Assembly: GCA_021818865.1 (NCBI GenBank)
Contig: JAKASX010000026.1
Coordinates: forward strand, 1-38,280
Direction: 5' to 3'
Length of the DNA stretch: 38,280 nt
Source: Acidobacteriota bacterium
GTDB lineage: Bacteria > Acidobacteriota > Terriglobia > Acidiferrales > UBA7541
The translations under genes were made by a program, and so were the position numbers. This document shows, piece by piece, positions 1 through 38,280 of this stretch. Each line of letters opens with the position of its first letter. Positions within the stretch are counted from its first letter, which is position 1. The notes below the pieces were generated by a model. That model searched no databases. It saw nothing but the letters and a program-made list of their open reading frames with translations, and was not told the origin of the DNA.

Positions 1-2
1 TG

Positions 3-1583
3 CACATCGCCTGTGCCAATGTGGCCAGCTTGCTCCTTGCCCGCGCCACCGGCCGCCAGCGCGAAACGGCTATGCGTCTCGCCATCGGCGCCTCGCGCTC
101 GCGCCTGCTCCGCCAATGGCTCACCGAAAGCCTGGTTATTGCCGCGCTGGGTGCCATCGCGGGCGTTGGGCTCGCCGCCTGGGGCGTGGATTTGCTCGTA
201 AAGCTGCTCGGCCGCGGCGTTTTCGTCAACGTTCATCCCGACCTTCGCGTCATGCTCTTCACCGTGGCCGTTATGGCGCTCACCGCGCTTCTGTTCGGCA
301 TCGCGCCCGCCTTGCGCACCGCTTGCGCCGAGCCGATGCTCGCCCTCCGCGAGCACTCCGCGGGAACGGGCAGCCGCGCCGCCCGTTCCAAAGTCGCTCG
401 TGCCATGGTCGTTCTTCAGGTCGCGCTTTCGCTCTGCCTGCTTATCGGCGCGGGCCTGCTCGTGAAAAGTCTCGTGAATTTGCAGGACCAGCAATTCGGC
501 TTCAATCCCCGCCACGTTCTCCTGGTCGGCACAAATCCCCGCATCGCCGGCTACCAGCCCGCCCAGTTGCCGTCGCTCTACCAGAGCATTCTCGATCGCC
601 TGAATCATTTGCCCGGCGTCCAGTCCGCCACGGTCGCCACTTACGCCCCGCTCAGCGGCAATAGCAGCACCGGAAACATTACGGTGCAAGGCCGTCCGCC
701 TCTGCACGGTCCGGATGAAGATGTGGAGCGCGATCTCGTCGGCCCCAATTACGCGGAGACGCTCGGATTGAAGCTCCTGCTCGGTCGCGAGATCGGTCCG
801 CAGGATACGGCTGCATCGCCGCGCGTCGCCATGGTCAATGAAGCCTTCGTCCACCGCTTCCTCGCTGGCGCCGATCCGATTGGCCAGCATTTTGGCTTCG
901 GCGGCCAAAAGACCAGCGGCGATCTGGAAATCATCGGCGTCGTGAACGACGCAAAATATCACGGCCACGATATCCGGCATTCCGTCCAGCCGATGGTCTT
1001 TTTCGCGATCGAACAAGGCCGCTACGCCCACGCCCCTTCGCCCTTCGGCGCCGAGTTCGAAATCCGCACCATCGCCGGCGCTCCTGGCGTCGCCGCCGAA
1101 GTTCGCCGCGCCATCGAAGACGTCGCTCCGCATTTGCCCATCGGCGACGTCGCTACCCTCCGCCATCAAGTGGATTCGAATTTTCGGGAGACTCGACTCA
1201 CCGCCGCCGTTGCGGGATTATTCAGTCTGCTGGCGCTCGCCCTCGCTGCGGTCGGCCTCTACGGCCTGCTCGCCTATTCCGTCGCGCAGCGTACCGGCGA
1301 AATCGGTGTGCGCATGGCGCTCGGCGCGCGCCCGCAGGACGTTTTCCGCATGGTGCTTGGGAATGGAATCCGGCTTATGGCGTTCGGTCTCGCGCTCGGA
1401 ATCGGCGGCGCGCTCGCGCTCACGCGCGCTCTCGGCAGCCTGCTCTTCGGCGTCGGTTCGGCCGATCCCGTCACCTTCGCCCTGACCGCCGCGATTCTCG
1501 TTGCCGTCGCCGCGCTTGCTTGCTACATTCCGGCTCGCCGGGCCATGCGCACCCAGCCGGCCATCGCGCTTCGTTGCGAATGA
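3..1583 (+). CDS. ADOP-type (MacB/FtsX) ABC permease, C-terminal part
   Basis: The frame is open from the left edge and opens with HIACANVASLLLARA, the hallmark of the first FtsX transmembrane block of ADOP permeases, so the N-terminal membrane helix and first periplasmic domain lie outside the window. What follows is the rest of FtsX block 1, a second helix plus MacB-type periplasmic domain, and a C-terminal FtsX block (around LGARPQDVFRMVLG) ending in the family-typical ACYIPARRAMRTQPAIALR. The family moves substrates or transmits force across the inner membrane (MacB/Lol-like); substrate unknown. The ATPase gene begins 14 nt downstream, so this permease is probably not an orphan. Partial, but the family call is secure. 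Confidence 0.93.
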   Translation, partial: HIACANVASLLLARATGRQRETAMRLAIGASRSRLLRQWLTESLVIAALGAIAGVGLAAWGVDLLVKLLGRGVFVNVHPDLRVMLFTVAVMALTALLFGIAPALRTACAEPMLALREHSAGTGSRAARSKVARAMVVLQVALSLCLLIGAGLLVKSLVNLQDQQFGFNPRHVLLVGTNPRIAGYQPAQLPSLYQSILDRLNHLPGVQSATVATYAPLSGNSSTGNITVQGRPPLHGPDEDVERDLVGPNYAETLGLKLLLGREIGPQDTAASPRVAMVNEAFVHRFLAGADPIGQHFGFGGQKTSGDLEIIGVVNDAKYHGHDIRHSVQPMVFFAIEQGRYAHAPSPFGAEFEIRTIAGAPGVAAEVRRAIEDVAPHLPIGDVATLRHQVDSNFRETRLTAAVAGLFSLLALALAAVGLYGLLAYSVAQRTGEIGVRMALGARPQDVFRMVLGNGIRLMAFGLALGIGGALALTRALGSLLFGVGSADPVTFALTAAILVAVAALACYIPARRAMRTQPAIALRCE

Positions 1584-1597
1584 AATGAGAGGAAACG

Positions 1598-2290
1598 ATG
1601 CCCCTTGTCGAAATGCATGACGTCGAAAAAGTCTTCGAAACTCGCGCCGGCAAAACCTGGGTCCTCCGCCGGATCAATCTCCTCATTCATCCCGGCGAAT
1701 TCCTCACCATCATGGGTCCTTCCGGCGCTGGAAAATCCACGCTGATGAGCATCATCGGCATGCTCGATGGCGAATGGACCGGCGAATATTTCTTCTCGGA
1801 TCATCCGGTGCACAAGCTTTCCAATCGCCAGCGCGTCGAGCTTCACAAGCAGTACATCGGCTTCGTTTTCCAGCAGTTTCACCTGCTCGATAATCTCACC
1901 GTCGCCGAAAATCTCGATTTGCCGCTCTCCTATCGCAATTTCAGAAAATCCGAGCGCCAGGCGATGGTCGCCGAAATGCTCGATAAATTTCAGATCGTCG
2001 GTAAAAAGGACTTGTTTCCCACGCAGCTTTCCGGTGGCCAGCAGCAGCTCGTCGCCGTGGCCCGCGCGCTCATCGGCAATCCGAAGGTCATCCTCGCCGA
2101 CGAGCCCTGCGGCAGCCTCCATTCGACCCAGGGCAAAATGATCATGGATCTGCTCAAGCGCCTCAACGACGAAGGCACAACGATCATTCAGGTCACGCAC
2201 AACGAAACCTGGGCCGCCTACGCGCGCCGCGTCGTCCAGCTCGCCGACGGCTGGATCGTCAGCGACCGCGCGCTCGCCGCGGCCGGCTAG
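1598..2290 (+). CDS. ABC transporter ATP-binding protein (MacB/LolD type)
   Basis: A 230-aa nucleotide-binding subunit that should energise the permease just upstream. Visible: Walker [10 protein letters not shown] (residues 40-48), Q-loop in [12 protein letters not shown] signature LSGGQ (144-148), Walker B ILADEP (D168, E169) and the switch His in VTHNE (H201). The start is ATG with a GAGAGGAAACG leader, 14 nt after the permease stop. Two oddities: the D-loop reads GSLHS, with His175 where the family usually has Asp, and the residue after the signature glutamines is Leu (QQQLVAV) instead of the usual Arg. Both could lower ATPase turnover; this is inference. The LolD/MacB length and fold are otherwise normal. 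Confidence 0.95.
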
Positions 2291-2337
2291 AAAGGGATCC
2301 AGACGCTGATGGTCCAACGCGTGCCGGAAATCGAATC

Positions 2338-3716
<1,379 letters not shown>

Positions 3717-3720
<4 letters not shown>

Positions 3721-5051
3721 AACCGCTCGGCCTCGAGCAGCGCGTGCGCCTTTACGCCATGCTCGGCGGGCTGCCGGCTTCGGTGGCGATGCTGATCGTC
3801 GTGTGGACCGCCGCAATGGCTTCCAGCACGCGCTGGGCCCTCACCGCTCTTTTCGCCTGCGTCTGGATCGGCTTCGCCGTCGCTTCCGGCGGTCTCGTCA
3901 CCTTTCCCCTCCGCACGCTCTCCAACGTCCTCGCCGCCATCCGCGAAGGCGATTTCTCCATTCGCGCCCGCGGTGCCCGCCGCGACGATAGCCTTGGCGA
4001 GGTCTTCCGCGAACTCAACGCCCTCGTCGATTCCCTCCATTCCCAACGCCTCGGCGCCATGGAAGCCACAGCGTTGCTCATAAACGTCGTCGACGAAATC
4101 GACGTCGCCGTCTTCTCCTTCGACGATTCCCGCCGCCTCCGCCTTGCCAATCGCGCCGCCGAGCGCCTGCTCGCCCTCCCTCGCGAACGCATCCTCGGCG
4201 CTTCCGCCGCCGAACTCGATCTCGCCGATTGCCTCCAGGGCGATTCCCCGCGCATCATCTCGAAAACGTTCCCAGAAAAAGCCGGCCGCTGGGAATTGCG
4301 CCGCGGTGTCTTTCGTCAGGACGGCTTGCCTCATCAGCTTCTCGTCATTTCCGATATCAGCCGCGCCTTGCGCGATGAAGAACGCCAAACCTGGCGCCGC
4401 CTCATCCGCGTTCTCGGCCACGAACTCAATAATTCCCTCGCCCCGCTCAAATCCGTCGCCGAAAGCCTCCGCGATCTCCTCTCGCGCGGCGAGTTGCCAC
4501 ACGATTGGCGCGACGACATGACCAGCGGCCTCGGCCTCATCGCCTCGCGCACCGAAGCGCTCAGCCGTTTCGTCGATGGCTACGCCCGCCTCGCCAAGCT
4601 CCCCCCTCCTCGCCCCGCGCCGATGGACGTCGCCGCCTGGATTCATCGCGCCGCCGGCCTCGAGCATCGTGTTCCCGTGCGTCTGCAGGATGGCCCTCCT
4701 CTCACCATCCAGGCCGACGCCACCCAGCTCGATCAGCTCCTCATCAATCTCGTTCGCAACGCCGCCGACGCCTCGCTCGAAACCTCCGGCGCAGTGGATG
4801 TCGGCTGGCAGGCGAATGGGGAAACGCTCGAAATTTTCGTCGCCGACGAAGGGCCGGGCCTTTCGAATCCGGGAAACGTCTTTACCCCGTTCTTCACCAC
4901 CAAGCCCGGCGGTTCCGGCATCGGCCTCGTCCTCAGCCGCGAAATCGCCGAGGCGCACGGCGGCTCGCTCTCGCTCGAAAATCGCCGTCCCGGTCCCGGC
5001 GTCGAAGCCCGTCTCCGGCTCCCGCTCTCCGCGCACACGGATCCTTCCTGA
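3717..5051 (+). CDS. NtrY-like membrane sensor histidine kinase
   Basis: A 444-aa kinase whose ATG overlaps the stop of the regulator gene (ATGA), so the pair is translationally coupled. Two membrane helices (about 13-34 and 41-63) are followed by a HAMP-like linker, a PAS-like domain (about 113-215), an H-box with H235 in RVLGHELNNS, an N-box (LINLVRNAAD, 342-351), the G1 box DEGPGL (377-382), FTPFFTTK, and the G2 box GGSGIGL (398-404). Only a few residues separate the two helices, so there is little periplasmic sensor; the signal is probably membrane-borne or cytoplasmic through the PAS domain. It is the cognate kinase of the adjacent NtrC-type protein by position. Confidence 0.95.
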
Positions 5052-5125
5052 ATCGCGCGCCCCCGCGACCCTGGTTCCCGAGTCAGTTCAGATTGCCGGT
5101 TGGATGGTCAGTCCGGATGGTTCGT

Positions 5126-5626
5126 TCAGATGGCGGCCTTCGATCTCACCGGGAGCAGTTTTGTTTCGTCCGATTCCCAGTGTGAATGTCCCGACCGCGC
5201 CCGAAGCGGAATCACCGACGCGGAAATCGGAAGCGGGTCCGCTTCCGCTCCAGTGCGAATTTCTTCCAGAATCCCGTCCAGCGCCGCCGCGAATTCGCTC
5301 GGCCGGTACGCCGGTCCCGCGCTGCACCGCTTGCCCAACCGCAGCGCCGCGATCCACCAATAATTCTCTTCCGCCGGCTGCACGTAATAGAAACTGCCGC
5401 CGCTCCCCGCCAGCTTTTCCGCCAGCGCGCCGATCGCCGCCGCGTCCGGGGTCACCGCGCTCAAAACGAGTTCGGCCGCCCGTTCGCCCAGCAGCTCATG
5501 CGCCTGCTCGTAGGAATCCGCGAACCGGCAACGGCACCCATGCCCTTCGAGCCGCCGTTCCAGATGCGAAAGCCCGCTCGCACTCTCTCCGATCAGCACA
5601 ACGTCAATGCTGTCTTTGCCAGTCAT
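5126..5626 (-). CDS. Degenerate receiver-like protein, paralog A
   Basis: A 166-aa cytoplasmic protein starting as a response-regulator receiver (VVLIGESASGLSHLERRL) but lacking the acidic pair, and with VLSA where the phosphoacceptor VLD would be. A shared block follows: LAGSGGSFYYVQPAEENYWW, then RC and RPSEFAAALD. It is clearly paralogous to the next minus-strand gene (5768-6229). ATG start with GGGAGAG directly upstream. It converges on the kinase gene. No DNA-binding or enzymatic domain is visible; a phosphorylation-independent protein-interaction role is possible but unproven. Function unknown. Confidence 0.75.
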   Translation of the reverse strand: MTGKDSIDVVLIGESASGLSHLERRLEGHGCRCRFADSYEQAHELLGERAAELVLSAVTPDAAAIGALAEKLAGSGGSFYYVQPAEENYWWIAALRLGKRCSAGPAYRPSEFAAALDGILEEIRTGAEADPLPISASVIPLRARSGHSHWESDETKLLPVRSKAAI

Positions 5627-5767
5627 CTCTCCCGCTTCTCGCTTCGCCGGGCTTCGTTCGAGCGCCCAATCTCGCGCCGAACTCGCCCGCCCCGCGCCTT
5701 CTCTCTACTAACGATAGATGAAGACGGACTTCTTTTCGATTCGAGAAGCCGGAAGCGTTGCGAAACG

Positions 5768-6229
5768 CTAACCGGCAGCTTTCGGGAACGCGAGAATCGC
5801 CGTTTTGGCGGGTTTCGCTTTCCGCGTCGGAACCAGACCCAGCGCCAGCCGCTTTCGCGCCCGGATTTCCCGCACCATTCGCGAAAGCACGCTCGCGAAT
5901 TTCCGCGGCCGCATCGCCGGCGAGCCGAAGCACCGTTCCCCGCGCTCGATCGCCGGCAGCCACCAGCACCCGTCTTCCACCGGATAGGCGTAAAACAGGC
6001 TCGCTCCCGTTCCCGCCAGCCGGTCCGTGATGGAAAAAGCGCCACCAGGACGATGAATCGTGGCGCTCAATACGATGTCGGGCGTTTCGTTTTCCAGAAT
6101 TTGCAGCGCTTCGTCGAACGACCTCGCTCGTTCGCATCGGCAGTGCCGCCGTTCCAGGCTGTTTTGCAGACGAAGGAAGTTTGTAGGGCTCTGCCCCACC
6201 AAAAGGACACGAATCTCCTCGTCTCTCAT
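5768..6229 (-). CDS. Degenerate receiver-like protein, paralog B
   Basis: A 153-aa protein paralogous to the 5126-5626 gene and lying just upstream of it on the same strand. Shared landmarks: CRCE near residue 32, IVLSA in place of the phosphorylation site, LAGTGASLFYAYPVEDGCWW, GERC, and RPRKFASVL. The receiver fold without catalytic Asp suggests a pseudo-receiver. The C-terminus is basic (RARKRLALGLVPTRKAKPAK), which might contact nucleic acid or membrane; this is speculation. GGGGGAA lies upstream of the ATG. The two genes probably form an operon separated by about 140 nt. Confidence 0.75.
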   Translation of the reverse strand: MRDEEIRVLLVGQSPTNFLRLQNSLERRHCRCERARSFDEALQILENETPDIVLSATIHRPGGAFSITDRLAGTGASLFYAYPVEDGCWWLPAIERGERCFGSPAMRPRKFASVLSRMVREIRARKRLALGLVPTRKAKPAKTAILAFPKAAG

Positions 6230-6846
6230 GACATTCCCCCAGCATTTCTGGCCTGATGGGTTTTCCGGCCTGTTCCGTCCCTGACTCTTGGGAACCTTTC
6301 GCTCCGGACCGGGTTGCCTTTGCCGCTCAAAAATATTGCTGCGTCCCGTTTCGCGAAAGCTTCATCGCCGCTGCCTGGTCGTTTGCTTGCCTTTGGCCGC
6401 CGGATGCTCCTCAGCACCTGTCTAGTAAAAAAATGAACGCGCGCTCTTTTTCCCCTTTTGCCAGCCCGAACCACCCCGCTCTGTCGACACCAATTCCCTC
6501 GTCCGCATCCGTAGAGGAAAAATTTGCAGGATCGCTTCGCGCGTCCTTGTCCTTTCCCCGCGCACGCTCATGGCCATCGCGCAACGATTTTCACAACGCC
6601 CATGTCCCTTTCTTTCCATGGCTTAGCCCGCCGCTCGCGAATCGTCGTGGCAAAATTCGCGTCAAACGCCCATCCCCAAGCGGAAAATCCCGCAATGGGA
6701 CGCTGCGCCCAATTCCCCATCCCTCCCACAAGCCCTTGAAACCCAATCGCCTACCGGGTCGCTCCCCAACCCCGGCTTTGGCACACCGTATGCACCATCC
6801 TTTGGCAGTGACGGGCGACGCGATGCGCCCGGGGCGGGAGGCCGCC
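6230..6846. other. Intergenic region without a supported gene
   Basis: About 600 nt between divergent genes. The + frame upstream of the YbaK-like gene stays open here, but its translation is Pro/Ser/Arg-rich with no recognisable fold, so it is read as non-coding. The right end holds the sigma-54-type promoter described separately. Confidence 0.6.
6779..6794 (+). promoter_or_regulatory. Putative sigma-54 (-24/-12) promoter of the YbaK-like/Usp genes
   Basis: TGGCACACCGTATGCA matches TGGCACG-N4-TTGCW with two differences. The GG and GC doublets have the required 10-nt spacing. The predicted start lies about 40 nt ahead of the deacylase ATG. An NtrC-type activator is encoded about 3 kb upstream. 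Confidence 0.55.
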
Positions 6847-7335
6847 ATGCAAGTCTGCTCAACCAGGTTACGGCACTTTTTGAGGCTCTACAGGGTCCCT
6901 TATTCCGTCATTACTCACCCGCCCGCGTTCACGTCCCAGGAAACCGCCGCGGTTATGCACGTCCCCGGCCGGGAAATGGCCAAAACCGTCGTCCTTGAAG
7001 GCAAAAAGCAAAGTTACCTGGCCGTCCTTCCCGCTTCCTACCAGGTCGATCTCGCACGCTTCTCCACCATCGTCGGCGAGCCCGTTCGCCTCGCCTCCGA
7101 GGAAAAAATTCGCGACCTTTTTCCCGATTGCGAACTGGGCGCCGTTCCGCCCTTCGGCCGCCTCTACGGCGTCCCCGTCTATATGGACGTCGCCCTCGCC
7201 GTCGGCCGCGAGATCGTTTTTCCCGCCGGTTCGCATAGCGACGCCGTCCGGATGGCATATTCCGATTTCGAGGATCTGGCCCGGCCCGAAATCTGCTCCT
7301 TCGCCGTCAGAAATTTCGTGCCGCGTCCCGCGTAA
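6847..7335 (+). CDS. YbaK/ProX-family aminoacyl-tRNA deacylase-like protein
   Basis: A 162-aa single-domain protein of the YbaK/EbsC fold, which hydrolyses mischarged aminoacyl-tRNA (typically Cys-tRNA-Pro or Ala-tRNA-Pro). Visible: the conserved Lys in EMAKTVVL (K46), the segment YLAVLPASYQVDL, and a PPFGRLYGVPVYMD segment matching the family's GGvsPfG-like loop. The ATG at 6847 is chosen because GGAG sits 6 nt upstream; in-frame ATGs at 6790 and 6823 lack this. A universal stress protein gene follows 26 nt downstream, and together with the upstream sigma-54-like promoter this suggests a small stress operon. Substrate unknown. Confidence 0.85.
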   Translation: MQVCSTRLRHFLRLYRVPYSVITHPPAFTSQETAAVMHVPGREMAKTVVLEGKKQSYLAVLPASYQVDLARFSTIVGEPVRLASEEKIRDLFPDCELGAVPPFGRLYGVPVYMDVALAVGREIVFPAGSHSDAVRMAYSDFEDLARPEICSFAVRNFVPRPA

Positions 7336-7361
7336 TCGAAACGGAAGAGGAGGCAAGTCCC

Positions 7362-7817
7362 ATGACCACAGTGCTCCTCGCGCTCGATAGTTCCGATTTC
7401 TCAGCCTCAGCCGTCGCCGCCGTTCGCCGCCAGTTCCGGCCCGATCAGGCGCGGATTCACCTGCTTCACGTGATCGACCCGATGATCTATCTGCCCTTGT
7501 ACCAGACCCCCGTGCGCGATCTCGAACGCATCGACGTCCTGCGCACTGAAAACCGCAAGCAGGCCGAGGAGTTCGTCGGCCAGGTCGCCAACGAATTGCG
7601 CCATGCCGGTTTCGAGGTCACGATCTCCATCGAGGAAGGCGAGCCGAGAACGGCCATCGTCGACGCCGCCGCGAACCTCCGCGCCGACCTGATTGTTTTG
7701 GGTTCCCACGGTCGCCGCGGGCTCTCCCGGCTCCTGCTCGGCAGCGTTTCCGAGTTCGTCGCGCGCCACGCGTCCTGCTCGGTCGAAATCGTTCGCCCGC
7801 TCCCCCGCGCCGCGTAG
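7362..7817 (+). CDS. UspA-family universal stress protein
   Basis: A 151-aa single Usp domain. The N-terminal strand TTVLLALDSSDFS and the C-terminal ATP-binding signature GSHGRRGLSRLLLGSVSE (G-2x-G-9x-G-S) identify an ATP-binding type Usp. These dimeric cytoplasmic proteins are induced by starvation and stress; the biochemical role is not settled. GAGGAGGC precedes the ATG by a good distance. It likely shares a transcript with the deacylase-like gene. Confidence 0.93.
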   Translation: MTTVLLALDSSDFSASAVAAVRRQFRPDQARIHLLHVIDPMIYLPLYQTPVRDLERIDVLRTENRKQAEEFVGQVANELRHAGFEVTISIEEGEPRTAIVDAAANLRADLIVLGSHGRRGLSRLLLGSVSEFVARHASCSVEIVRPLPRAA

Positions 7818-7833
7818 CCCCAAGCTCCGGTTG

Positions 7834-8050
7834 TCACCCCGAAGGGCCCGGGCACCGGGTCCTGAAGGATCCCGTCCGCCTCATGCCAACAGCACCCGCG
7901 CAGTGAACAACCCTTCTCGGGGTATGCACCACGCACCAAGGACGCAACCTGCAACCGCTTCTGTCGTCCTGAACGAAGCCTTTAGCGACGACCGAAGGGA
8001 GTCACGACGCTTTTAGTCGGGAAGGACCCTATCCGCCTCAAGCCGTCCCG
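7834..8050. repeat. Intergenic dispersed-repeat-like sequence, two degraded copies
   Basis: The spacer holds two related stretches of the type GTCaCCCcGAAGGGc...GGTCCTGAAGGATCCC and GTCGTCCTGAACGAAG...GAAGGACCCTATCCGCCTC. They resemble GTCATCCTGAGCGAAG...GAAGGATC intergenic elements recalled from many soil bacteria. An 8-bp stem (7844-7851 with 7855-7862) lies in the first copy and could act as a weak terminator after the Usp gene. Confidence 0.4.
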
Positions 8051-8058
8051 CCACCCCG

Positions 8059-9384
8059 TCACCCGTGCGTCTGCTTCACCGGCCGTTCCAACCACCGCGT
8101 GTGCTCGCAATACCCGTAAAGCTCCTCGCGAAACTTCGGATGCGCGATCTCGATCAGTGCCTGCGCCCGTTCCCGCACCGTTTTCCCGTGCAGCAACGCC
8201 ACGCCGTACTCCGTCACCACATAATGCGTCAGCCCGCGCGAGGTGACCACCCCCGCCCCTGGCGTAAGCATCGGCACGATCCGCGAAATGTTCCCGCCCT
8301 TCGCCGTCGAGGGCAGCGTCACGATCGGTTTCCCGCCTTTAGATCCCGCCGCTCCGCGCAGAAAATCCACCTGCCCGCCGATCCCGCTGTAGAAATAGGT
8401 TCCCAGCGAATCCGAGCAAACCTGCCCGGTCAAGTCCACTTCGAGCGCGGAATTGACCGCCACCATCTGGTCGTTCTGCCGGATCAGCGCGATGTCGTTC
8501 GTGTACGCCGTCGGGTGAAACTCGAAAATCGGGTTCTCGTCGACGAAATCGAACAGTTGCCGCGTTCCCAGTACGAATCCCAGTATGATTTTTCGCGGGT
8601 GAATCGTTTTCCGAAATCCGTTGATCACGCCCGATTCCACCAGCGGAATCACGTTGTCCGACAGCATTTCCGTATGGATGCCCAGGTCTCTCCGCCCCGC
8701 CAGTTCCGGCAGCACCGCGTCCGGCAATCCGCCGATGCCCAGTTGCAGCGTCGCGCCGTCTTCCACCAGCGAAGCCACATGCCGCGCGATCGCCCGGTGC
8801 ACGTCCTGAATGTCCGCCTTCGGCAGTTCGTAGAGCGGGTGCGAGCATTCCACCACCCATTCGAAATCGTCCACGTGCAAAAAGCTGTCGCCGTACGTCC
8901 GCGGCATCTTCTCATTCACTTCCGCGATCACGTGCCGAGCCGTTTTCGCCGCCGTCAGCGTCGTATCCACGCCAACGCCCAGGCTGCAAAATCCGTGCGA
9001 ATCGGGCGGTGAAACCTGCACCAGCGCCGCGTCCAGCGCCAGCGTCCCGCCCGTCAAAAGCGATTCCACGTCGCTCAGGAACACCGGCGTGTAATCCGCT
9101 CGTCCTTCGTTCACCGCCTGGCGCACGTTCGGCCCGATGAAGATCGCGTTGTGCCGGAAATGCCCCTCCATTTCCGGTTTCACGTAATCCGCGTTGCCCA
9201 GCGTCATCATGTGAACGATTTCCACGTCCCAGAGCTCCGGTCCGCGCGCGATCAGCGCCCGCACCAGGATCTCTGGCTCCGCGCATCCGGGATGGATGTA
9301 GACGCGCATCCCCGATTTCACCGCTTCGAGCGCCTTCTCCGGCGTCGTCACTTTCCCGCGATACCGCGTTCTCCAGTCACCCAT
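8059..9384 (-). CDS. Acetyl-CoA hydrolase/4-hydroxybutyrate CoA-transferase family protein
   Basis: A 441-aa class I CoA-transferase. The catalytic Glu is E239 in GIHTEMLSD, equivalent to Glu238 of AbfT-type enzymes, where it forms the glutamyl-CoA thioester. GIGGLPDAVLPEL precedes it, and a CoA-binding GIGGQVDFLRGA loop follows. These enzymes swap CoA between acetyl-CoA and a short carboxylate such as 4-hydroxybutyrate, butyrate or succinate. GGGAG lies upstream of the ATG. No fermentation or PHB genes adjoin it, so the substrate cannot be named. Confidence 0.92.
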   Translation of the reverse strand: MGDWRTRYRGKVTTPEKALEAVKSGMRVYIHPGCAEPEILVRALIARGPELWDVEIVHMMTLGNADYVKPEMEGHFRHNAIFIGPNVRQAVNEGRADYTPVFLSDVESLLTGGTLALDAALVQVSPPDSHGFCSLGVGVDTTLTAAKTARHVIAEVNEKMPRTYGDSFLHVDDFEWVVECSHPLYELPKADIQDVHRAIARHVASLVEDGATLQLGIGGLPDAVLPELAGRRDLGIHTEMLSDNVIPLVESGVINGFRKTIHPRKIILGFVLGTRQLFDFVDENPIFEFHPTAYTNDIALIRQNDQMVAVNSALEVDLTGQVCSDSLGTYFYSGIGGQVDFLRGAAGSKGGKPIVTLPSTAKGGNISRIVPMLTPGAGVVTSRGLTHYVVTEYGVALLHGKTVRERAQALIEIAHPKFREELYGYCEHTRWLERPVKQTHG

Positions 9385-9830
9385 CCCAGCTCCCTTGTCG
9401 CCGTTGCACGGCCATCTCCGTTCTTTAGAGCCCGATGCGTGCTATCGGCCCTGCCCGTATTCTTTTCCGTCTATGTCTCCGTCCTCCGTCATATCCTCCG
9501 CGCTCTCTGTGCGCGCAATCCTTTCGCCGTTCTCCGTGTCCTCTGTGTCCCTCTCTGCGTCCTCTGTGTCCCATCTTTACTTTTTATCAGCCCCGACTCT
9601 CCCATCTCCCCCCGTCCAAGCGCACGTCCGCTTCCAAAGGCTCTCGAACCCAATTCCCACAATCCATTCCCAAGCAATGGTTTATCGGGACTCAAGAAGA
9701 CTCGCGCAGCCCCTCGCCGCCAGCCGACACCGGATCCGCCGCCGCGCCTGCGTCAAATCCCCCACGCCCGGGTTGGCCAGCGCGTCCCCACTACCCGTTT
9801 TCCCCCGTTTCTCCAGCGTTTTTGGCGCGC
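9385..9830. other. Intergenic region with CTCTGTGTCC-type repeats
   Basis: No gene is supported. Positions 9528-9572 hold a run of imperfect CTC(C/T)GTGTCC / TCTGCGTC units (CACAGAGGACACGGAG on the other strand). This is a low-complexity intergenic motif family recalled from Acidobacteriota and other phyla; its function is unknown to me. Longer frames crossing the region have unnatural composition. Confidence 0.5.
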
Positions 9831-10268
9831 TCAGTGTGGCAGGAACGCTTCTCCCGGAAACGTGCAAATCAGGATCGCGCCCACCACCACGAGCACGGTG
9901 ACGAAGAGCGCCCACGATTTCGTCGTGCTCGAAGCCTCGCCCGCCCGCTGCACGCCCCTCATATCGATTCCGATGAACCCATGCAGGATGATGAGCGCCA
10001 CCACGAACAGCAGTTTCACGTGCAGCCACGCCGCCTGCATGTAGTAGCTCGGGTTCGTGAGCACCAGGCTGATCCCTCCCAGAATCGCGAGTGCCGCGCC
10101 GGGGTCGGCCATGAACCGCATGGATTTTTTTTCCAGCCGCGTCAGCGCCGCTCGCGCCTCCGGCGAATTCTCCTGTGCGTGCCGCGAGACGAGCAGCGTC
10201 GTCATCAGCAGTCCCGCGACCCACAGCATATCGCCGAAAACGTGTACCGCCGTTATCCAGGGAACCAT
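9831..10268 (-). CDS. HemJ/CopD-like small membrane protein
   Basis: A 145-aa protein with four likely membrane helices. A His in the first helix (H9 in WITAVHVFGDMLW) and a Lys in the third (K85 in WLHVKLLFVV) match the conserved His/Lys of the HemJ (UPF0093) protoporphyrinogen oxidase family and the related CopD domain. The ATG at 10268 is chosen; the longer open frame to 10433 is an artefact because it translates the antisense of the tRNA gene. GGAGAGGAG lies upstream. HemJ is the better guess from length and the WLHxKL motif, but no haem genes adjoin it, so a CopD-like role remains possible. Confidence 0.75.
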   Translation of the reverse strand: MVPWITAVHVFGDMLWVAGLLMTTLLVSRHAQENSPEARAALTRLEKKSMRFMADPGAALAILGGISLVLTNPSYYMQAAWLHVKLLFVVALIILHGFIGIDMRGVQRAGEASSTTKSWALFVTVLVVVGAILICTFPGEAFLPH

Positions 10269-10359
10269 GATTCCGTTTTTTTCTCCTCTCCTGAGCCAGC
10301 CCCAGCATTGTACTCGCTCCCGCCGTGCGACGGGTGAGCGGCTTGTGTTATCATCATTT

Positions 10360-10436
<77 letters not shown>

Positions 10437-10442
10437 GCAATC

Positions 10443-11678
10443 CTACGGATTTCCAAGGGCTTGGCCGATCTGGCCAGGCCTTTTCTCTTCTAACTTGGGA
10501 ACATTTAGGAACAGAATCCGATCTTCGAGCCTGCTCATGGCCTCTCGCTGCCATCCGGGAAGCACGTGAGTGTACCCGAGCGTCGTCTGTAAGTCCGAAT
10601 GCCCCAAGATTCGCTGAGCCACGCGGAGCGGCTCGCTGGCGTGCAAGAGAGTCGCGCTGGTATGGCGCAGATCGTGCCAGCCCACTTTCGGCAGGCCTGC
10701 ACGCTCGCAGGCGGGATGAATATGCCGCTTGAGAACGTTCTCGGGCCGTAGCGGCGTCCCCGACTGGCTGGTGAACACCAAATCGCTCGTAGCGGCGTTC
10801 TCTGGCCGCAGGCGAAGCAGAATGCCTTCGAGGGCTTCGCCCATCGGGATCGTGCGAACGCTGCTCCGGGTCTTTGGTGCATTGAACTGACCGTCGTACA
10901 CGGATTCGCGCACGGCGATCAGTTTTCGTTCGAAATCCACCGCGCCCCAGCGCAGAGCGAACAGCTCGCCCCGGCGCAGTCCCGTCAGCGCGGCAATCAG
11001 AACCATGCTCTTGTACGGTTCCGAAAGCTCAGCCACCAATTGCCTGATCTGTTCCGGGGTCAATGCGATGTGTTCGTTCTGCGTGATGATCGTGGGGAGT
11101 CGAACGCCAGTTGCCGGGTTGTTTTCGAGGTAATCCCACTCGATGGCCGTTGAAAAAACCTTGCTCAACAGGTTTTTCGCCAGACTCACCGTTTTGGGGG
11201 CCAGCCTTTGCCCAAGCTGCGCCACAAATCCCTGTACCATTTGGCGACTGATCTCAGCCAGATTTTGGCCGCCAAAATACGGTATCAGGTGTTTGCGGAG
11301 CACGTGGGCATAACCTTTGGCCGTTGACCGCTTGAAAGTGGGGAAGAGATTGGGTTGCCACTGCGTTTCGACGAATTCGCGAAAAGTCAGGGTGGTTTTC
11401 GGGCGATAGATGCCAAGATTGATCGCCCGCAACCGAGACTCCACAAGCCGTTGAGCCATGCGCCGGGTGGGCAGGTCGGCGAGCAGGCCGATCACTTCCG
11501 ACCGATTCACTCGCGCGATTTGGCCATCCGGCAGCATCACGTCCTCACGGAAGCGGAGCACCCAGACCTTTCGTTTCCTGCCGCGAAGGAAGAGACACCC
11601 TCGCTGGTACCTCCGACGGGCCACTCGGAACGCTCCTTTCTCTGTGACCCGTCTTGCCCTTTGTTCGGGCGAAAGCAT
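10443..11678 (-). CDS. Tyrosine recombinase/integrase of the island
   Basis: A 411-aa phage-type integrase. The N-terminal region (1-100) contains basic segments and an arm-binding-like part. The SAM-like core-binding domain spans about 100-190. The catalytic domain has Arg235 in LTGLRRGEL, Lys269, the HxxR motif in WHDLRHT (H335, R338), H360 in ILGHSD and the nucleophile Tyr369 in TLGYTHV, so all six catalytic positions are present. The ATG at 11678 is used; a TTG at 11702 would add eight residues. It catalyses insertion and excision between attP and the tRNA-fMet attB. No excisionase is recognised nearby, though the small overlapping genes upstream could supply accessory functions. Confidence 0.95.
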   Translation of the reverse strand: MLSPEQRARRVTEKGAFRVARRRYQRGCLFLRGRKRKVWVLRFREDVMLPDGQIARVNRSEVIGLLADLPTRRMAQRLVESRLRAINLGIYRPKTTLTFREFVETQWQPNLFPTFKRSTAKGYAHVLRKHLIPYFGGQNLAEISRQMVQGFVAQLGQRLAPKTVSLAKNLLSKVFSTAIEWDYLENNPATGVRLPTIITQNEHIALTPEQIRQLVAELSEPYKSMVLIAALTGLRRGELFALRWGAVDFERKLIAVRESVYDGQFNAPKTRSSVRTIPMGEALEGILLRLRPENAATSDLVFTSQSGTPLRPENVLKRHIHPACERAGLPKVGWHDLRHTSATLLHASEPLRVAQRILGHSDLQTTLGYTHVLPGWQREAMSRLEDRILFLNVPKLEEKRPGQIGQALGNP

Positions 11679-11735
11679 ACGACTTGTCTCTTCCAGCAGC
11701 AAGGGTCTGCAATGCCTCGAAGCGAGGCCCTCCGT

Positions 11736-11864
11736 TTAGGCCGGGTTTGGGCCCGGATTCGGGTCTGGTTTCGGTTTGTTCTGGTTGTTCAAATAGCGGA
11801 TTAGCAGGACCGCTGCGATCACCGCCAAGACGATTGCCGCTGCTCCAACCACTGTGATCCTCAT
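11736..11864 (-). CDS. Small single-span membrane protein (42 aa)
   Basis: The ATG at 11864 overlaps the stop of the zinc-ribbon gene (ATGA) and has GGGGAGG 6 nt upstream, a strong ribosome site. The product opens MRITVVGAAAIVLAVIAAVL, one hydrophobic helix, then RYLNNQNK and an alternating proline tail (KPKPDPNPGPNPA). No family is recognised. It may be a membrane anchor or a small regulatory protein; the coupling to the zinc-ribbon gene suggests they act together. Real gene status rests on the ribosome site, the overlap and the clean transmembrane composition. Confidence 0.7.
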   Translation of the reverse strand: MRITVVGAAAIVLAVIAAVLLIRYLNNQNKPKPDPNPGPNPA

Positions 11865-12223
11865 CGTTTGCCTCCCCATGGCACGATTTGCCCGCAACCC
11901 TTCTGCGGGCATCGGAATCCCTTCAGGCTCCCATCGAAGCTGCTCGTCTTAATCAGCCCCGGCTCGGCCCAGAATTTGTTGCCGCATTCCGGGCAGGTCA
12001 GTCGATAGCGCCGTTCCATCTCGGCGAGCCGCTCCGGCAGCCCGTCCCTATTCCCCTGCTCGATCAGCCGCTCGAATTCCGCAATTCCGGCAGGTCCGCG
12101 AACGAACATCTGGACCCCACACGAATCGCACGTAACGTATGGCTTCCCCTTGCGCGTGAGTCGCACTCCGAGCGACTGAGTGCACACTGGACAGGGGAAC
12201 TTGTAACCGGTCATCGTTGGCAT
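11861..12223 (-). CDS. Double zinc-ribbon protein
   Basis: A 120-aa protein with two Cys4 ribbons: C11-x2-C14 with C32-x2-C35, and C77-x2-C80 with C105 and C110. A short helical linker (IAEFERLIEQGNRDGLPERL) joins them. Both ribbons resemble the small nucleic-acid-binding zinc ribbons common on mobile elements (topoisomerase- or transcription-factor-like). An AGGAA sequence precedes the ATG; a second ATG three codons in is equally possible. It is co-transcribed with the 42-aa membrane protein and points toward the integrase. A DNA-binding regulator or excision helper is plausible but unproven. Confidence 0.75.
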   Translation of the reverse strand: MPTMTGYKFPCPVCTQSLGVRLTRKGKPYVTCDSCGVQMFVRGPAGIAEFERLIEQGNRDGLPERLAEMERRYRLTCPECGNKFWAEPGLIKTSSFDGSLKGFRCPQKGCGQIVPWGGKR

Positions 12224-12425
12224 GGCTTTTTCCTCGCCCTACAGCAGCCTCGGAACCGGATGGCCGCATCTGGGGCGAGTACAGGATAAGGCCCCACTTT
12301 GAGGAATCCGGGCTGGGCGGCTCAAGGCAGTGGGTGCCGGGATAGGCGACTGCCGGAAAAATCCGGCCGATTTGCCGGGCACCGCCGTAAAATGCAGGGG
12401 GGCTCTCCAGAGGAGTGCCGGAAAA

Positions 12426-13598
12426 ATGCCAAAACGCAAGAAGGCACGCCAAAAGCGGAAAAAAGGGCTTGACGGGTTTGCAAAAAGGCGGCCCTCGGGC
12501 AGACGAAACAGGGGCGGTGCTGGGCAGGAACGCAGGGGTAACCGCTCGTCAGACGCTCAACAGAGCGGCGAATTTTCTTTCGCTCCTTCGCCGAGTTGGC
12601 TGCCTGGGCCGCCTGAACCTGCGAAGCCGAAGAAGGGTCGGCCCACCGTCGCAGACAATTTCCTGCTGGGCGGCCGCAACGACTGGCTTTCCTTCTTCGA
12701 GGAGTGCTGGCCGGGAATCGGTTTCGGTTTACTTGGGATTCGGAAGCTAGGAGGCGGCACGATTGAAGACTTGCGTAAGGTTTTTGAGCCCATCCAGGGA
12801 GGAAACCGCCACGATCTGGCTCATGTTTTCCTTGGCGGGTCCCCGCAAGAGGTGGATAGCAAAACGCTTCGCGCAAACCGAATCAGGGCTTCGAAGCTGC
12901 GCTATGAAATCCAAGGAATGCACCATCTCCGCTTGGACCTGGTGCGCTCATGCGCCGAGGCGGAGAGCGCGCTGGCGCAGGCGGGTGAGCAAGGCCAGGA
13001 AATCATTCAGGCAGAAGCCATTCAAAGGAAAGAACGCCTGCGTGAACTCGACGCAAAACTGGCGCAAGCCGAAACGGAATCGAAGGAACTCGATCGGAGG
13101 GTCGAGAACGAGGAGGCGTATTGGTATTGCTCGGAACTGCTCGATTTTCTGGGCAAGGGCAGATGCGCAATTAAACCCCTCAGGCTGGCCAACGCCCTCG
13201 CTGGTTTGCCTGATATGGGTTGGCGCGAATCAGACGACCGTTGCTCCAAAATGGCGAGAAGCTCCCCTTTCGCACAGTTTCCCTATGGGGTTTTCAGGGT
13301 GATTTCCCGCCTCTGGCGACGCAGGCCCAAGGGCATGCAGGAAGCGCCAACGGAATTCTTTCGGGCTCAGATTCTCAGACTGCCCAAGAAGGGCACCGGA
13401 ATCAGAGATGTCTTTTGCCAAGGATGGCGCGATCTCCGCTTGGCAATCGAGGAGTGCTGGACGGCCCGGCACGGCGGGGAATTTATGCCTTACGCGATCA
13501 CAGCCGCATTTTTGCGCAACCACCTCCGGCAGAAAACAGCGGCGGAAAGAATGTTGGACGAACACGAAATGTTGTCAAAGAGGCCAGCGGGACCATGA
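12426..13598 (+). CDS. Unknown basic coiled-coil protein
   Basis: A 390-aa protein not recognised. The N-terminus is extremely basic (MPKRKKARQKRKKG) and low-complexity to about residue 80. A GRPTVADNFLLGGRNDWLSFFEECWP segment follows, then a helical, Glu/Ala/Gln-rich coiled coil (about 190-265), then a C-terminal domain rich in Trp, Arg and Phe (GVFRVISRLWRRRP; WRDLRLAIEECW). The ATG at 12426 is chosen because the frame further upstream is unnatural. The composition suggests a nucleic-acid- or phage-related protein of the island, but no replication or mobilisation motif is visible. Confidence 0.6.
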   Translation: MPKRKKARQKRKKGLDGFAKRRPSGRRNRGGAGQERRGNRSSDAQQSGEFSFAPSPSWLPGPPEPAKPKKGRPTVADNFLLGGRNDWLSFFEECWPGIGFGLLGIRKLGGGTIEDLRKVFEPIQGGNRHDLAHVFLGGSPQEVDSKTLRANRIRASKLRYEIQGMHHLRLDLVRSCAEAESALAQAGEQGQEIIQAEAIQRKERLRELDAKLAQAETESKELDRRVENEEAYWYCSELLDFLGKGRCAIKPLRLANALAGLPDMGWRESDDRCSKMARSSPFAQFPYGVFRVISRLWRRRPKGMQEAPTEFFRAQILRLPKKGTGIRDVFCQGWRDLRLAIEECWTARHGGEFMPYAITAAFLRNHLRQKTAAERMLDEHEMLSKRPAGP

Positions 13599-14030
13599 TT
13601 GCTACGGGGCAATACGAGATGCGGAAAAAATCCATTCGCAAGGAAGTTATCGCACCATGAGGATTTCGTCCCGTAAGGTAGTGTACGTAACGTTAGACCG
13701 GCACCGGAAACGACACCGGAGCGGGTGAGGGTCAGGCATCAGCCTCAATGGAAAGATGCAGGTGGCAAGCTGAGGGAATCGGAGCCAATACCCTTGCCGA
13801 CGAGGAGGAATTGCCTGCGATTCTGATTTCCACCGGAACGAAGGGGCGGCCCGTCCAGACGATTGCGCGTGATCTTCTGGCTCGCCTCGGCTCGGTCGCC
13901 AAACTAGCAAATGAACCTCTGGACCCGCATTTCCGTTTTAAAGCACCCTTGCTTAACCTTCAGTGCTTCGCTCGCATGAATATGCACGCGGGTTTCGACG
14001 CGTTGAGGACGCTTCGGAGGTCGGTTTCCA
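13599..14030. other. Spacer without a confident gene
   Basis: A 97-codon + frame (13748-14038) runs into the transposase start but shows no recognisable domain. It may be the degraded left end of the IS1380-type element or a relic; I do not call it a gene. Confidence 0.45.
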
Positions 14031-14258
14031 ATGGGTGAAACGCCACAGCCGTTTCAGCTCTCTTTCAACGCCTCGCTCAGAGTCGCTTTCCGGGGCTCGC
14101 AGGTCACCTCCGATGGTGGCCTGATCCTGTTGCGCGAAATCGACGAGCAACTCGGCCTTAGAGAGTTGATCGAAGAACAGTTGACCGACCCCGCCGGTGG
14201 AAGAATACCCAGTTCCCGCTGGCGGATTTATTTCGGCGCTCCGTGTACAGTCGCCTCA
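14031..14258 (+). pseudogene. IS1380-family transposase, frameshifted and truncated
   Basis: The N-terminus reads PFQLSFNASLRVAFRGSQV then TSDGGLILLREIDEQLGL and LIEEQLTDPAGG, the recognisable start of IS1380-type DDE transposases. At about 14200-14204 the family reading continues in another frame (NTQFPLADLFRRSVYSRL), consistent with loss of one A in an A run. Homology then stops at about 14258, well before the catalytic core. It is a dead fragment of roughly 75 codons from a protein normally over 400 aa. Confidence 0.85.
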
Positions 14259-14281
14259 GCCCGCTTTGCAAGACGTCTGGT

Positions 14282-14938
14282 TCAGATGATTCCTCGACGC
14301 TTGGCCTGAAATATTGCCTCCAGTCGGTTGTGGGTCCCGAGTTTTTCATTAACGTGGCTGAGATGATTCCGCAGCGTCCCGCTCGTTATACCGAGATCGT
14401 TTGCGATGGCTGCCGGGTTCTTCCCGTCCGCAAGAAGCCGCAAGACAGTTTTCTCCCTCTCGCTTAGCGCCGCTGTGGGAGGCAGCGATCCCTTCTCCTG
14501 CCTGGGAAGCGCAGCTATCTGCTGCGCCAATCGGATGAGCTTGGAATTGAGAATGTCCACTTGCCTCCACCGGCTTATGTCGTGGAGTATGTGAACTACA
14601 AGATGACGACCCGACCGTTCGTCCCGAAAAACGAGGCTAGAGGCCATTACCCAAATCCGACGCCCGGAACTTGCTACTAGTTCCATCTCGAAGCTTGAGA
14701 TTTCCTGCCCTCGCAACGCACAATTCATTACGGGGCACTGTTCACTGCAGATTCTGAGGCCGAGAACATTTTGCCCTTGGAAAATGGAGTGACAGGGCTT
14801 GCCAAGGGCCTGCGAGGTCGTGTAACCGAGAAACGCCTCGGCGGCGCGGTTCCAGGCGCAGATTAGTTGTTGATCGTCCACGGCGAAAGCTGCGTCTCCC
14901 GTACCGTTGAGCAACCTGGAGATGTCAGATGCCAGCAT
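14282..14938 (-). CDS. PAS-LuxR transcriptional regulator
   Basis: A 218-aa regulator with an N-terminal PAS domain (about 1-125; AAFAVDDQQLICAWNRAAE) and a C-terminal LuxR helix-turn-helix (about 155-215; LSEREKTVLRLLADGKNPA then IANDLGI). The PAS domain carries four Cys (C49, C64, C68, C73), the last three in ICSEQCPVMNC. This Cys-rich insert recurs in a PAS subfamily and could bind a metal or sense redox; that is inference. The ATG at 14938 is chosen with AGGTGGGG upstream. It is the only recognisable regulator on the island and may control the peptide locus 1.3 kb away. Confidence 0.88.
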   Translation of the reverse strand: MLASDISRLLNGTGDAAFAVDDQQLICAWNRAAEAFLGYTTSQALGKPCHSIFQGQNVLGLRICSEQCPVMNCALRGQEISSFEMELVASSGRRIWVMASSLVFRDERSGRHLVVHILHDISRWRQVDILNSKLIRLAQQIAALPRQEKGSLPPTAALSEREKTVLRLLADGKNPAAIANDLGITSGTLRNHLSHVNEKLGTHNRLEAIFQAKRRGII

Positions 14939-16249
14939 TTTGCACCCCACCTCACCTGTTCGATACCCGAGAGGGGCCATAACCCCAAATCTTATGACAA
15001 TTATCACAAGGGATGGTGACAATTCAACCATTGACGCATAGATTCCGTCAGTGCTTATGATGCGTCATAGGTGCGAGGACAATGAGCGGGTTTCCACTCG
15101 CGCTTGAAAGGTTGAGTTCCTCATTCCTCCTCTGCAAGAGCACAGGAAGCCGATGTCCCCCTGGTCGTAATTTTCGAGCGCTTGCCGGCACGGTGCTGTG
15201 CCCTTTATGGGATAGAACCTCAGAGGCAAGGCTGCGCGGGACGAAGCTAAGCGAGGCCGCCACCAGCCTGCTCCAGGGTTGGCTTCCGAACTCAGCAAGT
15301 CAAAGCCCTGACTACTGCTCGGACAGAAATCTTCCGTTGGTGACTGGTGCCAGACGCACTGGTCGGGATTTGCTCCGTTCGGGCCTCCACAGGGGTGCGG
15401 CTGCCGCCTCGATCCTTCGCGAGAGCCGAGCAGGCCGGATGCTCGGTGTTTTCCAAGACAGAGCAAGGCGAAAAAACGAGAGGGCATTTCTATCTGCATT
15501 TCCGGTGATTAGCGAACTTCTCGCCGGCTGGGGACCTCGATCATCTCCCGAACATGCGATGAAAGATTATTTATCCAAGTCTGGTGCACAGCTAGGTGTT
15601 GCGAAAAGCAGAAGCCCGCCCATCTCCGGACATCCCGTCGGCAACTTTTGACCGCCGAGGTCGTATTGGTCGAAGCCACCACCCGGCCAGATCAAGCAGA
15701 ATGTGAGGCCTGCGGTGCGGAAGCCCGTTAACGTACAGAGCCCTCCTCAATCTTGCAGGCAGTTTCAGCCGGTCTCATCAGGGGGGCGGTTTTGTTGCTG
15801 TATCAATCTTGAAAGGCCGGTGCGCTCTTGCGCCCGCACCGGGCAATCGCCTAGCGCGACCGCCCAGTGCGCGTTGCCTCTGACGGCAACGCCCGCTGAG
15901 GTACAGCACCCGTCCCACCACACTACAGACGAAGCCTCTGCTCAGTTCGGTCGTCGGCACCGAGGGCTGTTGTTGCATGTCGGCGCTCCCGAGCGATTCG
16001 GAGGTTGGCGGCCCGCGGCACCGTACGCGTTCGCCAAGCACGATCAGTCCAGGCTCGTCAATCTCCGACTGATACTGCTTCGCCACAACGCGTTGCACCA
16101 CCTTGCGGCTGCGGTAAAAAAGACCGGTTCTACGTGGCAGCCCCAGATTTATCCACTGGCATTCCGAGATAGGGCCGATGACGCAAAAACATATACCGGC
16201 CTAAACCATGTCGTTTCAACTTGACCACGCGTTAGAAAGGAGAAACAAC
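14939..16249. other. 1.3-kb spacer with no supported gene
   Basis: Frames on both strands (for example 15082-15651 + and 15065-15499 -) overlap each other and translate to Ser/Arg/Pro-rich sequence with no recognisable fold. This may be decayed DNA plus the regulatory region of the peptide locus. I could not place a convincing promoter. AAAGGAG at 16237-16243 serves the precursor gene. Confidence 0.5.
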
Positions 16250-16438
16250 GTGAAGAAACCAGTCGCGATAACCACGGGTGGGCAGGGCTCACCCCCCTCT
16301 AACGAACTCGATGTTATAGACTTCAGCGACGTCCGAGAACTTGAAGAGGCCATTGCTCCCGTGTTCGTTGCCGCGTTTAGCCCCGATTCTGGCGGCGTCT
16401 GCACGAAATACGGATGCATTTGCTTTGGTCCGAAATAA
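16250..16438 (+). CDS. RiPP precursor peptide (candidate)
   Basis: A 62-aa ORF starting at GTG, chosen because AAGGAG lies about 7 nt upstream. Residues 1-40 look like a leader with an acidic, amphipathic segment (ELDVIDFSDVRELEEAIAPV). The C-terminus is short, Gly-rich and Cys-bearing: SPDSGGVCTKYGCICFGPK, with C51, C56 and C58 and no other Cys. It lies immediately ahead of a radical SAM/SPASM gene, separated by a strong hairpin, as is common for peptide-maturase pairs. Thioether (sactipeptide- or ranthipeptide-type) links at the Cys are the likely modification, but epimerisation or other C-C chemistry cannot be excluded. I do not recognise the core from any named family. Confidence 0.75.
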   Translation: MKKPVAITTGGQGSPPSNELDVIDFSDVRELEEAIAPVFVAAFSPDSGGVCTKYGCICFGPK

Positions 16439-16465
16439 ACTCGAACGTCAGGACCTCAGTTTGAT

Positions 16466-16503
16466 CATCCTGGAGGGGCACCTCCCGGTGCCCCTCCAGG
16501 ATG
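16466..16503 (+). terminator. 17-bp perfect hairpin between precursor and maturase genes
   Basis: Arms 16466-16482 and 16487-16503 pair perfectly around the loop TCCC, and the stem is G/C-rich. Only a short TGTTT follows, so complete termination is unlikely. It probably works as a partial terminator or mRNA stabiliser giving more precursor than enzyme. It overlaps the ATG at 16501, which argues against that ATG being the maturase start. Confidence 0.7.
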
Positions 16504-16566
16504 TGTTTATGCCACGCGGAAGATGTTGTGGCGGGCTGCGGCAAGGCCGACAACGAGCGAGGGGCA

Positions 16567-18036
16567 ATGGACAGCACACGGTCGGAGGCAATCGCCGAGC
16601 TACATACGTTTCCCCATAGAGACTTTTACTTGGCGTTTCATCCGCATACTTTCTCTCTCTTTCGTATCGGCAATGCCCTGCGCTCAGCAATTCTAGAGTT
16701 GCAGCGCGGAACTCCACTATCTGAGGCAGCCGCGATTTCTCGCATTCCCGAATGTGACTTGGCTATCAGCGCCCAGAGAATCACGGATACCGTTGATCGT
16801 GCGCGTGGTTCAGTTGGGCGCAGCTCGCCGGAATTGTCCCGAGAAACTCCGATGTCGCTTTCCCTCCATGTGAGCAACTCGTGCAATCTGCGCTGCGTGT
16901 ATTGTTATGCTGATGGAGGTAGTTACGGACGCCCCCCCAGAACCAAAATGGAGAAGACGTTGGCGATAAGAGCTCTTGACACCATGTACCGCACTTTTTC
17001 ACATATCGAGAGTATCCTATTCTTTGGCGGCGAGCCTACGCTTGCAATGGACGTCATTGAGGCAGTCTGTAGCCATGTTGAAGACCTCAAAGTGCGTGGC
17101 GTGACCCGGACGATTCCGGAGTATGGTGTAGTTACGAACGGAACACTAATAAGCGGCGAGGCGGTCCGCATTATCAAGCGCTATAACATCCAGGTTACCA
17201 TGAGCGTTGATGGGCCCCCTGCCATTCACGACAAGCTGCGTCCAAGGAAGGACGGAACGGGCACCTACAAGCAGGTGAAGGCCGGATTTGACAGAATCGT
17301 AAGTGCACTCGGCCAAACGCCGCACATCGAGGCTACGTACACGCGTCTGCATCTGAATTCTGGGATGCGAATGCAAGATTTGGCTGGGTTCCTGCGGAAG
17401 GAATTCCTATTCCGGGTGGGGGCCATAATCCCGGTGCACGTTCCTCAAGAACATCCCCTGGCGCTGACCGACGAGGAGACACGCACGGATATGGCGGCGA
17501 CAACCGAAATGCTGCTTCACGATTTTATTGAGGGTCACTCGCCCACGCTCGAACGCACATTGCTTGCTCCGTTCCTGCTGTTCCTTAGGAAGCGGGCCAC
17601 TCGGTTCCTCTGTTCCGTGGGTCACACTCGCTTAACCGTTACGACCGACGGTGAGATCTATCCTTGTCATCGACTAATGCGCCCGTCTTTTCTCATGGGC
17701 ACTGTCGACGATTTTGACATCGCTCGCCCGACCCAGCAATTGAAGGATGCCCTCCGCAATCTTTCGTATTGTGACAAGTACACAAATCCATTGTGTCGAG
17801 CGTGCTGGGCCAGCCCCCTCTGCCTGGGTTGTCCGGGTGCACACATCTTTGAATCCAACAACTACCACATTCCCGACCGCTTCTGCCGAGAGATGCGCAC
17901 ATTCATCGAAAACAACATCGGAGCGTTATACGACCTGAAGAGAGACCCGGCTCTGTGGTCTCAGTTCCTGGCAGGCTTGAAAAAGCTCTCCGCAGAGTTG
18001 CAGAAGGATGCCACACCGCATGGAGAGGCTTGCTAG
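16567..18036 (+). CDS. Radical SAM/SPASM peptide maturase
   Basis: A 489-aa enzyme. The N-terminal 90 residues (HTFPHRDFYLAFHPHTFSLF) resemble the precursor-recognition region of peptide maturases. The radical SAM core has CNLRCVYC (C106, C110, C113), which binds the SAM-cleaving [4Fe-4S] cluster, and the GGEP motif (154-157). The SPASM domain has C349, C367, C402, C410-x2-C413-x5-C419-x2-C422 and C440, enough for two auxiliary clusters. The family installs thioether, C-C or epimerisation changes on RiPP precursors. The ATG at 16567 follows GAGGGG closely; in-frame ATG 16501 lies inside a hairpin. It is followed by overlapping small-ORF and M50 protease genes, so it heads a modification/processing operon. 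Confidence 0.95.
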   Translation: MDSTRSEAIAELHTFPHRDFYLAFHPHTFSLFRIGNALRSAILELQRGTPLSEAAAISRIPECDLAISAQRITDTVDRARGSVGRSSPELSRETPMSLSLHVSNSCNLRCVYCYADGGSYGRPPRTKMEKTLAIRALDTMYRTFSHIESILFFGGEPTLAMDVIEAVCSHVEDLKVRGVTRTIPEYGVVTNGTLISGEAVRIIKRYNIQVTMSVDGPPAIHDKLRPRKDGTGTYKQVKAGFDRIVSALGQTPHIEATYTRLHLNSGMRMQDLAGFLRKEFLFRVGAIIPVHVPQEHPLALTDEETRTDMAATTEMLLHDFIEGHSPTLERTLLAPFLLFLRKRATRFLCSVGHTRLTVTTDGEIYPCHRLMRPSFLMGTVDDFDIARPTQQLKDALRNLSYCDKYTNPLCRACWASPLCLGCPGAHIFESNNYHIPDRFCREMRTFIENNIGALYDLKRDPALWSQFLAGLKKLSAELQKDATPHGEAC

Positions 18037-18137
18037 TGCAACAGCCTTTTACTGTTAAGAGAATTGCAAGAAGACCGCTTTATGTATGTAAGATCACGAT
18101 GCCCGGCGTCCCGCCCACCACGGAGAAGGAGATATGA
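18036..18137 (+). CDS. Possible 33-aa ORF between maturase and protease genes
   Basis: The GTG at 18036 overlaps the maturase stop (TAGTG) and has GGAGAGG about 7 nt upstream. The stop TGA overlaps the ATG at 18134 (ATGA). The product would read VQQPFTVKRIARRPLYVCKI then TMPGVPPTTEKEI, basic at the N-terminus with one Cys. The double overlap and ribosome site suggest that ribosomes pass through it to the protease gene. It may be a second peptide, a small accessory protein, or only a translational coupling leader. No homolog is recognised. Confidence 0.45.
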   Translation: MQQPFTVKRIARRPLYVCKITMPGVPPTTEKEI

Positions 18138-19363
18138 TGCCAGTCAAGGCACATGACAATCCCCAGGTGCTACCCGAGTCACCAAAGGTCGTACGGGATA
18201 TTGGCAAGTGGCTTCTTTTTGAACGCGACGGGAGGAACCTCTACGCCGTCGGAAGTATTAGCGTCGACAGGTATCTAATGGTCCCAGAGGACATGCTCGA
18301 CCCGACGATGCTGGTTATCAGGTATTTGGATGGATCGCATGATCTTCCCTGGATTCGGAAGCAGGTTTTCCAGGAACAGGGGAAAACTGTCGACGTTGAG
18401 GCGCTTTGCCATAAACTTCTGAACTCCGGTCTAATCCCAACTGCCGAGCCCTTGAACCAGCAACCCTACAGTGAATTCCTGAGGCACTCGTTTCGGTTGC
18501 TGACTTTTCAGGTCGGGTCAATGTTCTCGTACATTCGGCCCCTGCAAGTGCTCGTATCTCCTTATGGGGTCATCAGTGGCGCTGCACTCCTGCTGGCCGC
18601 TGCTGGCGCGCTTCCTACGTGGCTCAGGGCCGCTTCCTGGGGCGGAGGTGGCGCACCCAGCGTACTCGAATACCTGTTCCTATGGACGGGTGTGTTAATA
18701 ATAGCGCTTATTCATGAATCCTTCCATGGTCTTGCCAGCCTACGCTACGGTTTGGTTCCCAAAAGTATCACGTTCGCACTGTATTTGGGATTCATTCCGT
18801 ATGTATACATAAAAATACCTGGAATCTACACCGTCGCGCCAGGACTCAGAGTGCGGATTTGGCTCGCCGGTATGTACGCCAACATCTTAATCGGAGCGAT
18901 GCTTATAGTAATTTATCCGTACATTGCCGCTCACCATGTGGTCGCTGACATGTCCATGCAACTGGCGATGGCTAACGCGGGAATATTAGTGTTCAATCTT
19001 TCTCCTTTTATGGCGACCGATATGTATTTTGTTCTTTCCACATTGTCTAAAACTCCCAATAGTCGGACTAGGAGCTACGAGCAGTTGAAAAAGTGGATCA
19101 GGGGGGAACGGAGAAGCGGGGGACCGTGGGTAACCACGTATCTTCTTCTCGCTCTCGCAACGGTCGTCTACTGCACCTACCGTTTCCTCGCTTGGATTTA
19201 CGAACTGGTGTTGTTTTCGCACAGGACGCATGATTTAGCAGCCATTGTCCAGCATTCCATGGTTCTCTTGGCGATCATCCTTCTGCTTGCAGTCAGGCTA
19301 CTATGGGAGTACATTCAACGCAGATCAAACGAGGGTATCGAGAAGAGGAAGCTTTCTTTGTGA
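18137..19363 (+). CDS. PqqD-like domain fused to M50 membrane metalloprotease
   Basis: A 408-aa protein. Residues about 15-105 look like a PqqD/RRE-type winged helix (VIRYLDGSHDLPWIRKQV then ALCHKLLNSGLI), the fold that grips RiPP leader peptides. A multi-span membrane part follows with the zinc motif HESFH (193-197) in IIALIHESFHGLASLRYG and a second site-2-protease motif NLSPFMATD (N287, P290, D295). M50 enzymes cut within or near the membrane; YydH of the epipeptide locus is a comparable partner. The likely role is removal of the leader or maturation coupled to export. The ATG at 18137 is preferred over 18134 because AAGGAG sits 5 nt upstream rather than 2. Confidence 0.85.
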   Translation: MPVKAHDNPQVLPESPKVVRDIGKWLLFERDGRNLYAVGSISVDRYLMVPEDMLDPTMLVIRYLDGSHDLPWIRKQVFQEQGKTVDVEALCHKLLNSGLIPTAEPLNQQPYSEFLRHSFRLLTFQVGSMFSYIRPLQVLVSPYGVISGAALLLAAAGALPTWLRAASWGGGGAPSVLEYLFLWTGVLIIALIHESFHGLASLRYGLVPKSITFALYLGFIPYVYIKIPGIYTVAPGLRVRIWLAGMYANILIGAMLIVIYPYIAAHHVVADMSMQLAMANAGILVFNLSPFMATDMYFVLSTLSKTPNSRTRSYEQLKKWIRGERRSGGPWVTTYLLLALATVVYCTYRFLAWIYELVLFSHRTHDLAAIVQHSMVLLAIILLLAVRLLWEYIQRRSNEGIEKRKLSL

Positions 19364-19474
19364 TTTTGACTCTAGTTGTGGCTTGGTGCGCAGGACCCAG
19401 ATGGGAAAAGGGGTCACGAGGACAGGGCGGAGGCCATTAACTGCTCTTCTATGCGGTCGTCAGGAGGTATGAGT

Positions 19475-21922
19475 ATGGAAGGTCTTTGGGAAGACATACG
19501 CTACGGATTGCGCATGTTGGTAAAAAACCCTCGTGTAACAGTTGTCGCTATTTTCGCGTTAGCCCTGAGCATCGGTGCCAACACGGCGGTGTTCTCCGTA
19601 ATCAAGGCAGTACTGCTTGATCCGCTGCCATACGAGGACGCAGCACGTCTCGTTGCCGTCTATTCGCAGTCTAGGGATTTGCGAACTGGTTCCATTTCTT
19701 ATCTGAATTTCCTCGACTGGGAGCGAGACAATCGCACCTTCTCTTCGATGGCAGCATTCAGGGAGGCCAATTTCATCCTCACAGGAATGGGGGAGGCCCA
19801 GCGCGTGGAGGGGGAGATGGTTTCCGCAGGTTTTTTCCCGCTGCTCGGTGTGAAGCCGGTAATCGGTCGGGGGTTCACCGCCCAGGAGGACCGTGAGGGT
19901 GGAACGCCGGTTGCGCTGATCAGTGAAGGCTTGTGGAAACGCGAATTTGCCTCCTCGCCCCGCGTAGTGGGGAAAACGCTCACGCTCAATGGCACGGTGT
20001 ACACGATCGTCGGTGTAATTCCCGGGGATTTCCACTACGAAAGTGGCAATTTTCAGAGGAGCGATATCTATGTTCCCATCGGCCAGTGGGGTAACCCAAC
20101 ATTTCGCAATCGCGGTGCTGCCATGGGCACTGACGCCGTCGGGCGTTTGAGGCCGGGCGTCTCGCTGGCGCAAGCGAGGGAAGATATGACTCTCGTTGCG
20201 AGCCACCTAGCGCTGGAATATCCTGACACGGACAAGGACATCGGCGCCGCGCTCATTCCGCTCAAGCAGGATATCGTCGGCAAGGTCCGCCCGCTTCTTT
20301 TGGTGGTGTTTGCGGTGGTGGTTTTCTTTTTAATGATTGCATGCTCGAATGTCGCAACGCTACAACTCGCGCGTGCGGACGCGCGGTCACACGAATTTGC
20401 GATAAGGGCGGCACTTGGTGCCACCAGCGGGCGTGTGATTCGGCAATTGCTGACCGAAAGCCTGTTACTCGGCTTTTCTGGTGGGGCGTTGGGCCTAGTT
20501 CTCGCAGTGTTGGGGACCGGGCCGGCGCTGAGATTACTTCCCGAGACACTGCCGCAATCCTCCGCAGCACACCTCGACGGCGGCGTCCTAGTTTTCACCC
20601 TTGCCATTTCGCTATTTGCGGGAATCCTTTTTGGCATGGTACCAGCGCTTAAAAGTTCCCGTCCTGACGTCCACGAAGAGCTTAAGGAAGGTTTGCGGGG
20701 CGGGAGCAGCAAACGGCATTCCGTGCAGAAACTTCTCGTCGCCGTCGAGTTAGCGCTAGCGGTTGCACTTCTGATCGGAGCGGGGCTGATGATTCGCAGC
20801 CTAAGAATGCTCTGGAAGGTCAATCCCGGGTTCGATCCGCACCACGTTTTGATCTTTAGCCTGTCGTCTTCGAGGCCCCTGGGGGCGGCCCCTGGGGAAG
20901 TTCAAGCCGCCATGGACCAGATTCGCCAGCAATTGGAAGTCGTTCCAGGCGTCCGTGCTGCGTCCCTAACGTTAGGCTCAGTACCCATGGTCGGGGATTT
21001 GGATATGCCTTTTTGGATCGCAGGACAGCCGAAGTCCCTGCCCGGCTCGCAAATGAATATGGCGCTGTTATACGCAGTCCAACCGGGCTACTTGAAGGTG
21101 ATGAAGATTCCAATTGTACACGGGCGCTTCTTCACTTCAGAAGACAATGCATACTCAGTACCTGTTGTTGTCATCGACACGCGGTTCGCTCGTCTCTATT
21201 TCGGCAACCATAACCCAGTTGGCCAACGGGTGAAACTTGGTATCGGTACCTCAGCCGAGGTCATTGGCATCGTGGGCCACGTAAGACAGTGGGGCCTCAA
21301 TGCCGGAGGCCTATCGCGTATCCAGGGGCAGATTTATCTGCCGGTTTCACAAATCCCCGATAGGTTCATGTCTCTCATGGCCCGCAGACTTACAGTTGCG
21401 CTGCGCTCCAGTCTTTTGTCTTCTGGTCAAGTCTCAGCGATTCGACAGACGATTCAGCGATTCGGAACGGGCTTGATAATGTACCGTGTTGAGACAATGG
21501 ATGGCATCATTTCCAATTCGCTTGCGGCGCAGCGTTTTTTGAGGATTCTCTTGAGCGTTTTTGCCGGCTTTGCAGTCTTGCTCTCTTGCGTCGGTATTTA
21601 CAGCGTGGTTTCGTATCTCACCAGGCAACGCATGCACGAGATGGGGATCCGGATAGCGCTGGGTGCGCAGCGGGGGGATATTCTACGACTGGTCCTGGGG
21701 CAAGGAATAAGGCTCACGCTCGTTGGCGTGGCGACCGGCATCGCTGTGGGGCTTGGGCTGACGCGTTTCCTGGGGAGCCAACTTTTTGGCGTTACGGCCA
21801 CGGACCCGCTGACGTTTGCTGGCGTCGCAATTCTCCTGACGCTGGTTGCCCTGGCGGCGTGCTACATCCCGGCGCGTCGCGCGATGCGCGTCGATCCCGT
21901 GACGGCATTGAAGTACGAGTAG
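19475..21922 (+). CDS. ADOP-type ABC permease (island copy)
   Basis: An 815-aa full-length ADOP permease: the start MEGLWEDIRYGLRMLVKNP, MacB-type periplasmic domain 1, FtsX block 1 (LMIACSNVATLQLARADARS), domain 2, and FtsX block 2 ending ACYIPARRAMRVDPVTALKYE. The ATG at 19475 is chosen because AGGAGG is 7 nt upstream; the ATG at 19469 is too close. It lies about 110 nt after the M50 gene on the same strand. No ATPase is encoded on the island, so it must borrow a host ATPase or act without one. The probable role is export of, or immunity to, the modified peptide (inference from position only). Confidence 0.93.
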   Translation: MEGLWEDIRYGLRMLVKNPRVTVVAIFALALSIGANTAVFSVIKAVLLDPLPYEDAARLVAVYSQSRDLRTGSISYLNFLDWERDNRTFSSMAAFREANFILTGMGEAQRVEGEMVSAGFFPLLGVKPVIGRGFTAQEDREGGTPVALISEGLWKREFASSPRVVGKTLTLNGTVYTIVGVIPGDFHYESGNFQRSDIYVPIGQWGNPTFRNRGAAMGTDAVGRLRPGVSLAQAREDMTLVASHLALEYPDTDKDIGAALIPLKQDIVGKVRPLLLVVFAVVVFFLMIACSNVATLQLARADARSHEFAIRAALGATSGRVIRQLLTESLLLGFSGGALGLVLAVLGTGPALRLLPETLPQSSAAHLDGGVLVFTLAISLFAGILFGMVPALKSSRPDVHEELKEGLRGGSSKRHSVQKLLVAVELALAVALLIGAGLMIRSLRMLWKVNPGFDPHHVLIFSLSSSRPLGAAPGEVQAAMDQIRQQLEVVPGVRAASLTLGSVPMVGDLDMPFWIAGQPKSLPGSQMNMALLYAVQPGYLKVMKIPIVHGRFFTSEDNAYSVPVVVIDTRFARLYFGNHNPVGQRVKLGIGTSAEVIGIVGHVRQWGLNAGGLSRIQGQIYLPVSQIPDRFMSLMARRLTVALRSSLLSSGQVSAIRQTIQRFGTGLIMYRVETMDGIISNSLAAQRFLRILLSVFAGFAVLLSCVGIYSVVSYLTRQRMHEMGIRIALGAQRGDILRLVLGQGIRLTLVGVATGIAVGLGLTRFLGSQLFGVTATDPLTFAGVAILLTLVALAACYIPARRAMRVDPVTALKYE

Positions 21923-22203
21923 CGGAGGCGTGTGCTTTTCCGTTGGAGGTCGGCGGGGTGAGTCATTATACGCTGCTTTCTCCGTCGGCTATTGAGCCGA
22001 AGGAGAACGTACGCTACTCTTGGCACGTTTGAACCCCGGGCCCGTTCTCGAATGATACGCCCACCGGAGCTTGGTCGGGCAGACGTCGTCGGGTTGCTAG
22101 GGAACATTAAGGGAACAAAACCCGCCAAAAACGGCCTCATTTTGGTCCTACGATATTTTGTAAGGGCAAGACGGGCCACAGTTTACAGATTTGATCCATT
22201 TAA
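21923..22203. other. Island right-end spacer
   Basis: No gene is seen. An imperfect inverted repeat (21980-21990 with 21995-22005, one mismatch, loop ATTG) may end the ADOP transcript, but no T tract follows. The region runs up to attR. Confidence 0.4.
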
Positions 22204-22248
22204 CTCATAACCCGGAGGTCGCTGGTTCAAATCCAGCCCCCGCAACCA
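22204..22248 (+). repeat. attR: 45-bp direct repeat of the tRNA-fMet 3' part
   Basis: Identical to 10392-10436. The upstream sequence has no 5' half of a tRNA, so this is a remnant left by site-specific integration and not a functional tRNA. Confidence 0.95.
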
Positions 22249-22640
22249 TCCCGCCCGTGTTCAGCCTTGAAACTTCGATGACCGCTTTTGCAGCGATCCC
22301 GAACTCGCGGCACAGCTCGACTATTGGCTCGTCAGCTAGCCGAGAACTGCAGCCCTCCGACCCTCACCGAAGCCCCCTCCCACGGCATCACTCCCCTGAA
22401 AGGAAAAAAGCTGTAACTCTCGTGTCCGGTACGTTCTGTCACCTATGTGTCCCGCCGCCCGCCGCGGACCCCGGGGTCCCGGCCGCCTCACATCCCCGGG
22501 TCAACGAAAAACCCTCCCCATCAAGTTGTAGTTAACGACCAGCTAAACGGTGTAAAGTGTCACGGGCCAAGGCGAGTGGGCAGGGAGGCAAGCCCCCGCT
22601 CCCTTGTGCGCGCGATCGAGATGCCGAAAGGAGACATCGG
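22249..22640. other. Intergenic region ahead of aquaporin gene
   Basis: No gene is supported. This is the original downstream flank of tRNA-fMet. A weak TTGTAG/TGTAAA pair near 22525-22555 might be a promoter, but its 19-nt spacing is poor and it is not called. Confidence 0.5.
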
Positions 22641-23336
22641 ATGCCACTGTCCAAAAAGCTCGCAGCCGAGTTCTTTGGCACGTTCGTTCTGGTTTTCGGA
22701 GGGTGCGGCGCGGCAGTCGTTTCCGCGGCGTATCCGCAGCTCGGAATCGGTTTCGTCGGAGTCGCACTTGCTTTCGGCCTCACCGTTCTCACGATGGTTT
22801 ACGCTGTTGGCCACATCTCCGGCGGCCATTTCAATCCTGCGGTATCGGTCGGTCTGGCGTGTGGCAAACGATTCCCATTCAAGGAGCTGATTCCGTACAT
22901 CGTCGTCCAAGTGCTGGGCGCGATTCTGGCGAGCACAGTCCTCTATTTGATCGCCAGCGGCAAAGCCAGCTTTTCGCTGAGCAATGGCTTCGCATCCAAT
23001 GGCTACGGCGCGCATTCGCCGGGCGGTTACTCGCTCATGGCCTGCTTCATCGCCGAAGTCGTTCTCACCTTCATCTTTGTGCTCGTCATTCACGGCGCAA
23101 CCGACAAGCGCGCGCCGGCGGGATTCGCGGGCATCGCCATCGGCCTAGCTTTGACGCTCTGCCACTTGGTTGGCATTCCAATCACCAACACTTCCGTGAA
23201 TCCGGCTCGCAGCACCGGCCCTGCACTCTTCGTTGGCGGCTGGGCCATCCAGCAACTCTGGCTGTTTTGGGTGGCGCCCATCATCGGCGGCGCTATCGCC
23301 GGCTTGCTCTATCTGGGCCTTTTCGAGCAACGCTGA
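22641..23336 (+). CDS. aqpZ: Aquaporin Z-like water channel
   Basis: A 231-aa MIP-family channel with six helices. Both NPA boxes are present: HFNPAV (65-67) and SVNPAR (187-189) with the selectivity-filter Arg190. The [20 protein letters not shown] tail and the His in the filter region (CHLVGIP) fit water-selective AqpZ better than glycerol facilitators. AAAGGAG lies 7 nt ahead of the ATG. It sits in the inner membrane for osmotic water flow. The gene is a single transcription unit right after the island end, on the host side. Confidence 0.95.
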
Positions 23337-23551
23337 GCCTTACGCAATCTCATTTTAAAATTCGCGCCGGCCGCCGCGCTCCCGGCGGACCGTAGCTGAG
23401 CATTTGCCCTGCTGCCCCCCGTGTCGCAATATCATTCCAGCGTGACCGGCAGACACACCGTTGCGTTTACGACACGCCGTCTTTGCCTCGAAGCGCAAAG
23501 ATACGCCGGATTTCCGCGTCTCCGGGCTCGCCACGCAAATTGCACCGATCC

Positions 23552-24541
23552 ATGACCGTGAACCGATTCCTTCGCCGCCCAGCCACCTATCGCGAGTCCC
23601 CTCCTGCCATCCTTCTCGTCGTTTTAATCCTCGCATCGGCCGTTGCGGCAAATCACCTGGCTCGCGAATGGCGTCGCGCACCAATCGTGCCCGAATCGCC
23701 GGCCCACGCGCTCCCGATGCATCTGCCTCGCGTGATGTTCTGGGCGTGGGAACGTCCCGAGGACCTGCGTTTCCTCAATCCGCGTCAGGCAGGGGTGGCT
23801 TTTCTGGCAGGCACAATCGAAATCCAATCGCCCAATCCGAGCGACCCGCCAGGCAACTCGCTTGACGTAGTGCTTGAGCCGCGCCTTCAACCCTTAGAGG
23901 TCCCGCCGCACACGCCGCTCATGGCCGTCGTCCGTATTGAAACGCCACACGACCTCTGGCACCATCCTCCGGGCTGGCGGAGCAACGACGCGACGGCCAC
24001 GCCAACCTCCCTTTACTCGAAAGCCCAGCGCAATCGCGTCGTCGAAATGATTCTCTCGCTCGCCGCACTTCGCGGCGTTCGCGCCTTGCAGCTGGATTAC
24101 GACGCGACCCGTAGCGAGCAGCCCTTCTACCGCCAACTTCTCGAAACGCTTCGCCGCCGTTTGCCGCGCAGCATGCCGCTCTCGATGACCGCTCTCGCTT
24201 CCTGGTGCATCGGCGATCCGTGGCTCGATTCATTGCCGCCCGGCACTGTCGCCGAAGCCGTTCCCATGCTCTTCCGCATGGGACCCGATGCGCCGGCCGT
24301 CGCCTCCTTCATGCAATCTGGTCGCGCCTTTCGCGCCCGCGTCTGCCGCGCGAGCCTGGGCGTTTCAACCGACGAAGCGTTCTCACAAGAATTGCTCGAT
24401 CGCGGCCTTTCGCGCCCAGCCGGGCAGGGAAGTCCGCGCCGAATTTACGTTTTCTCAAATCGCGCGTGGACCCGTGCGCAAGTCGCCAAAATCCTTGCGG
24501 AGGTGCACCGATGGGACGCCTTGGCTGGAAAATCGCGATAG
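23552..24541 (+). CDS. DUF3142 domain protein with N-terminal membrane anchor
   Basis: A 329-aa protein. One hydrophobic helix near the N-terminus (ILLVVLILASAVAANHLA) is followed by MFWAWERPEDLRFLNPRQAG, the recognisable DUF3142 opening, and LQLDYDATRSEQPFYRQLL, which looks like a TIM-barrel glycosidase-like segment with acidic residues. Function not established. The next gene starts 31 nt before this one stops, in another frame, so the two are an operon and may share an envelope role. Confidence 0.8.
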   Translation: MTVNRFLRRPATYRESPPAILLVVLILASAVAANHLAREWRRAPIVPESPAHALPMHLPRVMFWAWERPEDLRFLNPRQAGVAFLAGTIEIQSPNPSDPPGNSLDVVLEPRLQPLEVPPHTPLMAVVRIETPHDLWHHPPGWRSNDATATPTSLYSKAQRNRVVEMILSLAALRGVRALQLDYDATRSEQPFYRQLLETLRRRLPRSMPLSMTALASWCIGDPWLDSLPPGTVAEAVPMLFRMGPDAPAVASFMQSGRAFRARVCRASLGVSTDEAFSQELLDRGLSRPAGQGSPRRIYVFSNRAWTRAQVAKILAEVHRWDALAGKSR

Positions 24542-26940
24542 CCGCGCTCGTTGTGGCAGCCACGTTTCTCCCGCAGTTCGTCGTCCAGGCTTGCGGTCCC
24601 GATCTTTCTCCGCCGGCGTTCACGCACGTAAGTTATCCCGACGTTCCTCTCGAAGCTTACGCGCAAGGTAAGCTCGATCTCCTCCAGCCCGGTCTCCGTC
24701 GCGTCTATCTGTTCGTCGCCTATCGCAATTTGATCGGTAAGCCGCTCGACCGGACGGAATCCGCCGCCGTGCGTCAAATACTCAACGGCAACAGCTATTG
24801 GTACATCCAGCAAGGAGCCGACCAGGAACCACCCCAACCCGCCGCAACGCCGTTGAATTGGATAGACCGCTGGAAAACGGCACGCAAACAAGTCGCCGGC
24901 GTTTCTGCCCAGGCGAGACTTGACGATTACAATCCTGCCGGGATTTTTCGTTACGACCAAGGGCAAGGTTACTACTTCAGCTATCTCAACTGTCCCTCCG
25001 GCGCATTCCAGAATGCTGTGGAAATTCTCGATCGCCGCATCGCGCGGTTTGGAGCGCAAAGTCCCTACGTGAAGAAGTGGCTCTCGGCGCAAGACGATGT
25101 TTTCACAAATTGTTCCGGCGGCCTCGCCTATCCGCCCACTCCGCCGGTCATGGCGATCCCCACTCCCGCCTCGTCGAGCGATCCTTTGCTGATTCGCCAG
25201 GATCGCGCCTATCAAATTGCCGCGGCGCATTTCTACGCCGGCAATTTCACCGCTGCGCAATCGGAATTCGCCGCCATCGCAAAGGATTCCGCTTCGCCCT
25301 ATCACAAACTCGCGCCCTACCTCGTCGCCCGTTGTCTGGTTCGCGAGGGAACGTTGACGCCGGGAGAGAACGCCATCAATCGTCCGCCGCTCGAAGCAGC
25401 GGAACGCCAGCTCGAAAAGATCCTCAGCGATCCCAATCTCGCCGAATATCACCACTCCGCGCGCGGCCTGCTCGATTTTGTCCGCATTCGCCTCCATCCC
25501 GTCCAGCGCGAAAAATTGCTGGAAGTCGCTCTCGATGGCGCGAAGCCCAATCCCCAATTTCATCAGAATCTGGTGGATTATCTCTGGCTTTTCCACCACG
25601 CGCCCGCTGCCCATACCCAACCAAACCCTCCGAACACCGGGGGAACGGCGAATCCCGTTCCAGCCGCCGTTCCCGGCCGAATGCCCGGTGGAATGCCCAG
25701 TGGAATGACGGACTGGATCGATACGTTTGCCCATCCGGGCTCGGCGTCTTTCGCACATGCGCTCGCGCTCTGGCAACAAACGCGCAGCCTTCCCTGGCTC
25801 GTAGCCGCAATTTCCCAGGCGCACGCAAGCGATTCATCCGCTGCGCAGTTCGTCGCCGCGGCGCAAGCCGTTTCACCAAATTTTCCGGCCTACGTTACCG
25901 TCACATTTCATCGCTTGCGCCTTCTTGCGGAAATGGGCCACGCGGAGCAAGCCCGCCGCGGACTCGATCGCATGCTCGCCACGCGGTCCATCAGCCTCAG
26001 CCAGGGCGCACGAAACGAATTCCTGGCCCTCCGCATGACGCTCAGCCGCAATTTGGCCGAATGGTTGCGCTATGCCCCGCGCCGCCCCGTGGACATGGGA
26101 GGCTACGGCTATGCCACCCCGGCGAAAATGGCGCAGTCGAGCAATCAGAAGTTTTTCGACGCCGATTCTGCCGTCTCACTCACCGAAAGATTCCCCCTGG
26201 CTGTACTCGGCGAGGCCGCGCGCTCCGCTGTTTTACCGGCCAATCTGCGCCGCCAAATCGCGATTGCCCTGTGGACGCGCGCCGTTCTTTTGGGCAACAC
26301 CCGGATTGCCCTGCGCGTGGTGCCTTTGCTCGCCTCTCTGGCGCCGCGACTGAAGCCCTCGCTCGCGTCTTACGCCGCGGCAAAATCAGCACCCGAAAGG
26401 AACTTCGCGGCAGTGCTGCTGTTGCTGCGTTTTCCCGGAATGCGGCCTTATGTAAGCGCTGGCGTAGATCGCTGGTCCATTGTCAAAGGCCCGGAATCGC
26501 TCGCGCACATTGACGAATTTCGCGACAACTGGTGGTGCCGGCTAGGCGCTTCGCAAAACGCCAGCGCAAATTGGGGCCAATTCAATTACTACACGATGGA
26601 CGAATCGCTCTCGTCTCCGCTCGCGGAAATTTACCCAAGCGGCGCTGTCCCCGCTCCCGGTTTTCTCACCGGGAGACAGCGCGCCGTCGGTCAAAACGAA
26701 TGGGCCGCGCTCGGCCGGATTCCCACCGCGCCGAATTGGCTGGGAAAACAGGCGCTCGATTGGGCCGTCGCCCACCCCAGCGATCCGCGCGTGCCCAAAG
26801 CACTGCATTTCGTCGTCCGCGCCACTCGCTACGGCTGCACGGACCCGCAGACGAGCAGCTATTCGAAGCGCGCCTTCCTGCTGTTGCATCACCGTTATCC
26901 CGGAAATTCCTGGACGATCAAAACGCCCTATTGGTTCTGA
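24511..26940 (+). CDS. Large exported protein of unknown function
   Basis: An 809-aa protein with a signal peptide (WKIAIAALVVAATFLPQFVV) and a possible lipobox ending VQAC, so it may be a lipoprotein. The mature part has helical, TPR-like stretches (AAAHFYAGNFTAAQSEFAAI; YHKLAPYLVARCLV), a Pro/Gly/Met-rich linker (about residues 370-400) and a C-terminal stretch ending in an Arg/Tyr/Cys segment (RATRYGCTDPQTSSYSKRAF). It overlaps the DUF3142 gene. A periplasmic scaffold or glycan-related partner is possible; no enzyme motif is recognised. Confidence 0.75.
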   Translation: MGRLGWKIAIAALVVAATFLPQFVVQACGPDLSPPAFTHVSYPDVPLEAYAQGKLDLLQPGLRRVYLFVAYRNLIGKPLDRTESAAVRQILNGNSYWYIQQGADQEPPQPAATPLNWIDRWKTARKQVAGVSAQARLDDYNPAGIFRYDQGQGYYFSYLNCPSGAFQNAVEILDRRIARFGAQSPYVKKWLSAQDDVFTNCSGGLAYPPTPPVMAIPTPASSSDPLLIRQDRAYQIAAAHFYAGNFTAAQSEFAAIAKDSASPYHKLAPYLVARCLVREGTLTPGENAINRPPLEAAERQLEKILSDPNLAEYHHSARGLLDFVRIRLHPVQREKLLEVALDGAKPNPQFHQNLVDYLWLFHHAPAAHTQPNPPNTGGTANPVPAAVPGRMPGGMPSGMTDWIDTFAHPGSASFAHALALWQQTRSLPWLVAAISQAHASDSSAAQFVAAAQAVSPNFPAYVTVTFHRLRLLAEMGHAEQARRGLDRMLATRSISLSQGARNEFLALRMTLSRNLAEWLRYAPRRPVDMGGYGYATPAKMAQSSNQKFFDADSAVSLTERFPLAVLGEAARSAVLPANLRRQIAIALWTRAVLLGNTRIALRVVPLLASLAPRLKPSLASYAAAKSAPERNFAAVLLLLRFPGMRPYVSAGVDRWSIVKGPESLAHIDEFRDNWWCRLGASQNASANWGQFNYYTMDESLSSPLAEIYPSGAVPAPGFLTGRQRAVGQNEWAALGRIPTAPNWLGKQALDWAVAHPSDPRVPKALHFVVRATRYGCTDPQTSSYSKRAFLLLHHRYPGNSWTIKTPYWF

Positions 26941-27132
26941 GGGAACGCCAGAACCTCTCCGCCAAATTCCCGGAAAAGAGACGTAGCTGCTTATTTGTCA
27001 ACAGGTTAATAGTGGAAAGTGGTGCTAGAACCGTTTAACCAAAAGGCAGAAACAACTCTGAAAATAGGCGCTCTTTGCCGCCCCTTCCAAACTCCCTGTC
27101 CGAGGAATTCCTTCCGTAGGTTTTTCCTGAAG

Positions 27133-27621
27133 TCAGACTCGCCGAGGCATCACGATTTCGAGCGTCGTTTCGGCCAGTGTGGCCGTTGCTCCTTCCGGCC
27201 GCACTTCCACTGGCAAATCGAGCGCCTGAAAAACTGTCCGCAATTGCTTTTCGGTCCGCGTCCCGTGCGGATCGTGATAGGTCATTTCCACTTCGCGTTC
27301 CCCGCTGATAATCAGCCGGTGCGCACCCACGCCCACCACGAGTTCGTCGGCGGCCCAATTCCGCGCCAACTCCGAGAAGACGAACAAACGGTCCTGCGTC
27401 TGCGCCACGCGATGTGGCAGCCGATGCAGCAGTTGCGATTCGGCCTGGAACCAATCATCGACGTCGCGTCCGTGCTGGCACCCGCGGCTTTCGAAAATTT
27501 CGTAGGCGCGGCGCGCAATCTCCTCGTGCACCTGGCGTTCGCGCTCGGCTAGCGATCGCGCGGGAACCACCAGCACCGGCACGGATGGTTGGGAAGTTTC
27601 GGTCTTTATCGCATCGGCCAT
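27133..27621 (-). CDS. DUF2934 domain protein
   Basis: A 162-aa protein. Residues about 30-65 hold the DUF2934 pattern (EEIARRAYEIFESRG then DVDDWFQAESQLL), abundant in Acidobacteriota and of unknown function. The C-terminal half (LVVGVGAHRLIISGEREVEM) resembles the beta-rich Hsp20/alpha-crystallin-like modules sometimes found with DUF2934. GGAGAG precedes the ATG. It lies 48 nt downstream of the cytochrome gene, probably co-transcribed. Confidence 0.8.
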   Translation of the reverse strand: MADAIKTETSQPSVPVLVVPARSLAERERQVHEEIARRAYEIFESRGCQHGRDVDDWFQAESQLLHRLPHRVAQTQDRLFVFSELARNWAADELVVGVGAHRLIISGEREVEMTYHDPHGTRTEKQLRTVFQALDLPVEVRPEGATATLAETTLEIVMPRRV

Positions 27622-27669
27622 GGTTTCTTCTCTCCAGCTTTGCGGCGGACGCCAGCGCCGGACCGGCTC

Positions 27670-28038
27670 TCAGAGGGTGTGCAAATACGCCAGCAAATCA
27701 CTGATCTGCTGCTCGGTGAGCGTCCCGCCGAAACTCGGCATCATCCCGCGGCCGCCGGCGATCGTTTGCAGCACGAAGCGGTCGTTCGCGGGCAACCCGC
27801 TCGGCAGATATTTTTTGCGAAACAATCCTTTGAGGCTCGGACCCGTGGATCCAGTCGAGGAATACGCATGATGGCACGAAGAGCAGTATGCCTGGAAAAT
27901 TTGACGCCCGCTCGCCTGCTGCTGGTTCAAGCCAAGTTCCGCGTCGGTTTTGGGTTTTGAGCTGGCGCATCCGGAAAGTGAAACAAGCAGCGCCGCGCTC
28001 ACGAGCAAAATTGCCATTTGTTTCACGCCCTTCATCAT
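27670..28038 (-). CDS. Lipoprotein c-type cytochrome
   Basis: A 122-aa mono-haem protein. The signal peptide ends in the lipobox LSGC (C24), so it is membrane-tethered in the periplasm. The haem site is CSSCH (C52, C55, H56) and the likely axial ligand is a Met in RGMMPSFGG (M99 or M100), a class I cytochrome pattern. A small electron carrier; the partner is unknown. The start could be the first or second of two adjacent ATGs. Confidence 0.9.
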   Translation of the reverse strand: MMKGVKQMAILLVSAALLVSLSGCASSKPKTDAELGLNQQQASGRQIFQAYCSSCHHAYSSTGSTGPSLKGLFRKKYLPSGLPANDRFVLQTIAGGRGMMPSFGGTLTEQQISDLLAYLHTL

Positions 28039-28242
28039 ACAGCACCGCGCGCCGCGGAGCGCGCATTGCCCGCGGAGGCGATTTTGCGTTTCAGGCGTGG
28101 CAATGGTTTCGCCGAAAATGCAACGGCGCCACGTTGGGCGGATTCCGTGGCGCCGGCTGCATTTTACCCTTCATTTCGCGGAGGGAAATTGTTCGGTTTC
28201 GCTCGCGCTCGGCAAGGTCGCCGTTCGCGGCGTCGATTTGTG

Positions 28243-30552
28243 TTACGGTTTTTTCGCCAGTCCTTTCGCCAGTGCGTTGTCGAGCAGTCTTTGGATCTGC
28301 TCGGCGGCTTGCCGGGCTGCTTTCGTCTGCTGGCGTCCGAGCGCGGCTTGCTGGCGTCCCAGAGTGGCTTGCTGTTCGCCCAGAGCCGCCTGTTGACGCC
28401 CCAATTCGGCTTGGCGCTCGCCGGCGTTCGCCTGGATTGTTCCGATTCGGGCTTGCATCATCGCCATTTGTTCGCGCAAATGCGCCATCGCCTGTTGCAT
28501 GGTGCTCGAATTCATTTCCTGCATGGCGCGGGCGATTTGCTCCTGCGCGTGGGCCAACGCCTCTTGCGTGGTGGCGGAGTTGAGTTGCTTGAACGCGTCG
28601 CGCATCGCGGCGCGGTAGCGGTTGAGATCTTTCTGCTCGGTCGAAGTGTCGAATGCGCGGAGTTCCTTATCCATCTCGCGCATCTCCGCCGAAAAATCGA
28701 AATTTGGCAGCACGAGCCGCGATTCCGCTTGTTGCATCCCGAGCGCGGCCTGCTTCGCGCCGAGCGTCGCTTGTTCTCGACCCAATTCGGCTTGCTGACG
28801 GGCGAGCACCTGCATCGGCGCAAACGCGGCCAGCGCCCGCCGCACCGTTTCCGGATCGCGAACGATGTAGGCATTGCCGTTCTTGCGGAACCAGATGAAA
28901 TCGCCCCCGGTTTTCTTGCGCAATTTCTGGACCTGCTCGAAATCCCGCTCGCTGCCGCACTGCATGGTGATCTTCAGGCCGGAAACGATGGCGAACGCGT
29001 TGCCGTTCGAGCAGTCTCCGTTCGAATACCAAGTCTCGCTTTCCTCGCCTTGCCCGGGGCCGGTCGTGGGCGCGAACGGCATGGCCGCGAAAGTGGGCGG
29101 AACTGCGGGCGCAGGAGGAATGACGGGCGCAACGACCCCTCCGGCCGGAGCGGGCATTGGCGCGGGCGCAGGCGCGGCCTGCGAACTCGGCGCAGCAACC
29201 GCTTTCGGAGGCGCCGGAACCGGTGGAACGACCACTGGCTGCATCGCGGAAGCGGGCGGAGCCGGCGGCGCGGGAAGCGTCGGCGGAGGCGGCGTCTGAG
29301 TTTGCGCCGAAAACGTCGGCTCGACCGCGGCAGTCAGGCAAACGAGCGGAACGAGGGCGATCGCAACCGTGGCCAGCGCTTTGCGTCCCACGCGCGCGGA
29401 AAGCCGCGCACCGGAAAGGATTCGTTCCAGCCGGCGCCCCGAACGCGTGCCTTGCGCCATGGATACCGCTTCCCAACGGACGCGCCTTTCGCCGGCTTTG
29501 AGCGCACGGAGAAAATGGAGCAGAACTTCGGCGTAGCCGGTGCGATCGGCGCCGGCGCGCAATGCGGCATCATCGCTCGCCTGCTCGGCCAGCTCGACTA
29601 TCGTGCGATCGAGCCACCAGCCGAGCGGACTGAACCAGAAAATCGCGCGATGAATTTTCGCCAGAGCCTGCGTGAGCACGTCGCACCGCGCGATGTGCGA
29701 AAGCTCGTGCGCGAAAACGGCGCGCAACTCCGTTTCGCTCCAGTTTTCCCAGCCTGACGGCAACAGCACCAGCGGCCGCAGTACTCGCATCGCCGCCGGA
29801 ACCGAAAGCGCCGCGGATTCCGCGATGCGCGGCGGGCGCCTGAGACCTATTTTGCGAGTTTCCTCCTGGAGGATGGCCGCAAGCCGCGCGTCTTCGATCG
29901 GCTTTGCGCGATTTTCGAGCCGCCTGCGGAGCGCGTAGCCGAGCGCGAGCCGCCCGAGCAGCGTTCCGGCAATCAGCCAGTACGCAGCCGCCGCGAGGGT
30001 GAGCCAGGAAATATTCTTTTTCGCGGGGACCGGACTGGAACTGGTGGCGATTTCAGTGGCACGGGAATCCGACTTCTGGAGCGAAAGCCGCGAGCCCTGG
30101 GATTGAGCACCGAGCGGGATGCTGGGCGTTGCTCCCGTGGCAGCGGCGGCATGCGTTTCCTTCGTTGTGCGAACTTCGGAGGAAGGCGGCGCAAGCGGCA
30201 ACGTGCTTTCCGCATTCGCTGATGGCGAGGAGGAATCCGCCGAGGCAATGTCAACCTGGAGCGCGGGGCCTTCCCAACGCACGCTTTCGTTGAGATTTGC
30301 CGCAGGCGCGGCAGCCGCGTGCCGAGCGGGAAGAAGCAACGGAATTTGCGGCATCAGGCGGGGAAGCACAGGCATCAGCAGCGCCGCGCACAAAACTACA
30401 GTCCACGCAGCGAGCCGCAAACCGATGTCGCGCACGCGCAGCGCGGTGAGCGCCAGCCAAACCACGCCGGCCAGTGCGAGCGAGCGCGCCGCCGGCTCGA
30501 TCACGTAGGGAATGAGTGCCGGACCCAGTGAATGCGCCAGGAAATGATTCAT
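28243..30552 (-). CDS. BlaR1/MecR1-like M56 peptidase with coiled-coil tail
   Basis: A 769-aa protein. N-terminal membrane helices are followed by a long Ser/Ala-rich loop (about 80-180), then the M56 zinc motif HELSH (282-286) with a downstream Glu (ELAEQASDDAAL), a last membrane helix (about 392-410), a Pro/Ala-rich linker (415-490), and a C-terminal region with FIWFRKNGNAYIVRDPETV. Two blocks of 7-residue repeats of the LGRQQAA type (584-610 and 711-745) form a probable coiled coil; no penicillin-binding domain is seen. It would sense an envelope signal and relieve the partner repressor by proteolysis. The ATG overlaps the repressor stop (ATGA) and AAAGGAG precedes it. Confidence 0.9.
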   Translation of the reverse strand: MNHFLAHSLGPALIPYVIEPAARSLALAGVVWLALTALRVRDIGLRLAAWTVVLCAALLMPVLPRLMPQIPLLLPARHAAAAPAANLNESVRWEGPALQVDIASADSSSPSANAESTLPLAPPSSEVRTTKETHAAAATGATPSIPLGAQSQGSRLSLQKSDSRATEIATSSSPVPAKKNISWLTLAAAAYWLIAGTLLGRLALGYALRRRLENRAKPIEDARLAAILQEETRKIGLRRPPRIAESAALSVPAAMRVLRPLVLLPSGWENWSETELRAVFAHELSHIARCDVLTQALAKIHRAIFWFSPLGWWLDRTIVELAEQASDDAALRAGADRTGYAEVLLHFLRALKAGERRVRWEAVSMAQGTRSGRRLERILSGARLSARVGRKALATVAIALVPLVCLTAAVEPTFSAQTQTPPPPTLPAPPAPPASAMQPVVVPPVPAPPKAVAAPSSQAAPAPAPMPAPAGGVVAPVIPPAPAVPPTFAAMPFAPTTGPGQGEESETWYSNGDCSNGNAFAIVSGLKITMQCGSERDFEQVQKLRKKTGGDFIWFRKNGNAYIVRDPETVRRALAAFAPMQVLARQQAELGREQATLGAKQAALGMQQAESRLVLPNFDFSAEMREMDKELRAFDTSTEQKDLNRYRAAMRDAFKQLNSATTQEALAHAQEQIARAMQEMNSSTMQQAMAHLREQMAMMQARIGTIQANAGERQAELGRQQAALGEQQATLGRQQAALGRQQTKAARQAAEQIQRLLDNALAKGLAKKP

Positions 30553-30923
30553 CGCCTTTGCTCCTTTCGCCGGGCGATCCGCCTCGCTAGCCTTTCGAGT
30601 TCGTCGGAATCCAAGACCTCGTTTTCCACCATCCCGGCGAGCAATTGCTCCACCGAGCCGCCGCAGAAACGATCCACCAACTGCTTGACCGCACGCGCGG
30701 CGACGCTGAGCCGCGCTTCGGCGGGGCGATAGACGTAGGTGCGGCCGCGGACTTCGTGAGTCAGGTAGCCTTTTTCTTCCAGGCGGCGCAGCACGGTGCG
30801 AATGGTGGAATCCTTCATGGGATGAGTAGCGGCGAGCGCTTCGCGGCAATTCTCAGCAGTCGAAGCGCCCGAAAGCCAGAGCCGTTCGAGAACCGCTTGT
30901 TCGATTTCTCCGAGACCTTTCAT
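30549..30923 (-). CDS. BlaI/MecI-family repressor
   Basis: A 124-aa winged-helix repressor (LGEIEQAVLERLWLSG; STIRTVLRRLEEKGYL) with a C-terminal dimerisation helix (FCGGSVEQLLAGMVENEVL). It is coupled to the M56 peptidase gene by an ATGA overlap. It presumably represses its own operon through the palindromic site just upstream, and is inactivated when the peptidase is triggered. No beta-lactamase gene lies in the window, so the target may be this operon or genes elsewhere. Confidence 0.94.
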   Translation of the reverse strand: MKGLGEIEQAVLERLWLSGASTAENCREALAATHPMKDSTIRTVLRRLEEKGYLTHEVRGRTYVYRPAEARLSVAARAVKQLVDRFCGGSVEQLLAGMVENEVLDSDELERLARRIARRKEQRR

Positions 30924-30950
30924 GGGGCCTGCCTTTAAGTGCGCGTCGTT

Positions 30951-30970
30951 GTAACGTTACATTATGTAAC
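30951..30970 (-). promoter_or_regulatory. BlaI-type palindromic operator
   Basis: GTAACGTTACATTATGTAAC holds two overlapping palindromes: GTAACGTTAC (30951-30960) and GTTACAT-T-ATGTAAC (30956-30970), the latter symmetric around one base. The TACA/TGTA half-sites are those of BlaI/MecI. It overlaps the predicted -10 region of the repressor promoter. Confidence 0.8.
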
Positions 30971-30992
30971 GCTAAATGCTATGCCGTGTCAA
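30964..30992 (-). promoter_or_regulatory. Promoter of the blaI-like/M56 operon
   Basis: On the minus strand a perfect TTGACA (30992-30987) is followed after 17 nt by TTACAT (30969-30964), a weak -10 lying inside the palindrome. Binding there would block polymerase, giving autoregulation. Confidence 0.55.
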
Positions 30993-31069
30993 GCACAATT
31001 TTCGGCCGCCCTGTTTTTTGGAAGATTGGGAGTTGTTGGAGGGTTGCGCGCCGCGCGACGCGGCGCTCT

Positions 31070-31825
31070 TTATCTCATTCCGTTGAGAAGCGAACCCACG
31101 ATGCCGCCGACGACGCCTCCCTCGACAGCCTGATTTTGCTGCGCGGGCATGTATTCCATGATCTCGAGTGCAAGCCGGGAAATGGGCAGTGTTTGCAGCC
31201 AGATTTTTCCGGGTCCGGTAAGAGCCGCCAGGAAAATTCCATCGCCGCCAAAAAGCATGTTCTTGATTCCCGGCACCGTCGTGATCTGGAAGGAGACTCC
31301 CGCCTGAAACGCGCCGACGTGTCCCGGATGGACCAGCAGCGTTTCGCCGGGCTGCAGTTCCTTGGTGATCAGCTCGCCGGAAAGCTCGATCCATGCGGTT
31401 CCCGTTCCCCTGACGCGCTGCAGCAGGAAACCTTCGCCGCCGAAAAGTCCCGCTCCGAGCGATTGCTGGAAGCCGACGCTAATCTGGATCTGCGGCGTTC
31501 CGCACAAAAATCCGTGACGATGAATCATGTATTCGCTGCTTGCGCTGACTTCAACCGGCATGATGTGTCCGGGGAGTTTGGCGGCGAAGGAAACGGAGCC
31601 GGGAGCGCCGATGGCGCGGTATTCCGTCATGAAGAGCGAACCACCACCAGCCACGCGCTTGATCACGCCCATCACCCCTCCGCCGCCGGCGTATTGGGTG
31701 TGCGTGGTCAACTGGACGGCACTCGTCATCCAGGAAAGCTCGCCGGCTTCGGAAATGACGGATTCGTTGGGATCGAGCGCGACTTCAAGAACGGGCATGG
31801 TGGTGCCAAAAATGCGAGTCTGCAT
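31070..31825 (-). CDS. AIM24/TIGR00266-family protein
   Basis: A 251-aa beta-rich protein. Landmarks: GELSWMTSAVQLTTHT, GGGVMGVIKRVAGGGSLFM, PGHIMPVEV, FGGEGFLLQRVRGTG, and a C-terminal Gly-rich tail (EGGVVGGIVGSLL). The family is widespread and has a tryptophan RNA-attenuator (TRAP)-like fold; its bacterial function is not established. A single gene, separate from the repressor operon by about 150 nt. Confidence 0.9.
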   Translation of the reverse strand: MQTRIFGTTMPVLEVALDPNESVISEAGELSWMTSAVQLTTHTQYAGGGGVMGVIKRVAGGGSLFMTEYRAIGAPGSVSFAAKLPGHIMPVEVSASSEYMIHRHGFLCGTPQIQISVGFQQSLGAGLFGGEGFLLQRVRGTGTAWIELSGELITKELQPGETLLVHPGHVGAFQAGVSFQITTVPGIKNMLFGGDGIFLAALTGPGKIWLQTLPISRLALEIMEYMPAQQNQAVEGGVVGGIVGSLLNGMR

Positions 31826-32014
31826 GACGAAGCTCCCCGTATGAATTGGGCGCCGGCGCGAGTTTCGGGCTCGCTTTCAGCGTCCGGTTGACTGTATACC
31901 GTGAAATTACGGGTTGGCAAGCTGGCCGAGGAGCCGGCAGCGCGTCCGCTTCCGAAAAATCTCCTCTTGATTATTGACAGAAACGGGGCTGCGCTTTCTT
32001 GTCAATCGTTGGGA

Positions 32015-32065
32015 GAAGCGCGAATTGCGATGCGAGTGGATCCGGTGACGGCGCTGTGGCACGAG
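32015..32065 (+). pseudogene. Relic of an ADOP permease C-terminus
   Basis: Codons read EARIAMRVDPVTALWHE, matching the family's terminal RRAMRVDPVTALKYE. Nothing else of the permease is detectable nearby, so this is about 17 codons of a deleted gene in the spacer upstream of the AIM24 gene. Confidence 0.5.
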
Positions 32066-32090
32066 AGACCGACGCGCGTCACGATTCCCC

Positions 32091-32690
32091 TCACGCTTGC
32101 AGCGAAAGGCGAATCCAGACGGGCAGGCTTTCGAAACCTACCGCTGCCAGGTAGCTGTGACCTTCGGCAGTCCAATCGTCAGCGGCATTCGGCGAAGCCA
32201 GCGAGACCGGAGGCGAGATGATGCATTGGTCGGCGGGGCGCACGTACAGCGCGCGAATCTGGCGCGCGATGCGGCTGGTGATTTCGCCGATGGCGACGGC
32301 AATCTGCTCGCGGCTGGGGCGTGGGAGGCCGAGCATGCCGCTGGCGATGCGGCGCGCTGCCTGGGGCGAACAATTCACGCTCAATTCCGCCCAGAGCGCG
32401 CCAGCCATGCCGACCGCGGCGGCCACTTCGGCGTAAGAGTCGTCCTGTTCGCTGTCGATGTCAGGCGGGCGCGGTGCGGCGAACGCAGCGAAAACCTCCC
32501 TCGCCGCGCGTTCCAGCCGTGCGGGCCATTCGTCGCCGGGCAGACCGGCCTGGGCCAGAGAAGGTTCGATTCTGAGAGCCCAGCGGGCGTTTTGCGCGCC
32601 TCCGAAGCCGGCGATGCCGGAGGGTGTTCGAGGGCCGGAGGATTCGGTTTGCCGGCCCGGCTTCCGCGAGAGCATGGAATCTTTGGGCAT
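32091..32690 (-). CDS. CheX-like domain protein
   Basis: A 199-aa protein. From about residue 80 it shows the CheX/CheC-like pattern: AAVGMAGALWAELSVNCSPQ, ASGMLGLP, then AIGEITSRIARQIRALY with the Glu-x2-Asn-like active helix reading EITSR. CheX proteins dephosphorylate CheY-P; here the usual Asn after the Glu appears replaced, so activity is uncertain. The first 40 residues are low-complexity and the ATG (32690 or 32675) is uncertain. It may share a transcript with the gene upstream, which has a sigma-54 promoter. Confidence 0.65.
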   Translation of the reverse strand: MPKDSMLSRKPGRQTESSGPRTPSGIAGFGGAQNARWALRIEPSLAQAGLPGDEWPARLERAAREVFAAFAAPRPPDIDSEQDDSYAEVAAAVGMAGALWAELSVNCSPQAARRIASGMLGLPRPSREQIAVAIGEITSRIARQIRALYVRPADQCIISPPVSLASPNAADDWTAEGHSYLAAVGFESLPVWIRLSLQA

Positions 32691-32722
32691 GGGATGGGAT
32701 TGGGTGGTGGCGCGCTCGGCGG

Positions 32723-33268
32723 TCAGGCGTGTCTACGCGAGTTGCCATGGCGACACCGGCGGAATTCGCCGGCGACCGGCAGGGAGATCTTGCCGGCCGT
32801 GCCTTTCGGTTCCCGCGTTTGTCCGCGCGCCGTGTCCTGCGCCGAGCGCCTTGTCCCACGCACACCCAAACTTTTTGGTGTTTTCCGCGCATCGGATTCC
32901 AGCCGCGGAAACGAACGCGAAATTTCTGCCGCTGCCGTCGAAACGGGCAGCGTGTTTCTCCCGATGATTTGCCCGAGCAGTTCCTTTCGATACCGAGTGT
33001 CTTCCGCCGCCAGGTCAGGCCGGCGGGACGGCGCGACGCGGACGAGAATCTCGCGCTGAGCTCCCGCAGGCACGCGGCCGGAATTCGGTTTCAGGACCAG
33101 CCGCGCGCCCGCAGCGCGCGACAGGTCCAGCGGAGGTGCGGAAAGATCGAAAGAATTCTCCGCTCGGGCGAACCATCGGACACCCAAACTGGCTGAGCCG
33201 AGGCTTGGCTTTCCCGATTCGTCTTGTCTCGGAAGGGTTGTCGTCTTTCTGGTGTCCATCAGGCTCAT
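32723..33268 (-). CDS. Hypothetical protein upstream of CheX-like gene
   Basis: A 181-aa frame not recognised. The first half (FDLSAPPLDLSRAAGARLVL; REILVRVAPSRRP) has natural composition, while the second half is Arg/Ser-rich and less convincing. The ATG at 33268 lies almost at the predicted start of a sigma-54 promoter; the ATG at 33259 is an alternative. It may be real in its first part only, or may be the leader of the CheX-like transcript. Confidence 0.35.
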   Translation of the reverse strand: MSLMDTRKTTTLPRQDESGKPSLGSASLGVRWFARAENSFDLSAPPLDLSRAAGARLVLKPNSGRVPAGAQREILVRVAPSRRPDLAAEDTRYRKELLGQIIGRNTLPVSTAAAEISRSFPRLESDARKTPKSLGVRGTRRSAQDTARGQTREPKGTAGKISLPVAGEFRRCRHGNSRRHA

Positions 33269-33279
33269 ACCCGTGGTTA

Positions 33280-33295
33280 TGCACGAGGCGTGCCA
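33280..33295 (-). promoter_or_regulatory. Putative sigma-54 promoter
   Basis: On the minus strand TGGCACGCCTCGTGCA differs from TGGCACG-N4-TTGCW at one position and has correct GG/GC spacing. The transcription start would be about 33269, at the hypothetical gene and then the CheX-like gene. Confidence 0.68.
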
Positions 33296-33428
33296 GAAAA
33301 AATGGAGAAATATGAGCGGGAATTAAGCGAATCGGGCGGTTTTCGGGGCGCGAGCGCCATTGAAACGACGTGGGAGTGGGAAACCGACTGAGGATTTGCT
33401 AATGCTCGCGCTGGGGGGAGTCCGAAAG

Positions 33429-34370
33429 TCAGAGTCCGTTCATTCGGCCGCCATGGCATTGCGGAGCGGCGCCCGACGGCGGATCCGGTTCATTCCGGAG
33501 GCCAAGCGCTGGATTTTCGATTTCCGCGAACTTGCGCGCGGCCGTGCATTCGCGCCGGAGAATTGCGTAGAGGACTTTGCAGCGGGCTTCGCCGATGTGG
33601 GGCAGGCAGGCGCGGACAAAATCGTCGCCGGGCGAATCGGTGCCGGCGGCCACATCGGACGAGCCAAGGAGGTTGGCGATGGCGACGATGCCGACAAGAT
33701 CCGGCGCGACGCGCGCGCGGCGCGGCTCGTGGTGCCAGGCGATCGCTTCGAGCAGCACGGGAGATAGATTCCAGTGCATACCCAGCCTGTGGCCGGCCTC
33801 GCAGTGATCGAGGCCAAAATATTCGCGTTCGAGCGCGAGCGTTTTCGCGCCCTCGCTCGACAGCCAGATCGAAGTGGATGAGCGTTCCGCTTCTGCCACC
33901 ATCATCAGCGGGAGCTTGCCAACATCGTGCAGAAGGCCTGCGATGTAGGCTTGTTCCGCGCTTCCCAGGCTCGAGGCCCGCACGGCTCGCTCGGCGAGCA
34001 GCGCGACGAAGAGCGCATGAGACCAGAAGGATTCGGCGGTGGCCTGACCGAGATTTTCACGTGACGCCTCGATGAGAAAACAGGCAAGCGCGAGGTTTCG
34101 CAGCTTTGCGGCTCCGAGCAGGATTGCGGCGTCTTCCAATCGAGTGACACGACGGCTTTCGCTGAAAAGCGCGCCGGTCGTCAGACGCACGAGCCGCGCG
34201 GTCAATTCGGCTTCGCCTTGCATCACGGCGACGACGCGTTTCAAATCGACCGGCGAGGTTTCGAGAGCTGCATTCAGTTCCGCCAAGCGGTGAGAGGGCC
34301 TGTCCAAGCCGCGTGAGAGAATCGCGAGCAGGCGAGCTCTCCGTTTGCGCAGCCCTACCTGTGCTCCCAT
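33429..34370 (-). CDS. HDOD-domain protein
   Basis: A 313-aa signalling protein. The HDOD domain spans about 15-230: LTARLVRLTTGALF, ILLGAAKLRNLAL, SHALFVALLAERAVRAS and the HD motif LLHDVGKLPL, with a later GLDHCEAGHRLGMHWNL segment. HDOD proteins act in bacterial signalling and motility control, usually without phosphodiesterase activity. The start is ATG 34370; ATG 34400 is possible. A sigma-54 promoter lies about 70 nt upstream and a sigma-54 activator gene just beyond it. The CheX-like gene follows downstream. Confidence 0.88.
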   Translation of the reverse strand: MGAQVGLRKRRARLLAILSRGLDRPSHRLAELNAALETSPVDLKRVVAVMQGEAELTARLVRLTTGALFSESRRVTRLEDAAILLGAAKLRNLALACFLIEASRENLGQATAESFWSHALFVALLAERAVRASSLGSAEQAYIAGLLHDVGKLPLMMVAEAERSSTSIWLSSEGAKTLALEREYFGLDHCEAGHRLGMHWNLSPVLLEAIAWHHEPRRARVAPDLVGIVAIANLLGSSDVAAGTDSPGDDFVRACLPHIGEARCKVLYAILRRECTAARKFAEIENPALGLRNEPDPPSGAAPQCHGGRMNGL

Positions 34371-34701
34371 AAGTGTGTCGCTCCGCTTTTCGGCTCGTCG
34401 CATGACGGCGCAGCCACGCGACAACTGTTCTCAACATGAGACAAAGGAGCAATCGGGGCACCACATTTCTTAAGGAAACGAGCGCGCTCGCTGCGACAGC
34501 AACACTCCGCAACAGGCACGCGATTGTGCCGTTTATTTACCACGATTCCGCGAATGGGGATGAAAAGAAAATTTCTGCCCACGCGCCGCGCAACGGGCGA
34601 AGCCGCGCCTGTGCGCCAAAGATAAGAATCTACTTACTAAGGAAGCGGAAGCGCGCTGCCGATCGGCACGGTGCGAGTGCCGCGGGTTCGAGAGCGGGCG
34701 A
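34371..34701. other. Intergenic region between HDOD and activator genes
   Basis: No gene is seen. It contains the sigma-54 promoter at 34448-34463 and AT-richer sequence around 34620-34650 just past the activator gene's end. Confidence 0.6.
34448..34463 (-). promoter_or_regulatory. Putative sigma-54 promoter of the HDOD gene
   Basis: On the minus strand TGGTGCCCCGATTGCT matches TGGCACG-N4-TTGCW with GG and GC 10 nt apart and an intact TTGC; three positions in the -24 element differ. The predicted start is near 34437, about 65 nt ahead of the ATG. Confidence 0.62.
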
Positions 34702-35895
34702 TTATTCCGAGAGGTGGAAGAGGTCGGCGCTGATTTCCCGGGAATCCTCGGAAAGAATGAAGGCGCGTTCGACAGCATGCTGGAGTTCGCGAACGTTTCC
34801 CGGCCACGAATGGCGGCGCAGGAGTTCCTCGGCCGAGCGGGTGAGACGCTTTTCGGGCGAGGACGCTTCGCGGCAAAGCGCCTCGAGATGATTGAGGGCC
34901 AGCGGAACGATGTCTTCGACGCGCTCGCGCAGGGGCGGCAAGCGGATCGGGAAGATGGAAAGCCGGTAGTAGAGATCGGCGCGGAATTCGGCGCGGGTAA
35001 CGCGCTCGGAGAGATCGGCATTCGTCGCGGCGACCACGCGGACGTCCACGCGAAAAACGTCCGAACTGCCCAGGCGCTGCACTTCGCCGTGCTGGAGAAA
35101 ACGCAGGAGTTTTGCTTGCATACCGAGCGGGAGTTCGCCCGCTTCGTCCAGAAACAGCGTGCCGCCATGCGCGGCGTGAATGCGGCCCAGGCGGGACTGG
35201 ACGGCGCCGGTGAACGCGCCGCGGCAATGGCCGAAGAGCTCAGCTTCGAGCAGAGCTTCGGGAATGGCGGCGCAATTCACGGTGACGAACGGACCTTGCG
35301 AGCGCTGGCTGAGATCGTGAATCGCGCGAGCGACGAGTTCCTTGCCGGTTCCGGTTTCGCCCATGACGAGGACGGTGGTGCCGCGCGGAGCGACGAGCCG
35401 CGAAAGGCGAAACACGCGGGCCATCGCCCGCGCCGAACCGATCATTCCCGGCAAAGGTTTGGCCCATCGCTCGTCGGGTTTGTGGGGAATGGGAAGGGAG
35501 GGTTCAGCGGCCAACTCGTTGGCGCACGAATCGTCCTGGACGGCCTCGCCGAAATTGGCGGCGGATTCCGCGCCGACGAGCGCGATCGCGCGCACGAGCT
35601 CGGATTCGTCGTCGGAATCGAGCGTCAGGATTTCGAGGCCGGGATAGAGGGCGTGAATCATTTCCTCGAGTTCGTCGGCATTCAGATCGGCCAGACGGCG
35701 ATCGAGCACGAGGTAGCGGCATGGGGCTTCATCGAGCTTGGCGAGCGCGTCGGCCCCGCCGGTGGCCAGAGTGACATCGCCGAAGCGCGGACCAAGCTGC
35801 TCCTCGACGGATTGCCGGAATCGCTCGCTCGGGCTTGCAATCATCACGCGAGCGTCGCGGGAAACCTCAGAATCGCCGGTGATCGTAGTCGTCAT
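34702..35895 (-). CDS. Sigma-54 activator lacking a DNA-binding domain
   Basis: A 397-aa protein. The N-terminal receiver-like domain (about 14-120) keeps an Asp in YLVLDRRL (D65) but has ASPSE where the acidic pair should be, so phosphorylation is doubtful. The AAA+ domain is intact: Walker A GETGTGKE (179-186), canonical GAFTGA (226-231), Walker B TLFLDEAG (D250, E251), arginine finger region [12 protein letters not shown], and WPGNVRELQ. The protein stops at DLFHLSE, where a Fis-type helix-turn-helix would begin; further frame reading shows no such domain. HTH-less activators (FlgR type) work from solution. The ATG at 35895 follows GGAGG. Likely target: the sigma-54 promoters nearby. Confidence 0.92.
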
Positions 35896-36051
35896 GGTGG
35901 TCGCCTCCACGGCTCGATTCCAGCACAAGGAGATTAGAATTGGATGAGTTCATCATTAAATCTTTCTCGTCTTCGACGCGTTTTTCATGAGAAGCCGCGG
36001 CAGCAGAATGCGCGGCGGCGATTCCCCGCGTGGGCATGACCGCATCTCCGG

Positions 36052-36753
36052 CTACCCTCGCGCTTGTTCCCGATCTCCGGCCGCGCCGGGACCGATCTGA
36101 TAGCCGACGCCGCGAACCGTATGGATCAGCTTGTTCGGCGCGTCCGCGTCGATTTTTTTCCGGAGATAGTTGATATAGACGTCCACGACATTCGTGGTGC
36201 TGTCGAAACCGAGATTCCAGACGTGTTCGACGATCATCGAGCGGCTGACGGAGCGGCCGGAACTCTGCATCAGGTATTCGAGCAGGGCGAATTCCTTGGG
36301 CGTGAGGCTGATGGGACGGCCGTTGCGCGTGACGACGCGCTGCACGCGGTCCATCACCAGATCGTCCACTTTCAAAATGGATTCCATGGGCCGGGAGCGC
36401 CGGCGCGCGACGGCGCGGACGCGGGCAAGCAGCTCGTTGAGGGAAAACGGCTTGGTGAGGTAATCATCGGCGCCCAGGTCGAGCCCCCTCACCCGGTCGC
36501 TCACCTGGACGTGGCCGGTGAGGAAAAGGACGGCGAGATCGGGTTTTGTGCCGCGAATTCGCTGCAGCACGGTAAAGCCGTCTGCCTTGGGCAAATTGAT
36601 ATCCAAGATGACGAGGTCGTAGTCGTAGTGCTCAGCGAGGAACAAGGCTTCCTCGCCGTCGCCGGCCACGTCGGTGACGTGATTTTCCGCGGTCAGGCCC
36701 TTGGAAATGAAAGTGGCGACCGGGCGATCATCTTCCGCAACAAGGATTCGCAT
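36052..36753 (-). CDS. OmpR/PhoB-family response regulator
   Basis: A 233-aa regulator. The receiver has D8-D9, phosphoacceptor D51, T79 and K101. The winged-helix output domain (about 130-225) shows SLTPKEFALLEYLM and TNVVDVYINYLRKKID then IHTVRGVGYQI. No histidine kinase adjoins it in the window, so the partner is unknown. The ATG at 36753 begins the receiver directly; the longer frame to 36846 has unnatural sequence. Confidence 0.95.
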   Translation of the reverse strand: MRILVAEDDRPVATFISKGLTAENHVTDVAGDGEEALFLAEHYDYDLVILDINLPKADGFTVLQRIRGTKPDLAVLFLTGHVQVSDRVRGLDLGADDYLTKPFSLNELLARVRAVARRRSRPMESILKVDDLVMDRVQRVVTRNGRPISLTPKEFALLEYLMQSSGRSVSRSMIVEHVWNLGFDSTTNVVDVYINYLRKKIDADAPNKLIHTVRGVGYQIGPGAAGDREQARG

Positions 36754-37312
36754 CGGTTTGGGACACCTGTACGGAGCTCTGGATTTTTGGAAGGGAAGCC
36801 CAGTGTGAAAGCCGGTTCCACTCCTGTCAAGAGTACTACGGTCCATTGTGGGAATTTAGAGTTAAGAGCTTCCTGAGAGCCTTGCCTCACAGCCGGAGTC
36901 ATTTTGCGCGCTTTCCGTGCCCGGCGCGGCACGCCGGAACCGCCGGATAAAAAGGCTCTAACCCCGCCGGGGCGATTTCGAAACTGCGGCCCCGAGCGGC
37001 GCGTCAGGCATTGCGCGCTACGCGACGGAAATGCGGCGTGCTGGCGGGCGGAGGGTTGGCGTGCAAGCCTTTCTGCTGACAACGTCTTGGAGGATTCCAA
37101 GGCGGATTGGAGAAATGAGGATTTCCGGATTTCGAGGGACGGGATGGGCAGGAACGATCCGGGCGCATCCGCTGCTTTCCGAGGAAATTCTCACTGGCAC
37201 GGCAATTGCTTTCTCAGGATGTCATACGGCCGGCGGATGAAATTGCCGGGCGAAGAAAAGGCCGCAGTGGAAAAGAAGTTCCACCGGCGGCCGGCGAGGA
37301 AGAACGCAGACC
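36754..37312. other. Divergent intergenic region
   Basis: No gene is supported. It separates the OmpR-type gene (minus) from the Clp-type gene (plus). It carries the sigma-54 promoter at 37195-37210; long frames here are shadows. Confidence 0.6.
37195..37210 (+). promoter_or_regulatory. Sigma-54 promoter of the Clp-type ATPase gene
   Basis: TGGCACGGCAATTGCT is a perfect match to TGGCACG-N4-TTGCW. The predicted start is near 37222, about 90 nt before the ATG at 37313. It is the strongest sigma-54 site in the window. Confidence 0.85.
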
Positions 37313-38280
37313 ATGTCAGCCGCCGTTCTCAATCCAACGCTCCGGGGAACCGAAGCCCAGGTGTTCGAAAGTTTGCTGGCGCGGAAAATCGTCGGGCAGC
37401 AGGAAGCCGTGGCGGCTGTCGCCGATCTCTTTCAGCTCCACCAGGCTGGGTTGGCGGCAGCGGGCCGTCCGGTGGGCAACATGCTGTTCCTTGGCCCGAC
37501 AGGTTCGGGGAAGACGCGGGTGGTGGAAGCGGCGGCGGAAATTTTGTTTGGCGATCCGCGGGCGCTGATCAAGGTGGATTGCGGTGAATTCCAGCATTCG
37601 CATGAGATCGCGAAGCTGGTCGGCTCGCCGCCGGGATACCTAGGGCACCGGGAGACGCACCCGCTGATCACGCAAGAGGCGCTTTCGCGGCACCACACCG
37701 AACGAATCAAACTCAGTTTCGTGCTGTTCGACGAAATCGAAAAGGCTTCGGATGCTCTGTGGCAGTTGCTGCTCGGAATCCTGGACAAGGCCACGCTGAC
37801 GCTGGGCGACAATCGCCGCGTGGACCTTTCCCGCACGGTGATTTTCCTGACCTCCAACCTGGGCGCGGCGGAAATCGCGGGGTTGATGGAATCGCGGATC
37901 GGGTTCGCTCCGGCGAAACAGAAGAACAGCACGCTGGACGAAAAAATCGAGCGGGCGGCGACGGAAGCGGCGCGCAGGAAATTTTCGCCGGAATTCATGA
38001 ACCGGATCGACAAGGTGGTGGTGTTCCGGCCGCTGCTGCGCGAGCAGCTGGAACGCATCCTCGATCTGGAACTCGACACGGTTCTCGACCGGCTGCGCGG
38101 GATGCCGCGCGGCCGGTGCGCTTTGCAACTGGATGATCGCGCCCGGAATTTCCTGCTACGCGAAGGGACCGACGCGCGCTACGGCGCGCGCCATCTGAAA
38201 CGGGCGATCGACCGGCACCTGGTGTGTCCGCTGGCGAATCTGATCGCCAGCGAACAGGTGGGCCAATCGGACCTGGTGAC
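37313..38280 (+). CDS. Stand-alone Clp/Hsp100-type AAA+ ATPase (runs off the window)
   Basis: At least 322 residues, open at the right edge. A single ClpA/ClpB second-domain-like AAA+ module: Walker A GPTGSGKT (61-68), pore loop GSPPGYLG (104-111), Walker B VLFDEIEKA (D140, E141), sensor FLTSN, FSPEFMNRIDKVVVF, and the sensor-2 GARHLKRAI in the D2 small domain. The N-terminal substrate domain and first AAA+ ring of ClpA/B are absent, since the ATG begins just before KIVGQQEAV. It may unfold proteins under stress. The upstream sigma-54 promoter suggests conditional expression. Confidence 0.9.
   Translation, partial: MSAAVLNPTLRGTEAQVFESLLARKIVGQQEAVAAVADLFQLHQAGLAAAGRPVGNMLFLGPTGSGKTRVVEAAAEILFGDPRALIKVDCGEFQHSHEIAKLVGSPPGYLGHRETHPLITQEALSRHHTERIKLSFVLFDEIEKASDALWQLLLGILDKATLTLGDNRRVDLSRTVIFLTSNLGAAEIAGLMESRIGFAPAKQKNSTLDEKIERAATEAARRKFSPEFMNRIDKVVVFRPLLREQLERILDLELDTVLDRLRGMPRGRCALQLDDRARNFLLREGTDARYGARHLKRAIDRHLVCPLANLIASEQVGQSDLV

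Follow-up and report, generated by a model that had tools for sequence, protein, structure and literature searches.

A tRNA-integrated island of an Acidobacteriota genome carries a rare RiPP cassette, probably of the thioether type, beside an ADOP permease

Gene content of the island

The window (the whole stretch of 38,280 nucleotides that was analysed) contains an 11.8-kb island enclosed by two 45-bp att repeats with zero mismatches (Table 1). The left repeat is the 3' end of a tRNA-Met gene adjoined by an integrase gene, and the presence of a direct repeat of the tRNA 3' end on the far side identifies the element as a tRNA-integrated genomic island. The initial annotation had described the locus as island-borne, and the att repeats, the tRNA-Met and the integrase bear this out. 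In a congener, the same flank and tRNA are followed by another copy of the 45-bp repeat approximately 19 kb off, with different intervening DNA. Thus, the tRNA-Met is a reused integration site.

The cargo of the island comprises a RiPP cassette, a PAS-LuxR regulator gene and mobile-element fragments. The regulator gene (14282-15031, minus strand) lies upstream of the cassette and is a possible regulator, whereas the UPF0758/RadC-like and DDE transposase-like fragments at 13748-14309 are apparently remnants. The four main ORFs (precursor, maturase, protease and ADOP) exist in the order and on the strand originally reported. Their GC content is 51-57%, whereas chromosomal genes that lie beyond the island in the window have 60-66%.

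Table 1. Features of the island, with coordinates in the window.
Feature	Coordinates	Strand	Basis
tRNA-Met (CAT), integration site	10360..10436	+	ARAGORN; Rfam
att repeat 1, 3' 45 bp of tRNA-Met	10392-10436	+	Repeat comparison
Island integrase, a phage-type tyrosine recombinase	10443..11702	-	Pfam PF00589, E 2.5e-26; phrog_1, E 3.2e-75
Precursor peptide, 62 aa	16250..16438	+	ORF, RBS, homologues
Perfect 17-bp hairpin in the precursor-maturase gap	16466..16503	+	
Radical SAM/SPASM maturase with N-terminal RRE-like segment	16567..18036	+	The longer ORF begins at 16501
33-aa ORF, probably not a gene	18036..18137	+	Readable; absent in L004
RRE (PqqD-like)-M50 intramembrane metalloprotease	18134..19363	+	Profile matches, alignment, structure model
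ADOP-family duplicated permease, island-borne, role unproven	19475..21922	+	TIGR03434
att repeat 2, right island end, 45 bp identical to tRNA-Met 3' end	22204..22248	+	

Homologous loci

Maturase-derived patterns were scanned over 84,980 species genomes, and one close relative was found, located in another Acidobacteriota MAG (locus L004) and approximately 45-46% identical to the window maturase over 482 residues. Neither 151 relatives nor 396 genomes from the phylum yielded another close maturase. The gene order that the initial annotation had proposed seeking in other Acidobacteriota is present at L004 from the precursor through the maturase to the M50 protease (38-40% identity), but no ADOP follows the protease there. 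The M50 gene is succeeded by a secreted-looking 107-aa ORF and by a contig-edge ORF that weakly matches an integrase (phrog_1, E 0.003).

Five more distant maturases were found in 348 genomes of the L004 family, three of which (L043, L044 and L045), approximately 30% identical to the window maturase, have a related precursor upstream. No match to the protease or to the ADOP was detected at these three loci within the 12 kb read. These outlying precursor-maturase members (L043:883-2552; L044:1982-3622, minus strand; L045:2707-4363, minus strand) share a context of CrcB-like and DUF190-like genes. The maturases at L031, L046 and L047, also approximately 30% identical, were rejected as members of the family because no related precursor was found upstream. 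At L031 (7931-9868, genome G509), the gene after the maturase relative (30-32%) encodes a protein of 171 aa that contains a CGIGCGSNCGGTCGISC stretch and is perhaps another substrate. L046:7586-8968 and L047:7244-8848 (both minus strand) are SPASM radical SAM genes from two genomes, in both cases adjoining NADH dehydrogenase (nuo)-like genes, with no precursor seen.

A precursor profile run over 399 genomes of the class yielded no further credible member; plasmids contained distant maturases only and one weak M50 match, and viral contigs one weak maturase match and no precursor relative. Beyond the window, a single complete locus with precursor, maturase and protease was found in these scans. 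Thus, among the genomes searched, the cassette is rare. Precursor and maturase are its constant parts, joined by the protease in the two closest loci. No description of this precursor-maturase family was found in the open-access literature.

Precursor peptides and the hairpins that follow them

The precursor starts at a GTG codon (16250) with the ribosome-binding site AAAGGAG and reads MKKPVAITTGGQGSPPSNELDVIDFSDVRELEEAIAPVFVAAFSPDSGGVCTKYGCICFGPK, comprising the leader ELDVIDFSDVRELEEAIAP and the tail GGVCTKYGCICFGPK, in which three Cys (CTKYGCIC) occupy positions 51, 56 and 58. This Cys-tailed peptide, already noted in the initial annotation, is a gene, since a homologue occupies the same place in L004. 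The L004 precursor is a 63-aa ORF directly upstream of the maturase, with the leader LEVIDFGDLQVLEEAIAPIF and the tail GGTCSGGAGSGCVC, whose counterparts in the window are LDVIDFSDVRELEEAIAPVF and GGVCTKYGCIC; the leaders share the pattern VIDF-[SG]-D-[VL]-xx-LEEAIAP. The two precursors are 45-48% identical (E 4e-8), and their local alignment score of 102 was reached by none of 2000 shuffles (maximum 43). The L043, L044 and L045 precursors (49-51 aa, directly upstream of the maturase) have the leader [IL]E[VL]VDLG[DS]L, the tail KG[CS]GC[ST]PP and one to three Cys each, and their scores against L004 were matched by 0, 0 and 1 of 2000 shuffles, respectively. A modifying enzyme adjoined by a precursor with a conserved leader and a variable core, as generally expected of RiPPs, is therefore found at the window, L004 and the three outlying loci.

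All five precursors have Gly-x-Cys in the tail, and four of them contain C-x-C. In none of the tails is a Cys followed by Asp or Glu, so that the Cys-X3-Asp/Glu motif of PapB-type substrates is missing, and the tails of the L004 and L043-L045 precursors are devoid of any acidic residue. The acceptor of the modification must therefore differ from that of PapB. Thr or Ser follows one tail Cys in all five precursors, making these residues or their neighbours candidate acceptors.

Strong hairpins occur in all five precursor-maturase gaps, with sequences that all differ: 17 perfect pairs in the window, 14 in L004 (7948-7979) and long ones in L043-L045. The spacers form more stable folds than their dinucleotide shuffles (z -2.1 to -5.9; -4.1 for the whole window spacer), a comparison that is not a covariation test. 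Hairpins of this sort in RiPP operons commonly raise precursor over enzyme transcripts, and the one in the window is likely a partial terminator or mRNA stabiliser.

Maturase and protease

The maturase most probably starts at the ATG at 16567, because homology to L004 begins there; this codon is preceded by GAGCGAGGGGCA, a better ribosome site than that of the upstream start. A CX3CX2C motif (Cys128/132/135) and seven SPASM Cys (371, 389, 432, 435, 441, 444 and 462), all invariant in a four-sequence alignment, characterize the protein as a radical SAM/SPASM enzyme. Of the eight SPASM-region Cys originally counted, the remaining one, Cys424, is Arg in L004, indicating an ordinary seven-Cys SPASM domain. 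Pfam matches were obtained for the radical SAM domain (PF04055, E 7.5e-16) and, marginally, for SPASM (21.4 bits against a cut-off of 21.5). PapB, a thioether-forming enzyme, provides the top NCBIfam model for the window, L004 and L043-L045 maturases (154-168 bits). The window protein scores 154.3 bits with PapB, 149 with the Nif11-type model and 133 with SCIFF, below every curated NCBIfam cut-off (340 for PapB NF047865, 425 for SCIFF TIGR03974). The nearest solved structure by sequence is likewise the thioether-forming CteB (5wgg, E 7e-40). Structure models of the maturase and the protease were weak (mean pLDDT 44 and 54, respectively), being usable for secondary structure and the CteB match only; the nearest fold to the former was CteB 5why (E 3.5e-10), and its residues 35-103 form a beta-beta-beta-alpha-alpha-alpha arrangement that, at this low confidence, is RRE-like.

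The protease gene starts behind GGAGAAGGAGAT. The motifs HESFHG (194-198) and NLSPFMATD (288-296), kept in L004 and in a more distant relative at L032, correspond to the HExxH and distal Asp motifs of M50 metalloproteases and lie in membrane helices, although the Pfam M50 match is below cut-off. Residues 18-97 are modelled, again with low confidence, as a beta-beta-beta-alpha-alpha-alpha segment resembling RRE/PqqD, and the model as a whole gave no fold match. The best profile is the daptide RRE-M50 model NF041824 (71.8 bits here and 87.7 in L004, under its cut-off of 300). Together, the two motifs, the RRE-like segment and the daptide match uphold the earlier description of a PqqD-like/M50 protease. 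The L032 relative (8050-9279, genome G398, also found in G798; 30% identity) belongs to a cluster that also contains acyltransferase, ketosynthase and dehydrogenase genes, and 6 kb downstream there is an ADOP. This locus was rejected as a second RiPP locus, since ketosynthase and acyltransferase genes are its neighbours and no radical SAM gene is present. The 33-aa ORF before the protease, tentatively listed in the initial annotation, is readable but probably due to chance, because it has no counterpart in the approximately 35-nt gap of L004, and it was discarded as a second peptide for lack of conservation there.

Proposed mechanism and alternative explanations

The cassette is best read as belonging to an unnamed, rare and mobile RiPP family of the thioether type. 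We consider it fairly likely that the locus is a tRNA-integrated island carrying a RiPP cassette, whose precursor is thioether-linked by the maturase and then freed of its leader by the RRE-M50 protease. The hairpin after the precursor would keep its mRNA in excess over that of the enzyme, and the RRE of the maturase would bind the leader through the pattern shared with L004. The radical SAM/SPASM enzyme would join tail Cys to residues that are not acidic, the links most likely being intramolecular thioethers, each made at a loss of 2 Da; alternatively, the enzyme might epimerise the peptide, or the CxC tail might bind metal. The membrane M50 protease, through a second RRE at its N-terminal end, would capture the modified peptide and remove the leader by a cut close to the AP site, either at the membrane or within it. 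This cleavage might also release or export the core, as proposed for EpeP. A separate exporter is not required by this scheme, since cleavage and export of the peptide are both attributed to EpeP (PMC10885120). As for bioactivity, an antimicrobial or signalling use of the peptide can only be guessed by analogy.

In the main alternative, the four genes would work as a unit, and the ADOP would serve the mature peptide as its dedicated exporter or as an immunity permease. The ADOP, most likely starting at 19469 or 19475 and ending at 21922, belongs to its family beyond doubt (TIGR03434, 892.6 bits against a cut-off of 622.3). It shares the island and the strand of the cassette, with 111 bp separating it from the protease gene and 282 bp from the att repeat downstream. 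Its GC3 (0.63) resembles that of the cassette (0.57-0.61), unlike the value of 0.76 for the chromosomal fragment of an ADOP at the start of the window. Peptide genes are, moreover, paired with ABC transporters in epipeptide and darobactin loci (PMC12871923; PMC9055067). However, no ADOP follows the protease in L004 or is found at L043-L045 within the 12 kb read, and no ATPase or membrane-fusion gene adjoins the window ADOP. The 4-Mb genome encodes 52 full-length ADOPs above the TIGR03434 cut-off, plus partial ones, so that the chance of an ADOP as neighbour is approximately 1-2% per gene (our estimate, assuming some 3,600 genes), which is not negligible in a few-gene island. The nearest relatives (54-62% identical, the closest, at 58-62%, being ADOPs of the same genus) lie in loci without RiPP genes: 12 regions around them contained no precursor, maturase or protease match. 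This alternative therefore seems unlikely. The ADOP was rejected as a conserved component on the basis of the L004 homologue, the paralogue counts and the neighbours of its nearest relatives, and its link to the cassette beyond co-location is unproven. Thus, of the RiPP locus with an ADOP permease put forward in the initial annotation, the RiPP part is supported by the syntenic L004 and the wider precursor-maturase family, whereas the permease as a defining export or immunity component is not.

The ADOP is co-borne with the cassette and optional, and it may be a permease for self-protection. A bolder version, in which the locus would represent an undescribed Acidobacteriota RiPP class with its own leader type, thioethers to non-acidic residues, RRE-M50 processing and ADOP self-immunity, appears improbable. 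No literature on ADOP was found among open-access publications, and ADOP self-immunity, if true, would be the first function for this very large orphan family. Because the cassette and the ADOP share one mobile island, this is a clean place to test whether the permease protects from the peptide.

It is very improbable that the maturase is an epimerase yielding an epipeptide-like D-amino-acid peptide with M50 processing. The order of precursor, radical SAM and M50 genes is indeed that of epeXEP (PMC12871923), and the L004 protease matches the epipeptide YydH/LiaK model NF058609 with 49 bits. Yet the window protease reaches 20.6 bits with this model, whose cut-off is 225; PapB, Nif11, SCIFF and QhpD rank first for the maturases, with no epimerase among the best 25 models listed, and conserved tail Cys suit thioether chemistry better. 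A metal-binding or redox peptide, its CxC tail little crosslinked and serving the host rather than rivalry, would fit the shared Gly-x-Cys and C-x-C tails, but is most doubtful, as the leader and the maturase group with crosslinking systems and no metal-handling genes lie beside the cassettes.

The preferred reading, a thioether-type cassette on a mobile island, defines an unnamed precursor-maturase family that is testable by simple co-expression and whose predicted chemistry is unlike that of PapB.

Comparison with known systems

In epipeptide loci (epeXEPAB, yyd), precursor, radical SAM enzyme, M50 membrane protease and permease are found in the same order as in the window, and EpeAB confers self-immunity (PMC12871923). 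The window differs in its maturase subfamily and precursor, and its permease is an ADOP without ATPase that is not conserved. Darobactin loci (DarA, DarBCD, DarE) likewise place a radical SAM RiPP beside an ABC transporter, DarBCD (PMC9055067). Therefore, the pairing of a RiPP with a permease, which had been regarded as new, has a precedent in general terms, and the NCBIfam model of DarB, the darobactin export ABC permease, weakly matches the window ADOP (32.9 bits). Darobactin is distinguished by its Trp crosslinks, the lack of an M50 protease and a full DarBCD transporter.

As in the window, where the RRE is predicted, PapB-type ranthipeptide and SCIFF (CteB) loci combine a SPASM maturase bearing an N-terminal RRE with a Cys-containing precursor directly upstream. 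The acceptor for Cys in PapB products is the Asp or Glu of CX3D/E (PMC9413430), whereas the cores described here have no Cys-X3-Asp/Glu, the leader is unrelated and the window maturase falls below the curated cut-offs. Finally, an M50 peptidase with a fused RRE, the latter predicted in the window protein, is shared with daptide loci, whose peptidases (MpaP/DapP) are RRE-M50 fusions (PMC10036551) and provide the best profile for the window protease. No aminotransferase, oxidative decarboxylase or methyltransferase was seen among the island ORFs read, which sets the locus apart from daptides. Thus, the window combines a thioether-group maturase with a type of protease best known from daptides.
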